Assembly (NCBI GenBank): GCA_021324595.1 | Contig: JAJPIV010000028.1 | Location: 1-64,000 of the forward strand | Direction: 5' to 3' | From: Actinomycetota bacterium | GTDB lineage: Bacteria; Actinomycetota; Actinomycetes; Streptosporangiales; Streptosporangiaceae | DNA length: 64,000 nt | Shown: positions 1-64,000 of the stretch, one piece after another | Numbering within the stretch: the stretch's first letter is position 1 | How the letters are laid out: every line of letters begins with the position of its first letter | The notes under the pieces: model-generated | What the model saw: only the letters and a program-made list of their open reading frames with translations | What the model was told of the DNA's origin: nothing | Database searches by the model: none | Made by a program: the position numbers and the translations under genes

Positions 1-82
1 CCGCCCCATTGGCCGCCGCCCCATTGGCCGCCGCCCCATTGGCCGCCGCCCCATTGGCCGCCGCCCCATTGGCCGCCGCCTC
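1..82. repeat. 15-bp tandem repeat ccgccccattggccg (encodes QWGGG repeats on the minus strand)
   Basis: Direct reading: about five consecutive copies of ccgccccattggccg. Confidence 0.9.
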
Positions 83-1433
83 CGGCCGGCGGGTGCTGCT
101 GGCCGCCGGCCCCGCCGTACCCTCCCGGCACCGGGTCATGTGGCGCCTGGGCGGGCCGCCACGGGCCGAGAGGGTGCTGGGCCGGCAGGGCCGGCCGGCC
201 CTGGTCCGCCTGGCGCAGCACCAGGTCCAGCCCCTCCCGCCGCATTCGCAGGTCGGCGTACAGCAGCACCGTCACGCCGGCGCTGATCGGGCGCGTGCAG
301 GTCGCGGCGACGATGCTGCCGACGGCCCCGATGACGAGGGCCGCCGTTCCCGGAGCAGCAGCCCGCGGCGAGGCGAGCGAGACGCCGCCGCCGGCCAGCG
401 TGCTCAGCAGGGTGAAGGGAATCTCCAGCACCAGCGTCACCAGGACCACCACGAGCAGGGCCAGCAGGCTGATCCCGAACACCCGCCACCAGCTGCCGCG
501 CACCAGATCCCACGATCTCCTGAGCCCGGTCACCGGCCCGGCGCCCTCGAGCACCACGGCGGGCACGGCAAGGCTCAGCCCGACCCAGACCCAGATCGTC
601 ACGGCCAGCATGGCGAGGAACCCGAGGACGCCGATGGCCACCGCGGCAACCGCCGCCCTCGCGGCGAGAAGGACGGCCAGCACCACGGCGTACGGAATCC
701 ACATTCCCAGCAGCAGCAGCGACACCAGCAGCGTCACGCAGATCACCGGCCAGATGCGCGCCATCCGCCAGGCGTCGCCGATCGTCGTCGGCGCGCCGAG
801 CAGGCCGCGGCCAAGCACGCTGGTGAGCATGGCGGTGAGCACCTGCTGGAACACGAATGCGAGCGCGATCGTGACCAGGGCGAGCGGCAGCAGGCCCGCG
901 GCGAGCCCGGCCAGCGCGTGCCCGAGCCGGGCGGGGCCGGAGCCCGGCGTCAGGCTCCCGGTGAAGTTCTCCAGCCAGCGCTGCTCGGACCACCTCAGCA
1001 GCGTGGTGAGCACCCCCGCCAGGGTCTGGATGATGGCCGCGAGCCCGAGCGTGGCACCGGGGTTGCGGCGGATCAGCGTGAACGCGCCGCCCAGTATCTC
1101 CCCGGCGGTCAGCGGCCGCAGCGGCACGCCGCCGGGCGCCGGGGGCGGGGAAGGCCAGCCGCCGTAGCCGGGGGCGTATCCCGGGGGCGGGCCGTAGCCG
1201 GGGGGCGGGCCGTAGCCGGGGGGCGGGCCGTAGCCGGGGGGCGGGCCGTAGCCGGGGGCGTATCCCGGGGGCGGGCCGTAGCCAGGGGGCGGGCCGTGGC
1301 CCGGCGGAGGTGCCGCAGGGCCCGCCTGACCGGGACCGCCTGCGGGATCGGCCGGGCCCGGCCAGCCGCCCGGCTGGCCGGCGCGGCCCGGCCACGGTTG
1401 CTGGTGACCGGGTCCCGGGGAGTTCTCGCTCAT
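1..1433 (-). CDS. Pro/Gly-rich multi-pass membrane protein (glycerophosphodiester phosphodiesterase membrane-domain-like), 3' end beyond the window
   Basis: Minus-strand ATG at 1431-1433 opens MSENSPGPGHQQPWPGRAGQPGG...(GPPPGY)n...GGVPLRPLTAGEILGGAFTLIRRNPGATLG followed by several hydrophobic helices; open to the window edge, so absent from the ORF track. Confidence 0.7.
   Translation of the reverse strand, partial: MSENSPGPGHQQPWPGRAGQPGGWPGPADPAGGPGQAGPAAPPPGHGPPPGYGPPPGYAPGYGPPPGYGPPPGYGPPPGYGPPPGYAPGYGGWPSPPPAPGGVPLRPLTAGEILGGAFTLIRRNPGATLGLAAIIQTLAGVLTTLLRWSEQRWLENFTGSLTPGSGPARLGHALAGLAAGLLPLALVTIALAFVFQQVLTAMLTSVLGRGLLGAPTTIGDAWRMARIWPVICVTLLVSLLLLGMWIPYAVVLAVLLAARAAVAAVAIGVLGFLAMLAVTIWVWVGLSLAVPAVVLEGAGPVTGLRRSWDLVRGSWWRVFGISLLALLVVVLVTLVLEIPFTLLSTLAGGGVSLASPRAAAPGTAALVIGAVGSIVAATCTRPISAGVTVLLYADLRMRREGLDLVLRQADQGRPALPAQHPLGPWRPAQAPHDPVPGGYGGAGGQQHPPAGGGGQWGGGQWGGGQWGGGQWGGGQWG
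1165..1300. repeat. 18-bp tandem repeat encoding GPPPGY in the N-terminal tail of the membrane protein
   Basis: Repeated 'gtagccggggggcgggcc' units. Confidence 0.85.
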
Positions 1434-1616
1434 CCTGATCTCCGTCACATGCCGCCGGCACAGCCTCGCGACATGCCGGCCCAGCCTCGCGCTGCCGTGC
1501 TCATCCTGGCATGCCGCACGGGGCCGGCGGCCGCGCGCGGCAGGGCGAGGCCGCCGCCCGGATGAGCCGGCCCCGGCTCATCCGGCAGCCTCCGCGCCTG
1601 CCGCACACTGAACGCG

Positions 1617-2656
1617 TGAGCTTCGTGCCGCTGCGCTGGCTCGACCCGCCCGCCGGGCCGGCGATCGAGCTACTCGACCAGACCCGGCTGCCCGCCACCG
1701 AGGCGTACGTCACCTGCGCCGACGTTCCCTCGCTGATCGACGCGATCACGCGTCTGGTGGTCCGGGGCGCTCCGCTGCTCGGGATCGCGGGGGCATTCGG
1801 CGTGGCGCTGGCCGCCGCCCGCGGCGACGACGTGCGGGCGGCCGCGGCGGCGATCGAGCGGGCCAGGCCCACCGCGGTGAACCTCGGCTGGGGCGCCCGG
1901 CGAGCGCTCGGCGCGTACCTGCGCGCCCGGGCCGGCGCCGCCGGTGACGGTGGACGGGCCGCCTTCCTGGCCGCCCTGGAGGAGGCCCGCTCGATCGCCG
2001 ACGCCGACCGGCGGGCTTGCGCGCAGATGGCCGCGCACGGGCTGGCCCTGGTGCCGCCGGACGCGAGGATCCTCACCCACTGCAACACGGGCGCGCTGGT
2101 CACCGCCGGCGGTGGGACCGCGTTCGGGCTCATCCTGGCGGCACACCGGGCCGGCCGGCTCGCGATGGTGTGGATCGACGAGACCAGGCCTCTGCTGCAA
2201 GGCTCCCGCCTCACCGCGTTCGAAGCCGAGCGGGCCGGGCTGCCCTACCGCGTCCTCGCCGACTCCGCCGCCGCGTCGCTGATGGCGGCGGGCCTGGTGG
2301 ACCTCGTCGCGGTCGGCGCTGACCGGATCGCCGCCGACGGCAGCGTCGCGAACAAGGTCGGCACCTACGCCCTCGCCGTGCTCGCCAGCCACCACCGCGT
2401 GCCGTTCGTGGTCGTCGCGCCGAGCACGACGATCGACCCGGCGACGCCGGACGGCGCCGCGATCGCCATCGAGCAGCGCCGCTCCGAGGAGGTCACCTGG
2501 CATGCGGGCACCCCCCTCGCCCCGGCCGGCGCGGTCGCCTACAACCCCGCGTTCGACGTCACCCCGCCAGGGCTGGTCACCGCGATCGTGACCGAGCGGG
2601 GAGTGATAGATCCCGTCACACCAGGTAATCTGCGTCTGCTGAGGCCGCTGCCGTGA
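1617..2656 (+). CDS. mtnA: S-methyl-5-thioribose-1-phosphate isomerase
   Basis: VSFVPLRWLDPPAGPAIELLDQTRLPATEAYVTC...VRGAPLLGIAGAFG...THCNTGALVTAGGGTAFG...DLVAVGADRIAADGSVANKVGTYALAVLA; GTG start chosen inside the longer ORF 1511-2656. Confidence 0.92.
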
Positions 2657-2699
2657 TCGCGGGCTTGGCGGCAGGCGTTTCCGTGGAACGATGGGGAGC

Positions 2700-3377
2700 A
2701 TGAAAGGTCGCGTGCTGGTAGTCGACGATGACCCCGCCCTCGCCGAGATGCTCGGCATCGTCCTGCGCGGCGAGGGATTCGAGCCGACCTTCGTCTACGA
2801 CGGCGACAAGGCGCTCGAGGCGTTCCGGGACACCAAGCCCGACCTGATCCTCCTTGACCTGATGCTGCCCGGCATGGACGGCATCGATGTGTGCCGTCAG
2901 ATCAGGGCCGAGTCCGGCGTCCCCATCGTGATGCTCACGGCCAAGAGCGACACCGTCGATGTGGTCCTCGGGCTCGAGTCAGGCGCCGATGACTACATCG
3001 TCAAGCCGTTCCAGGCCAAGGTGCTGATCGCGCGGGTCCGCGCCCGGCTGCGCCGGACCGAGGACCCGGCCCCCGAGGTGCTCACGATCGGTGACGTCAC
3101 GATTGACGTCGCCGGCCACTCGGTGAAGCGGGACGGCGAGCCCATCAACCTGACGCCGCTGGAGTTCGACCTGCTGGTGGCCCTGGCGCGCAAGCCGCGG
3201 CAGGTGTTCACCAGGGAGGTGCTGCTGGAGCAGGTCTGGGGCTACCGGCACGCGGCCGACACGCGCCTGGTCAACGTCCACGTGCAGCGGCTGCGCGCCA
3301 AGATCGAGCGGGATCCCGAGCGGCCGGAGGTCGTGGTCACGGTCCGCGGCGTGGGATACAAGGCGGGGTCGGGCTGA
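2700..3377 (+). CDS. mtrA: Two-component response regulator MtrA (OmpR family)
   Basis: MKGRVLVVDDDPALAEMLGIVLRGEGFEPTFVYDGDKALEAFRDTKPDLILLDLMLPGMDGIDVCRQIR...; followed by mtrB and lpqB. Confidence 0.95.
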   Translation: MKGRVLVVDDDPALAEMLGIVLRGEGFEPTFVYDGDKALEAFRDTKPDLILLDLMLPGMDGIDVCRQIRAESGVPIVMLTAKSDTVDVVLGLESGADDYIVKPFQAKVLIARVRARLRRTEDPAPEVLTIGDVTIDVAGHSVKRDGEPINLTPLEFDLLVALARKPRQVFTREVLLEQVWGYRHAADTRLVNVHVQRLRAKIERDPERPEVVVTVRGVGYKAGSG

Positions 3378-3514
3378 CCTCCTACGGCCGGCCGCATCCA
3401 GCGCCGGCCTGGCTGGCCGAGCGTGTCCGGCCGGGCGGCCGGGCCGCCGCGCGCGCTCTGACCCGGTCGGCGCGCGCGCTGCGGGCGCGATGGGCCAGCT
3501 CGCTGCAGGTCCGG

Positions 3515-5068
3515 GTGGTCAGCACCACCTTGTTCGCATCCGCCGTCGTGGTCTCGCTGCTCGGCTTCTTCCTCATGCAGCAGATCACGGCGAACCTGCT
3601 CGCGCAGGCCGAGGCGTCCGCCTACAACCAGGCCTCCGACGGGCTGGCGTTCGCCCAGGCGCAGCCCGGCGTCGACCGGCCGCCCAGCCTGGTCGGCTCG
3701 GATCAGCTCATGAGCTACATCCTCGGCCACCTCCAGCCCAGCCCGGACAACCCCGGCGCCGACTACGGGGTGGCGATGACGCTGGCCACCAACGTGCCCG
3801 GGTCCCCTGCCTACTGGCGGGACGCTGAGGTCGGCATGCCCGTTCCGCTGCCGCCGCCGCCCGGCCCGGCCGCCCGGCCCGGCATCTCGCTCACGTTCGC
3901 GCGGATGCCGTTCCCGGCCCGGGGCAGCCCGCAGACGGCCGGCCTGCTGTTCGCCGCGCCCGTCAGCCACTATTACATGCTGTATTACTTCTTCCCGCTG
4001 ACCCAGCTCCAGCAGGAGCTCGGCCAGGCCCTGCGCACCATGGTGCTGGTGGGCATCGCGCTGGTGTTCCTGCTCGCCGGCATCGCGTGGCTGGTGACAC
4101 GGTGGGTGGTGATGCCGGTCGTCCGGGCGGCGCGCGGCGCCCAGTCGCTGTCGATGGGCAACCTGGACGAGCGGCTCGAGGTGCGGGGCACCGACGAGCT
4201 CGCCGCGCTGGCGGCCTCGTTCAACGAGATGGCCGCGAGCTTGCAGGACAAGATGCGCGAGCTTGAGGACCTGTCCAAGGTGCAGCGGCAGTTCGTCTCC
4301 GATGTGTCGCACGAGCTGCGCACCCCACTGGCGACGATCCGGATGGCCGCGGACCTGCTGTACGAGGCCAGGGATCAGCTCCAGCCGGGCGCGGCCCGCT
4401 CGGCCGAGCTGCTGCAGAGCCAGCTGGAGCGGTTCGAGTCCCTGCTCACCGACCTGCTGGAGATCAGCCGGCACGACGCCAACGTGGCCACCCTCGACGC
4501 CGAGCCGGCCGACATGGGCGACCTGGTGCGCATGGCCGCCGACATCGCGCAGCAGCTGGCCGAGCGGCGTGGCGCCAGGATCGTGTTCGACCTGCCGGGC
4601 GAGGCATGCGTGGCCGAGCTGGACCGCAGGCGCGTCGAGCGCATCCTGCGCAACCTCCTGGTCAACGCCGTGGAGCACGGTGAGGGCAAGGACGTGGTGG
4701 TCCGGTGCGCCGCCGACCGGGACGCGGTCGCGGTCACCGTCCGCGACTTCGGCGTCGGGCTGGCGCCGGGCGAGGAGCACCTGGTCTTCGACCGCTTCTG
4801 GCGCGCCGATCCGGCCCGGGCGAGGACGACCGGCGGGACCGGGCTGGGCCTGGCGATCGCGCTGGAGGACGCCCGCCTGCACGGAGGGTGGCTGGAGGCG
4901 TGGGGTGAGCCCGGGCGCGGCTCGGTGTTCCGCCTCACGCTGCCGCGGGTGATCGGCGGCGAGCTGGCCGGATCGCCCCTCCCGCTCGCACCGGACCGGG
5001 ACGACCTGGCGAGGCGGCTCGGCGGCCCGGTGCCGCCCGGCCGCCTGCTGACGGGGGACCGGACGTGA
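3515..5068 (+). CDS. mtrB: Sensor histidine kinase MtrB (true start may be upstream of 3515)
   Basis: HAMP domain, FVSDVSHELRTPLATIRMAADLLY H-box, TGGTGLGLAIALEDARLHGG; directly after mtrA. Confidence 0.93.
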   Translation: MVSTTLFASAVVVSLLGFFLMQQITANLLAQAEASAYNQASDGLAFAQAQPGVDRPPSLVGSDQLMSYILGHLQPSPDNPGADYGVAMTLATNVPGSPAYWRDAEVGMPVPLPPPPGPAARPGISLTFARMPFPARGSPQTAGLLFAAPVSHYYMLYYFFPLTQLQQELGQALRTMVLVGIALVFLLAGIAWLVTRWVVMPVVRAARGAQSLSMGNLDERLEVRGTDELAALAASFNEMAASLQDKMRELEDLSKVQRQFVSDVSHELRTPLATIRMAADLLYEARDQLQPGAARSAELLQSQLERFESLLTDLLEISRHDANVATLDAEPADMGDLVRMAADIAQQLAERRGARIVFDLPGEACVAELDRRRVERILRNLLVNAVEHGEGKDVVVRCAADRDAVAVTVRDFGVGLAPGEEHLVFDRFWRADPARARTTGGTGLGLAIALEDARLHGGWLEAWGEPGRGSVFRLTLPRVIGGELAGSPLPLAPDRDDLARRLGGPVPPGRLLTGDRT

Positions 5069-6975
5069 CCAGGCGGGCCCGGACTGCAGTGGCCGCGGCG
5101 GCGGCCGCGGTGGCCGCGGCCCTGCTGGCCGGCTGCGTGACCATGCCGTCGAGCGGGCTGGTCCGCGTGGACGGCCAGCCGTCCTCCGGGGGGCCGGTCG
5201 CGGAGGGCGTGCAGTTCGTCCCCGTGCCACCGGGGGGCAACTGGAAGCCGACCGAGATCGTCGCGGGCTTCCTCGCGGCGAGCGGAAGCTCGCTGAGCGG
5301 GAACTTCCTCGGCGGCAACGCGCTCAGCGGGAACTCGTTCGCGGTGGCCCGCGAGTACCTCTCCCCGGCCTACCGGCGGCAGTGGCGGCCGGGCCGGGCG
5401 GCCACCATCATCCAGGCGAACCCGCGAATCAGCGTGCCCGCGGTCCCCACGATCCTGTCCCACATGGCCAGCGGCGCCTCGTCCACGCAGGTCAGCGTGG
5501 TCAGCCGGTTCGTGGAGACGCTCCAGCCCGCGGGTAACCTCGTCGCGTCGTCGCATGGTCACCAGTTCCAGTTCGAGCTGGTCCAGGTGGACGGCGAATG
5601 GCGGATCAGCTCGATCGCCGAGGACGGCACCCCCTCGAACAACCTGCTGCTGCTCACCGAGACCGATTTCGCCCGGGACTACCAGCCGCGCAACCTGTAC
5701 TTCTTCCCGGCCGGGTCGCCGCAGGACGTGCTGGTCCCCGATCCGGTGTTCATCCCGCAGCAGGCGGCCGGAAGCGAGGGCGGCGCGCGGCTGCTGGTGC
5801 GCGGGCTCATCGCCTCGCCCAGGTCCGGTTCCGGGCCAACCGGGTGGCTGAGCGATGCCACCTCGACCGCATTCCCGGCCGGGACCAAGATCCTGGGCGT
5901 CCAGGTCTCCGGGATCAAGGCCGTCGTCGACCTCGGCGGCACGGCGGCCAGGGCTGGCCCCGGCCGGCTGTTCCGCATGGAGGCGCAGCTGGTCTGGAGC
6001 CTCACCTCCGCTCCCTACTCGCCCGGCCCGGGGGCCGGGCCGGCGGCGACAGGCATCGGCTCGGTCGAGTTGCTGCTCGACCACCGGCGGCCGGCGCTGC
6101 TGCTGCCCCAGGGCTTCACCCAGTTCTTCGCCCGCTGGCAGCCTGCCGCCGGCCCGCTCTACTACCAGCAGGCGACCGCGGCCGGCGGGCCGGGTGTCGA
6201 CGAGCTGCGCTCCGGGTCGGCCGCGCGCGCGGTGCCGCTGCCGGGCGGGCTGGGGAACGGCCCGTTCACCGCCATCGCGGTGTCACCGCCCGGGTTGGCG
6301 CCCGCGATCCTCGCGGCCTGCCGGGGCCGCGACGTCTACCAGGTGCCGCTCGGGGCCGCCTCGCGGATCGCGTCGGCGCAGCGCCTCCAGGGCCGCTGCA
6401 CGTCGCTGAGCTGGGACGACGAGGGCGACCTGTGGGCCACCGCGGGGAACGGCGCCTACGTGCTGGCCGCCGGGACGCCGGCCGGGCCGGGGCGGCCGGG
6501 CTTCGCGCCGGTGTTCACCGCGCCCGGCGAGATCACCTCGCTCCAGGTCGCGCCGGACGGCGTGCGCGCGGCGATGATCGTCCGGACGCCGCGCGGGCCG
6601 CAGATCCGCGTGGCCGCGATCAGCCGGAACGCCGCCCAGGTCTACTCGCTGCAGGCGGCGCAGATGGTCCAGGTGGGCTCCGACATCGCCGACCCGGTCG
6701 CGCTCGGCTGGCGGGACCCCTACTACCTGCTGGTGGCCGGGCAGGCCCGCGGCGGGGCCGACGCGCTCTACGAGGTTCCGCTCAACGGCGGTGCCAAGAT
6801 CCAGTTGCCCACGGTGCTGCCGGCGCACGTGACGCAGGTCATCGTCAGCCAGCGCGGCACCGTGGTGGCCACGGACGGGCCCGGCGAGGCGGGCCAGCGG
6901 ATCTGGCTGCAGCCACCTGGCTCGGATGGCCTGTGGACCCCGATCACCACGGGGATCACGCCCGACATCCCCTGA
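5065..6975 (+). CDS. lpqB: Lipoprotein LpqB (GerMN domain)
   Basis: Lipobox LLAGCVTMPSSG, then VRVDGQPSSGGPVAEGVQFVPVPPGGNWKPTEIVAGFLAASGS; ATGA overlap with mtrB. Confidence 0.93.
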   Translation: MTRRARTAVAAAAAAVAAALLAGCVTMPSSGLVRVDGQPSSGGPVAEGVQFVPVPPGGNWKPTEIVAGFLAASGSSLSGNFLGGNALSGNSFAVAREYLSPAYRRQWRPGRAATIIQANPRISVPAVPTILSHMASGASSTQVSVVSRFVETLQPAGNLVASSHGHQFQFELVQVDGEWRISSIAEDGTPSNNLLLLTETDFARDYQPRNLYFFPAGSPQDVLVPDPVFIPQQAAGSEGGARLLVRGLIASPRSGSGPTGWLSDATSTAFPAGTKILGVQVSGIKAVVDLGGTAARAGPGRLFRMEAQLVWSLTSAPYSPGPGAGPAATGIGSVELLLDHRRPALLLPQGFTQFFARWQPAAGPLYYQQATAAGGPGVDELRSGSAARAVPLPGGLGNGPFTAIAVSPPGLAPAILAACRGRDVYQVPLGAASRIASAQRLQGRCTSLSWDDEGDLWATAGNGAYVLAAGTPAGPGRPGFAPVFTAPGEITSLQVAPDGVRAAMIVRTPRGPQIRVAAISRNAAQVYSLQAAQMVQVGSDIADPVALGWRDPYYLLVAGQARGGADALYEVPLNGGAKIQLPTVLPAHVTQVIVSQRGTVVATDGPGEAGQRIWLQPPGSDGLWTPITTGITPDIP

Positions 6976-7344
6976 GCCCCGCCCGGCGGGCCGGGCGGTC
7001 CAGGGCCTGACAGCGGGTCCGTGAGGGGCTACCGTCAGTGTCATGGCACCCGCCCGGGTCCGTGGTTGCGCTGGGCGGGCCGCCCCAGCCCCGGGGCGGC
7101 CGCTCCGGCTAGCCGATGCCAGCCGCAGGCGAAACGGCCCACGTAAGGCGACTTCTCGTCGATCGATCACGGTGCGGCTTAGGAGTAAGTCCTGCCCCGC
7201 CCGGGGGATCCGACGTCCTCCGGCCCGGGAGAAGGGCACTAGTGGCGCAGGCATGCCGCAAGACCCTCAGCAGGCGGATGTGGGGTAGAAGACCAGGTCG
7301 GCCGGGCGGGTGCCGCTGCGCACCGAGGGAAGGGGGCACGGGTC

Positions 7345-8208
7345 ATGGAGATCATCTTCAGGGGCCGGCAGACGGATGTGGCAGCGCGGTTCCGCGAGCA
7401 CGCGACGGCGAAGCTGAACAGGCTGGAGCGCCTCGACCAGAATGCCGTCCGGGTGGACGTGGAGGTCTGCGTGGAGCGCAACCCCCGGCTGGCGAGCCAG
7501 CGCGAGCGCGTCGAGCTGACCGTCAGGTCCAAGGGGCCGGCGATCAGGGCCGAGGCCGCCGCCGAGGACCGGTTCTGCGCGCTTGACCTAGCCCTCGACA
7601 AGCTCGACTCCAGGCTGCGGCGGGCGATCGACCGGAGGAAGGCCCGCGCGCTCGGCCAGGGCGACCGCCGCGAGCCGGCCGGACTGGCGGCGCCGGCCCG
7701 CCCGGGCGGGCCGGCGCCGCAGGGTGGAGCGGAAGCGCCTGGCGGCGCGGTGCCGGCCGGCGGCGGGGCGCCGCCGGCCGGTGACCTGGTGCCGGCGCTT
7801 CCCGCCGGGGTGGTGCTGCCCGGGCCCCGGCGGGAGCAGGCGCCCGCGGGCGGGGACGGCGCCGCGGGACCGGCCGGGACCGACATGGTTCCGGTCGAGA
7901 TGGTGGGCGACGGGCCGCTGGTGGTCCGGCAGAAGTTCCACCACGCCACGCCGATCACGCTCGACCAGGCGCTGTTCGAGATGGAGCTCATCGGCCACGA
8001 CTTCTACCTGTTCCACGATGCGGACCGCGACCTGCCCAGCGTGGTCTACCGGCGGCGGGGCTACCAGTACGGGGTGATCAGGCTGGCGAGGCCGGAGGCG
8101 GGGGAGGAACACGGCGGCCCGCCGGCCCGGGCGGCCGGAGGCCGCGGCACCGCCGGAGACCGCGGCACCGCCGGAAACCGCGGCACCGCTGCGCCGGCGT
8201 CCGGGTGA
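7345..8208 (+). CDS. hpf: Long-form ribosome hibernation-promoting factor
   Basis: MEIIFRGRQTDVAARFREHATAKLNRLERLDQNAVRVDVEV... and C-terminal domain VVRQKFHHATPITLDQALFEMELIGHDFYLFHDADRDLPSVVYRRRGYQYGVIRL. Confidence 0.93.
   Translation: MEIIFRGRQTDVAARFREHATAKLNRLERLDQNAVRVDVEVCVERNPRLASQRERVELTVRSKGPAIRAEAAAEDRFCALDLALDKLDSRLRRAIDRRKARALGQGDRREPAGLAAPARPGGPAPQGGAEAPGGAVPAGGGAPPAGDLVPALPAGVVLPGPRREQAPAGGDGAAGPAGTDMVPVEMVGDGPLVVRQKFHHATPITLDQALFEMELIGHDFYLFHDADRDLPSVVYRRRGYQYGVIRLARPEAGEEHGGPPARAAGGRGTAGDRGTAGNRGTAAPASG
8142..8192. repeat. 18-bp tandem repeat in the hpf C-terminal tail
   Basis: 'cgcggcaccgccggagac / cgcggcaccgccggaaac / cgcggcaccgct', encoding RGTAGD/N repeats. Confidence 0.75.
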
Positions 8209-8445
8209 GGACCGGGTACTCTCGTCCTCGTCCCGGCGCCGCGGCGCTCCCCGGCCCGGGGCCGCGGCGCTCCCCGGCGCTGCGAGGGTCAAGGCCCTGC
8301 CGCGGCCCTGGTGCTGCCGCGACACCGTCCCGCCCGCCCGCTTGCGCCCGTGTCCGGGCTGGGCGAGAGTGTGTAGTGCCCGCCGGGCAAGGGCTCCGGC
8401 GCCCCGCGGCCGCGGTGGTCCTTCAGTCCCACAGGAAGGTCGAGG

Positions 8446-9156
8446 ATGTCAGCGAGCGCGGAGGCGGGCGGCGTGGCCGGGTCCGGCCCCGAGCCGATCC
8501 GCACGCTGATCGTCGATGATCACGCGCTGTTCCGCCGCGGCCTGGAGATCGTGCTGGTGAGCGAGGCCGACATCGAGGTCGTCGGCGAGGCGAGCGACGG
8601 GGCCGAGGCGGTGGCGAAGGCAGGCGAGTCCCTGCCCGATGTCGTGCTCATGGACATCAGGATGCCGAGGAGCAGCGGCATCGAGGCGTGCCGCGCGATC
8701 AAGGAGACCGCCCCGAGCGCGAAGATCATCATCTTGACGATGAGCGACGAGGAAGAGGACCTGTTCGAGGCCATCAAGGCTGGCGCGAGCGGCTACCTGC
8801 TCAAGGACATCCCGCTGGATGAGGTCGCGGCCGCCGTGCGCGCCGTGCATGGCGGCCAGTCGCTGATCAGCCCGTCGATGGCGGGCAAGCTGCTCACCGA
8901 GTTCGCCGCCCTGGCCAGGAAGGAGGAGACCGAGCAGCCGCAGCGGGTTCCCGCCCCCAAGCTGACCGAGCGGGAGATGGAGGTGCTGCGCCTGGTGGCG
9001 CGGGGGATGAACAACCGCGACATCGCGAAGGAGCTGTTCATCTCCGACAACACGGTCAAGAACCACGTCAGGAACATCCTGGAGAAGCTTCAGATCCACT
9101 CCCGCATGGAGGCGGTCATGGTGGCGGTGCGGGAGAAGCTGATCGAGCTGGGGTGA
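8446..9156 (+). CDS. NarL/FixJ-family response regulator
   Basis: REC domain ([20 protein letters not shown]...[10 protein letters not shown]) plus LuxR HTH ([43 protein letters not shown]). Confidence 0.93.
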
Positions 9157-10393
9157 GCGGGCCCGGCCGCCCGGCCGGGACGCCGACGGCCGCCAGGGCG
9201 GAACGCAGCCTCGGCTCCAGGCCGGCGGGCCGCACCTGGTCGACCCGGACATCGTCGCACCCGACCCATGCCGCGGCCTCGCGCAGGGCGCGCGCCATCG
9301 GCCCGGCGGCGCCGGGCTCGTCGAGGGTGAGCTGCCTGGCCACGAGGGTCCGTCCCTCGCGCGCCGGGTCAGCACGGCCGACCAGCCTGCCGCCCGCGAG
9401 GAGCGGCATCGCGAAGTACCCGTGGACTCGCTTGTGCCTGGGCACGTAAGCCTCCAGGCTGTGGTCGAAGCCGAACATCCGCCTGGTCCGGCTGCGGTCC
9501 CAGACCAGCGGGTCGAAGGGGGACAGCAGCACGGCGCGGTGGCGGCCGCGCACCGGCCCGGCCAGGGCCGCCGGGTCTGCCCAGGCCAGGGTGGCCGGCC
9601 CGGCGCGGGACCCCACCCGCACCCGGACCAGCCCGGCGGCCAGCGCCGCCTGGTCGGCGCTGAGCCCGGCGGCGTTGCGGCCGCTGCCGAAGTTACCGAT
9701 CCGCTGGTAGTCGCGCAGGTCCGCCGCCGTCGCCACGCCCAGGGCGCGGGCGGTGACCCCGGCCAGGTGGATCAGGCACTGCGCGTCGGTCGGGTCAGCG
9801 GCGAGCAGCTCCGCGGGCAGCACCCGCTCGGGCAGGTCGTACACCCGCCGCCAGCCGGCGCGCCGGGCGCAGATCACCTCGCCGATGTCCAGCAGCCACT
9901 CCACCGCGATCTTGGCCTCCGACCAGTCCCACCATGGCCCCTGGTTCTTGGCGCCGCCGAGCTGGGTCGCGGTGAGCGGGCCCTCGGCGCGGAGCCGGGC
10001 CAGCACCTGGGCGCAGAGCCGCTCGGGGACGCGGTGCCAGCGCCATCCCCGCGCCCGGAACGCGCGCCGCCGGAACGCGTAGTACGGCCACTCCTCGATC
10101 GGCAGGATGCACGCGGCGTGCGCCCAGTACTCGAACGCGGCCGGCCTGCGGGGATGCCAGTAGGCGCGCTCGATGCTGGCGCGCGGGACGGCGCCCAGCC
10201 TGGCGAAGGCGACCAGCTCGTGCGACCTGGCCAGGACGCTGATCGTGTCGAGCTGGACCGCGCCGATCCTGCGCAGCATCGCGGGCACGCCGCCCTGGCG
10301 CGGCCGCGCCCCCACGAGCCCCTGGGCGCGCAGGGTGAGCAGCCTGGCCTCGTCGGGCGTGAGCGTCAGTTCTGGCGGGGGGACCGGGGACAC
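9116..10393 (-). CDS. YcaQ-like winged-helix DNA glycosylase family protein
   Basis: [26 protein letters not shown]..., [19 protein letters not shown]...; start chosen from ORF 9116-10393. Confidence 0.85.
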
Positions 10394-10399
10394 GGACGG

Positions 10400-10525
10400 A
10401 GCGTATCCGGCTCCGCCGACGGCCCTGCGGGTCCCCGCGCGGGGCCCGGACCTGGGCCGGCCTTCCGCCTGCCGCCGACGGTCCCTCAGGGTTCCCGCGC
10501 GGGGCCCCGGGCAGGGCCGGCGGCC
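10400..10525. repeat. Imperfect direct repeat with GC-rich hairpins (terminator-like)
   Basis: Two copies of 'gccgacgg(c/t)ccct..ggg(t)tccccgcgcggggccc' between the YcaQ-like gene and the small membrane-protein gene. Confidence 0.5.
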
Positions 10526-10541
10526 TGAAGACGGCCGGGGC

Positions 10542-10883
10542 TCAGCACCAGTCCTCGAACGTGTTGGTGGCGAAGGCGATGAGCAGGCCGAGCGCCGTGA
10601 TGCCGGCCCCGGTCCAGAACAGCCACCACAGCGGCCCGTGCGTGCCGAGCACGAGGGCGAACGCGCCGACCAGGAACCCGGCCATCATGATCGACACGGC
10701 CACCCACGAGACGGCGCGGCCGTGGAACGTCGGGTACGGCCCGGCGTGGCCGGCCACCTGCGCCGCGAGCTCGCCGCCCTGCTCGAATTTCCGGGCGCCG
10801 TGCCCGGGGCCGCCCGGAGCGGCGGCCACCGCGCCGCGCCCAGCGCCGCCCGGACCGATGTCGGGTTCGGTGTGGTTGGCCAT
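10542..10883 (-). CDS. Small two-helix membrane protein
   Basis: [13 protein letters not shown]...[66 protein letters not shown]. Confidence 0.75.
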
Positions 10884-11202
10884 GACGCTTGCTCCTCCTG
10901 CCCAGCCGGCCCGCGTGCCCGGGCGGCCTCGCTCGTGCCCGGGCGGCCTCGTTCTCATTGTGACGCCGGGCCCGGGCCCGGCGGCGGCGGCCCCCGCCTT
11001 TGCTACTACGGGCCATCGTATGCAGCCCGGTGCCGGGCAGGGCGCGGTTGCGCGGGCCGCTCGGCGTGACCCGCGATCTCGCCTACGATGGCTGTCAAGG
11101 AGTTGTACTGGCCGGTCGCGCCCCGTGTCGCGTCCCGTGCCGCCTGCGGGCGGGCGGCTCGCGGCTGGCCAGTCGGACGATCCGCGAGGAGCGCGAGGCG
11201 AC

Positions 11203-14070
<2,868 letters not shown>

Positions 14071-14112
14071 CCGCCGGCCGGTGACCGCCTTCTGTCAGGC
14101 GGCCTCGACCTG

Positions 14113-14802
14113 TCAGGCGGCCTCGACGGCGGTGCACCGCCAGGCGGGCCCGCCCGGTCCGCAGCGCGGCAGGCGCTCCAGCCGGACCGCGATCGCGCGG
14201 ACCTGCGGGCCGAGCCCGAGGACCACGGCCATCTCCAGCACTCCCGGCACGGGGGAGGAGGCGATGATGCGCCGGACCCTGGGCTGGTGAGCGGTGGCGA
14301 GGAACGGCCCCAGCTGGCCGATCCGCCGGCAGGCCTGCTCGGTGGTCCAGGGACGCAGCTGACTGGCTGGCCGGGCCCCGGCGAGCGCCTCGGCGAGCGC
14401 CTGGGCGAAGCGCCCCGGCCACGGGTCGGCGGCTGGCCGCGGCGCGGGTACCGGATCAGCCGGGCCGGCATCCGGCGCGCCGGCGCGGATGCGCTCGCTC
14501 CCGGCGCCCGGGACGCGCCCGACGGGGCCGACCCCAGGAACCGGCTCCCGGGCCGGCCCCGGCGGACGGCCAGAGCGCGGCTCCCGGCCGGGACGGGCCG
14601 GCCGCGCGGCTGCCGGGATGTCGTCGTACGGCGGAGCCGCCTGCGGCACCTTGACCGCGCGGATCGCGGTGGCGTCCGGGAGCGGCCCGCGGCACGGCTC
14701 AGGAATGGGCGTCAGGCCCGGAGGCGGCCAGCCTGGCGCCCGCCCCGGCCGGGCGTGGCCCCGCTGGGGCCGCGCGGGGGGCGTCGCTGTGGAGTCTGCC
14801 AT
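14113..14802 (-). CDS. Rv3235-family (DUF6459-like) protein
   Basis: Low-complexity N-terminus, then WPGRFAQALAEALAGARPASQLRPWTTEQACRRIGQLG...VRRIIASSPVPGVLEMAVVLGLGPQVRAIAVRLERL...WRCTAVEA; convergent with secA. Confidence 0.7.
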   Translation of the reverse strand: MADSTATPPARPQRGHARPGRAPGWPPPGLTPIPEPCRGPLPDATAIRAVKVPQAAPPYDDIPAAARPARPGREPRSGRPPGPAREPVPGVGPVGRVPGAGSERIRAGAPDAGPADPVPAPRPAADPWPGRFAQALAEALAGARPASQLRPWTTEQACRRIGQLGPFLATAHQPRVRRIIASSPVPGVLEMAVVLGLGPQVRAIAVRLERLPRCGPGGPAWRCTAVEAA

Positions 14803-14914
14803 GCCAGGGTTCTACCGGCGGCCACCGACAACGCGGCCGGCCGGAATGCCAGGCGCGCGGGCCTGGTTCATCATCACTGGACGTCCCTGACAGCCATAAA
14901 TCCAGGAGATCACC

Positions 14915-16093
14915 GTGCCGTTGCCGCCGCTGGTCGAGCCAGCCCCGGACCTGACCGTCAACGAAGTCAAGCGTTACTCCCGGCACCTGATCATCCCCGA
15001 CGTGGGCATGACCGGGCAGAAGCGGCTGAAGAACTCAAGGGTCCTGTGCGTGGGCGCGGGCGGGCTGGGCTCGCCTGCGCTGCTGTACCTCGCCGCCGCC
15101 GGGGTCGGCACGCTCGGCGTGATCGACTTCGACGTGGTCGACGAGTCGAACCTGCAGCGCCAGGTCATCCACGGGCAGTCCGACGTGGGCCGGCCAAAGG
15201 CCCTGTCGGCGCGGGACAGCGTCAAGGAGGTGAACCCGTACGTCCAGGTGGTGGTCCACGAGGAGGCGCTGACCGCCGACAACGTGATGGAGGTCTTCTC
15301 GGGCTACGACCTGATCGTCGATGGCACCGACAACTTCGCGACCAGGTACCTGGTCAACGACGCCTGCGTGCTGCTCGGCAAGCCCTACGTGTGGGGATCG
15401 ATCTACCGCTTCGACGGCCAGGCGAGCGTGTTCTGGGCCGAGCACGGCCCGTGCTACCGCTGCCTGTACCCCGAGCCGCCGCCGCCCGGCATGGTCCCGT
15501 CCTGCGCCGAGGGAGGGGTGCTCGGGGTGCTGTGCGCCTCGGTCGGATCCGTCCAGGTGACCGAGGCGATCAAGGTGCTCACCGGGATCGGGGAGCCGCT
15601 CGTCGGGCGCCTGATGATCTACGACGCCCTGGAGATGGCCTACCGGACGCTGTCCATCAAGAAGGACCCCGACTGCGCGATCTGCGGGGCAAACCCCACG
15701 ATCACCGAGCTGATCGACTACGACGCCTTCTGCGGCGCGGTCTCCGCCGACGCGCAGGCCGCCGCGTCCGGCGCCACGATCAGCGCGGCGGAGCTCAAGG
15801 CGATGCTCGACCGCGGCGAGAACATCTTCCTGGTCGATGTCCGCGAGCCGAACGAGTACGAGATCGTCTCGATCCCCGGCGCGGTGCTGATCCCCAAGGA
15901 CCGGTTCCTCACCGGGGAGGCGCTCGGGTTGCTGCCGCACGACCGCCGCATCGTCTTGCACTGCAAGTCGGGCGTGCGCAGCGCCGAGTGCCTGGCGATC
16001 GTCAAGAACGCCGGGTTCTCCGATGCGGTGCACGTCGGCGGCGGGATCGTCTCCTGGGTGAGCACGGTCGATCCGTCGCTGCCGTCCTACTGA
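14915..16093 (+). CDS. moeZ: Adenylyltransferase/sulfurtransferase MoeZ (ThiF + rhodanese)
   Basis: RYSRHLIIPDVGMTGQKRLKNSRVLCVGAGGLGSPALLYLAAAGVGTLGVID...; C-terminal rhodanese IVLHCKSGVRSAECLAIV. Confidence 0.95.
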   Translation: MPLPPLVEPAPDLTVNEVKRYSRHLIIPDVGMTGQKRLKNSRVLCVGAGGLGSPALLYLAAAGVGTLGVIDFDVVDESNLQRQVIHGQSDVGRPKALSARDSVKEVNPYVQVVVHEEALTADNVMEVFSGYDLIVDGTDNFATRYLVNDACVLLGKPYVWGSIYRFDGQASVFWAEHGPCYRCLYPEPPPPGMVPSCAEGGVLGVLCASVGSVQVTEAIKVLTGIGEPLVGRLMIYDALEMAYRTLSIKKDPDCAICGANPTITELIDYDAFCGAVSADAQAAASGATISAAELKAMLDRGENIFLVDVREPNEYEIVSIPGAVLIPKDRFLTGEALGLLPHDRRIVLHCKSGVRSAECLAIVKNAGFSDAVHVGGGIVSWVSTVDPSLPSY

Positions 16094-16094
16094 C

Positions 16095-16165
16095 CCGGCC
16101 GCGGCGCCCTGACCGCGCCGCGGCGCCCTGACCCGGCCGCAGCGCCCTGACCCGGCTGCGGCGCC
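16095..16165. repeat. Short tandem repeat 'gcggcgccctgacccg(g/c)' after the moeZ stop
   Basis: Three to four imperfect copies read directly. Confidence 0.7.
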
Positions 16166-16219
16166 GCCAGGCCCCGGGGTCCGGCCGACGACGGCCATTC
16201 GTGGCCTTAACATCATCGG

Positions 16220-17077
16220 GTGGCGATTGTGCCAGGGCCGGGGAGCGCGCCCGGCGGCTCAGGACCTGCCGACACGGCTGAGCTGCCGGCCGTGCGGGTA
16301 AGGCGCGGGCGTCACCGGCTGGCCGCGGCCTGGCTCGCCGTCGTGGGCCTGTGCGGCCTGGCGGCGAGCGGCTTCGGGCTGTACCGCCAGCTGGCCCCGC
16401 GCGTGTTCACCGCCGCGCAGCGCCAGCAGATCCAGGCGTGGGAGGTGGCCAGCCGGTGGCGGACCCTCCCGAAGGCGCGGATCTTCCCCGCGGTCATCCG
16501 CTACCGGCTGCCCGGAGCGCAGCTGGGATCTCCCGGGGCGTTGCCGCTGACGGCCCGCCTGCTGGAGATCGACAGCCAGGCTAGCTGCGCGCAGGGTGCC
16601 GGCGTGGGCGCGGCGGTCCGGTCGCTGCTGCGCGCCGACGGCTGCCAGGCCATGCTCCGCGCCACCTACTCCGACGCGAGCAGCAGCATGGTGCTGACGG
16701 TCGGGGTCGGCGTGCTGCGCAGCGCCGCCGCGGCGGCATCGGCGGCGCGCGCCGTGGCCGGCGGGGCAGCGCCCGGCTCGTGGCCGCTGCGGGCCCGGCA
16801 CCTGATGCCCGCGCCGTTCGCCGTGGCCGGGACGCCCGCGGCGCTGTTCGGCTTCCGCCAGCGCCAGCTCTCCTGGGTCCGGGCGGCCGGCCCCTACCTC
16901 ATTGTGGCCGCCGTGGGGTACGCCGACGGCAGGCCCCGGGTTCCGGTGAGCACCGACGCTTACACGCTGCTGGAGATGACGAGCATGGCACGAGGGGTGA
17001 TCGCAGCGGTCGCCGCGCCGCTCGGCGCGCCCGCACCGGTGCCGCACTGCCCCGATCCGACGGACCCGGCATGCTGA
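16220..17077 (+). CDS. Membrane-anchored protein of unknown function encoded with an S8 protease
   Basis: Single N-terminal TM helix (RLAAAWLAVVGLCGLAASGFGLY) and extracytoplasmic domain; overlaps the downstream start (ATGCTGA). Confidence 0.7.
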   Translation: MAIVPGPGSAPGGSGPADTAELPAVRVRRGRHRLAAAWLAVVGLCGLAASGFGLYRQLAPRVFTAAQRQQIQAWEVASRWRTLPKARIFPAVIRYRLPGAQLGSPGALPLTARLLEIDSQASCAQGAGVGAAVRSLLRADGCQAMLRATYSDASSSMVLTVGVGVLRSAAAAASAARAVAGGAAPGSWPLRARHLMPAPFAVAGTPAALFGFRQRQLSWVRAAGPYLIVAAVGYADGRPRVPVSTDAYTLLEMTSMARGVIAAVAAPLGAPAPVPHCPDPTDPAC

Positions 17078-19014
17078 CGGGCCGGGCAGGCGCGCAGCGC
17101 CGCCGCCCGCCCGCGCGCCGGGCCCCGGGGCGCCGGCCGGCGCGGCGCCGGCGCGGCGCGGCGCTGGCCATGGCGGCCGCGGCCGGGGCCTGGCTGCCGC
17201 TGGCCGCCGTGGCGCCCGCGAGGGCCGACCAGATCCGCCAGCAGCAGCTGTGGGTGCTCAACGCCCTCGATGTCCCCGCGGCGTGGCGGGTCACGCAAGG
17301 GCGGGGGGTCCTGGTCGCGGTGATCGACAGCGGCGTCGATCCCACCGTCGCCGATCTCGCCGGGTCGGTGATCTCCGGCCCTGACCTGACCGGCGTCCAC
17401 ACTCCGCCGAGCAATCCGCAGTGGGGCATGCACGGCACCTGGATGGCGTCGCTGATCGCGGGCCACGGTCACGGCCGCGGCGGCCGTGACGGCATCATCG
17501 GCGTGGCACCGCGGGCGCGCATCCTGTCGATCCGGGTGATCACCGACCGGACCGACCCTGGCTACGCGAGATATCAGGCCGAGCCGCCCGCCCGCGGGCA
17601 GCAGGAGCTCGCGACGGCCATCAGGTACGCGGTGAAGCACGGCGCCCAGGTCATCAGCATGTCCCTCGGCTACCAGGCGCCCAGCCTGGTCGTCCGGGCG
17701 GCCCTGCAGTACGCGGTGAACCACAACGTCGTCGTGGTCGCCTCCTCGGGCAACTCGGGCACCTCCGCGACCCTGCGGGGGCACGGCCACGCGCCGTACT
17801 CGTTCCCCGCCGATTACCCGGGGGTGATCGGCGTCGCCGCGGTGGGCCGGTCCGGCCGGCCCGCGTACTTCTCGAGCGAGAACCTGTCGGTCGAGGTGGC
17901 CGCGCCGGGCGTGAACGTGCCGGCCGCCGGCCGGGGCGGCAAGTACTGGGTGGTCAGCGGGACCAGCCCGGCGTGCGCCCTGACCGCAGGCGTCGCGGCC
18001 CTGGTCAGAGCCAGGTACCCCAGGCTCCCGGCGGCCCAGGTCAGGCTGGCCATCAGCAGCTCGGCCCGGCATTCCCCGCGGGGCGGCTACGACGACAAGA
18101 CCGGGTTCGGGATCGTCGACGCCGCGGCCGCCCTGGCCAAGGCGGGGCGGCTGGCCGCCACGCCGCCCGCCAGCGACTCGGCGGCGGCGCGGGCGGCGCA
18201 GGCGGGGTACTTCGGCGGCGGGCGCGCGGGGGTCCCTGCGATCCCGGTCGCGCCGCGGGACCGCCGCCTGCGCTACCTGCTGGCCGCGGCGGCCGCCGCC
18301 TGCCTGCTCATCACGGCCGGCTCGGCATGGCGCCTGACGGGGCTGGCGATCCCGCGGCGCCGGGCGGGCCGTCCCCGCGCAGGCCGGCCCGGACCGGGCC
18401 AGACCGGGGTGCCGCCGCCTGGCCCGCCCGGGGCCGCGGGGCCGGCGACCGGTCTGGTGGCCACGGCGGGCCACCCATCCCGCGTGCCGCCGGCGGGCGG
18501 CCCGCCTGGTGCCGGTCCGGCCGGCGGGCACCTGGCGCCGGGCGCCGGGCCCGCACCCGCAGCCTGGACGGGTGGCCAGGGACCGCACCATCTCGCGCTC
18601 GGCGGCCCGTCGGCCCGGCCCTGGGCAGACGGCGCCCGGGGGCCGCTTGGCCACTGGGCGGGCGGCGCGGGCTCGCCCCCGCCGGCCCATCCCCCTGGCC
18701 CGGGCGGCTGGCAGGGCCAGGCGCGAGCGAGCCATCCGGAACCCGGCACCGCCGGCGTGCGATGGGAGGGCGCGGGCTACCCGCCGGCCTCCCGCTCCCC
18801 GGGCCGCGATCCGGCAGGTGGCCACCGCGACCCCGGGGCCGCGGGTCCCCCGGGGTCACTGGCGGCCAGCCCGCCCTGGCCGGAGTTCCCCCCGGCCGGG
18901 CCTCGCGACCGCACCAGGCCCGCCCGCGCGGTGCCCGGGGAAGTCATCAAGGATGAGCCCGACGCCGGCGCGCAGCCGCCCCGCGCGGATGACCGGCACG
19001 ACCCGGCGCCGTAG
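17071..19014 (+). CDS. Secreted, membrane-anchored S8 (subtilisin) serine protease, mycosin-like layout
   Basis: Signal peptide; catalytic VAVIDSGVD, HGTWMASLIAG, SGTSPACALTAGVAALV; C-terminal TM (YLLAAAAAACLLITAGSAWRL) and Pro/Gly-rich tail. Confidence 0.88.
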   Translation: MLTGRAGAQRRRPPARRAPGRRPARRRRGAALAMAAAAGAWLPLAAVAPARADQIRQQQLWVLNALDVPAAWRVTQGRGVLVAVIDSGVDPTVADLAGSVISGPDLTGVHTPPSNPQWGMHGTWMASLIAGHGHGRGGRDGIIGVAPRARILSIRVITDRTDPGYARYQAEPPARGQQELATAIRYAVKHGAQVISMSLGYQAPSLVVRAALQYAVNHNVVVVASSGNSGTSATLRGHGHAPYSFPADYPGVIGVAAVGRSGRPAYFSSENLSVEVAAPGVNVPAAGRGGKYWVVSGTSPACALTAGVAALVRARYPRLPAAQVRLAISSSARHSPRGGYDDKTGFGIVDAAAALAKAGRLAATPPASDSAAARAAQAGYFGGGRAGVPAIPVAPRDRRLRYLLAAAAAACLLITAGSAWRLTGLAIPRRRAGRPRAGRPGPGQTGVPPPGPPGAAGPATGLVATAGHPSRVPPAGGPPGAGPAGGHLAPGAGPAPAAWTGGQGPHHLALGGPSARPWADGARGPLGHWAGGAGSPPPAHPPGPGGWQGQARASHPEPGTAGVRWEGAGYPPASRSPGRDPAGGHRDPGAAGPPGSLAASPPWPEFPPAGPRDRTRPARAVPGEVIKDEPDAGAQPPRADDRHDPAP

Positions 19015-19390
19015 GGCCGGGCTGGCCGGCGTCCCGGTCGGCGACTATGCCGGCCGGGTGCTGGACGTCGCCGACTTGATCCCGGCCAGCCGGGTCATGA
19101 CCTACGGTGACATCGCCGAGTACCTCGGGGAGGGCGGCCCCCGCCAGGTGGGGCGGGTGATGGCGCTCTTCGGCGGCGCCGTCCCGTGGTGGCGCGTCGT
19201 CCGCGCCGACGGGCGGCTGCTGGCCGGCCACGAGCGGAGCGCGCTCGAGCGCTACCAGCGCGAGGGCACGCCGCTGCGCCGCGCGGCCGGCGGCGGCCAG
19301 CCGCGGCTGGACATGAGCCATGCGCGCTGGTCACCCGCCGGCGTGCCGTTCCCGGGACGGCAGCGGCGGCAGCGCGGCGGGCGACGCTGA
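18989..19390 (+). CDS. MGMT-fold alkyltransferase-like protein lacking the acceptor cysteine
   Basis: LIPASRVMTYGDIAEYLGEGGPRQVGRVMALFGGAVPWWRVVRADGRL; PWWRVV in place of PCHRV. Confidence 0.82.
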   Translation: MTGTTRRRRAGLAGVPVGDYAGRVLDVADLIPASRVMTYGDIAEYLGEGGPRQVGRVMALFGGAVPWWRVVRADGRLLAGHERSALERYQREGTPLRRAAGGGQPRLDMSHARWSPAGVPFPGRQRRQRGGRR

Positions 19391-19478
19391 CCCGGATCCT
19401 TCCCGGTGACCGCGCGCGCCGCGGACCATCACGGATGCCGGGCACGTTGTCAGCCCGGTCTGCTGGAATGCCTACGAC

Positions 19479-22400
19479 ATGGACCACCTGCCTCCCGAGT
19501 ACCGCCTCGTCCGGCATCCGGCGCCGGCCGCCGCGCCGCCCGTGCTCGACGCGGCGCAGCGCGCGGTGGTCCACCACAGGGGCGGCCCGCTGCTGGTGCT
19601 CGCCGGGCCGGGTACGGGCAAGACCACGGCGATCGTGGAGGCGGTGGTCCATCGCATCGAGACGCGGGGCCTGGACCCGGCGCGGCTGCTGGCCCTCACC
19701 TTCAGCCGCCGGGCCGCTCAGGAGCTCCGGGAGCGCATCGTGCTGCGGCTGGCCCGCACCTCGGCCCGGCCGCTCGCGCTGACGTTCCACAGCTACGCCT
19801 ACGCGCTGGTCAGGCGGGAGTTCGTGCTCCGGGGAGAGGAGCCGCCGGTCCTGCTGTCAGGGCCAGAGCAGCTTCAGGAGGTCAGGCGGATGCTGCGCGG
19901 CGAGGCGGCCGACGGGGCCACGCGATGGCCGGAGCGGCTCCGCCCGCTGGTGGCCACCCGCGGGTTCGCTGCCGAGCTGCGGGACTTCCTGCTCCGCGCG
20001 GCCGAGCGCGGGTTCGACGGACCCCGGCTGGCCGCCCTGGGCGAGTCGCTCGGACGCGACGACTGGGTGGCGGCGGGACGGTTCCTGACCCGGTACGCGG
20101 CCCGGCTGGATCTCGCCCCGGTGCCGGCCTACGACTACGCCGAGGTGGTCAGGATCGCCGGTCGCCTGCTCGCCGACCCGGCGGCAAGGCAGCGGGAGCG
20201 CGAGGCCTACGACGTGGTCCTGGTCGATGAGTACCAGGACACCGACCCGGCCCAGGAGGACCTGCTGCGGGCGCTGGCCGGAGACGGCCGGGAGCTCATC
20301 GCTGTCGGCGACCCGGATCAGGCGATCTATGCGTTCCGCGGGGCCGATTCCGATGCGGTCAGCCGGTTCCCCGGCATCTTCCGCTCCCCGGAAGGCCGCC
20401 CGGCCCAGGTGGTGGCGCTGCGAGCCAGCCATCGCTGCGGCACCGCGATCCTGGCGGCATCGAGCCGGGTGGCCGCGCGGCTGCCTGCCATCCGGGGGAC
20501 CGATGGCGCGGCGCGGGATCACCGTTCACTGCTTCCCGCGCCGCGGCCGGAAGCGGGCCACGTGCGGGTGGTGATCGCGGCCAGCCCCCGCCAGGAGGCG
20601 GCCCTGATCGCGGACGCGCTCCGGCGCGCCCGGCTGATCGACGGCATGCCCTGGTCGTCAATGGCCGTGCTAGTGCGCTCGGCCGTACGGCAGGTGCCCG
20701 CGCTGCAGCGGGCGCTGTCCGACGCGGGCATCCCGGTCGCCGTCGGAGGAGACCAGCTGCCGCTCTCCGCGGATCCCGGCACCCGGCCGCTGCTGCGGCT
20801 GATCGCCTGCGCGCTGGGGCAGCACCCGCTGACCGAGGAGGCCGCGGCCGAGCTGCTGACCGGCCCGCTGGGGGGCACCGACGCGCTGGGGCTGCGCCGA
20901 CTCAGTCGGCTGCTCCGCTCCGACCCCCGGGAGGATGAGGCCGCCGCGGGCGGGCCGCTCGCGGCGGCCCTGCTCGACCCCGGCCGGCTGGCACCGGCGG
21001 GCTGGGCGCCCGGTCCCCTGCTGGACGCGGCGGCCGAGGCGCTGGAGGCAGCCCGCCGGGTGGCCGCGCTGCTGCGGCTGGTCGCGGACACCGCGCGCAG
21101 GGGCACCGCGCAGGAGGTGCTGTGGGCACTGTGGGATGCCAGCGGCCTGGCCGGGCGCTGGCAGGCGGCGAGCGCCGCCGGGGGCAGCCGCGGGGCGGCC
21201 GCCGACTCGAACCTGGACGCCGTCATGGCCCTCTTCGACGCCGCGGCCCGCTTCGATGCCCGCATGCCGCCCGGGTCGGCGGCGGTGTTCCTGGACGGCC
21301 TGGCCGGCCAGGAGATCGCCGCGGACACCCTCGCCGACCGCTCCCAGCGCGGCGAGGCGGTGACCCTGTGCACCGCTCACCGTGCGAAGGGCCTGGAGTG
21401 GGATCTCGTTGTGGTCGCGGGCGTTCAGGAGGGCACCTGGCCGGACCTGCGGCTGCGCGGCTCGCTGCTCGGCATGGACGAGCTGGTCGAGGCCGCCGCG
21501 CGGGGTGCCGGACCGGGGCCGGACGGCCCGGGCGCCAGGGGCGCCGCGCTGGCCGCGCTCGGCTCGAAGCTGCTCGCGGAGGAACGCAGGCTCTTCTATG
21601 TGGCCGTGACCAGGGCCAGGAGGTCCCTGCTGGTCACGGCGGTGGGTGGTGAGGACACCGAGGAGCGGCCGTCCAGGTTCCTGTCCGAGCTCGCCGGCGA
21701 TGAGATCGAGATCGAGCGAGTCGCCGGCGGCGGCCGGCGCTGGCTCTCGCTGCCGGCGCTGACCGCCGAGCTGCGGCGCGCGGCCGCCGACCGCGAGCTG
21801 CCCGAGGCGGTGCGGCGGGCGGCGGCCACGCAGCTCGCCCGGCTCGCGGCGGCCGGGGTACGCGGCGCGGACCCGGCCCGCTGGTACGCCCTCACCCGGT
21901 GGAGCGGGACCGGCCCGATCGGTGACCGCGAGATCCGGGTCTCGCCATCCCAGGTGGACACGTTCGTCACCTGCGGCCTGCGCTGGCTGCTCGAAGCCGC
22001 GGTGGGGGCCGCCTCTCCGGTCACGGCCGGCCACCTCGGCACCGTGATCCACGCCGCCGCGGCCCTCGTCGCCGAGGGCGCTGACCCGGCCGACGTCGCG
22101 CGCCGGATCGACGAGATCTGGCACCAGCTCGACTTCGGCAGCCCCTGGTACAGCGCGAGCAGGCGGCGCAGCGCCGATGAGATGATCGCCAAGTTCCTGG
22201 CCTGGCATGAGCGGAACGAGCGAGAGCTCCTCGCGGTCGAGCGGCGGCTGCGGGTGCGGGCCGGCGACGTGGTGATCGCCGGGCAGGTCGACCGGCTGGA
22301 GCGGGACGGAAAGGGACGGGCGGTCGTGGTCGACCTGAAGACCGGCTCGTCGGGCAGGCCCCCCGCGGCCGAGCTGGAGCGCCAGCCGCAGCTCGGCGCC

Positions 22401-22685
22401 TACCAGCTCGCGGTCCTGCTCGGCGCTTTCGCCGAGCTCGGCGTGGACGAGCCGGGCGGCGCCGAGCTGGTCCAGCTTGGCGGGGACGCGAAGGCGGCGG
22501 TCGTCCAGCACCAGCGCGCGCTTGCCGAGGATCCCGACCCCGGCTGGGCCCAGGCGCTGCTGAAGGAGGTGGCCGCCGGCATGGCAGGGCCGAGGTTCAC
22601 CGCGACCGTCAACGCCAGGTGCCGCGGCTGCCCGGTGGCGGGGTGCTGCCCGGTGGACCCGCGGGGCAGGCAGGTGGGCTGGTGA
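19479..22685 (+). CDS. adnA: AdnA-like ATP-dependent helicase/nuclease subunit (UvrD-like motor + RecB/AddB-like nuclease)
   Basis: VLAGPGTGKTTAI, VLVDEYQDTDPAQ, VTLCTAHRAKGLEWDLVVVAGVQEGTWP; nuclease DLKTG...QLGAYQ; paired with a second helicase-nuclease gene. Confidence 0.85.
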   Translation: MDHLPPEYRLVRHPAPAAAPPVLDAAQRAVVHHRGGPLLVLAGPGTGKTTAIVEAVVHRIETRGLDPARLLALTFSRRAAQELRERIVLRLARTSARPLALTFHSYAYALVRREFVLRGEEPPVLLSGPEQLQEVRRMLRGEAADGATRWPERLRPLVATRGFAAELRDFLLRAAERGFDGPRLAALGESLGRDDWVAAGRFLTRYAARLDLAPVPAYDYAEVVRIAGRLLADPAARQREREAYDVVLVDEYQDTDPAQEDLLRALAGDGRELIAVGDPDQAIYAFRGADSDAVSRFPGIFRSPEGRPAQVVALRASHRCGTAILAASSRVAARLPAIRGTDGAARDHRSLLPAPRPEAGHVRVVIAASPRQEAALIADALRRARLIDGMPWSSMAVLVRSAVRQVPALQRALSDAGIPVAVGGDQLPLSADPGTRPLLRLIACALGQHPLTEEAAAELLTGPLGGTDALGLRRLSRLLRSDPREDEAAAGGPLAAALLDPGRLAPAGWAPGPLLDAAAEALEAARRVAALLRLVADTARRGTAQEVLWALWDASGLAGRWQAASAAGGSRGAAADSNLDAVMALFDAAARFDARMPPGSAAVFLDGLAGQEIAADTLADRSQRGEAVTLCTAHRAKGLEWDLVVVAGVQEGTWPDLRLRGSLLGMDELVEAAARGAGPGPDGPGARGAALAALGSKLLAEERRLFYVAVTRARRSLLVTAVGGEDTEERPSRFLSELAGDEIEIERVAGGGRRWLSLPALTAELRRAAADRELPEAVRRAAATQLARLAAAGVRGADPARWYALTRWSGTGPIGDREIRVSPSQVDTFVTCGLRWLLEAAVGAASPVTAGHLGTVIHAAAALVAEGADPADVARRIDEIWHQLDFGSPWYSASRRRSADEMIAKFLAWHERNERELLAVERRLRVRAGDVVIAGQVDRLERDGKGRAVVVDLKTGSSGRPPAAELERQPQLGAYQLAVLLGAFAELGVDEPGGAELVQLGGDAKAAVVQHQRALAEDPDPGWAQALLKEVAAGMAGPRFTATVNARCRGCPVAGCCPVDPRGRQVGW

Positions 22686-25600
22686 GCGCCCCGGCCGGCG
22701 CCGGTGGCGCCGGCCGGCGCCGGCCCCGGGCCCGCTACAGCCCGGCGCGGCTGGCCCGGCTGCTCGGGCTCCCCGAGCCGACGCCCGAGCAGGCCGCCGT
22801 GATCGCGGCGCCGCTAGCCCCCGTCGCGGTGGTCGCCGGCGCGGGCTCGGGCAAGAGCGAGACCATGGCGGCGCGGCTCGTCTGGCTCGTGGCGAACGGC
22901 CTCGTGCGGCCCGAACGCGTCCTCGGGCTCACGTTCACCCGCAAGGCCGCCGCCGAGCTGGACGGCCGGGTCCGCGACCGGCTGGACGGCTTGCGGAGGG
23001 CGGGCCTGGGCATCCCGGAGGCGGCGGGCCAGCCGGGGGAGCGCGCCGCGCCGCCGTGCCCGGGCGGTCCAGGCGGGCCCGGCATGGACGGCGAGCCGGT
23101 GATCGCGACCTACCATTCCTACGCCGGCCGGCTGATCGCCGAGCACGCGCTCCGCGAGGCGCTCGAGCCGACGCTGAGTCTGATCACCCCAGCGGTCGCG
23201 TGGCAGCTCGCCGCGCGGGTGGTGGCCAGCTACGACGGGCCGATGGACGCGACCGACTGGTCACCGGTCACGGTCACCCGGGCTGTGCTCGACCTGGCCG
23301 GCGAGCTGGCCGAGCACCTGCGCGACCCTGCGGACGTGCTCGCCGCCGGGGAGCGGCTGCGCCGCATGCACTCCCTCGTCCCCCGCGGCAGGCGCAGGCT
23401 CGCCGACGAGGTCCTGCGCCTGCAGCGGGTCCGTGAGCAACTCGTCCCTCTCGTGCGCGCATACGCCCGGGTCAAGGCCGAGCAGGAGGTCATCGACCAC
23501 GGCGACCAGTTGGCGGTCGCCGCCCGGATCGCCCTCGCCCACCCCGAGGTTGGCGCGGCGGAACGGGAGCGGTACCAGGTCGTCCTGCTCGACGAGTTCC
23601 AGGACACCAGCCACGCGCAGCTCGAGCTGCTGCGGGCGCTGTTCGGCGGCGGTCATCCGGTCACCGCCGTCGGCGATCCCTGCCAGTCGATCTACGGCTG
23701 GCGCGGAGCGAGCGCGGGGAACATGAAGCGCTTCGCCAGGTGCTTCCCGCCCGCCGGGGACGGGAACGGGAGCGGCGCGCGGGGCGCGCGCCGCGTGCGG
23801 CGCCCGGCGATGGCGCCCGTCCATGCGCTGTCGACGAGCTTCCGCAACACCGGCGCCATCCTGGAGGCGGCGGCGGCGATCCAGCGCGACCTGCGCGTGA
23901 TCGCACCCGAGGTGCCGCGGCTGATCGCCCCGCCGGAGCGGGCGGGCCGCGGCGAGGTGGTCTGCGCGCTGCTGCAGACCATCCAGGACGAGGCCGAGTG
24001 GGTGGCCGCGCGGGTGGCGGAGCTGCTCGCGCTGCCCCGTGGCGTGGCTCCCGACGGCAGGCCCTGGCCGGACGGCAGGCTCGACCGGGTCAGGCCGTCC
24101 GACATCGCCGTGCTGTGCCGCAAGCGGACCCAGTTCCCCGCGCTGCGCGCGGCCCTGGAGGCCAGGGGGATCCCGGTCGAGGTGGTCGGGCTCGGGGGGC
24201 TGCTCACCGTTCCGGAGGTCGCCGACATCGTCGCCACGCTCCGGGTGCTGCACACCCCGGCGGCCTCGGACTCGCTGGCCAGGATCCTCACCTCGCCCCG
24301 CTGGCGGATCGGCCCGCAGGACCTGGTCGCACTCGGCGGGCGCGCCCGGGAGCTTGCCGCGGGCGGCGCCGGCGCCGGCGAGGGCGGCCAGGGACGGCGC
24401 CCCGTTCCCCAAGGTGATCACCTAGAAGCAGCGGTCGCCGACTTCACCGCCGAGGCCGGGAGCCTCGTCGAGGCCCTCGACGACCTGGGCGACCCCGGCC
24501 GGTACACGCAGGACGGGTACGAGCGGCTCGCGGCGCTCGCCACGGAGCTGCGTTCCCTGCGGCGCCACGTCGGCCGCCCTCTCCCCGACCTCGTCGCCAC
24601 CGTGGAGCGCGCACTCGGTCTGGACATCGAGGTCGCCGCCCGGCCCGGCCGCGGCCCGGTGGCGGCCCGTGCCGACCTGGACGCGTTCGCCGACGCCGCA
24701 GCCGAGTTCGCCGGGGACGCGCAGGAGCCGACGCTCGGCGCGTTCCTGGCGTACCTGTCCGCGGCGGAGAGCGAGGAGTTCGGCTTGGAGGCCGGCCAGG
24801 TGACCGACGCCGACGCGGTGAAGCTCGCGACCGTCCACTCGGCCAAGGGGCTGCAATGGCCCGCGGTGGTCGTGCCGGGGCTGTCGGCGGGGCCAGTGGC
24901 GCGGAACTTCCCGGCGAGGCCGCGGCTGAGCACCCGCTGGACGAGCAATCCGCGGCTGCTGCCGTTCTGGCTGCGGGGCGACGCCTCCGACCTGCCCGAG
25001 CTCGCCGGCCTCGACCCGGAGTCGGTCGCCGAGTTCAGCCGCCGGTGCGCGGAGCGGGACCTGGCCGAGGAGCGCAGGCTCGCCTACGTGGCGGTGACCC
25101 GCGCGGCCTACTGGCTGGCCTGCAGCGGCTACTGGTGGGGGACGGGCAAGCGGCCGCTCGGGCCGTCGCCGTTCCTGGCCGAGGTGCGGGCGGCCTGCGA
25201 GGAGGGGGCCGGCCGCGTGGCCGCCTGGGCGGACGGGCCGGCCGACGGGGAGGAGAGCCCTGTGCTCGCCCAGCCGCTGACCGCCTCATGGCCGCCGGCC
25301 GGGGACGGCGGCGAGGCGGATCCGCCCGGTGCCCGGGCCAGGTATGAGGCGGTCCGCGAGGCCGCGGACCAGGTGCGGGCGGCAGCGGCGCGGCTGGGCG
25401 TGGCCGTCCCGCGAGGGGCTGGCGCCGCGGCACAGGGGGACCTGGCACAGGGGGACCTGGCGGAGGGGGACCTGGCGGAGGGGGACCTGGCGGAGGGGGA
25501 CCCGGCGGAGGGGGACCCGGCTGGCGAGGCCCCCGGTGACATCCCGCCGGAGTACGCGGGCCTGGTAGCCGGCTGGGCGGCCGACGCGGACCTGCTCCTC

Positions 25601-26296
25601 GCCGAGCAGGCTGCCCGCCGCGGGCCCGGCGATGCCAGGCCGGCGGTGCGGGTCGACCTGCCGCGACGGATCGGGGTGGGCGACCTGGTGGTGATGGCGC
25701 GGGACGCCGGCGAGCTCGCCGCGCGGCTGCGCCGGCCAATGCCGCGCCCTCCGGCTCCGCGGGCCGAGCGCGGCACGGCGTTCCATCGCTGGCTGGAGGA
25801 GCGCTTCGGCCCGACGCGGCTGATCGATCCGGACGAGCTCGCCCAGGACGCCGGGGCGGCCGACTCCGGCCTGCTGGGGTCCGATGCCGACCTGGACCGG
25901 CTGAAGGCGAGCTTCGAGCGGGGGGCGTTCGGGCAGCGCTGGCCGGAGCAGGTGGAGGTGGCCTTCGAGACCCGGGTGGGTGACCGCCTGGTCCGCGGCC
26001 GGATCGACGCGGTCTTCCACGACGCCGCCGACGGGTGCTATGACGTCGTGGACTGGAAGACCGGCCGCCCTCCGCCCCCGGGGAGCGAGGAGGAGCGCGC
26101 CGCCGCGGTACAGCTCGCCGTCTACCGGCTGGCCTGGGCCGGGCTGGCGAACGTGCCGGTCGAGCGGGTGCGGGCGGCGTTCTACTACGTGCGGCAAGAC
26201 CGGATCGAGCGGCCCGCCGACCTGCTCGGCGCCGACGGCCTCGCCGCCCTGGTCGAGGCGATCCCGGCGCCGTCCCGGGCCGCCCGCGCGGACTAG
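22682..26296 (+). CDS. adnB: AdnB-like ATP-dependent helicase/nuclease subunit
   Basis: GTG start overlapping the adnA stop; VVAGAGSGKSETMAARLVWL, VVLLDEFQDTSHAQLELL, LATVHSAKGLQWPAVVVPGL; nuclease RGTAFHRWLEERFG...VVDWKTGRPP...AVQLAVYRLAW. Confidence 0.87.
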   Translation: MSAPAGAGGAGRRRPRARYSPARLARLLGLPEPTPEQAAVIAAPLAPVAVVAGAGSGKSETMAARLVWLVANGLVRPERVLGLTFTRKAAAELDGRVRDRLDGLRRAGLGIPEAAGQPGERAAPPCPGGPGGPGMDGEPVIATYHSYAGRLIAEHALREALEPTLSLITPAVAWQLAARVVASYDGPMDATDWSPVTVTRAVLDLAGELAEHLRDPADVLAAGERLRRMHSLVPRGRRRLADEVLRLQRVREQLVPLVRAYARVKAEQEVIDHGDQLAVAARIALAHPEVGAAERERYQVVLLDEFQDTSHAQLELLRALFGGGHPVTAVGDPCQSIYGWRGASAGNMKRFARCFPPAGDGNGSGARGARRVRRPAMAPVHALSTSFRNTGAILEAAAAIQRDLRVIAPEVPRLIAPPERAGRGEVVCALLQTIQDEAEWVAARVAELLALPRGVAPDGRPWPDGRLDRVRPSDIAVLCRKRTQFPALRAALEARGIPVEVVGLGGLLTVPEVADIVATLRVLHTPAASDSLARILTSPRWRIGPQDLVALGGRARELAAGGAGAGEGGQGRRPVPQGDHLEAAVADFTAEAGSLVEALDDLGDPGRYTQDGYERLAALATELRSLRRHVGRPLPDLVATVERALGLDIEVAARPGRGPVAARADLDAFADAAAEFAGDAQEPTLGAFLAYLSAAESEEFGLEAGQVTDADAVKLATVHSAKGLQWPAVVVPGLSAGPVARNFPARPRLSTRWTSNPRLLPFWLRGDASDLPELAGLDPESVAEFSRRCAERDLAEERRLAYVAVTRAAYWLACSGYWWGTGKRPLGPSPFLAEVRAACEEGAGRVAAWADGPADGEESPVLAQPLTASWPPAGDGGEADPPGARARYEAVREAADQVRAAAARLGVAVPRGAGAAAQGDLAQGDLAEGDLAEGDLAEGDPAEGDPAGEAPGDIPPEYAGLVAGWAADADLLLAEQAARRGPGDARPAVRVDLPRRIGVGDLVVMARDAGELAARLRRPMPRPPAPRAERGTAFHRWLEERFGPTRLIDPDELAQDAGAADSGLLGSDADLDRLKASFERGAFGQRWPEQVEVAFETRVGDRLVRGRIDAVFHDAADGCYDVVDWKTGRPPPPGSEEERAAAVQLAVYRLAWAGLANVPVERVRAAFYYVRQDRIERPADLLGADGLAALVEAIPAPSRAARAD
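25434..25522. repeat. 15-bp tandem repeat inside adnB encoding (GDLAE)n/(GDPAE)n
   Basis: 'ggggacctggcggag' repeated about six times with minor variation. Confidence 0.9.
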
Positions 26297-26354
26297 AGTG
26301 CCCTGAGAGTTCACATCGGCCCCGGCTGTCACATCGACCAGAGGCGAGGCGCGC

Positions 26355-27788
26355 ATGGACGCACAGGTCCGCTCCCACATCGACGAGCACGCGGGGGAGT
26401 TCTTCGCCGCGCTCAAGGAATGGCTGAGGATCCCGTCGGTCTCGGCTGACCCGGCCCGCGCCGGCGACGTCCGCCGGTCGGCGCGGTGGCTGGCCGATCA
26501 CCTGAGGCAGGCCGGCTTCCCGGTGGCGGAGGTCTGGGAGACCGGCTCGGCCGATGACCCGGGGCTGCCCGCCGTGTACGCCTGCTGGCCGGCGCGGGAT
26601 CCGGACGCGCCGGAGGTCCTGGTCTACGGGCACCACGACGTGCAGCCGGCCGAGCCACTCGGGGAGTGGGACTCGCCGCCGTTCGAGCCGGCCGAGCGCG
26701 GCGGCCTGCTCCTGGCGCGCGGCGCGTCAGACGACAAGGGCCAGGTGCTCTTCCATTCGCTCGGCCTCGGCGCGTGGCTGGCCGCCCGGGGGGAGCCCGG
26801 GCCGCCGGTCACCCTGAAGCTGCTCGTCGAGGGCGAGGAGGAGTCGGGCTCGCGGCACTTCGCCGACCTGCTGCGGCGCGAGCGCGAGCGGCTGGCCTGC
26901 GACGTGATCGTCGTCTCCGACACCACCATGTGGGCCGCCGACGTCCCGTCAATGTGCACCGGGATGCGCGGGGTCATCGATGCCCAGATCGACGTGCGCG
27001 GGCCGGAGCGGGACCTGCACTCGGGCTCGTTCGGCGGGGCCGTCCCCAACCCGCTGCACGTGCTGGCCGCCCTGCTCGCCGGGTTGCACGACGAGCATGG
27101 CCGGGTCACGCTGCCGGGGTTCTACGACAAGGTGGCCGAGCTGACCCCGGCCGAGCGCGAGATGTTCGCGAGGCTTCCGTTCGACGAGAAGGCATGGCTG
27201 GCGACGGCCGGCAACAGCGGCGCCGTGGCCGGCGAGTCCGGGTACACCACGCTGGAGCGGATCTGGGCGCGGCCGACCGCCGAGGTGAACGGGATGTGGG
27301 GCGGGCACACCGGCCCGGGTGGCAAGACGATCATCCCGCGGGATGCGCACGCGAAGCTCTCGTTCCGGCTCGTCGCGCACCAGGACCCCGCGGACGTCCC
27401 GGCCATGCTCCGCGAGTACGTGGCGCGGCACGCCCCGCCGGGGGTGGAGGTCACCGTCACGGTGAACGGCCCGGGCGTGCGCCCGTCGTTCTCCGCGCCC
27501 GGCTCGCCAGCGGTGGACGCCGGGCGGCGGGCGATGGAGCGGGCGTTCGGCGCGGAGATCCTGTTCACCAGGGAGGGCGGGAGCGGCCCGGAGGCCGACC
27601 TCGCCGAGGTGCTCGGGGCGCCCCTGGTGTTCGTCGCGGTCGGGCTCGACGACGACCGGGCGCACGCGCCGAACGAGCGCGCCGACATGGCGCTGCTGCT
27701 CAAGGGCGCCGAGGCGGCCGCGTACCTGCTCGACGAGCTGGCCGCGCGCCGGGCGGAGCTGACCGCGCGCCGGGCGGGGCGGGCCTGA
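26355..27788 (+). CDS. M20-family metallopeptidase (dipeptidase)
   Basis: LVYGHHDVQPAEPLGEWDSPPFEP, RGASDDKGQVLFH, LLVEGEEESGSRHF. Confidence 0.9.
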   Translation: MDAQVRSHIDEHAGEFFAALKEWLRIPSVSADPARAGDVRRSARWLADHLRQAGFPVAEVWETGSADDPGLPAVYACWPARDPDAPEVLVYGHHDVQPAEPLGEWDSPPFEPAERGGLLLARGASDDKGQVLFHSLGLGAWLAARGEPGPPVTLKLLVEGEEESGSRHFADLLRRERERLACDVIVVSDTTMWAADVPSMCTGMRGVIDAQIDVRGPERDLHSGSFGGAVPNPLHVLAALLAGLHDEHGRVTLPGFYDKVAELTPAEREMFARLPFDEKAWLATAGNSGAVAGESGYTTLERIWARPTAEVNGMWGGHTGPGGKTIIPRDAHAKLSFRLVAHQDPADVPAMLREYVARHAPPGVEVTVTVNGPGVRPSFSAPGSPAVDAGRRAMERAFGAEILFTREGGSGPEADLAEVLGAPLVFVAVGLDDDRAHAPNERADMALLLKGAEAAAYLLDELAARRAELTARRAGRA

Positions 27789-27845
27789 GCCCGGCTGAGC
27801 GGGCCGGGCGCGGCCGGCGGGGCGGGATCATGGCATGCTGAGGCG

Positions 27846-28826
27846 GTGACCGGCGCTTCGCTGCCCCCGGCGGCGCCCCTGCTCGGCGGCATCGCGCCCC
27901 CGGGCGGCGCGATCGAGAGGGCGACGGCGCGCCGCGCCGACTCGGCCTGGCTGGCCGCGGCATGGGCGGATGAACGGACCAGGGTGCTTGTCGTCGAGGA
28001 CGGGCAGGCCCTGGTCAGGGCGGGGAAGGGGACCGCGGAGCTGGTGTTCGTCCCGCCGCGGGAGGCGCCGGGCGGCCCGAGCTTCCTGCTGGGGGTCGAT
28101 GCGGACGGCGTCGCGTACTTCGGGGTCGGGGCGCCGCCGGGGAGCGTGACGCCGACCGGAGGGGGTGAGCCCGGCGGCGACGGCCGAACCGTGCGGCGCG
28201 CCGGGCTGCGCGACGCGGGGGCGCTGCTGGCCGGCCGGGAGGCGGCGCTGCTGACGCAGGCGGTCGCGCTCGCCAACTGGCACGCCACCGCCACGCACTG
28301 CCCGCGCTGCGGCGCCGTCACGGTGCCTGAGATGGCCGGGCACGCCCGCCGGTGCACGGCCGACGGGAGCGAGCACTTCCCCCGGACCGACCCGGCGGTC
28401 ATCATGCTGGTCACCGACCCGCGGGACCGGTGCCTGCTGGCGCGGAACGCCCGGTGGCCGCCCCGCCGGGTCTCGGTCCTGGCCGGGTTCGTCGAACCCG
28501 GCGAGTCAGCCGAGCAGGCGGTCGCCCGCGAGGTGCGTGAGGAGGCCGGCATCGTCGTGGACCGGGTGACCTACGCGGGCAGCCAGCCATGGCCGATGCC
28601 GCACAGCCTGATGCTCGGATTCCGCGCGCAGGCCGCGCAGACCGCGATCACCGTGGATGCGCACGAGATCGCCGAGGCGGCCTGGTACGGCCGGGACGAT
28701 CTGCGCGCGGCGATCACCGGCGGCGACCTGCTGATGCCCCCGTCGCAGTCGATCTCGCGCTGGCTGATCGAGACCTGGTACGGCGGGCCGCTGCCGCGCG
28801 CGCCGCGGCAGGCGGGCGCCTTCTGA
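27846..28826 (+). CDS. nudC: NAD(+) diphosphatase NudC
   Basis: Zn ribbon HCPRCGAVT...ARRC; HFPRTDPAVIMLV; Nudix box GFVEPGESAEQAVAREVREEAGI; SQPWPMPHSLMLGF. Confidence 0.92.
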   Translation: MTGASLPPAAPLLGGIAPPGGAIERATARRADSAWLAAAWADERTRVLVVEDGQALVRAGKGTAELVFVPPREAPGGPSFLLGVDADGVAYFGVGAPPGSVTPTGGGEPGGDGRTVRRAGLRDAGALLAGREAALLTQAVALANWHATATHCPRCGAVTVPEMAGHARRCTADGSEHFPRTDPAVIMLVTDPRDRCLLARNARWPPRRVSVLAGFVEPGESAEQAVAREVREEAGIVVDRVTYAGSQPWPMPHSLMLGFRAQAAQTAITVDAHEIAEAAWYGRDDLRAAITGGDLLMPPSQSISRWLIETWYGGPLPRAPRQAGAF

Positions 28827-28831
28827 CCGGG

Positions 28832-28981
28832 CTAGCGCAGCAGCAGTCGCGTGGCCAGCTCGAGGCGGGCGGCGACATCACTGGCCGAAGCCCGGCGCGT
28901 CACCCAGGCGATCAGCGCGGACAGCCAGGCGTTCCCGATGACGCGGGCGATCGCGCGCTCGTCTGCGGTCGGCTTCCCCTG
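28832..28981 (-). pseudogene. C-terminal remnant of a KstR-like TetR regulator
   Basis: GKPTADERAIARVIGNAWLSALIAWVTRRASASDVAARLELATRLLLR* resembles the recalled KstR C-terminus (GEPTEDQYHIARVISDVWLSNLLAWLTRRASATDVSKRLDLAVRLLIG); no HTH domain upstream. Confidence 0.7.
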
Positions 28982-29040
28982 GGGCGTCACCGAGTCCGCA
29001 ACCGGTCGGCCCGACCCAGGAAGAAGGACAGGGCGGGCCA

Positions 29041-29261
29041 TGACCGCCGCGCTGGTCGCGGCGATCGCGGGGATCGGCGCGACGGAGTTCTCCAGGGACT
29101 CCGGCCGCAGCGAGCGGCTGGCCGCCAAGGCCGTCCGGGCCGCGGTGAGGGACGCGGGCCTGCGGCCGGGTGACGTCGACGGCCTGACCGGTTCGCCATG
29201 GACGCCCGTTCGGAGATCGTGGTCGCGCGCAGCCGGGGTGGGGGAGCTGACGTTCGGCTAG
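29041..29261 (+). pseudogene. N-terminal remnant of an Ltp2-like lipid-transfer/aldolase (thiolase-fold) protein
   Basis: AAIAGIGATEFSRDSGRSERLAAKAVRAAVRDAGLRPGDVDGLT, then out-of-frame FAMDARSEIVVARS, then [10 protein letters not shown]; matches the recalled Ltp2 N-terminus (GIGATDFSKNSGRSE...DVDGLTTFTMDTNTEIAVARAAGIGELTFF) with frameshifts. Confidence 0.7.
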
Positions 29262-30322
29262 TCGAGGGGGCGCCCGCCGCCGGCCGGGGCGGCGCGGGCG
29301 ACCCGCCGCCAGGCGGCGATCGCGGTATCGATCCCGGCGCGGTCCACGTCACGGTGGGTGAGCATCCGGACCCGCCCGCCCAGCAGCGTGACCAGCACGC
29401 CCTCGGCGGCCAGACGGCCCGCCCACCACCGCGGGTCCTGCCCGGTCCCGGACACGTCGGCGAACACGATGTTCGTCCGCACGCCGGCGGGATCGACCGA
29501 GCCGGGCAGCGCCTCGGCGATGCCCGCGGCGAGCGCGCGGGCGTTCTCGTGGTCCTCGGCCAGCCGCGCCGGCCCCTCCCGCAGCGCGACCAGGCCGGCC
29601 GCCGCCATGATCCCGGCCTGCCGCCAGCCGGCGCCGAACAGCACCTTCAGCCGGCGCGCCTGCGCGATGAACTCCGGGTCGCCCGCGAGCACCGACCCGA
29701 TCGGCGCGCCTAGCCCCTTCGACAGGCAGAACATGAGCGCGTCCGCGTGCGCCGCGTAGTCAGCCGGCGCCGCGCCGGTGGCGGCGCAGGCGTTGAACAG
29801 CCTGGCGCCGTCCAGGTAGAGCGGCAGGCCCGCCTCCCGGCAGGCCGCGCCGACCTCGCGCACGGCGTCCACCGGCCAGGGGGTGCCGCCGCCCATCTGG
29901 TGGGTGTTCTCGATCGCCACCAGGTCCACCGCGGGCGGGTCGTCCCCGCCCGGCCGCAGCGCGTCGCTGACCTGCGCGCCGGTCAGCAGTCCCCGCTCGC
30001 CGTCGACGGGGAGGAAAGCCACGCCCGAGAGCGCCGCGGCCGAGCCGGCCTCCATCGCGCGGACGTGCGCCCCGGACTCGCACAGGACCAGCCGGCCCGG
30101 CCGGGTGAACGCGTGCACCGCGATCTGGTTGCACAGCGTCCCGGTCGGCAGGTACACGGCGGCCCGCTTGCCGACGACCTCGGCCGCCTGCTCCTCCAGG
30201 CGGCCGACGGTCGGGTCGTCGCCGAACCGGTCGTCCCCCACCTGCGCGCCGGCCATCGCGGCGCGCATGGCCGGGGTCGGCCGGGTCACCGTGTCCGAGC
30301 GCAGGTCCACGGGGAGCGTCAT
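29258..30322 (-). CDS. ltaE: Low-specificity L-threonine aldolase
   Basis: [92 protein letters not shown]. Confidence 0.92.
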
Positions 30323-30361
30323 CGCGGTCGTCCTCTCGTCGCGGGCGGGTCCGCTGGAAGT

Positions 30362-30412
30362 ATCGGCCATCCGCGTCCGGGCGCGGCATCGGCCATCCGC
30401 GTCCGGGCGCGG
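30362..30412. repeat. 25-nt direct repeat atcggccatccgcgtccgggcgcgg (2 copies, 26-nt period) between ltaE and tdh
   Basis: Copies at 30362-30386 and 30388-30412, identical by eye. Confidence 0.9.
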
Positions 30413-30486
30413 GCGCTGCGGTACAGTCAACCGCGAGTGACCGCCCGCGGCCGGACGGGCCGGGAGGACGGGCGGCGGGAGCGGCG

Positions 30487-31518
30487 ATGAGGGCTCTGGT
30501 CAAGGCGGGCGCCGAGCCGGGACTGCGCCTGGAGGACGTGCCGGTGCCCAGGATCGGCAGCGACGACGTGCTGATCCGGGTGCTGCGCACCGGCATCTGC
30601 GGCACCGACCTGCACATCTACGACTGGGACGGCTGGGCCCGGCAGAACGTCCCGGTGCCGCTGGTCATCGGGCACGAGTTCGCCGGGGAGATCGTCGCGG
30701 TGGGTCCGGAGGTGCGGGACCTGGCCGTCGGGGACCTGGTGAGCGGGGAGGGGCACCTGGTCTGCGGCCGGTGCCGGAACTGCATGGCGGGCCGGCGGGT
30801 CCAGTGCGCCCGCACCCAGGGCGTGGGCGTCAACCGCCAGGGGGCGTTCGCCGACTACATCGCCCTCCCGGCGGCGAACGCGTGGCGCCATCCCCCGGGG
30901 ACCGACCTCGACGTCGCGGCGATCTTCGACCCGTTCGGCAACGCGGTCCACACCGCGCTCACGTTCCCCGTGCTCGGCGAGGACGTGCTGATCACCGGCG
31001 CCGGGCCGATCGGGATCATGGCCGCGATCGTGGCCAGGCACGCGGGAGCGCGCCACATCGTGATCACCGACGTGAGCGACTACCGGCTGGACCTGGCCAA
31101 GCGGGCCGGCGTGACCATCGCGGCCGACACCAGCCGGACGCCGCTTTCGCACATCATGGCCGACCTGGGCATGCGCGAGGGCTTCGACGTCGGCATGGAG
31201 ATGTCCGGCCAGCCGGCGGCGCTGCGCGAGATGCTCGCCGCGATGACGCACGGCGGCAGGATCGCCATGCTCGGCCTGCCGTCGGAGCAGTTCGCGATCG
31301 ACTGGGCCCACCTGGTGCTCAACATGATCACGGTGAAGGGGATCTACGGCCGCGAGATGTTCGAGACCTGGTACGAGATGTCGGTGCTGATCCAGTCGGG
31401 GGTGGACATCAGTCCGGTGATCACCCACCGGTTCGCCGCCGCGGACTACGCCGCGGCGTTCGAGACCGTCCGCAGCGGCCAATGCGGCAAAGTTGTCCTG
31501 GAGTGGGCGCACCGGTAA
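30487..31518 (+). CDS. tdh: L-threonine 3-dehydrogenase
   Basis: [69 protein letters not shown]; followed by kbl. Confidence 0.93.
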
Positions 31519-31548
31519 CCGGGCACCGTGGAAGACCCCTGGAGGGCG

Positions 31549-32733
<1,185 letters not shown>

Positions 32734-32889
32734 CGTCCGCGCACTCCCCGCGGTCCGGCGTGATCCGGGTCCGGGGTGGCGCGGGCCGGCGCCTGCCCGC
32801 CCCCGCCCGGGCCGCCACGACGGACCGGTGACGCGGATCGCGCCGCGGATGGCGCGCGCGAAGGCGCGCCGGCGGGCCGGCGGCCGGGA

Positions 32890-33504
32890 ATGAACAGGGT
32901 CGGCCCGGTGCTTGGCGTGAGCGTGGAACCCGCCGCCCTGCCCGTCGGCAGCACCAGTCACCCGGGTCACCCGCCGGAGCCCGGGCGGTTCCGCCAGGTG
33001 CTCGGCCACTTCTGCACCGGCGTCACCGTGATCACGGCGAGCGACGGCGGGCGGCCGGCCGGGTTCTCCTGCCAGGCGTTCGCGGCCCTGTCGCTCGACC
33101 CGCCGCTGGTGGTGTTCTGCCCGGCCCGCACCTCGGCGACCTGGCGCACGATCGCGCGGGTGGGCGCCTTCGCGGTCAACGTGCTCGCCGAGGACCAGCG
33201 TCACCTGGCCCGCAGGTTCGGCAGGACCGGGGAGAACAAGTTCGACGGCATCCCGTGGACCCCGGACGCGGCCGGTTCCCCGGTCCTCGGCGGGGTCCTG
33301 GCCTGGGCGGGCTGCACGGTCGAGGCGGTCCACGAGGGCGGCGATCACCACATCGTGACCGGCCGGGTCCGCGAGCTCGGCGACTGCTCGGGCGCGCGCC
33401 CGCTGCTGTTCTACCGGGGCCGGTACACTTCGGCGGAGGCGCAGGGCCCGCCCGAGGTGGTCGAGACGCTGCTGGCCTGGCCCCGCCACGCCGACTGGAT
33501 ATAG
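32890..33504 (+). CDS. hsaB: HsaB-like flavin reductase (steroid A-ring monooxygenase reductase family)
   Basis: FRQVLGHFCTGVTVITASDGGRPAGFSCQAFAALSLDPPLVVFCPARTSATWRTIA...GGDHHIVTGRVRELG...RPLLFYRGRYTS; close to recalled HsaB by eye, although the wider HpaC family is possible. Confidence 0.75.
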   Translation: MNRVGPVLGVSVEPAALPVGSTSHPGHPPEPGRFRQVLGHFCTGVTVITASDGGRPAGFSCQAFAALSLDPPLVVFCPARTSATWRTIARVGAFAVNVLAEDQRHLARRFGRTGENKFDGIPWTPDAAGSPVLGGVLAWAGCTVEAVHEGGDHHIVTGRVRELGDCSGARPLLFYRGRYTSAEAQGPPEVVETLLAWPRHADWI

Positions 33505-33525
33505 CCGGACCCGGCCGGGCGGGCC

Positions 33526-33591
33526 GCGGGCAGCCTCACCGCGCCCCGCCGCCCGGCCTGGCCGGGCCGCCCGGCCATCGCGGCTGCCCGC
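33526..33591. terminator. Inverted repeat (gcgggcagcc...ggctgcccgc) between convergent genes
   Basis: 10-nt perfect arms flanking a GC-rich core. Confidence 0.5.
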
Positions 33592-33613
33592 GAGCTGCTG
33601 GCCGCCGGGGCGC

Positions 33614-34081
33614 TCACCGGCCGGCCAGCTCGCACCAGACGACCTTGCCGAGCGGGTCGGCCTTCCAGCCCCAGTCCGCCGCCAGGGCGGAGATGACCGT
33701 CATCCCGCGGCCGGCCTCCCGCTCGGGCTCACCCGGGCGGGGCGGCGGCAGGGGCGAGCAGGCGCTGTCGTGGACCTCGATCCGCACTCGCCGGCCGGCC
33801 AGGCAGATCGCGAGCCAGACCTCGGCCCGGCCGGGCGGGCGCCGGTCCTGGCCGACCGCGCTGATGGCGTTGGTCACCAGCTCGGAAACGACCAGGACGC
33901 TGGCGTCGAGGAGGTCCCCGCTGACGGGCGGCTTCGCCCTGGCCAGGACCGCGGCGGCCCACTGCCGGGCATGCCGGACCGCGGCGGGCACGGGCGGGAT
34001 CCGGACGCGGTCGCGCAGTGACTCGGCCGCCACGCTCGGGGCGGGCCCCGGGCCGCTGCGGGTCAGGTGGGTCATGGTCAC
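33614..34081 (-). CDS. RsbW-like ATP-binding (HATPase_c_2) protein
   Basis: DLLDASVLVVSELVTNAISAV...VRIEVHDSA...EREAGRGMTVISALAADWGW...GKVVWCEL. Confidence 0.85.
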   Translation of the reverse strand: MTMTHLTRSGPGPAPSVAAESLRDRVRIPPVPAAVRHARQWAAAVLARAKPPVSGDLLDASVLVVSELVTNAISAVGQDRRPPGRAEVWLAICLAGRRVRIEVHDSACSPLPPPRPGEPEREAGRGMTVISALAADWGWKADPLGKVVWCELAGR

Positions 34082-34238
34082 TTCCGGTGCGCTCTCGGCG
34101 ATCGCAGGCAGGGTGCGGGGTCACGCGCTCGCCGGCACCTGACTCGCGGTCGCCGGCCGCGGGCGGGTGGCCGCCGGAACTGCGATGTGCTCAGGCCATC
34201 GTCGGCGCATCCGCCCGGGCACGGTGAGCAACGCCGGC

Positions 34239-34261
34239 TTCTCCCCGCGCGGCGGGGAGAG
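34239..34261. promoter_or_regulatory. Short perfect hairpin ctccccgc-gcg-gcggggag between divergent regulator genes
   Basis: 8-bp perfect stem (34241-34259), extended by a T-A pair. Confidence 0.35.
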
Positions 34262-34346
34262 ATGACCAGACAATGACGACGGCCGCAGTGCCGCCGGGTT
34301 ATCGTCAAGGCAACCAGGTCTTCGCGAGCGTCACGACGGAAGCAGC

Positions 34347-36023
34347 GTGAGCGGGAAGCCACGGAGCGTGCGGCAGGCGCAGGCCCAGCTGTCGGCGCAA
34401 CTGCGCGGCATGGGACGCTCCTGGGCCGAGATCGCCGCCGTCTTCCAGGAGAGGTACCGGGTCAACCCGCGGGTGGCGCTCCGGCAGGCGCACGGGTGGA
34501 GCCAGCCGCAGGCCGCCGCCCGGTGGACCGCGCGCTGGCCGGATGACCCGAAGACCTTCAAGAGCTTCTCCTACTGGGAGCAGTGGCCAGGGCGGACCGG
34601 GCACGCCCCCTCCCTGGACACCCTCGACAGGCTCGCCCAGCTCTACGAGTGCCGGATCACCGACCTGCTGGCGGACTGCCGCGACTACGGCGGGCCGGGC
34701 GGGGAGCCCGGCCCGGGCGCGCCGGCCGCGCGGGGCGACGAGCCCGCGCCCGCCGCGGTGGCGGCACCCGCCGGCCTGCCCGGCCCGGCCGCGGGCGGCG
34801 CGGAACGCCCGCTCTCCGCCGAGGTGCTCAGGGCGGCCCTGGAGACGATCAGGCAGGCCCAGGCGGCGGAGGCCGAGGCGGCCCGGGCGGCGGCCGCCGC
34901 CCCGCCCGCCGCCCGGGCCGCCGCCCCGGGCGCGGGAGGGCCGGAGGAGCAGATCAGCAGGCTGCGGCGGCGCACGCTGCTGCTCGAGGCGAGCAGCGCC
35001 CTGGCGGTCCTGGCGGCCGCGCCCGTGCTCGAGGTGCCGCGCCTGGTCACCGGGACCAGGCCGGGCCGGCCGCCGGTCGACCTCAGCGTGGTGAACTACA
35101 CCGGGGAGGTGGTGGCCGGCCTGCGGCGGCTCGGCGGCGCGGTGGGCCCGCGGATCACGCTGCCCCCGGCCATGGCGCTCCGGTCCGCGATGGCGGCGCT
35201 GGCCAGGAGCGCGCCGGAGGTCGTCACCAGCCAGGCGCTGACCGCCTACGGCGACCTGACCCAGCTCATCGGCTGGCTGATGTTCAACCTCGGGGATCAC
35301 AAGTCGGCGCTGTACTACTACGACGACGCCCGCGCCGCCGCCCACCGGGCGGGCAGCCACGACCTGGTCGCCTATGCCCTCGCCGCCACCGGCCACCTGG
35401 AGATCCACCGCCGCCGGCCCCGCCACGCGATCGACCACGCCCAGGCGGCGTGGCAGGCGGCGAAGGCGAGCGGGAGCCCCTACGCGCTGGCGTACGCGGC
35501 CGACGTGACCGCGCGCGCCTACGCCGCCGCCGGCCAGGTCTCGCGCTGCCACGCCGCCCTGGACCGGGAGCGGGACGCGCTGCTGCGGATCGGCGCCGGC
35601 ACCCCCCGCGCGCCGTGGTGGTACTTCTACGACGAGTCCTTCTACTGGGGCACCGAGAGCGAGTGCGCGCTCAAGCTCGACATGCCGGTCGAAGCCTGCG
35701 ACGCCGCCCGCCAGGCGCTCGGCCTGGTGGAGCCGCACAACCTGCACAACAGCGCGCTCACGCTCGCGTTCCGCGCCGAGGCGCTGATCAGGCAGGGCGA
35801 GGTCGAGGAGGCCTGCAGGTCGATCGCCGACGCGGCCCGGTACACGACCATGAACAGCTCGAAGCGGATCTCGCGGCGGATCGAGCACCTGCGCCGGCAG
35901 CTGCGCGGGGCGGAAGGCTCGGCCGCGGTCCGCGAGCTCGACGATAAGCTCGCCGAGTACCGGCGGGCGCGCGCGGCGGCCGGCGTGCCGCCGGGCCTGC
36001 CCGGCTGGGGCAGGGTGCCGTGA
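34347..36023 (+). CDS. XRE-like DNA-binding regulator with TPR-like C-terminal region
   Basis: N-terminal regulator domain with FSYWEQWPGRTGHAPSLDTLDRLAQLYECRITDLLADC; C-terminal helical repeats (ALYYYDDARAAAHRAGSHDLVAYALAATGHLEIHRRRPRHAIDHAQAAWQAA...). Confidence 0.8.
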   Translation: MSGKPRSVRQAQAQLSAQLRGMGRSWAEIAAVFQERYRVNPRVALRQAHGWSQPQAAARWTARWPDDPKTFKSFSYWEQWPGRTGHAPSLDTLDRLAQLYECRITDLLADCRDYGGPGGEPGPGAPAARGDEPAPAAVAAPAGLPGPAAGGAERPLSAEVLRAALETIRQAQAAEAEAARAAAAAPPAARAAAPGAGGPEEQISRLRRRTLLLEASSALAVLAAAPVLEVPRLVTGTRPGRPPVDLSVVNYTGEVVAGLRRLGGAVGPRITLPPAMALRSAMAALARSAPEVVTSQALTAYGDLTQLIGWLMFNLGDHKSALYYYDDARAAAHRAGSHDLVAYALAATGHLEIHRRRPRHAIDHAQAAWQAAKASGSPYALAYAADVTARAYAAAGQVSRCHAALDRERDALLRIGAGTPRAPWWYFYDESFYWGTESECALKLDMPVEACDAARQALGLVEPHNLHNSALTLAFRAEALIRQGEVEEACRSIADAARYTTMNSSKRISRRIEHLRRQLRGAEGSAAVRELDDKLAEYRRARAAAGVPPGLPGWGRVP

Positions 36024-36856
36024 TGACCGGGAAGGGCCCGATCCCCGACGGGGCCGAGGCCACCAGGCCGAGCGTGGCCCGGGTGTACGACTTCCTGCTC
36101 GGCGGGCACCACAACTTCGCGGTCGACCGGGAGTTCGGCCGCAAGCTGATCGAAGCCGAGCCGAACGCCCGCGAGATCGTCGCGGAGAACCGCGCGTTCC
36201 TGGGACGGTCGGTCCGCCATCAGGTCGCGGCCGGGATCAGGCAGTTCATCGACCTGGGATCGGGGATCCCGACCCAGCGGAACGTGCACGAGATCGCCCA
36301 GGCCGCGGACCCGGCGGCCCGGGTCGTCTACGTCGACAACGACCCGGTCGCGGTCGCGCACAGCAGGCACATCCTGCGCGGCAACCCCGGCGCCGCCGTG
36401 ATCGGCGAGGACATGCGGGACCCCGAGGCGATCCTCGCCCACCCGGACCTGCGCGGGCTCATCGACCTCGCCGAGCCCGTGGGGCTGCTGTTCGTCTCGG
36501 TCCTGCACTTCCTGCCCGACTCCGACGATCCGGCCGGGCTGGTCGGAGGGTTCGCGCGGCGGCTGGCGCCGGGCAGTCACGTGACGATCTCGCACGTGAC
36601 CCACGAGCCGCTGCCCGGCACCGCGGCCGAGGTCGTGAAGCTGTACCAGCGGACCACCAACCCCGCGCGCACCAGGACGCGCGGGGAGATCCTCGCCCTG
36701 TTCAGCGGCTTCGAGCTGATCGAGCCCGGCCTGGTGCTCATGCCGCTGTGGCGTCCGGACGGCCCTGCCCCGGAGCACCCCGAGCGGTGCTGGTATTACG
36801 CCGGCGTGGGCCGCAAGCCCGCGCCCCAGGGCACGCTCAGGCCGCTCGCTCGGTGA
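36020..36856 (+). CDS. SAM-dependent methyltransferase, DUF574/Methyltransf_19 family
   Basis: RPSVARVYDFLLGGHHNFAVDREFGRKLIEAEPNAREIVAENRAFLGRSVRHQVAAGIRQFIDLGSGIPTQRNVHEIAQ; ATGA overlap with the regulator gene. Confidence 0.9.
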   Translation: MMTGKGPIPDGAEATRPSVARVYDFLLGGHHNFAVDREFGRKLIEAEPNAREIVAENRAFLGRSVRHQVAAGIRQFIDLGSGIPTQRNVHEIAQAADPAARVVYVDNDPVAVAHSRHILRGNPGAAVIGEDMRDPEAILAHPDLRGLIDLAEPVGLLFVSVLHFLPDSDDPAGLVGGFARRLAPGSHVTISHVTHEPLPGTAAEVVKLYQRTTNPARTRTRGEILALFSGFELIEPGLVLMPLWRPDGPAPEHPERCWYYAGVGRKPAPQGTLRPLAR

Positions 36857-37030
36857 TCGTGGCGGCCGCCATCGCTCCTCCCGCGCGCATCGCGGCCAGG
36901 GCCGTGCTGCCGTTCCGCCGCTCCAGCGCGTGATCCGATGACGAGCCGGCGCGCCCCCGTGCCACGGGCCGGGTGGCCGAGCGCGATCGCGCCGCCGTTC
37001 ACGTTGACCCGCTCCGGATCCGTGCCACCC
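36837..37030 (-). pseudogene. C-terminal remnant of a thiolase (FadA5-like)
   Basis: Minus strand: DPERVNVNGGAIALGHPARGTGARRL, then out-of-frame LERRNGSTALAAMRAGGAMAAATITERAA*; canonical NVNGGAIALGHP and LERRGGRYGL..MC.GGGMA..TIIER patterns with a frameshift and loss of the catalytic Cys. Confidence 0.72.
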
Positions 37031-37073
37031 GCGATCCTGGGGCGGCGGGCCCCGCCCGCCGGCCCCGCCCGGG

Positions 37074-37760
37074 TCACCCCGCGGGCGGCGCGGCCGGGGT
37101 GTAGGCCGTGAGGAAGAAGCCGCGCACGGGCAGGGCGATGCCCAGGTTGTGCGAGAAGCCCCCCGCCGTGTCCGGGCCGGCCGCGTCGAACCAGATCATG
37201 ACATCGTCGTCCGGCCCCGAGTTCGGGTCGTAGACGCCGATGGTCACCACGGTCCCGGCGACCGAGTACCGGTAGGCGAGCGCCTGGTGATTGCGCGGCA
37301 GCAGGGCCGGGTTGGCCGAGGCGACCGTCACCAGGCCGAGGGGCGCCGGGATCCCGTCGTCCAGGCTGGCCCGGACCAGCGGCCACTGCCGGGTGATCGT
37401 CCGCCAGCGCGTGCCCGGGCGGAACAGCCCGAGCGGTCCGGCGCCGGCGTCCGGCAGCGTCATCCAGCGGTAGTACCGGATGACGCCGCCCGGCAGGTTC
37501 CACGAGTCGACCTGGCGCCGCACGAGGTACCGGTACCCGGGCGATCCGGGGGGCGGCTGCGCCTGCGGCGGCCGCCGGCCCGCGTTCCAGTAGTCCAGCG
37601 CGGCGCAGACCATGCCGCCGCACAGGCCGTTCGCCGCGTTCCCGATGCCGATCGAGCCGAGCGGGGTCGCGATCGTGACCGCCGGGGCGCTCGGCCAGGC
37701 GTTCGGGAACGCGAACCCGTCGGCGGAGGGCAGGAAGCCGCTCGCCGGGGGAGCCGTCAC
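37074..37760 (-). CDS. Papain-like/C39-like cysteine-protease-fold protein of unknown function
   Basis: GIGNAANGLCGGMVCAALDYW (candidate Cys), RNHQALAYRYSVAGTVVTIGVYDPNSGPDDDVMIWFD (candidate His/Asn-Asp), C-terminal PVRGFFLTAYTPA; GTG start inferred. Confidence 0.6.
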   Translation of the reverse strand: MTAPPASGFLPSADGFAFPNAWPSAPAVTIATPLGSIGIGNAANGLCGGMVCAALDYWNAGRRPPQAQPPPGSPGYRYLVRRQVDSWNLPGGVIRYYRWMTLPDAGAGPLGLFRPGTRWRTITRQWPLVRASLDDGIPAPLGLVTVASANPALLPRNHQALAYRYSVAGTVVTIGVYDPNSGPDDDVMIWFDAAGPDTAGGFSHNLGIALPVRGFFLTAYTPAAPPAG

Positions 37761-37886
37761 CGGGAGAGTATGGCCGGGCTGCCCGGCAGCCCGCCAGCCG
37801 CGCAGGTCACGACCGGGCTGCGAGCAGGGCGGGACGCGGCCGGGGCCGGGGCCGCGGGCGGGGCCGGGGCCGGCCAGACTGGGGGC

Positions 37887-39092
37887 ATGGCCGCCTGCCC
37901 GCCGGGCCTGGCCGGCGCCATCGCCGGGTACGCCCGCCTGCTGCACGGCGCCGCAGGCGCCGGCCGGCACCACGTCGCCTCCCCGCTGGCCGCCTGGCTG
38001 CTGCTCGCCCTGGCCGCACCCGCGGTCCGGGCCGGCCGGGACGACGAGCTCACGGCGGCCCTCGGCTGCGCCGCGCCGGAGGCCGCCGCGGCCGCCTCGG
38101 CCCTGCTGGCCAGCCCGCACCCGCTGGTCGCCGCGGCCGTGGCGGCGTGGGGCAGGCCCCGGGGCGGCGGCCGCGAGTGGCTGGCCCGCCTGCCGCCCGA
38201 GGTGGAGACCGGTGACATTCCGACGCAGGAGGCGGCCGACGCCTGGGCGCGGCGGCACACGCTGGGGCTGATTGACTCGTTCCCGGTCGGCGCGGGCCCC
38301 GGGCTCGCGCTGCTGCTGGCCAGCGCGCTGGCCGCGAAGGTCTCCTGGGACTGCCCGTTCGAGGTCGCGCCGGCCAGCGCGCTCGGCCCGGCGAGCCCGT
38401 GGGCTGCCCGGCTCACCCGGGTCCTCAGGTCACCGCAGCATCCGGCGCACGCGGCGTTCATCGCCGCGACGCCGGAGGCGGGCGACGTCGCCGTGCACGC
38501 CGGCACGGCGCGCGGCGGGCTGATGGTCGTCTCGGTGATCGCCGACCCGGGCGTGCGGCCCGGTGACGTGATCGCCGCCGCGCACCGCGTGGCGCTGGCG
38601 CGAGCGGCCGGGGAGCCGGCCGGCGAGCGGCCGCTGTCCGGCCTGCCGCCCGGGGACGGCCCCGCCTGGACGGTGCGGGACGAGACCTCGCCGCAGGGAC
38701 CGGGGGAGCGGTGGGTCGCGCTGCTGCCCGCCTGGTCGGCGCGGAGCACCCTGGACCTGGCCCGCCCCGGGCTCGGCTTCGCGGCGGTGGCACGGGCGCT
38801 CGGCGCCGGCGATCCGTGGCGGGCCCGGCAGGCCGTGACCGCCCGGTACGACCGGGTCGGGTTCGAGGCGGGCGCGGTCACCGCGATGGGGGTGCTGCTG
38901 AGCATGGCCGGGCCGCGGCGCGGCCGGCTGCGCACCGCGGAACTGCGGTTCGGTCACCCGTACGCGGTCGTCGCGGTCGCCACGGGACCGGGCGGGACCG
39001 GGCGCTCCCGTCACGCGGGGCCATGGCACGGCCTGCCGGTGTTCTCCGCCTGGATCACCGAGCCCGGCGATGCCGAGGCGGCCGGGCGCTGA
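37887..39092 (+). CDS. Divergent serpin-like protein
   Basis: [19 protein letters not shown] (hA-like), [18 protein letters not shown] (cf. ANAIYFKGxWxxPF), [15 protein letters not shown] (hinge-like), [12 protein letters not shown]...[13 protein letters not shown] (C-terminal serpin-like strands). Confidence 0.6.
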
Positions 39093-39150
39093 GGGCCGGG
39101 CGCCGAGGGCCGGGCGCCAAGGGCCGCGCGCCAAGGGCCGGGCGCCGGGC
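39080..39150. repeat. 14-nt tandem repeat gagggccgggcgcc (about 5 imperfect copies)
   Basis: Read directly after the serpin-like stop codon. Confidence 0.85.
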
Positions 39151-39158
39151 CTCGGCCG

Positions 39159-39415
39159 TCACTCGCCGCGGAAGACCGGCGGGTGCTTCTTCCCGAACGC
39201 GCGGGTCCTCCCGGGCGTCCGCCGGATGGAAGACCCCCATGCCGATCCGCGCCTCGATCCTGAACGCCTCGTCCTCCGTCATCCCCTCCGTCGGCCGGAT
39301 CGTGCGCAGGATGGCCTGGACGGCGAGCAGGCCGTTCGCCGCGGTCGTCCGCGCGATCTCCAGCGCCCGCTCCAGCGCGGCCGTCCGGCACCACCTCGCC
39401 GATCAGCCCGGGGCT
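39159..39415 (-). pseudogene. C-terminal remnant of an enoyl-CoA hydratase (EchA19/EchA20-like crotonase)
   Basis: Across frames: [65 protein letters not shown], then shifted [15 protein letters not shown]; typical crotonase C-terminus broken by frameshifts. Confidence 0.72.
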
Positions 39416-39468
39416 CGGGCGCCCCTGCGGTCCGGCGGGCGCTGCTGGCGGCGACCTCCCCGGACACG

Positions 39469-39636
39469 GTCCGCTCCCCCGCCCACAGCGGCAAGCCCAC
39501 CAGGCTCCTCAGGAACAAGCGGACCACGGCCTGGGAGCAGCCAGGCGCTCGCGAGCCGCTGCCGATGCCGTTGCAGAACCTGCTGGTCAGCGACGCCCAT
39601 CGGCGCCTGATCGGCCGCCTGCGCGAGCTGCGCTGA
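39469..39636 (+). pseudogene. C-terminal remnant of a nitronate monooxygenase-like protein (cf. Rv3553)
   Basis: VRSPAHSGKPTRLLRNKRTTAWEQPGAREPLPMPLQNLLVSDAHRRLIGRLRELR*; resembles the C-terminal GKPARxLRNKWTEAWxxPxxPxPLPMPLQ signature. Confidence 0.6.
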
Positions 39637-39696
39637 GGCGGGATGCCGGGCATGGGGCGGTTGCGGCGGGTTTCGCCATGCTGGGATACTCTCCCG

Positions 39697-40896
39697 GTGG
39701 ACTCGACGCGGCGCGGCTTCCTCAGGTCGGCGGGACTGGCGGGCGTGGGCGCGGGCGTGCTCGCGGCCGGGGGCGACCGGGCGCTCGCGGATGCCGCGCC
39801 CCCGGCCGCGGTCTCCCCGGCGGGGTCGGGGGTGGTGCCCTTCTACGGCAAGCACCAGGCGGGCATCGCGACGCCGAACCAGGAGCACCTGCAGTTCGCC
39901 GCGCTCGACGTGGTGCGCGGGTCGCTGGCCGACCTGCGCGACCTGGTGCGCGCCTGGACGCGGGCCGCGGCCGCGATGGCCAGCGGCCGCCCGGTCGGGC
40001 CGATTGCCACCGGTCCCAGGCCGCCGGCCGACACCGGCGAGGCGGTCGGCCTGGGCCCGGCGGACCTCACCATCACGTTCGGCTTCGGCCCGACGCTGTT
40101 CCGCACCGCGAAGGGCAAGGACCGGTTCGGGCTGGCCCGGCACCGGCCCGCCCCCCTGGTGGACCTCCCGCCCTTCCTCGGAGACCGGCTGCGGACCGCG
40201 ATCAGTGGCGGCGACCTGGCGGTGCAGGTGTGCGCCAACCAGCCCCAGGTGGCGTTCCACGCGGTGCACGACCTGATCCGGATCGCCCGCCCGGTGGCGC
40301 GGCCCCGCTGGCTGCTCGCCGGGTTCGGCGGCACGGGCAACAGCACGGCCCGGCCCATCCCGCGCAACCTGATGGGCTTCCACGACGGGACCGCCAACAT
40401 CATGGCGTCGGACGCCGCGGCGCTGGACAGGTTCGTGTGGGCCGACGCGCCGTCCTCGCCGGCCTGGATGCGCGGCGGCTCCTACCTGGTCGCCAGGCGC
40501 ATCCAGATCGACCTCGGCCGGTGGGATGCCACCAGCCTGGACGGGCAGGAGCAGGCGGTCGGCCGGGCCAAGCTGGCCGGGACCGTGCTCAGCCCGATGC
40601 CGCCCGACGCGCACATCCTGATCGCCTCGCCGCAGCAGAACGGCGGCCAGCGGATCCTGCGCCGCGGCTTCGGCTACGCCGACGGAGTCGACGGCGCCAC
40701 CGGCGCGCCCGTCGCCGGGCTGATGTTCCTGTGCTACCAGCGGGACCCGCGCGTCCAGTTCATTCCTCTTCAGACCAGGCTGTCCGCGTTCGACACGCTG
40801 AGCAGGTCGTTCCTCACCCACGTCGGCAGCGCGGTCTTCGCCTGCCCGCCGGGCACGGCCCGCGGCGGGTACATCGGCGAGGGCCTGCTCGGCTAG
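39697..40896 (+). CDS. efeB: Tat-exported DyP-type peroxidase (EfeB-like)
   Basis: Twin-arginine VDSTRRGFLRSAGLAGVGAGVL; GFHDGTANI (GXXDG); GGSYLVARRIQIDLGRWD; QRDPRVQFIPLQTRLSAFDTLSRSFLTHVGSAVFACPPG. Confidence 0.88.
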   Translation: MDSTRRGFLRSAGLAGVGAGVLAAGGDRALADAAPPAAVSPAGSGVVPFYGKHQAGIATPNQEHLQFAALDVVRGSLADLRDLVRAWTRAAAAMASGRPVGPIATGPRPPADTGEAVGLGPADLTITFGFGPTLFRTAKGKDRFGLARHRPAPLVDLPPFLGDRLRTAISGGDLAVQVCANQPQVAFHAVHDLIRIARPVARPRWLLAGFGGTGNSTARPIPRNLMGFHDGTANIMASDAAALDRFVWADAPSSPAWMRGGSYLVARRIQIDLGRWDATSLDGQEQAVGRAKLAGTVLSPMPPDAHILIASPQQNGGQRILRRGFGYADGVDGATGAPVAGLMFLCYQRDPRVQFIPLQTRLSAFDTLSRSFLTHVGSAVFACPPGTARGGYIGEGLLG

Positions 40897-40938
40897 CCGC
40901 CCGGCCCGCCCGCCCGGATGGCGCTGGGGCCGGCAGGG

Positions 40939-41891
40939 TCACCCGGCGGTGCCCAGCAGCACCTCGCTGCCCGCGACGATCAGCCCGCCGCTCACCACGT
41001 AGGTGAGCGCATAGGTCTGGACCGGCCCCGTGGTCTCGTACGCGAGGATCCGCAGGCGCACGACCTGCCCGCTGACCCGCTCGGCGATGATCACATCCCG
41101 CGCGGTCCGGGCGAAGCCGGCCGCGAACTGCCGGTAGGTCTGGCCGTTCACGGCGCTGAGATCGTCCCCTCCGAGCAGCCACGCGCGGCGGTAGTCCCGC
41201 TCGTTGATCGCGCGGATGAAGGCGTTCACGACCGATGCCGGGCCGGCGGGCCGGGCGGCGGGGGAGCGGGCCGGGCGGCGGGGGAGCGGGCCGGGCGGCG
41301 GGGGAGCGGGCCGGGCGGCGGGGGAGCGGGCCGCGGGCGCGAGGCGAGCGCGGCGGGCCGCAGGCGCGGAGAGCCGATGACCTCGCCGGCGCTGGTGAGG
41401 CTGCCCGCCTCGGCAGCACGGCTGATCCCGACGTCGATGATCCTCGGCCCGTTGGCGGCGAGCAGCACGTTCGACGGCTTGAGGTCCCGGTGCACCACTC
41501 CGGCCCGGTGGACCGCCGCCAGCCCCTCGGCCAGCGCCGCGGCGAGCCCGGTCACCCCCCGGCGTCCAGCGGCCCCCAGCCTCCACCGCGTCGGCCAGGG
41601 ACGGGCCGTCCACGTAGGCGGTGACGAGCCAGGGCCGGTCCGCGTCCGGCCGGCATCAACGACCGGCGCGGTGGACATGCCGCTCACCCGGCGCGCCGCG
41701 GCGGCCTCCCGGGCGAACCTCGCCCGGAATGCCGGGTCCTGCGCGAGATCCTGCCGGATGAGCATAACCGCGACCGGGCGGCCGCCCGGTGACCGCCCCA
41801 GGAAAACCTGGCCCATCCCGCCCGCGCCGATCCGGCCAATCGGCCGGTACCCGCCGACCTGCCGCGGGTCACCGGGCCGCAGTTCCTCCAT
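40939..41891 (-). pseudogene. Decayed Ser/Thr protein kinase (frameshifted, C-lobe deleted) with extracytoplasmic C-terminal tail
   Basis: Frame A: YRPIGRIGAGGMGQVFLGRSPGGRPVAV...GVVHRDLKPSNVLLAANGPRIIDVGISRAAEAGSLTSAGEVIGSPR; frame B: MDGPSLADAVEAGGRWTPGG and VVNAFIRAINERDYRRAWLLGGDDLSAVNGQTYRQFAAGFARTARDVII...; no single frame spans both. Confidence 0.72.
41250..41335. repeat. 20-bp tandem repeat gggccgggcggcgggggagc (about 4 copies) inside the kinase remnant
   Basis: Read directly; unit length is not a multiple of 3. Confidence 0.9.
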
Positions 41892-42020
41892 GACCGGCTC
41901 CTGCCCGGCAGTCCGCCCGCCACGGCGAGGCCGCCCCGCCGACGCGCGGACCTCCTGTGCGGCAGCGTATCGGCAGATTCCGGATCGGTCATGGGCGGCG
42001 GCGGCGGGTAGGGTGCGGGG

Positions 42021-42824
42021 ATGGTGGTCCGCGATGACCTGGGCAACCCGGTGGTGCTGCCCCGGCGCGTGCGGCGCGTCGTGTCGATCGTGCCGTCGCT
42101 GACCGAGTCGGTCGCCGCGAGCGACGCGGGGCTGATCGCCGGGGCGACCGCCTACTGCACCCATCCGCCGGGGCTGGAGGTGCCGCGCCTGCGCGGGACC
42201 AAGAACCCGGACGTGGCGAGGATCATCGCGCTCCGCCCTGACCTGGTGCTCGCCAACGAGGAGGAGAACCGGGAGCCGGACCTGGCCGCGCTCCGGAGCG
42301 CGGGCATCGCGGTGTGGGTGACCAGGATCCGCTCGCTGCCCGAGGGGCTCGCCTCGCTGGCCCGGCTGCTCACCGTCGCATGCGGGCTCCCGCGGCCGGG
42401 CTGGCTGGACGCGGCGGCGGCCGCCTGGGAGCGCGCGGCGGGGCGGCCCCGCCCGGCGCGGCGGGCGGTCATCCCGGTGTGGCGGCGCCCCTGGATGGTC
42501 GTCGGCAGCGACACGTTCGCCGGGGACCTGCTCGCCCGGCTCGGCGTCGTCAACGTGTACGCGGCCCACCCGCAGCGGTACCCGAGGGTCGCCCTGGACG
42601 AGCTGCGGGCGGCCGGCGCCGACCTCGTCGTGCTCCCGGACGAGCCGTACCGGTTCACCGCCGACGACGGCCCTGAGGCGTTCCCCGGGCTGCCGGCCGC
42701 GCTGGTGAGCGGCCGGCACCTCACCTGGTACGGCCCGTCGCTGGTCCGGGCACCTGCGGTGCTGGCGGGCCAGCTCGCGCGCCCGCTGCCGCCGGCCGCG
42801 CGGCGTTACCCGGGGCCGCGGTGA
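42021..42824 (+). CDS. Helical-backbone metal-receptor (BtuF-like) protein without a signal peptide
   Basis: RRVVSIVPSLTESVAASDAGLIAGATAYCTHPPGLEVPRLRGTKNPDVARIIALRPDLVLANEEENREPDLAALRSAGIAVWVT. Confidence 0.82.
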   Translation: MVVRDDLGNPVVLPRRVRRVVSIVPSLTESVAASDAGLIAGATAYCTHPPGLEVPRLRGTKNPDVARIIALRPDLVLANEEENREPDLAALRSAGIAVWVTRIRSLPEGLASLARLLTVACGLPRPGWLDAAAAAWERAAGRPRPARRAVIPVWRRPWMVVGSDTFAGDLLARLGVVNVYAAHPQRYPRVALDELRAAGADLVVLPDEPYRFTADDGPEAFPGLPAALVSGRHLTWYGPSLVRAPAVLAGQLARPLPPAARRYPGPR

Positions 42825-42831
42825 CCGGGCG

Positions 42832-43815
42832 TCACCGCTCCTGGCAGGCCGGGATCGCGCCGAGGCGGCGAAGCCGTGCGGTCGCGCCGCCGGGCGCGAA
42901 GTCGCCGCGCTTGGCGGCGGTGTAGTAGGTGTAGTAGCGGTGCAGCGGGTGGCTGAGGTCGATCCCCACCCCGGCGTGGACGTGCACCGCCGTGTGGGCG
43001 ATCCGGTGGCCGGCCGCGGCCGCCCAGGACTTCGCTGCGGCGCCCCCGGCCTCGGCGGGCAGCCCCCGCTCCAGGGGCCAGGCCGCCTGCCACATCGTCA
43101 GCCGGATCGCCTCGGCGTCGATGCAGGCGTCGGCGAGGCGCTGGGCGACCGCCTGGAGCGCCCCGATCAGACGACTGCTCCCGGTCGCGCCGCTCGCCCC
43201 GCCCAGCAGCCGGTCCGTGCCCAGCCGCGCCCCGGCCTGCTCCAGCAGCCCCGCACCGGGGCCGTCGACGAGCACCTGCGGCCGGCGGGCCACGCCCGGA
43301 CGCAGAAGGCCGTCGTCCCGCCCGGCGCCGCAGCCGGCACCAGGAAAGGCCCCGGCCGCCGTCGCCGACGGGACCGCGGTCTTGGCCCCGCTGACCCGCG
43401 AGCCGCTTCCCGTGGGACGATGATGACCGACAGGCCCCTGTGGCGCGAGGCCAGCGGGTCGGTGCGGCAGGCGAGCCAGACGTAGTCGGCATGGGCGATC
43501 AGGCTCGTCCACTGGCCGTTGATCACGTGTTGATCGCCGTCGCGGACCGCGCTGGTGCGCAGCGAGGCCAGGTCCGTCCCTGCCCCGGGCTCGGAGTGCC
43601 CGATCGAGAAGTGGATCTGGCCCGCCGCGATCTTCGGCAGGTAGAACGACTTCTGCTGCTCGGTGCCGAACCTCATGATCGTCGGCCCTGCCAGCTGCCG
43701 CACGATCTGCCGGTAGGCGCGGCCATCGCCGGTAGTCGCCGTCTCCGGCCTGGCCGGCCCGGCGCTCGGGCGTCATCAGGCCGGCGAAGTACCCGCGCAG
43801 CTCGCAGCGGAGCAG
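42832..43815 (-). pseudogene. Acyl-CoA dehydrogenase remnants (ChsE2/FadE29-like N-terminal part joined to ChsE1/FadE28-like C-terminal part)
   Basis: ELRGYFAGLMTPERRAG..., QLAGPTIMRFGTEQQKSFYLPKIAAGQIHFSIGHSEPGAGTDLASLRTSAVRDGDQHVINGQWTSLIAHADYVWLACRTDPLASRHRGLSVIIVP, then in another frame LIGALQAVAQRLADACIDAEAIRLTMWQAAWPLERGLP...AGHRIAHTAVHVHAGVGIDLSHPLHRYYTYYTAAKRGDFAPGGATARLRRLG. Confidence 0.78.
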
Positions 43816-44084
43816 GGGCGGTCCGTGAGGGGCGGTCCGTGAGGGGCGGGGCGGGCGGTCCGGGGCGGGCTGCCCGGGCGGGCGCGCTCGGCCCGCCCGG
43901 GAGGCCGCAGGCGCCGCCTGGTGCCGGGAGCGGCCTCGAAGCGTATCCTGAGTTGAAGTTAACTTCACAAGGTGGGCGCTGCACGCTACCGGGCAGCGCC
44001 CCGTGGCGGGCGGGACGCTGCGCGAGCGGCGACACGGTGGCGGGCGTTGCGCGGCGGCAGTCCCAGCCAGGGAGGGGAGTCACG

Positions 44085-44579
44085 GTGGCGACCGGGGCGG
44101 ATGCGGCGGTGCCGCGCAGCATCGATTTGCTGACCGTCGGCGAGATCGCGCGGCGCAGCGGCTTCGCCGAATCTGCGATCCGCTACTACGAGCGCCTCGG
44201 CCTGCTGGCGGCCACACGGACCTCGGGCGGCCAGCGGCGGTTCGAGCGGAGCATGCTGCGTCGGCTGGCGTTCATCCGGGCCGCGCGGAACATCGGCCTG
44301 AGCCTGGACGAGGTGGCCGCGACGCTGAGGTCGCTTCCGGCCGGGCGGACGCCCACCCGGACGGACTGGGCCAGGCTCTCCGCAGGCTGGCGCGACCGCT
44401 TGGACGGCCAGATCGCCGCGCTGGTGGCCCTGCGCGACGGCCTTGACTCCTGCATCGGATGCGGCTGCCTGTCCCTGGATCGCTGCGCGATCTCCAACCC
44501 GGGTGACTCGGCGCGCGCCGACGGGCCGGGCGCCGCCTACCTGCCGCCCGGCCTGCGCCGGGCCGACCCAGGCCGGTGA
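44085..44579 (+). CDS. soxR: Redox-sensitive MerR-family regulator SoxR
   Basis: LTVGEIARRSGFAESAIRYYERLGLLAATRTSGGQRRFERSMLRRLAFIRAARNIGLSLDEV; cluster motif CIGCGCLSLDRCAISNPGD. Confidence 0.93.
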   Translation: MATGADAAVPRSIDLLTVGEIARRSGFAESAIRYYERLGLLAATRTSGGQRRFERSMLRRLAFIRAARNIGLSLDEVAATLRSLPAGRTPTRTDWARLSAGWRDRLDGQIAALVALRDGLDSCIGCGCLSLDRCAISNPGDSARADGPGAAYLPPGLRRADPGR

Positions 44580-44702
44580 GGTGGCGCGCGGAGGGTGCCT
44601 GCCGGGCCGCCGGGGCGCGTCCGCCTGGGAGCGCGCCCGGCCGGCCTAGGTGCGCACTGCCGGCGCTGGCCGGGCGGACCGGGGCCGACCCGAAGGCCGC
44701 CG

Positions 44703-44864
44703 GTGACGTGATCGTGGCTGCGCGGACACGATCGGCCCGCCGCGGACGGCGGGGTGATCACGGCAGCCCTGTCCAGCCAGGTCCCGACGGCGCCGCCGCG
44801 CGGCTCGTCGCCATGTGCGAGGGGGCGGCAGGCCAGCGTGACGATCACCGGGCGGCTGGGCTGA
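44703..44864 (+). pseudogene. Internally deleted thiolase remnant (N-terminal and C-terminal ends)
   Basis: [17 protein letters not shown] (thiolase start-like), then ARLVAMCEGG... and out-of-frame QASVTITGRLG*, resembling the thiolase end ..MCEGGGQANVTIIERLG*. Confidence 0.55.
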
Positions 44865-44931
44865 CCGGCCGCGCCCGGCCGAGCGCGCGGTTGCGCGCCG
44901 CCCGGCGCGGGCGACGCGGTACCGTCCGGTC

Positions 44932-45654
44932 ATGAGCCCGCCACCGCCGCCGCCGCGGCCGCCGCGGCCGAGCTGGACCGCCGCCGCGGCGTGGCTGTGG
45001 CGGATCACGGCCAGCCTCGTGCACCCGATCGTGCTGGTGTTCTTCCTCGCGGCCGTCTTCTCCCGCCTGTCGGGGGACACCGTGCGCGCCGCCTACTTCG
45101 GCGCGGTGGGCCTGGCCCTGGCGTGGGACCGGGCCAGCCGACGGGGGCACGCCGCCGCGCTGGCTGGCGCGAACGGACGAGCCGGGGCGGCCGGGCGGGA
45201 CGAGCTCGTGCTGGCCCGCGTGGCCGCGTTCTCGGCGGACTCGGCGGAGCGCCGCCGGGCCGCGACCAGGCCGCTGCTCGGTCCGGCGCTGCTGGCCGGC
45301 ATCACCTACGCCGTGGTGGTCGGGGCGTTCCCGCGCTACTCGGTGCCCGCCACCGTCTGCGTCACCAGCCTGGCCGCGGCCGCCATCGTGGTCGCCTGGC
45401 GGACCTCCGGTGAGGCGTCCGGGCCGGCGCCGCGCCTGCGCCCGGCGGGACTGGCCGCGTGGGCGCTCGTTGCCGTCGGCGCCTCTGCCCTGGAACTGGT
45501 CTCGCTCTACCTGCAGCCCACCCTCACCACCGACTCCTACGCCCATCCCACGCTGAGCTACCTCGCGGACGGCATTCTCGCCGCATGGCCCGGCCGCTCC
45601 GCCGTGATCTTCGGCTGGCTCGCCTTCGGCTGGTACCTGGCCCGGTTGTGATGA
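44932..45654 (+). CDS. Multi-pass membrane protein of unknown function
   Basis: WLWRITASLVHPIVLVFFLAAVFSRLSGDTVRAAYFGAVGLALAW..., LLAGITYAVVVGAF..., predicted TM helices. Confidence 0.7.
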
Positions 45655-45854
45655 GCAGCCACTGGCTCACCGTGGCCGGGTACCTGACGTTCCTTGCGCT
45701 GGGCACCGGGCTGAACGTCTGGGCGCACCGGCGGCCGCGGTCGGGCATCCCGACGATCGGCCAGGTGCTCGCCCGGATCATGCGGACCCGGACCGGCCGG
45801 ATCGCGATGGTGGCGTGGTGGGCCTTCATCGGCCTGCACCTGTTCTCCAAGTGA
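45651..45854 (+). CDS. DUF6186-like small membrane protein
   Basis: MSSHWLTVAGYLTFLALGTGLNVWAHRRPRSGIPTIGQVLARIMRTRTGRIAMVAWWAFIGLHLFSK; overlaps the upstream stop. Confidence 0.7.
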   Translation: MSSHWLTVAGYLTFLALGTGLNVWAHRRPRSGIPTIGQVLARIMRTRTGRIAMVAWWAFIGLHLFSK

Positions 45855-45924
45855 GGCCGGAACGCTCGGCGAACCGCTCGTGGGCCTGGGCCGTCGCCGA
45901 CTCCACCAGGTCCGCGCAGGACGG

Positions 45925-46067
45925 CAGGTCCCCGATCCGCCGAGCCGGTCGCGCTGGGCGGCGCCCATCACCATGTGCCGCTGACCGGCGGCGACCAGCC
46001 TCAGCACGCCCCGGAACGGCATGCAGCCCTCCGCCACCCGGCGCCCCGGTCCGGGTGCGACCAGCAT
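45925..46067 (-). pseudogene. Remnant of an IpdB-like CoA-transferase beta subunit
   Basis: GRRVAEGCMPFRGVLRLVAAGQRHMVMGAAQRDRLGGSG; resembles the EGWMPF..VF..VA.GRRHVVMGA.Q.DR.GN core of IpdB; flanking frames degenerate. Confidence 0.6.
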
Positions 46068-46249
46068 CGCCTAGCCGCCGGTGATCAGCAGGGCGGGGCG
46101 AACGCAGGCCGGGCCATGCGAGCGCCGATGGCGGGTATCACGCCCATCGGGCTGGCGGGCGTCATTTGCCCCGGCGTTGGCGCGAATACCCGGACGCGGT
46201 GCATGCGGATGCGTAAAGTTGTCCAGCGAACCCGGGCGGTGAGGAGCGT

Positions 46250-47365
46250 GTGATGCGGGTGGCGGGCGGCTGGCGCGCGATGTGGCGGGGCGCGGCCCTG
46301 GCCGGTGCCCTCGTGCTTGTGACATCCGCTGCCCAGCCCGCCCGGGCCCTTGCCCACGGGACCTGGCGGATCGCCGCCGTCCTGGCCAGCCCCGGCGAGG
46401 TCGTGAACCTCTACGCGGTCGCCGCGATCGGCTCGCGCGACGCCTGGGCGGTGGGCAGCGCGACCCCGCTGGGTGGTGCCGATCACGGACTGGTCGAGCA
46501 CTGGAACGGCCGCCTTTGGGCTGACTGGAGCCCGGCGGCGAGAGTGGCGAACCTGAAGAGCTCCGACCTCACCGCAATAGCCGCTCCCGCGCGGACGGAC
46601 GTGTGGATCGGCGGCTCCGGTGCCACCGACTCGTACGCGCTCTTTTGGAACGGCAGCCGCTGGCGCCAGCTGTGGCTCCGCAAGCCGATCCTGATCAGCG
46701 CGATCGCCGCGTTCTCGCCCCGGGACGTGTGGGTGTTCGGCGACGACAACGGCCCGGCCGTGGACCGGTGGGACGGCCATCGGTGGCATTTCAGCTGGGC
46801 CCCGGCGTTCGGCGCCAGGGTCAGCGCGCTCTCGCCGTCCGACATCTGGTCAGCGGGGGCCAGGGGCATCAGGAAGCAGCGGACGCTGGTCCTGTCGCAC
46901 TGGGCGGGCGGGTCCTGGCGGCTGATCCGCCTCCCGCGCGTCAGCGCGAAGGCCGGCGACTACCTGGCGCGGCCCAGCGTCCTGGCCCTCTCCGACACCG
47001 AGGTCTGGGTCAGCGCCGAGATCACCGCTCGCGACGGCATCCACCTGGTCCGCCCGGTGCTGCTGCGCTGGGACGGCTCGTCCTGGGCGGTGTTCCGCTG
47101 CCCGCTCACCAAGACCGTGGTGACCCAGATGATCCCGGACGGCAGCGGGGGGCTCTGGCTGGCTGGCGGGGCCGGGCCGCCGATGCCCGGCTACTTCCTG
47201 CACTTCCTCGCCGGCGGGTGGACCTGGATCCAGGCGCCGCAGCCCAAGGCCAGCCGGAACCCGATCCCCTGGGGGATCGCCGCGGTCCCCGGCACCCGTC
47301 AGCTCCTCGCGGTGGGCACCGTCATCGTCGGCGGCGAGGGGATCATCTACCACGGCGTGGCCTGA
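46250..47365 (+). CDS. Secreted beta-propeller-like protein of unknown function
   Basis: Signal peptide (MWRGAALAGALVLVTSAAQPARALAHG); repeated (R/D)DVW.(G/F)G.....W.G..W blocks. Confidence 0.7.
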   Translation: MMRVAGGWRAMWRGAALAGALVLVTSAAQPARALAHGTWRIAAVLASPGEVVNLYAVAAIGSRDAWAVGSATPLGGADHGLVEHWNGRLWADWSPAARVANLKSSDLTAIAAPARTDVWIGGSGATDSYALFWNGSRWRQLWLRKPILISAIAAFSPRDVWVFGDDNGPAVDRWDGHRWHFSWAPAFGARVSALSPSDIWSAGARGIRKQRTLVLSHWAGGSWRLIRLPRVSAKAGDYLARPSVLALSDTEVWVSAEITARDGIHLVRPVLLRWDGSSWAVFRCPLTKTVVTQMIPDGSGGLWLAGGAGPPMPGYFLHFLAGGWTWIQAPQPKASRNPIPWGIAAVPGTRQLLAVGTVIVGGEGIIYHGVA

Positions 47366-47652
47366 AGGTCAGGCCCGCGGCGAACCGGCGCACGGCCCGG
47401 CGTGCGATCTCGATGGCGCGCAGCGCCCCGCCCGGGAGAGCGCCGCCGAGCCGGGTGACCGCTGGGGCGGCCCGGCCCAGGCCCCGCTCGATTCGGCGGC
47501 GAGCACCGGCCCGGACGCGGGGAACGGCCCGGGCAGCGGGGTGCGCAGGCCGAGGGTGGTGTCATCCCGGAATACCGGCGGCGGTCGCCGCGGCCCGAGC
47601 CGGGCGGATTGCCATTGAGCGCGCGTTTAACGTCGCGTGTCAGAATCGTGAC

Positions 47653-49713
47653 GTGGCCGGGAACGACGACGAAATGGGTGCCGCGATCGGACAGCTCGCG
47701 GCCGAGCTGGCCGAATGCAGGCAGCGGGGCATCGAGAGGCTGGACCGCCACGGTCACAAGCAGTCGCCGGTCGCTGCGGACGTGCTCCAGCGGCTAGCCC
47801 GGGAGTACACCGAGTCGCGGGGGATCCAGGCGCATGGCCGGACCGCGCAGATCAAGGTGCTGCTCAGGCATGCACTTGACGCGCTCGCGGTGGCCGGCGG
47901 CGAGGCGGACGCGAACCTGATCCGCGACTTGTTCTTCGGCGACTCGGCCGGCATCGTGCTGATGTCCGCGGGCGAGCTGCTCGAAAGCGCCCAGCGTAGG
48001 CTCGGCGAGCCGAGCGAGGCGCGGTTCCGCGAGCGTCGGCAGACCGCGTTCCGCGCCTTCGCGGCCTTCCTGATCCAGTTTGCCGCCGACGCGCGGGGCC
48101 GGGCGGACGACGCGCGGGGCCGGGCTGCCGGAGCCGAGGCCGTCCCCGGGGCCGAGCCGGGAGGCGGCGCGGGCGCAGCTGTCGCGGCCACGGCCAGCCG
48201 GCTCGCGGGGGTGACGCGGCGCGAGGTGGCCACCGCCTACGTCGATGACGGCGAGCGCTTCGTCGAGCTGCTCGCCGAGGCCATCAACGTGACGATCGTC
48301 GGGTACACCAACCAGCGCCTGGCCGGGCGGCTTGAGGAGGCGCTGCGGCGCAAGCGCGAGGCGCTCGGGAGGCCGGATGCGTTCTGGAGCTCGCTGCGGA
48401 TCGTCTACCTCAGCATGGGCCTGCTCGATTTCCTCAATGACGAGCGCTCGGAATTCCCCGACCCCAAGGAGGCGGCCCGGCTGCGGCGGCTGGCCGCCAC
48501 CTACGGGTATCGTTCCCTGCTCGCCTTCCTGCGGCGCACCCCGTCCTTCCGGTGGGCGCTCTATGAGGCCCAGCACGTGCCCCCGCTGATCGGCACGATC
48601 TTCGAGATGCCCGCCGGCACGCGGATCGTCCAGCTGCTGGTCCCGCGCCCGCAGCGCAGCGCCCCCGACCACCGCTTCATCGAGATGGAGGACCTGCCCG
48701 ACCAGTACTTCGCCAGCGCCTTCGAGGACATCGTCCACAACAGCGTCAGCGACAACAAGATCGTGCCGATCGGGCTGCCGGCCGATGGGGTGTTCCGCTG
48801 CACCGGGATGCGGTACCGGCAGAGGGTGCTCGTCGACGGCTCCGGGGAGACCGGATGGCTGCCCGTGGTGCTCGTGATCACCTACCAGCGCCGCGGCGAT
48901 CGGGTAGACGTCCTGCTGCAACGGCGCACTGCGAACAATGCGGCCCGCGAGCTCGGCCGCATCTCGCACCTGGCCGCCCACATCTACTACCAGGAGATGA
49001 TCGAGGCCGGCCCGCCAGGCGGCGCTGCCCAGCTGATCCTCGGCATCGACGACGAGGTGACCGTCCAGGCGGCCCGGCGGCGGGTGCAGATGGAGACCGG
49101 GGAGGACCTGCCGCTGGCGCTGCTTCCGGTCGGCACTGGCCGGTACCTGCATCACGACAAGGAGCACATGTTCTTCTTTGCCTACGCGCTGGAGCTGCCC
49201 GAGGACTTTCAGTTCCCGCGCCAAGCCGAGATGAGCTCGTTCTCCCTGGGCGCGCTGCTAGACGTGCGGGAGAATCACGCGCTGCGTAACGCGCTGCTGC
49301 TGTGCCGGTCCGCTGGCATGTCGGCGCGGGCCTGGTCGGTCGGCTCGGAGATCGCCGCGCTCAACCTGGTCCTGCACGGCCATGGCGATCTCGCGGACCG
49401 CGTCAGGACCAGCGGCGGGCCGTCCGGCGCCAGGTGCGCGGCCGTGGCCGCCGAGCTCGAGGAACTGGAGCGGCGGACCAGGCAGCAGTGGATCAGCGGC
49501 GGCCAGGAGGCGGAGATCCTCGGGCTGTCCGGCTGGCAGTTCCGCGAGCTCTACGGGATCCTGCTGCCGGCCTACGCCGCCCTCGGCATCACGGGGGCCG
49601 GCCAGCAGCTGGCCCTGCTGCGGGCCGACACGGGCAGGTCGCGGGCACTTGCCCGGCTCGCCGAGCTCTACCACGACGAGACCCTGATGACCGGCCTTCC
49701 GCTGGAGCTGTGA
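47653..49713 (+). CDS. Multidomain protein of unknown function: helical N-terminal domain, middle alpha/beta domain, degenerate Nudix-like region
   Basis: GTG start VAGNDDEMGAAIGQLAAELAECRQRGIERLDRHG...; middle INVTIVGYTNQRLAGRLEEALRRKREALGRPDAFWSSLRIVYLSMGLLDFLND; C-terminal PVVLVITYQRRGDRVDVLLQRRTANN...AARRRVQMETGEDLPLALLPVG...KEHMFFFAYALELPEDFQFPR. Confidence 0.75.
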   Translation: MAGNDDEMGAAIGQLAAELAECRQRGIERLDRHGHKQSPVAADVLQRLAREYTESRGIQAHGRTAQIKVLLRHALDALAVAGGEADANLIRDLFFGDSAGIVLMSAGELLESAQRRLGEPSEARFRERRQTAFRAFAAFLIQFAADARGRADDARGRAAGAEAVPGAEPGGGAGAAVAATASRLAGVTRREVATAYVDDGERFVELLAEAINVTIVGYTNQRLAGRLEEALRRKREALGRPDAFWSSLRIVYLSMGLLDFLNDERSEFPDPKEAARLRRLAATYGYRSLLAFLRRTPSFRWALYEAQHVPPLIGTIFEMPAGTRIVQLLVPRPQRSAPDHRFIEMEDLPDQYFASAFEDIVHNSVSDNKIVPIGLPADGVFRCTGMRYRQRVLVDGSGETGWLPVVLVITYQRRGDRVDVLLQRRTANNAARELGRISHLAAHIYYQEMIEAGPPGGAAQLILGIDDEVTVQAARRRVQMETGEDLPLALLPVGTGRYLHHDKEHMFFFAYALELPEDFQFPRQAEMSSFSLGALLDVRENHALRNALLLCRSAGMSARAWSVGSEIAALNLVLHGHGDLADRVRTSGGPSGARCAAVAAELEELERRTRQQWISGGQEAEILGLSGWQFRELYGILLPAYAALGITGAGQQLALLRADTGRSRALARLAELYHDETLMTGLPLEL

Positions 49714-49772
49714 CCCCCGGTACGACCGCCATCCTCAGGGTGGCCAGGCACGGCGACCGATATAAGTGTGCT

Positions 49773-50426
49773 GTGAACGTGGACGCCTACTTCGATGACC
49801 TGTACCGGAGCCATGACCGGTACTGGTGGCGGGGTGATGAGCGGTACTCGGCTGCCGCCGACGCCTATCCCACGTCACTGCTCACCCAGCAGACGCTCCG
49901 GCTGATCGAGGGCCGCCCGCCCGGGCGCGCCCTCGACCTCGGGGCGGGTGAGGGAACCGACTCGATCAGGCTCGCGCTGCTCGGCTACGAGGTGGACGCG
50001 GTCGAGGTCAGCAGTGTGGCAGCGGGCAAGATCTGCTCGTTCGCCCGGGCTGCGGGCGCGCGGGTGAACGTGATCGTCGCCGATGCGGGCACCTACCGTC
50101 CTGCCAGCCGTTACGACGTGGTGATCTGCAATGGCGTGCTGCACTACATCGAGGACAAGGAGCCGGTCCTGCGGGCGATGCAGGAGGCCACGGCAGACGG
50201 CGGGCTGAACGTGCTCTCGTTGTGGAGCACCTACACTCCGGTGCCCGGCTGCCACCAGCGGGTGCCGGTGAGCTGTGACGATGAGAACGGCCTGGTCGTG
50301 AAGGCATACCAGGGCTGGCGCAAGGAACTGCTCTACATGGAGCGGGACAAGCCCGAGGCCGCGCACGGCGAGATGCCGCCGCACCGGCACAGCCACATCA
50401 AGATGATCGCCCGCAAGGCGCCGTGA
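49773..50426 (+). CDS. Class I SAM-dependent methyltransferase (TehB-like)
   Basis: GRALDLGAGEGTDSIRLALLGYEVDAVEVSSVAAGKICSFARAAGARVNVIVADAGTYRPASRYDVVICNGVLHYI. Confidence 0.88.
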   Translation: MNVDAYFDDLYRSHDRYWWRGDERYSAAADAYPTSLLTQQTLRLIEGRPPGRALDLGAGEGTDSIRLALLGYEVDAVEVSSVAAGKICSFARAAGARVNVIVADAGTYRPASRYDVVICNGVLHYIEDKEPVLRAMQEATADGGLNVLSLWSTYTPVPGCHQRVPVSCDDENGLVVKAYQGWRKELLYMERDKPEAAHGEMPPHRHSHIKMIARKAP

Positions 50427-50607
50427 CCGGGCCGCTGCTCATCGGCCTGCCGCCATCCTGAGGATTCCGCCGGCTTGCGCGGGGACAGGCAGCTTTCCGT
50501 CACTCATCGCCCATCTGCCGTCCTGGGATCCCCCGGATTCCTCCCGCACCGTGGTCTTGGCGGTCCGGCAGGCTTCGCACACGGCCGGAGCCGGAGGGAG
50601 GCGAAGG

Positions 50608-50901
50608 ATGACCTACCTGCTGGCGGCGGTCACGCTCGCGCTCGCCGTGGCGGTCGCCGCGGCCGTGACCGTGGTGACGCTGGCTTGTCATGAGGAGGAA
50701 CGGCGCCGGAGCCTGCGCGGTCCGGCTCCCGGCCCGGTGACCCGCCTGGCCCGGCGGCTGCTGGCGATGCCCGACGCTCCGGTGATCGTGGCGGACGGGG
50801 GGCGGCGCGGTCACGGGCCGCGGGCGCCAGCTCGCGAGCCAGTCACGGCCGGTCACGCTCCCGGCGCCCAGGACCCGCCGGCCATGGCCCGGCGCGCGTA
50901 G
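50608..50901 (+). CDS. Small single-TM protein
   Basis: MTYLLAAVTLALAVAVAAAVTVVTLACHEEERRRSLRG; plausible Shine-Dalgarno (ggagggaggcgaagg). Confidence 0.5.
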   Translation: MTYLLAAVTLALAVAVAAAVTVVTLACHEEERRRSLRGPAPGPVTRLARRLLAMPDAPVIVADGGRRGHGPRAPAREPVTAGHAPGAQDPPAMARRA

Positions 50902-50996
50902 CCCGGCGCCGGCCCGGTCCCGCCGCCCGGAGCCGGGCGATGCTGCCCTGGCAGGCTGGCCCGCCGCCGGCTCACGTGCCGCTGTGCCCGGGTGCC

Positions 50997-51806
50997 TCAC
51001 CGCGTCTTCCTGGCGACGCCGCCCCACGCGGACCTGGCGTCCGCCGGCGCCTGGTCGGCCGGGTCCGGCCGCCAGGCATGGACGTACACCACGCCGGGGG
51101 GCACGAGCTCGAGGCCGTCGAAGAAGCGGGACACCTCCTCCCTCGTGCGCAGCGTCTGCGGGGTGGAGACCCGCTCGTTGTAGCGGCGCTGGGCCTCCGC
51201 CTGGGATGGGTGGATGTCGCTGGCCGGGTGAGACAGGGCCAGGTAGCTGCCCGGCGGCAGCGCCGTCATCAGGCGGGCGGTGATGCGGTACGGCTGCTCG
51301 CTGTCCTGGATCAGGTGCATGATGCCGAGCAGCATGAGCGCCACTGGCCGGGAGAAGTCGAGGGTCCGGGCAGCCTCCCGGAGGATGGCGTCCGGCTGGC
51401 GCACGTCCCCGTCGATGTACTGGGTCGTCCCGTGCGGCCCGCTGGCCAGCAGCGCGCGCGCGTGGACGAGCACGATCGGGTCATTGTCCACGTAGACCAC
51501 CCGTGCGTCCGGCGCGACCGCCTGGGCGACCTCGTGGGTGTTGCTGGCCGACGGGATGCCGGTGCCGATGTCGAGGAATTGCCGGATCCCCGCCTCGCCG
51601 GCCAGGTACCTGACCGCCCGGGCCAGGAACGCCCGGTTGGCCCGCACCCGGAACCGCAGTCCCGGGCTGACCGCGAGCACGCGCTCCGCCGCCTCCCGGT
51701 CCGCGGTGAAGTTGTCCTTGCCGCCGAGCCAGTAGTCGTAGACGCGCGCCGGATGCGCGACCGACGTGTCGATGCTGGCCGGCATTGCCCCTTCGCGGCT
51801 GTCCAT
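50997..51806 (-). CDS. SAM-dependent methyltransferase, DUF574/Methyltransf_19 family
   Basis: SIDTSVAHPARVYDYWLGGKDNFTADREAAERVLAVSPGLRFRVRANRAFLARAVRYLAGEAGIRQFLDIGTGIPSASNTHEVAQ. Confidence 0.9.
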   Translation of the reverse strand: MDSREGAMPASIDTSVAHPARVYDYWLGGKDNFTADREAAERVLAVSPGLRFRVRANRAFLARAVRYLAGEAGIRQFLDIGTGIPSASNTHEVAQAVAPDARVVYVDNDPIVLVHARALLASGPHGTTQYIDGDVRQPDAILREAARTLDFSRPVALMLLGIMHLIQDSEQPYRITARLMTALPPGSYLALSHPASDIHPSQAEAQRRYNERVSTPQTLRTREEVSRFFDGLELVPPGVVYVHAWRPDPADQAPADARSAWGGVARKTR

Positions 51807-51934
51807 GATGCCACCTCATCTGCGCATGACAGCGCCGTCGGCGCGCGCGGAATGCCTTTCCGGGCACAGATTCTAGAATTGGCGGGCAGGCGAGGGGATG
51901 GCGGCTGGGTGGCGGCGGGCCGGGCCGCGCTACG

Positions 51935-53182
51935 GTGATGCTGCCCGGCATGTCCGGATCACCGGGAGGCGGGATGGCGAAGGGAACGGTGGCGATCACC
52001 GGGGGCACGGTCGTGCCGGTCACCGGGGAGCCGATCGAGAACGGCACGGTCCTCATCGAGGACGGCCGGATCGCGGCGGTCGGGCCGGCCCTGCCGGCGC
52101 CGGCGGGCGCGCGGGTCGTGGACGCAGCCGGCGGCTGGGTGCTGCCCGGGTTCATCGAGGCCCACGGCCACGTCGGGGTGCACGAAGAGGCCGAAGGCTG
52201 GGCCGGCTCGGACACCAACGAGATGACCGAGCCGGTGACCGCCCACGTCCGGGCGATCGACGCGATCAATCCGGCCGACCTCGGCTTCCGGGACGCGATC
52301 ACCGGCGGGGTGCTCGCGGTCAACGTCAACCCCGGCTCGGGAAACCCGATCGGCGGCCAGACCGCCGCGATCAAGTGCTGGGGCCGGACCGTGGATGAGA
52401 TGGTGCTGCGGCAGCCATCCGGCCTGAAGTCGGCGCTGGGCGAGGACCCCAAGCGGGTCTACGGCGAGCAGAAGAAGATGCCGAGCACCCGGCTGGGCAC
52501 CGCCGCGGTGATCCGCGGCGCGCTCGTCGACGCCGCGAACTACCTGGCGCGCATCGAAGCGCAGCAGCGCAAGCCGGAGTCCGAGCGCACCCCCGTGGAC
52601 CGTGACCTCAAGCTGGAGGCGCTCGGCCGGGTGCTGCGCCGCGAGATCCCGTGGCGCCAGCACTGCCATCGCGCCGACGACATCGCCACCGCGCTGCGGA
52701 TCGCGGAGGAGTTCGGCTACCGGCTGGTGATCGACCACGGCACCGAGGCCCACCTGGTCGCCGACATCCTCGCAGCCAGGGACATCCCGGTGGTGATCGG
52801 CCCGCTGCTGACCAGCCGCTCCAAAGTGGAGCTGCGGAACCGGTCGCTGGCCAACCCGGGCAGGCTCGCCCGGGCCGGCGTCACGATCGCGATCACCACC
52901 GACCACCCGGTCGTGCCGATCCACTTCCTCGTTCACCAGGCCACGCTCGCCGTCAAGGACGGCCTGGACCGGCAGACCGCGCTGCGCGCGCTGACGATCA
53001 ACCCGGCGCGGATCGCGGGGATCGACGACCGGCTCGGCTCGATCGAGCCGGGCAAGGACGCAGACCTGGTGATCTGGTCCGGCGACCCGCTGGACGTGCT
53101 CAGCAGGGTGCGGCGGGCATTCATCGACGGCGCCGAGATCTACCGCCACGAGGACGGCGAGGCGCGGTTCGCGGACGCCTGA
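51935..53182 (+). CDS. Imidazolonepropionase-like amidohydrolase
   Basis: VDAAGGWVLPGFIEAHGHVGVHEEAEGW...; RLVIDHGTEAHLVADILAARDIPVVIGP; ITTDHPVVP; GSIEPGKDADLVIWSGDPLD. Confidence 0.9.
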   Translation: MMLPGMSGSPGGGMAKGTVAITGGTVVPVTGEPIENGTVLIEDGRIAAVGPALPAPAGARVVDAAGGWVLPGFIEAHGHVGVHEEAEGWAGSDTNEMTEPVTAHVRAIDAINPADLGFRDAITGGVLAVNVNPGSGNPIGGQTAAIKCWGRTVDEMVLRQPSGLKSALGEDPKRVYGEQKKMPSTRLGTAAVIRGALVDAANYLARIEAQQRKPESERTPVDRDLKLEALGRVLRREIPWRQHCHRADDIATALRIAEEFGYRLVIDHGTEAHLVADILAARDIPVVIGPLLTSRSKVELRNRSLANPGRLARAGVTIAITTDHPVVPIHFLVHQATLAVKDGLDRQTALRALTINPARIAGIDDRLGSIEPGKDADLVIWSGDPLDVLSRVRRAFIDGAEIYRHEDGEARFADA

Positions 53183-53315
53183 CCTGGCGCCGGGCTGGCG
53201 GGGGCAGCGGCAGCCGGGGCTCGCGCGCGGAGGCGGCCTGGCGGCGATCGAGGCCCGCACCGAGCTGAAGACCGTGATGCTGCCGGTCACCGGCGAGATG
53301 ATGCGGCGCCGCTCC

Positions 53316-54389
53316 TCACCCCAGCACGGCGTCGAGCTGGGCGACGAACGCGGCCAGCGCGAGCGGGTGATCCTGCAGCCGCCAGTCCTGGTGGTAGCGG
53401 CCCCGGTTCTGCGGGATGTTGAACCAGACCAGCCCGCGCAGGTGGAAGCGGCGGATCCCGGCGAACAGGTTCGCGATGTCGGCGCCCTGGTCAGCGGTCA
53501 GCGGGCCCACGGACGTCTCGCCGACCAGGATCGGCTTGCGGGTGAACGAGCGGAGCAGCCGGATCGTCTTCGCGAAGATCGCGTCGAAGTCGTCGGTCGG
53601 GACGATGTAGTAGCCGTCCAGCCCGATCTCGTCGACGTACTGGGATCCCGGCCACCAGGGCACGGGCGACGGGGTGGAGAAATGGATCGCGGACGGCTGC
53701 CACATCCACGTGACGTAGCGGCCGGCGGGGCTGCTCATCACCACGCCGTGGATGTGCCGCCAGGCACTGACGTAATCGGCCGGCGTCGCCCGGCCGGTGC
53801 CGTAGGAATACCACTGCCCGTTCATCTCCGGCGCGAATGAGATGGTGACGATCCGGTGCAGCCGCGCGACGGCGGGGTCGAACACCGCCTGCAGCCAGGA
53901 GTCCTCGCTCCCGGCCGCGATGGCGGCCATGGTCGTGCCGAACGGCTGGAGCTCCAGGACGGTCTGGGCGCCGAGCCTGCGGTTCGCCAGGATCGCCCTC
54001 GCCGGGAAGTAGGGACCGCCCATCTTCACGAACATGACGCGCAAGTTCGCCCGGTGCCGGATCGCCCGGTCGAAGGCGGCCAGGTTCCTGGCGACCGTGC
54101 CGATGATGAAGCCCGTCGGCAGTGCCCTGGGCTCGGCGCGTGGCGCCGGGGTGAGCGGCGCGGCCGAGCCGGCTGCGGCGTGCCCGGCTGCGGCGTGCCC
54201 GGCTGCGGCGTGCCCGGGTGCGGCGTGCCCGGGTGCGGCGTGCCCGGCTGCGGCGTGCCCGCCCGGCCGGGCCGGCGGGCCGGCGGCCGCCCCGGTCCCG
54301 GGCGCCGCGCACGCGGCGAGCGGTACCGCTGACGCGAGGGCTGCGGCCATTGCGAGAAGCCGCGGTGCGGCGGGCGCGGTCCGCTTCAT
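53316..54389 (-). CDS. GH26-like glycoside hydrolase lipoprotein
   Basis: Lipobox-like PLAACAAPG; TISFAPEMNGQWYSYG (acid/base Glu) and KPILVGETSVG (nucleophile Glu); low-complexity linker. Confidence 0.8.
   Translation of the reverse strand: MKRTAPAAPRLLAMAAALASAVPLAACAAPGTGAAAGPPARPGGHAAAGHAAPGHAAPGHAAAGHAAAGHAAAGSAAPLTPAPRAEPRALPTGFIIGTVARNLAAFDRAIRHRANLRVMFVKMGGPYFPARAILANRRLGAQTVLELQPFGTTMAAIAAGSEDSWLQAVFDPAVARLHRIVTISFAPEMNGQWYSYGTGRATPADYVSAWRHIHGVVMSSPAGRYVTWMWQPSAIHFSTPSPVPWWPGSQYVDEIGLDGYYIVPTDDFDAIFAKTIRLLRSFTRKPILVGETSVGPLTADQGADIANLFAGIRRFHLRGLVWFNIPQNRGRYHQDWRLQDHPLALAAFVAQLDAVLG
54168..54264. repeat. 15-bp tandem repeat encoding the GHAAA/P linker of the GH26-like protein
   Basis: 'tgcccggctgcggcg/tgcccgggtgcggcg' repeated about 6 times. 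Confidence 0.9.
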
Positions 54390-54614
54390 TGGTCTCCTCC
54401 GCTAAACGTGCATCGCGCAGAACGGTACCGGAGCAGTCCGGCATTCGCCGCGAAATCCGGGTCAGCTTCCCTGCCGGGCAGCTTGGCGTCATCCCAGGAG
54501 ATGACCCGGGCACGCCCCGCCGCCCGGGCCGCCCCCATGCCGCGCCCTGACCAGACGCTCGCTTGGCGGGAGCGCAACGCCGGGCGGGCAGCCGATCATG
54601 ACATACTCCAGTCC

Positions 54615-55526
54615 ATGACGGCGCGCGCGGAAGCCATCAGCCTGCGGGGGGTGCACAAGCACTTCGGGCAGGTGCGGGCGGTCCGCGGAGTCGACGCGGC
54701 GATCTCGCCCGGCGAGATCGCCGCGCTGCTCGGGCCGAACGGCGCGGGCAAGACGACGACGATCGACATGATCCTGGGCCTGTCCCAGCCCACCGCGGGC
54801 AGCGTGTCGGTCTACCAGATGGCGCCCCGGCAGGCAGTCTCCTGCGGCCTGGTCTCCGCCGTGATGCAGAACGGCGGCCTGCTCCGGGACCTCACCGTGG
54901 CCGAGACCCTCCGCTACGCCGCGAGCCTGTTCACCCGCAGCGCGCCGGTGCCCGAGGTGCTGGAGCGGGCGGGGATCACGGCGATCGCTGGCCGGCTGGT
55001 CGGCAAGTGCTCCGGGGTCGAGCAGCAGCGGCTCAGGTTCGCGATGGCGCTGCTGCCCGACCCGGAGCTGCTGATCCTCGACGAGCCGACCACCGGGATG
55101 GACGTGGAGGGCAGGCGCGGCTTCTGGACGGCGATCAGGCAGGACGCCGGGCGGGGGCGGACCGTGCTGTTCGCCACGCACTACCTGGAGGAGGCGGATG
55201 CCTACGCCGATCGGATCATCCTGATGCGCCACGGGGAGATCGTCGCCGACGGCACGGCGTCGCAGATCAAGGCGCTCGCCGCGGGCCGCACGGTGCGCGC
55301 CACGCTCGACGAGCCGGACGAGGGCGCGCTGCGCGCCATCCCGGGCGCCGACCGCGTGGAGGTCCGCGGCGACACCGTGCTGATCCACGCCAGCGACAGC
55401 GACGCGGTTGCCCGCCACCTGCTCACCGAGACCGCCGCCCGCGACCTGGAGATCACCCCGCGCGGGATCGAGGAGGCGTTCCTGGCGCTGACCGCCGACC
55501 GGGCGGGGACGGAGGGGCGGGAATGA
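54615..55526 (+). CDS. ABC transporter ATP-binding protein
   Basis: Walker A LLGPNGAGKTTTID; signature-like KCSGVEQQRLRFAMALL; Walker B LLILDEPTTGMD. Confidence 0.92.
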   Translation: MTARAEAISLRGVHKHFGQVRAVRGVDAAISPGEIAALLGPNGAGKTTTIDMILGLSQPTAGSVSVYQMAPRQAVSCGLVSAVMQNGGLLRDLTVAETLRYAASLFTRSAPVPEVLERAGITAIAGRLVGKCSGVEQQRLRFAMALLPDPELLILDEPTTGMDVEGRRGFWTAIRQDAGRGRTVLFATHYLEEADAYADRIILMRHGEIVADGTASQIKALAAGRTVRATLDEPDEGALRAIPGADRVEVRGDTVLIHASDSDAVARHLLTETAARDLEITPRGIEEAFLALTADRAGTEGRE

Positions 55527-56320
55527 GCGCGCCGCCGGCGGCGCCGGGCCGGGCTGCCAGGCGCCCGCCGCCCCTGGGTGGCTTCAGCGTCACCGTGCTC
55601 GGCCTGGAGGTCCGCCGGGTGCTGCGGAACCGCCGGACCGTCCTGATGACGATGGTGCTCCCGGTGTTCTTCTACTGGCTCTTCGGCGTCACCCAGCGCT
55701 ACGACAACACCTCGGTCGGCCACGGGAACGTCTCGGCGTTCGTGATGGTCAGCATGGCGCTGTACGGCGGGGTGCTGGCGACCACCAGCGGCGGCGCCAT
55801 GGTCTCGATCGAGCGGGCGCTCGGCTGGAGCCGGCAGCTGCGGGTCACGCCGCTGGCCCCCGCCGCCTACATCGTGATCAAGATGCTCACCGCGCTGGTG
55901 CTCGGCGCCGCCTCGGTCGCGGCGGTCTACCTCGTCGGGCTGCTCACCGGCAAGGCCCACATGGCGGTCTCGACCTGGGTGGCGACCGGCGTGATCGTCT
56001 GGCTGGGATCGCTGGTCTTCGCTGCGTTCGGGCTGTTCATGGGGTACCTGCTGCCGACCGAGAACGTCATGCAGGTGCTCGGCTTCGTGCTCGTGCTGCT
56101 GGCGTTCGCGGCGGGCCTGTTCATCCCGCTCAGCCAGTACTCGGCGGGCCTGCGGACGTTCGCGAAGTTCACGCCCCTGTACGGGCTCAACCAGCTGGTG
56201 CATGCGCCGCTGCTGGGCGGCGGCGTGGACGTCGCCTGGCTGGCGAACGCGGCCGCGTGGCTCGCGGTCTTCGCGGCGGGGGCGATGTGGCGGTTCCGGG
56301 TGGACACCAGGCGCGTGTGA
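55523..56320 (+). CDS. ABC-2 type permease
   Basis: ATGA overlap with the ATPase; VLGLEVRRVLRNRRTVLMTMVLPVFFYWLFG and five further hydrophobic helices. Confidence 0.9.
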   Translation: MSAPPAAPGRAARRPPPLGGFSVTVLGLEVRRVLRNRRTVLMTMVLPVFFYWLFGVTQRYDNTSVGHGNVSAFVMVSMALYGGVLATTSGGAMVSIERALGWSRQLRVTPLAPAAYIVIKMLTALVLGAASVAAVYLVGLLTGKAHMAVSTWVATGVIVWLGSLVFAAFGLFMGYLLPTENVMQVLGFVLVLLAFAAGLFIPLSQYSAGLRTFAKFTPLYGLNQLVHAPLLGGGVDVAWLANAAAWLAVFAAGAMWRFRVDTRRV

Positions 56321-56399
56321 CGGCGGTCTTGCGCGCCCCGGTGCGGCCTGCTCTACTGGCTACCGATCCTGCCCGGAACGTGACAACCAGAGGTGGGCC

Positions 56400-57479
56400 G
56401 TGCGCGGTGCGGTGCTCCGCTCGGTCGATGGCCTGATCGAGGTCCGTGACGACGTCGAGACGGTCGGCCCCGGGCCGGGGGAGGTGCTGATCAGGACCGG
56501 CGCGGCCGGGGTCTGCCACTCGGACCTGTCGGCGATGCGGGGCGGCCTGCCGCAGCCGATGCCGGCGATCCTGGGGCACGAGGCCGCCGGGGAGGTGATC
56601 GCCGCCGGGGAGGGCGTCACGGGGCTGGCCCCTGGTGACCGCGTGATCGCGAGCTGGCTGCCGCCCTGCGGCGCCTGCTCCTCCTGCCGCCGCGGGCAGC
56701 CCCACTTGTGCTCGGTCCACATGATGACCGCGTTCACCCGGCCCCGCTTCAGGCTGGGCGACACGCCGGTCTTCGGCATGGCCGGGTGCGGCGCGTTCGC
56801 CGAGCGGATGGTCGTGCCCGCGGACGGCGCGGTGAAGATCGCCGGCGACGTGCCGTTCGAGGTCGCGGCGCTGATCGGGTGCGGGGTGATGACCGGGGTG
56901 GGCGCGGTGATCAACACCGCCCGGGTCGAGCCGGGCGCCACGGTCGCGGTGGTCGGCTGCGGCGGCGTGGGGATCTCGGTGATCCAGGGCGCGCGCCTGT
57001 CCGGCGCCGCCGTGATCGCCGCGATCGACACCCATGAGGCCAAGCACGAGGTCGCGCGCCGGTTCGGGGCGACGCACGCCGCGCACCCGGACGCCCTGCC
57101 CGACCTGGCCGCGCAGGCCACCGGCGGGGAGGGCTTCGACTACGCGTTCGAGGTGGTCGGCCTGCCGCAGACGATCCGCACCGCGTGGTCCGCGGCCAGG
57201 CGCGGCGGCCTGGTGGTGATCGTCGGCGCCGGCCGGGCCGACGCGACCGTCGAGTTCACCCCGTTCGAGCTGCTCTTCGACGGCAAGCAGATGGCCGCGT
57301 CGCTGTACGGGTCGGCGGACGTGCGCCGCGACTACCACAGGCTGCTCGGGCTGTGGCGGGCCGGGCGGCTGGACCTGGAGGGAATGATCACCCGTCGGAT
57401 CACGCTCGACGACGTGCCCGGCGCGCTCGAGGCGCTCGGCTCCGGCGAGGTGGTCAGGCAGGTCGTCAGCTACGGGTGA
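56400..57479 (+). CDS. Zn-dependent medium-chain alcohol dehydrogenase
   Basis: GVCHSDLSAMRG, GHEAAGEVIAAGEGV, structural Zn CGACSSCRRGQPHLC, VAVVGCGGVG. Confidence 0.9.
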   Translation: MRGAVLRSVDGLIEVRDDVETVGPGPGEVLIRTGAAGVCHSDLSAMRGGLPQPMPAILGHEAAGEVIAAGEGVTGLAPGDRVIASWLPPCGACSSCRRGQPHLCSVHMMTAFTRPRFRLGDTPVFGMAGCGAFAERMVVPADGAVKIAGDVPFEVAALIGCGVMTGVGAVINTARVEPGATVAVVGCGGVGISVIQGARLSGAAVIAAIDTHEAKHEVARRFGATHAAHPDALPDLAAQATGGEGFDYAFEVVGLPQTIRTAWSAARRGGLVVIVGAGRADATVEFTPFELLFDGKQMAASLYGSADVRRDYHRLLGLWRAGRLDLEGMITRRITLDDVPGALEALGSGEVVRQVVSYG

Positions 57480-58462
57480 AGCCCGCGGACGGCCTCGCGC
57501 GCGGTGATCCCCGGCGCGGGCAGCACCGCGATCACCGGCGTGTCCAGCCCGGCCGCCCGGTACTCGCGCACCCTGTCCCGGCACCGGGCCAGGTCGCCGT
57601 GGACCACCAGGTCGTCGACGACCTCGTCGGGGATGGCGGCCAGCGCCGCCTTGCGGTCGCCTCCCGCCCAGGCCCGCCGCATCGGCGCGAGCAGCTCGCC
57701 GCGGCCGAGCCAGTCGTGGAACGCCGCGTAGGCGGGCACGGTCAGGTAGGCGGCCAGCGCCCGCCGGCCGATCGCCCGGGCGGCCTCCGCATCCGCCGTC
57801 GGGCAGACGAAGATCCGCGCGATCAGCTCGCAGTCCGGGCCGGCCGCGGAGCGGACCTTCGGCACGTCGGCAGGGGAGAGCCAGTTGGTGATCGCCGCCC
57901 CGGCCTCGGCGGCGGCGAGCGCCAGCATCCGGGGGCGGAGCGCGGCCAGGGCGAGCGCGGGCGGCGTGGCGGGCGGGCGGTCCAGCCGGAACCCGTCCAC
58001 GCTGAACGTCGCGTACCGCTCGGTCACCTTCTCCCCGGCCAGCGCCGCCCGCAGGAACCTGAGCGTGTCCCGGGAGCGCTGGTAGGGCGCCTCGAAGCCG
58101 ATCGCGTTCCATCGCTCCACGACCACCGGGGTCGAGGTGCCGATCCCGAGCACGAACCGGCCCGGGGCCAGGTCGGCGAGGGTCGCGGCGGTCATCGCGA
58201 GCAGGGCCGGCCCCCGCGTGTAGATCGGCGCGATCGCCGTCCCGAGCCGCAGCCGCCCGCCCGCCCACTGTGACGCCAGCGCGAGCGGGGTGAACGCGTC
58301 GGCGCCGTTCAGCTCGGCTGACCACGCGTCGGTGTAGCCGAGGCCGTCCAGTTCCGCCACGATGCCGGCGTGCTCGCCCAGGGGCAGGTCGTGCAGCGGC
58401 AGCGTGATCCCCCATCGGCAGTCCGGTGCCATGCGCTCCCTCCGGTGCGAGCCTAGCGCCAC
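57470..58462 (-). CDS. LLM-class F420-dependent oxidoreductase
   Basis: LGTAIAPIYTRGPALLAMTAATLADLAPGRFVLGIGTSTPVVVERWNAIGFEAPYQRSRDTLRFLRAAL; 3' overlap with the ADH gene. Start may be 58432. Confidence 0.9.
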   Translation of the reverse strand: MALGSHRRERMAPDCRWGITLPLHDLPLGEHAGIVAELDGLGYTDAWSAELNGADAFTPLALASQWAGGRLRLGTAIAPIYTRGPALLAMTAATLADLAPGRFVLGIGTSTPVVVERWNAIGFEAPYQRSRDTLRFLRAALAGEKVTERYATFSVDGFRLDRPPATPPALALAALRPRMLALAAAEAGAAITNWLSPADVPKVRSAAGPDCELIARIFVCPTADAEAARAIGRRALAAYLTVPAYAAFHDWLGRGELLAPMRRAWAGGDRKAALAAIPDEVVDDLVVHGDLARCRDRVREYRAAGLDTPVIAVLPAPGITAREAVRGLHP

Positions 58463-58505
58463 GGGCGCCGGGCATGGCGCCGCGGCCCCGGGCGCGGCGG
58501 GGCGC

Positions 58506-59717
58506 TCAGTTGGCCAGCGCGAGCGTGGCTCCGGCCGGGTCGGCGAGCCGGTGCGGGCCCGGGTCGCCGGGGAACCTCGCCAGCTGCCCGCGGACGCGAG
58601 CCTTCGGCCCGTCCGGCCCGACCAGGATCGCGCCCTCGGCGCCGACGGCCACCAGCTCGCCGTCGACGCGCAGCAGCACCGGGCCGTCCCTGCTCGCCGA
58701 GACCGCGACCCGGCCCGCGGCGATCGCGCCGAGCACCGCCGCCGGCTCGGCCGCCTGGCTGAGCACCCAGGTCGTCGGCGAGCCGGGCGGCGCGTCTGAG
58801 CCGGGCCGGTGCCAGTCGCTCCCGCCGACCGCGGTCGCCCCCGGGTGCCAGGCGAGCCACCAGCTGAGCGGCGCCGTCCAGCGCAGGTCCAGCCAGCTCC
58901 AGTGCCACACCTCGATCAGCGGCGGGCGCTGGCGCATCGGCGCGGTCCAGCTCACCTGGCCGCCGTAGGGGTGGTTGACCGACAGCAGCCCGCCGCCCCG
59001 GCGGGTGGCCTCCAGCCAGGCGTCGGGCGGCTCGCGGAAGTCGACCCAGGGCAGCTCGCCGAGCGCGTTCGCGTGCCCGCGATCGGTGGTGAGCTCCTGG
59101 CCCGGCAGCAGCACGATCCCGTGCCGGGCCGCGGCGCCGGGCAGCTCGCGGTGGTGGCTGACCGTGTTGTGGTCGGTGACCGCGAGGAAGTCGAGCCCGC
59201 GCCCGGCGGCGAACCTGGCCAGCTCCGGCACGGTCATCACGCCATCGGAGTGGACCGTGTGGGCGTGCAGGTCCCCGGCCAGCCAGCGCATCCCGTCGGC
59301 GCCGGGCAGCGCCCGCGGCGCGGGGCGGTCGGCCGCCGGCGGCACCGGCTCGTCCCGCGCGCCCGGTTCCAGCCGCCCCGCGCGGCCGGCCACCTCGGTG
59401 ACCACCCGGTACGGCGCCCCGGCGGGGGGGATCTGGTGCAGCCCGATCACCACCTGCCAGGTGCCCGGCTCCAGCTCGCCGGGCAGGTAGCCGGGGGTGG
59501 CCGACCAGGCCGTGATCACGAACGACCGGCGCGCGCCGCCCGACCAGCCGCGGAACCCGGCCGGGCCGAGGCAGCCGAGGTCGAGGACGGCCCCGGAGGC
59601 GTCATAGTCGAGATCCACCCGGAGCGCCGCCGCCCCGGGCGGCACGTCGAACGGCAGGTAGTGCCACGCCGAGGCGCACCGGTCCTCGATCGTCCACACC
59701 CCGGAATGCTCGGCCAT
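58506..59717 (-). CDS. CehA/McbA-family PHP-type metallohydrolase
   Basis: WLAGDLHAHTVHSDGVMTVPELARFAAGRGLDFLAVTDHNTVSHHRELPGAAARHGIVLLPGQELTTDRGHANALG. Confidence 0.88.
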   Translation of the reverse strand: MAEHSGVWTIEDRCASAWHYLPFDVPPGAAALRVDLDYDASGAVLDLGCLGPAGFRGWSGGARRSFVITAWSATPGYLPGELEPGTWQVVIGLHQIPPAGAPYRVVTEVAGRAGRLEPGARDEPVPPAADRPAPRALPGADGMRWLAGDLHAHTVHSDGVMTVPELARFAAGRGLDFLAVTDHNTVSHHRELPGAAARHGIVLLPGQELTTDRGHANALGELPWVDFREPPDAWLEATRRGGGLLSVNHPYGGQVSWTAPMRQRPPLIEVWHWSWLDLRWTAPLSWWLAWHPGATAVGGSDWHRPGSDAPPGSPTTWVLSQAAEPAAVLGAIAAGRVAVSASRDGPVLLRVDGELVAVGAEGAILVGPDGPKARVRGQLARFPGDPGPHRLADPAGATLALAN

Positions 59718-59793
59718 GCCTTCTGTCTACACGAACCGCCGGCCCGGACCGCCCGCGCGAGGTGCCTTCCGCCGCGGCGGGTACATCACCGGC

Positions 59794-60057
59794 ATGAGGG
59801 GCGACCGGGTCGAGATCGTGGTGGACGCCGGCGGGGTGACGAAGACCTACGACGTCGTCGCCACCCGCGCGGGCAGGCGCGTCGAGGTGGTCTCCCGGCG
59901 CGGCCTGATCGAGGTGAGCGAGCTGACCCGGGGCGGGACGGCGGTGCGGACCGCCCGGTTCATGGCCAGCCGGGTGATCGCGCTGGTCGAGCACCCGGCG
60001 CCGCGCACCCGGGCGCGGCGCGCACCCGGGCGCGGCGCGGGCGCGGCCACGGCCTAG
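59794..60057 (+). CDS. Small protein of unknown function
   Basis: MRGDRVEIVVDAGGVTKTYDVVATRAGRRVEVVSRRGLIEVSELTRGGTAVRTARFMASRVIALVEHP. Confidence 0.55.
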   Translation: MRGDRVEIVVDAGGVTKTYDVVATRAGRRVEVVSRRGLIEVSELTRGGTAVRTARFMASRVIALVEHPAPRTRARRAPGRGAGAATA

Positions 60058-60212
60058 GGTCCGCCCCGTGGGCCCGGCCTTTCCCGCGCCGGTTGCCGGG
60101 GCGCCCGGCAAGAGGGCCGCGGCGGAGCCGTCCGCACGCTCCTGACCAGCGAAGATGGCCCCTGGTCAGGCCGGTCCTTCCATGTAAGTGTGGGTAGGTA
60201 GCGGCTAGGTCG

Positions 60213-61712
60213 TTGCCGCGCATGGAGGGTCTGATGGGTAGGGATGTGCCGGCGATCACGATCAGCCGCCGGGACAAGCGAGCGTACCGGGAGAAGGTGC
60301 GAAGCTGCCTCGACGTGCTCGCGCGCATGCTGCACGAATCTCGCTTCGAGGCCGGCCCGCCGCAGGCGGGCCTGGAGATCGAGTTCAATATCGTGGACGC
60401 GGCAGGGCGCGCCGCGATGGCCAACGCCGAGGTGCTCGCCGCCATCGCCGACCCGGCGTGGGCGAACGAGCTCGGCCGGTTCAACGTGGAGCTGAGCGTG
60501 GAGCCAGCGGTCCTGTCAGGCGAGGTGTTCACCTCGCTGGAGGCGACGCTGCGCGGGATCCTGGCCAAGGCCGGCGAGCGCGCGGAGTCGACCGGCAACC
60601 GGCTGGTGATGGTGGGCATCCTGCCGACCCTGCGGGCGGAGGACCTCGGGGACCACGCGTTCTCGCCGAACCCCCGGTACCGCCTGCTGAACGACCAGAT
60701 CCTCGCGGCGCGGGGCGAGGAGACCCGGCTGAGCATCGGCGGCGCCGAGCCCTTGCTGCTGTACGTGGACAACATCCTGCCGGAGGCGGCCGGCACGAGC
60801 GTGCAGTGCCACCTGCAGGTCAGCCCGGAGGCGTTCGCCAGCTACTGGAACGCGGCCCAGGCGATCGCCGGGATCCAGGTGGCGCTCGCGGCCAACTCTC
60901 CGTACCTGTTCGGACACGAACTGTGGCGGGAGACCAGGATCACGCTGTTCGAGCAGTCGACCGACACCAGGCCGCAGGAGCTGAAGGAGCAGGGGGTCCG
61001 GCCGCGGGTCTGGTTCGGCGACCGGTGGATCACCTCGGTGTTCGACCTGTTCGAGGAGAACCTGCGGTACTTCCCCGCGCTGCTCCCGCTGAGCGAGGAG
61101 GCCGACCCGCTCGCCGTGCTCGAGCGCGGCGAGACGCCCGACCTGGCCGAGCTGACCCTGCACAACGGCACGATCTGGCGGTGGAACCGCCCGGTGTATG
61201 CGGTGGTCGACGGCACGCCGCACCTGCGCGTGGAGAACCGGGTGCTGCCGGCCGGGCCGACGGTGACGGACGTGGTGGCGAACGCGGCGTTCTACTACGG
61301 CCTGGTGCATGAGCTGGCCGAGGCCGAGCGCCCGGTCTGGTCGCAGATGTCGTTCTCCGCCGCTGCGGCGAACCTGCGGGCCGGGGCCAAGCACGGCCTG
61401 GACGCGGAGGTCTACTGGCCCGGGTTCGGGGTGGTCCGGGCCGGCGAGCTGGTGCTGCGCGTGCTGCTGCCGCTGGCGGCGAGCGGCCTGGCGCGGTGGG
61501 GGATCGACCGCGCCGATGCCCGCCGGCTGCTCTCGGTGATCGAGCAGCGCTGCCTGACCGGCCGGAACGGGGCCGCGTGGCAGGTCGCCGCGGTGCGCCG
61601 GCTCCACAAGCGGGGGGTGGCCGACCGGGACGAGGCGCTCACGCTCATGACGCAGCGCTACATCGAGGCGATGGAAGCGGGCGATCCGGTGCACACCTGG
61701 CCGTTGCCGTGA
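60213..61712 (+). CDS. GCS2-like glutamate-cysteine ligase family protein
   Basis: AGLEIEFNIVDAAGRAAMANAEVLAAI...FNVELSVEPAVLSGEVFTSLE...MVGILPTL...SVQCHLQVSPEAFASYWNAAQAIAGIQVALAANSPYLFGHELWRETRI. Confidence 0.85.
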   Translation: MPRMEGLMGRDVPAITISRRDKRAYREKVRSCLDVLARMLHESRFEAGPPQAGLEIEFNIVDAAGRAAMANAEVLAAIADPAWANELGRFNVELSVEPAVLSGEVFTSLEATLRGILAKAGERAESTGNRLVMVGILPTLRAEDLGDHAFSPNPRYRLLNDQILAARGEETRLSIGGAEPLLLYVDNILPEAAGTSVQCHLQVSPEAFASYWNAAQAIAGIQVALAANSPYLFGHELWRETRITLFEQSTDTRPQELKEQGVRPRVWFGDRWITSVFDLFEENLRYFPALLPLSEEADPLAVLERGETPDLAELTLHNGTIWRWNRPVYAVVDGTPHLRVENRVLPAGPTVTDVVANAAFYYGLVHELAEAERPVWSQMSFSAAAANLRAGAKHGLDAEVYWPGFGVVRAGELVLRVLLPLAASGLARWGIDRADARRLLSVIEQRCLTGRNGAAWQVAAVRRLHKRGVADRDEALTLMTQRYIEAMEAGDPVHTWPLP

Positions 61713-61824
61713 GCGAGCCGGCTCTCCCGCCCGGCGCCCGCCCACCGCGCGACGGGCCCCTCGGCGCCGCCGGCCGCCTGTGCTCTCAGGCCGGGTAAGC
61801 GATCCGGGAGCGTACCTGCGCGGG

Positions 61825-63264
61825 CTAGCCCTTGCCGTCGGGCAGGTACCAGCGGTGCGGCGCGATCAGCTGCCGCGCCGACGCCGGCCCCCAGCCGCCC
61901 GGCTCGTAGGGCTCGGCCGGCGGCGGCGACTCCAGCAGCGCAGTGGCCACCTCCCACAGCCGCTCGATCTCGTCGGACCTGGTGAACAGCGACTGGTCGC
62001 CGAGCATGGCCTCCAGGATCAGCCGCTCGTAACCCTCCAGGCCGTGCATCTTGTGGAAGGAGTCGGCGTACCTGAAGGTCATCTCGACCTCGCGGAGCCG
62101 CATGTGCGGGCCCGGCTCCTTGGTCAGGAACCGGACCGCGATCCAGCCCGGATCGTCGAAGTCGATCACGATCTCGTTGGCGCGCTGGCTCTCCCGCGTC
62201 TTGGCGCTCACCGGGAACATGCGCAGCACCGGCTCCTTGAGCCCGAGCACGATCACCTGCCGGCGCTGCGCCATCGACTTGCCCGAGCGCAGGTAGAACG
62301 GCACTCCCGCCCACCGCCAGTTGTCGATCTCCACCTTCAGCGCGGTGAAGGTCTCGGTCTGCGAACCGGGCGCCACCCCGGGCTCGCTCCGGTATCCGAT
62401 GTACTGGCCGCGGACGACCCTGGCGGGGTCCAGGGGCCGCAGCGCCTGGAAGACCTTGGACTTCTCGTCCCGCAGGCACTTCGCGGACAGCGACGTCGGC
62501 GGTTCCATCGCCACGAAGCCGAGCACTTGGAACAGGTGAGTGATGATCATGTCGCGGAACGTGCCGGTCCCTTCGAAGAAGCCGGCCCGGCCCTCGATGC
62601 CAATGGTCTCCGGCACGTCGATCTGCACGTGGGAGATGTGGTCCCGGTTCCAGATCGGCTCGAACAGGCCGTTGGCGAAGCGCAGCGCGAGGATGTTGTC
62701 GACCGACTCCTTGCCGAGGAAGTGGTCGATCCGGAACACCTGCTCCTCGGCGAAGACCGCGTGGACCGCCGCGGTGAGCTCCTGGCAGGAGCGCAGGTCG
62801 GTGCCGAACGGCCTCTCGATGATGACCCGGGCGTTCTCCGCCAGCCCGGTCTGGCCGAGCATGGCGACGACCGGCGCGAAGGCCGACGGCGGGACGGCGA
62901 GGTGGAACAGGCGCCGTGGGTTCCCGCCGATCGCCTCGCTGGCCACGGCGATCGCCTCGGCCAGCGGCTTGGGGTCGTCGGGGTCGGCGGAGCCGAAGCT
63001 GAGCCTGCTCTCGAACGCCTGCCAGGCCGCGCCGGTGGGGCTGGCCAGGCCGAACTGGGCGACAGAGGACCGGGCGTGGGCGCGGAACTGGTCCTCGCTC
63101 ATCGCGAACCGCGCGGGCGCGGTGCCGATCACCCGGTACCCGTCGGGCAGCAGGCCGGACTTGGCCAGGTGGAACAGGCCGGGCAGCAGCTTGCGCCTGG
63201 CCAGGTCGCCGGTCGCGCCGAACAGCACGATGATGTGGTCGTCGGGGCGGGAGTTCGCGGGCAT
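61825..63264 (-). CDS. zwf: Glucose-6-phosphate 1-dehydrogenase
   Basis: IIVLFGATGDLARRKLLPGLFHLAKSGLLP; EEQVFRIDHFLGKESVDNILALRFAN; LYLRSGKSM-like VPFYLRSGKSMAQR. Confidence 0.95.
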   Translation of the reverse strand: MPANSRPDDHIIVLFGATGDLARRKLLPGLFHLAKSGLLPDGYRVIGTAPARFAMSEDQFRAHARSSVAQFGLASPTGAAWQAFESRLSFGSADPDDPKPLAEAIAVASEAIGGNPRRLFHLAVPPSAFAPVVAMLGQTGLAENARVIIERPFGTDLRSCQELTAAVHAVFAEEQVFRIDHFLGKESVDNILALRFANGLFEPIWNRDHISHVQIDVPETIGIEGRAGFFEGTGTFRDMIITHLFQVLGFVAMEPPTSLSAKCLRDEKSKVFQALRPLDPARVVRGQYIGYRSEPGVAPGSQTETFTALKVEIDNWRWAGVPFYLRSGKSMAQRRQVIVLGLKEPVLRMFPVSAKTRESQRANEIVIDFDDPGWIAVRFLTKEPGPHMRLREVEMTFRYADSFHKMHGLEGYERLILEAMLGDQSLFTRSDEIERLWEVATALLESPPPAEPYEPGGWGPASARQLIAPHRWYLPDGKG

Positions 63265-63297
63265 GACTCATAGTGGCATGCGCGGCCCGTGCCGCGA

Positions 63298-64000
63298 TCA
63301 CAGCGCGGCCAGGGACCGGGCTGCCGTGTAGGCGGCGACCGCGATGAGGAGCCAGGTGAACCAGCGTGTCAGCGTCGCGGCCGGCACTCGTCCGGCGATC
63401 CGGGTCCCGAGGAGCACGCCGGTGATGCCCGCGACGGTGAACGGGATGGCGACCCGCCAGTCGACGCCGCCGCCCTCCAGCCGGAAGGCCAGCCCCTCGG
63501 CCGAGCTCACCGCGATCACGAGCAGGGAGGTGCCGACGGCGACCGGCATCTCGTAGCCGAGCGCGAGCACGAGCGCCGGCACGATCACGAACCCCCCGCC
63601 CACGCCGAAGAGCCCGGTGAGGAAGCCGACCGCGCTGCCGGCGATCACCATCCGCAGGACCGTGCCCGCCCTGGCAGGGAGTCGCCGGGGCGCCATCGCG
63701 GCGGGCGCCGCCGCGGCCGGCTGCGCGCCTTCCTCTCCCGCCCGGGTGGGCGGGCCGGCCGGTGGCCGGCCGGGCGTCCGGTCATGCCTACCCCCGCCGG
63801 CTCGCCGCGGGGTGCCCGCCTGGCGCCGGCGCATCCGCCACGCCGCCGCCACGATCAGCCCTGAGAACGCCAGGAGCAGCACGTCGCCGGGCACGTCCCG
63901 GTTGAGCAGCGATCCGAGGAAGGAGCCGGCGATCCCGACCAGGCCGAAGCCGAGGCCGGACCAGAACCGCACCCGCCCGGCCCGGAGGTGACCCGCCATC
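63298..64000 (-). CDS. TSUP-family sulfite exporter TauE/SafE-like permease (5' end may lie outside the window)
   Basis: VGFLTGLFGVGGGFVIVPALVLALGYEMPVAVGTSLLVIAVSSAEGL; multiple TM helices. Confidence 0.85.
   Translation of the reverse strand, partial: MAGHLRAGRVRFWSGLGFGLVGIAGSFLGSLLNRDVPGDVLLLAFSGLIVAAAWRMRRRQAGTPRRAGGGRHDRTPGRPPAGPPTRAGEEGAQPAAAAPAAMAPRRLPARAGTVLRMVIAGSAVGFLTGLFGVGGGFVIVPALVLALGYEMPVAVGTSLLVIAVSSAEGLAFRLEGGGVDWRVAIPFTVAGITGVLLGTRIAGRVPAATLTRWFTWLLIAVAAYTAARSLAAL

Follow-up and report, generated by a model that had tools for sequence, protein, structure and literature searches.

What might a large protein with a degenerate Nudix-like domain do beside a TehB-like methyltransferase, in the genome of an uncultured soil-type actinobacterium? 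The question is raised by two adjacent genes, A and B, lying in a window of 64,000 nucleotides (positions 1 to 64,000 of contig JAJPIV010000028.1, assembly GCA_021324595.1, family Streptosporangiaceae). The reading to which we give slightly better than even chances sees in A and B an accessory module of immunity or conflict that works by nucleotide signalling, in which A would be the sensor and B its partner. The original prediction located and described both genes correctly: the frames are intact, the codon-position GC signal is strong in the frame of gene A, and homologues were found for each, eight further sequences being 39-52% identical to the window protein over the shared core of A and four being 61-66% identical to B. 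Since both genes are conserved as proteins, neither is a chance frame. Their domains, together with two related gene sets, are listed in Table 1.

Table 1. Position of the A-B pair, of the domains of A and of two related gene sets (window positions unless a locus is named).
Feature	Position	Strand	Basis or content
Gene A, multidomain sensor-like protein, 686 aa	47653..49713	+	GTG start, open frame, eight homologous sequences
N-terminal helical module, about residues 1-156	47653..48120	+	alignments; helices in low-confidence model
Middle domain, residues ~197-373, probable inactive phospholipase-D-like (DUF5919-type)	48241..48771	+	hhalign
Nudix-fold domain, residues 405-531	48865..49245	+	PF00293, AlphaFold core model, Foldseek
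Degenerate Nudix box AARRRVQMETGED	49069..49107	+	RE is RR, EE is ME
C-terminal helical domain with one beta hairpin, residues 532-686	49246..49710	+	confident part of core model
Gene B, TehB-like class I SAM methyltransferase, 217 aa	49773..50426	+	PF03848, TehB structures, paired orthologues
Three-gene set, locus L070 (G323)	7369-9486	+	two-TM/dead-PLD protein, TehB-like methyltransferase, DUF218
Three-gene set, locus L069 (G268)	146-1862	-	first frame apparently partial, C-terminal part only

The protein encoded by gene A had been described as made of three parts; the domains then recognised are present, and their count rises to four with the addition of a C-terminal helical domain, which the alignment finds in all full-length homologues. 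Searches of NCBIfam and PADLOC returned no match for this protein, and no meaningful sequence match occurs in the PDB. The Nudix domain is recognised by Pfam (PF00293, 22.8 bits for a cut-off of 21.1, E 9.8e-5), and an AlphaFold model of the core, built from nine core sequences (pLDDT 72, pTM 0.63), is confident for the Nudix and C-terminal parts and poor for the second half of the middle domain. A Foldseek search with this model leads to the Nudix fold, with AraR as the best match, NrtR bound to ADP-ribose and NadQ below it, and many Nudix enzymes among the lower matches; the viral library likewise yields Nudix proteins. We take AraR, NrtR (ADP-ribose) and NadQ (NAD/ATP) to be non-hydrolytic Nudix regulators. 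The Nudix box with its catalytic glutamates has the consensus GX5EX7REUXEEXGU. In the window it reads AARRRVQMETG; each of the nine family members has R or L where the RE glutamate would be, and the upstream GX5E is not preserved across the family. Owing to these losses hydrolysis by A is unlikely, and the active Nudix hydrolase that PF00293 could denote was rejected as a candidate, the fold being present and the catalytic-glutamate box failing in 9/9 members. To judge from the degenerate box, ligand binding by the Nudix domain appears more likely than hydrolysis, which agrees with the original prediction; the Nudix fold and the decayed box that it had proposed were both recovered, and structure prediction of the core, which might have contradicted the fold, did not refute it.

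The middle domain, presented at first as a conserved-looking sensor, is indeed conserved, and is best explained as an inactive phospholipase D (PLD)-like domain. Compared by hhalign with a set of 18 dead-PLD/DUF5919-like domains, it aligns end to end and collinearly over 152 of 177 columns (71% probability, P 3.6e-5), the controls with the same set giving P 0.12 for the Nudix profile and P 0.06 for the C-terminal profile. The match came with the 18 PLD-like relatives; a single PLD protein, compared with the core in the same way, produced no match. No invariant histidine occurs in the middle domain of the nine members, hence no catalytic HKD site. This domain would most likely be an inactive PLD-like sensor, a predicted assignment for which the hhalign support, at 71%, is moderate.

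The N-terminal module, whose helices come from a five-sequence AlphaFold run of low confidence (pLDDT 45.6), was not found outside the gene A family in 299 genomes. The alignments reveal that it is swapped for a TIR domain (PF13676, E about 1e-15) in the relatives of A at loci L058, L019 and L020, while A of the window carries no TIR domain. The TIR domain of L058 can be aligned to AbTIR, an NAD hydrolase, and the alignment takes in the catalytic glutamate of the WxxYE motif. The role of adaptor once suggested for the helical N-terminus is not borne out; relatives have a TIR effector in the same place, so that the helical module may itself be an effector or an effector-recruiting module. In the tree of the cores, whose deep support is weak, TIR and helical forms are intermixed: the window core is nearest in identity to the TIR-bearing core of L058 and to that of L008 (52% each), and the core of L007 groups with that of another genus. 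Taken with the swap of modules, this mixing indicates that the core acts like a receptor chassis on which the N-terminal output can be exchanged.

In L019 and L020, both from another genus, the TIR-core gene follows a same-strand gene for a SLATT_3-SLATT_1 protein (E about 1e-45 and 1e-35) and is itself followed, again on the same strand, by a gene that is SLOG/DprA-like, by weak Pfam matches (E about 1e-3) below the cut-offs. The same core thus occurs with TIR, SLATT and SLOG-like partners in these two loci, and with TIR only in L058. SLATT and SLOG domains are hallmarks of predicted nucleotide-centred conflict systems, so that the resemblance to conflict modules first noticed in the layout of the locus gains support from the TIR fusion and from the SLATT and SLOG neighbours, all of them in relatives. 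At the window locus itself, Pfam searches and the neighbouring genes reveal no TIR, SLOG or SLATT, no recognised defence gene was found beside A-B, and a search with the SLATT protein of a relative gave no match in the window genome.

The site occupied by A and B is variable. A contig of the genome G002, syntenic with the window, keeps the genes at window positions 42021, 44037 and 45019 on the left and 51989, 54537, 55595 and 56412 on the right; the cassette, which lies in the window segment 45900-51900, is missing there, and other genes, including one for a GntR-like regulator, take its place (L096 9144-14023). G004 has its pair, whose core is of another lineage, beyond the amidohydrolase gene that neighbours the window cassette, and inverted relative to that cassette. 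The cassette is patchy within the window's genus, and the same-genus cores are 43-52% identical, versus 78-85% for the neighbouring amidohydrolase. Such a variable site, together with a divergence of the core far beyond that of its neighbours, is the pattern of accessory, exchanged and fast-evolving genes. Among other features of these regions, two Methyltransf_19 (PF04672) genes occur in the window (36020-36856 on the + strand and 50997-51806 on the - strand, one of them flanking the cassette), and another was identified by eye near the related locus L070. The window also encodes a secreted protein resembling Glycosyl hydrolase 26, with a linker of GHAAA/GHAAP repeats (53316-54350, - strand). 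In L007 (7787-9858, - strand, G004), the A homologue is immediately preceded, on the same strand, by one gene for an OmpA-like lipoprotein and one multi-TM gene, an arrangement not seen at the other loci.

The main rival to the immune reading is that A would be a transcription regulator of the NrtR/AraR/NadQ type, a Nudix sensor with a C-terminal winged helix controlling B, whose product would serve a detoxification or metabolic pathway, the TIR fusions being a side branch. The top Foldseek matches are Nudix-family regulators, and some alignments continue past the Nudix domain of A into the helices and single hairpin that follow, for which no family match was obtained. Dead-PLD domains are joined elsewhere to HTH-like N-termini (L078 and L086, by eye), and a TATAAG / TATAAGTGT element, promoter-like in its TATAAG, lies directly before gene B at 49760-49774, as it also does in L058. 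However, neither an HTH nor an NrtR winged helix is matched in Pfam or NCBIfam, and a patchy spread with fast divergence is unusual for a house-keeping regulator. Moreover, the Nudix domain and C-terminus are kept beside TIR and SLATT/SLOG genes, where DNA binding is not expected; because of these contexts the regulator is disfavoured as the general role of the family, and we consider it unlikely.

The distribution of the two genes bears on a second rival. Among 60 relatives, homologues of A were found in only two other genomes, both of the window's genus. In order- and family-wide searches, with the alignment and the core of a relative as queries, 9 of the 343 host-family genomes proved to contain the core, 8 of them in full or almost full length; the ninth (G664, locus L061) keeps a remnant only. 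A class-wide sample of 395 genomes added no further core genome, although few candidates per genome were scored and distant relatives may be missed. A contig scan with the single A sequence returned nothing, and one with the alignment returned only the two loci already found; weak order-wide matches in other genera (G139, G174, G200, G032) were treated as chance. Searches of plasmids, phages and viral contigs yielded no homologue. The close subfamily of gene B, defined by E <= 1e-30, occurs in 7 of 342 host-family genomes. Core and close B are found together in 5 genomes, always nearby on the same strand: in the window, in L007 (G004, same genus), in L059 and L060 (a second genus) and in L058 (a third genus). 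The chance of at least five shared genomes is about 3e-8 (hypergeometric p, not corrected for genome relatedness), and the genes flanking the pairs differ across the three genera. The recurrent pairing with a methyltransferase, which might have been peculiar to the window genome, is therefore found in four more loci. In L060 the core and B are separated by a second core gene, which is convergent. The core also occurs without B, either beside SLATT/SLOG genes or beside PolA: in L008 (6789-11038, - strand, G002) a paralogous core gene is separated by 14 nt from the family A DNA polymerase gene downstream of it, and L009 (1717-4093, + strand, G004) holds a decayed version of this arrangement, no methyltransferase being found beside either core.

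In this second rival reading A would be the toxic component and B its neutraliser, in a toxin-antitoxin-like or inter-bacterial conflict that has nothing to do with phage. The reading would agree with the two-gene layout, the patchy distribution, the decayed copies (L009 and L061) and the swappable N-terminal module. It is made decidedly improbable by the cores that occur without B, and by the much better conservation of B (54-79% identity among pairs) than of the core (33-53% outside two near-identical pairs), which is not typical of antitoxins.

Gene B starts with GTG, 59 nt downstream of A on the same strand, with a possible upstream start at 49740. Its product matches PF03848 (TehB) with 44.5 bits for a cut-off of 20.4, as well as several class I methyltransferase Pfam models, and its closest solved structures are TehB; orthologues paired with the core occur in L007, L058, L059 and L060. 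Against the NCBIfam TehB equivalog models it fails every cut-off (50.5 vs 303, 47.6 vs 218 and 45 vs 219.5 bits). The TATAAGTGT element may be the -10 promoter of a leaderless transcript or the conserved coding of a longer N-terminus; since TATAAG may be a separate promoter of gene B, co-transcription of A and B is not certain. A PADLOC match of gene B to mad2 would suggest membership of MADS and was rejected as unspecific, mad2 also matching a Methyltransf_19 gene; the only other mad match is a MerR regulator matching mad1. That B would detoxify tellurite- or selenite-like oxyanions, with A sensing the associated stress, fits the TehB Pfam match and the nearest structures but is very improbable, given the scores far under the NCBIfam cut-offs, the TIR partner in L058 that it leaves unexplained, and the fact that, to our knowledge, tellurite is not the established natural substrate of TehB. 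Two lower-similarity carriers of B, L070 and L069, contain an overlapping gene set of a PLD-like protein, B and a DUF218 (YdcF-like) protein; in L070 the PLD-like protein combines two probable TM segments with a dead-PLD domain. This set is possibly a sister system of A-B.

In the immune reading, which we prefer, A would sense a ligand through its inactive PLD-like and Nudix domains; the likeliest candidates are nucleotides or nucleotide-diphosphates, for instance derivatives of NAD or ADP-ribose. Once bound, the ligand would switch the N-terminal output module, a TIR NADase in some relatives and the family-specific helical module in the window. The product of gene B would act together with A: it would probably make, modify or remove the ligand, or else protect the host from the output of A. 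An anti-phage purpose is presumed. This reading is favoured because L058 carries a TIR-core-methyltransferase unit with the catalytic glutamate, because the TIR-core protein sits between SLATT_3/SLATT_1 and SLOG-like genes in L019 and L020, and because core and B co-occur beyond chance. In addition, more distant relatives of B pair with another dead-PLD protein, the best Foldseek matches are non-hydrolytic regulators, the syntenic G002 contig is devoid of the cassette, and same-genus copies diverge more than their neighbours. Against it count the window copy without TIR, in a genome without detectable SLATT and with no adjoining defence gene, the lack of homologues in plasmids, phages and viral contigs, the moderate PLD assignment, and the SLOG-like gene below Pfam cut-offs.

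No description of a dead-PLD and dead-Nudix protein with a TehB-like methyltransferase, nor of DUF5919, was found in the open-licence literature, and the pair probably represents a form of nucleotide-based bacterial immunity that has not yet been described. A more specific version, in which the methyltransferase makes or edits a methylated nucleotide-type messenger, the dead-Nudix/dead-PLD receptor reads it and the exchangeable effector fires, seems quite doubtful; if true, some lineages would have a TIR NADase as the effector, and the window a new class of helical effector. The A-B pair would tie a small-molecule methyltransferase, via one receptor-like core, to TIR-type, SLATT/SLOG-associated immunity. 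The loci, with their TIR or helical outputs and their methyltransferase, SLATT/SLOG or PolA neighbours, offer a compact, testable set for asking which ligand is read by the receptor, and whether methylation serves to write, erase or guard the signal.

With respect to known systems, TIR, SLOG, SLATT and Nudix parts of the conflict systems predicted by the Aravind group have been discussed in general, Nudix domains being proposed as NAD/ADPr-processing parts of nucleotide-centred systems (PMC9503650, PMC7159879). The relatives of A resemble these systems in carrying TIR between SLATT_3/SLATT_1 and SLOG-like genes, whereas the window pair has none of the three. The NrtR/AraR/NadQ regulators share with A a sensing Nudix fold with a degenerate box and are the best structural matches of its core, but in A a PLD-like domain and a TIR or helical module are added, and no domain recognised as DNA-binding occurs. 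The DUF5919/inactive PLD-like actinobacterial sensors align end to end with the middle domain of A, and one of them pairs with a more distant relative of B (L070, L069); unlike A, they are fused to 2TM or HTH segments and have no Nudix domain. Thoeris (ThsA/ThsB) shares the concept of TIR-based NAD signalling, the TIR relatives of A matching ThsB models weakly, yet no ThsA occurs, the TIR domain is fused to a PLD-Nudix core, and the window protein has none. Finally, TehB, the tellurite methyltransferase, resembles the product of gene B in its class I SAM fold, its PF03848 match and its place among the closest solved structures, whereas gene B scores low against the equivalog models and has a sensor protein as its partner.
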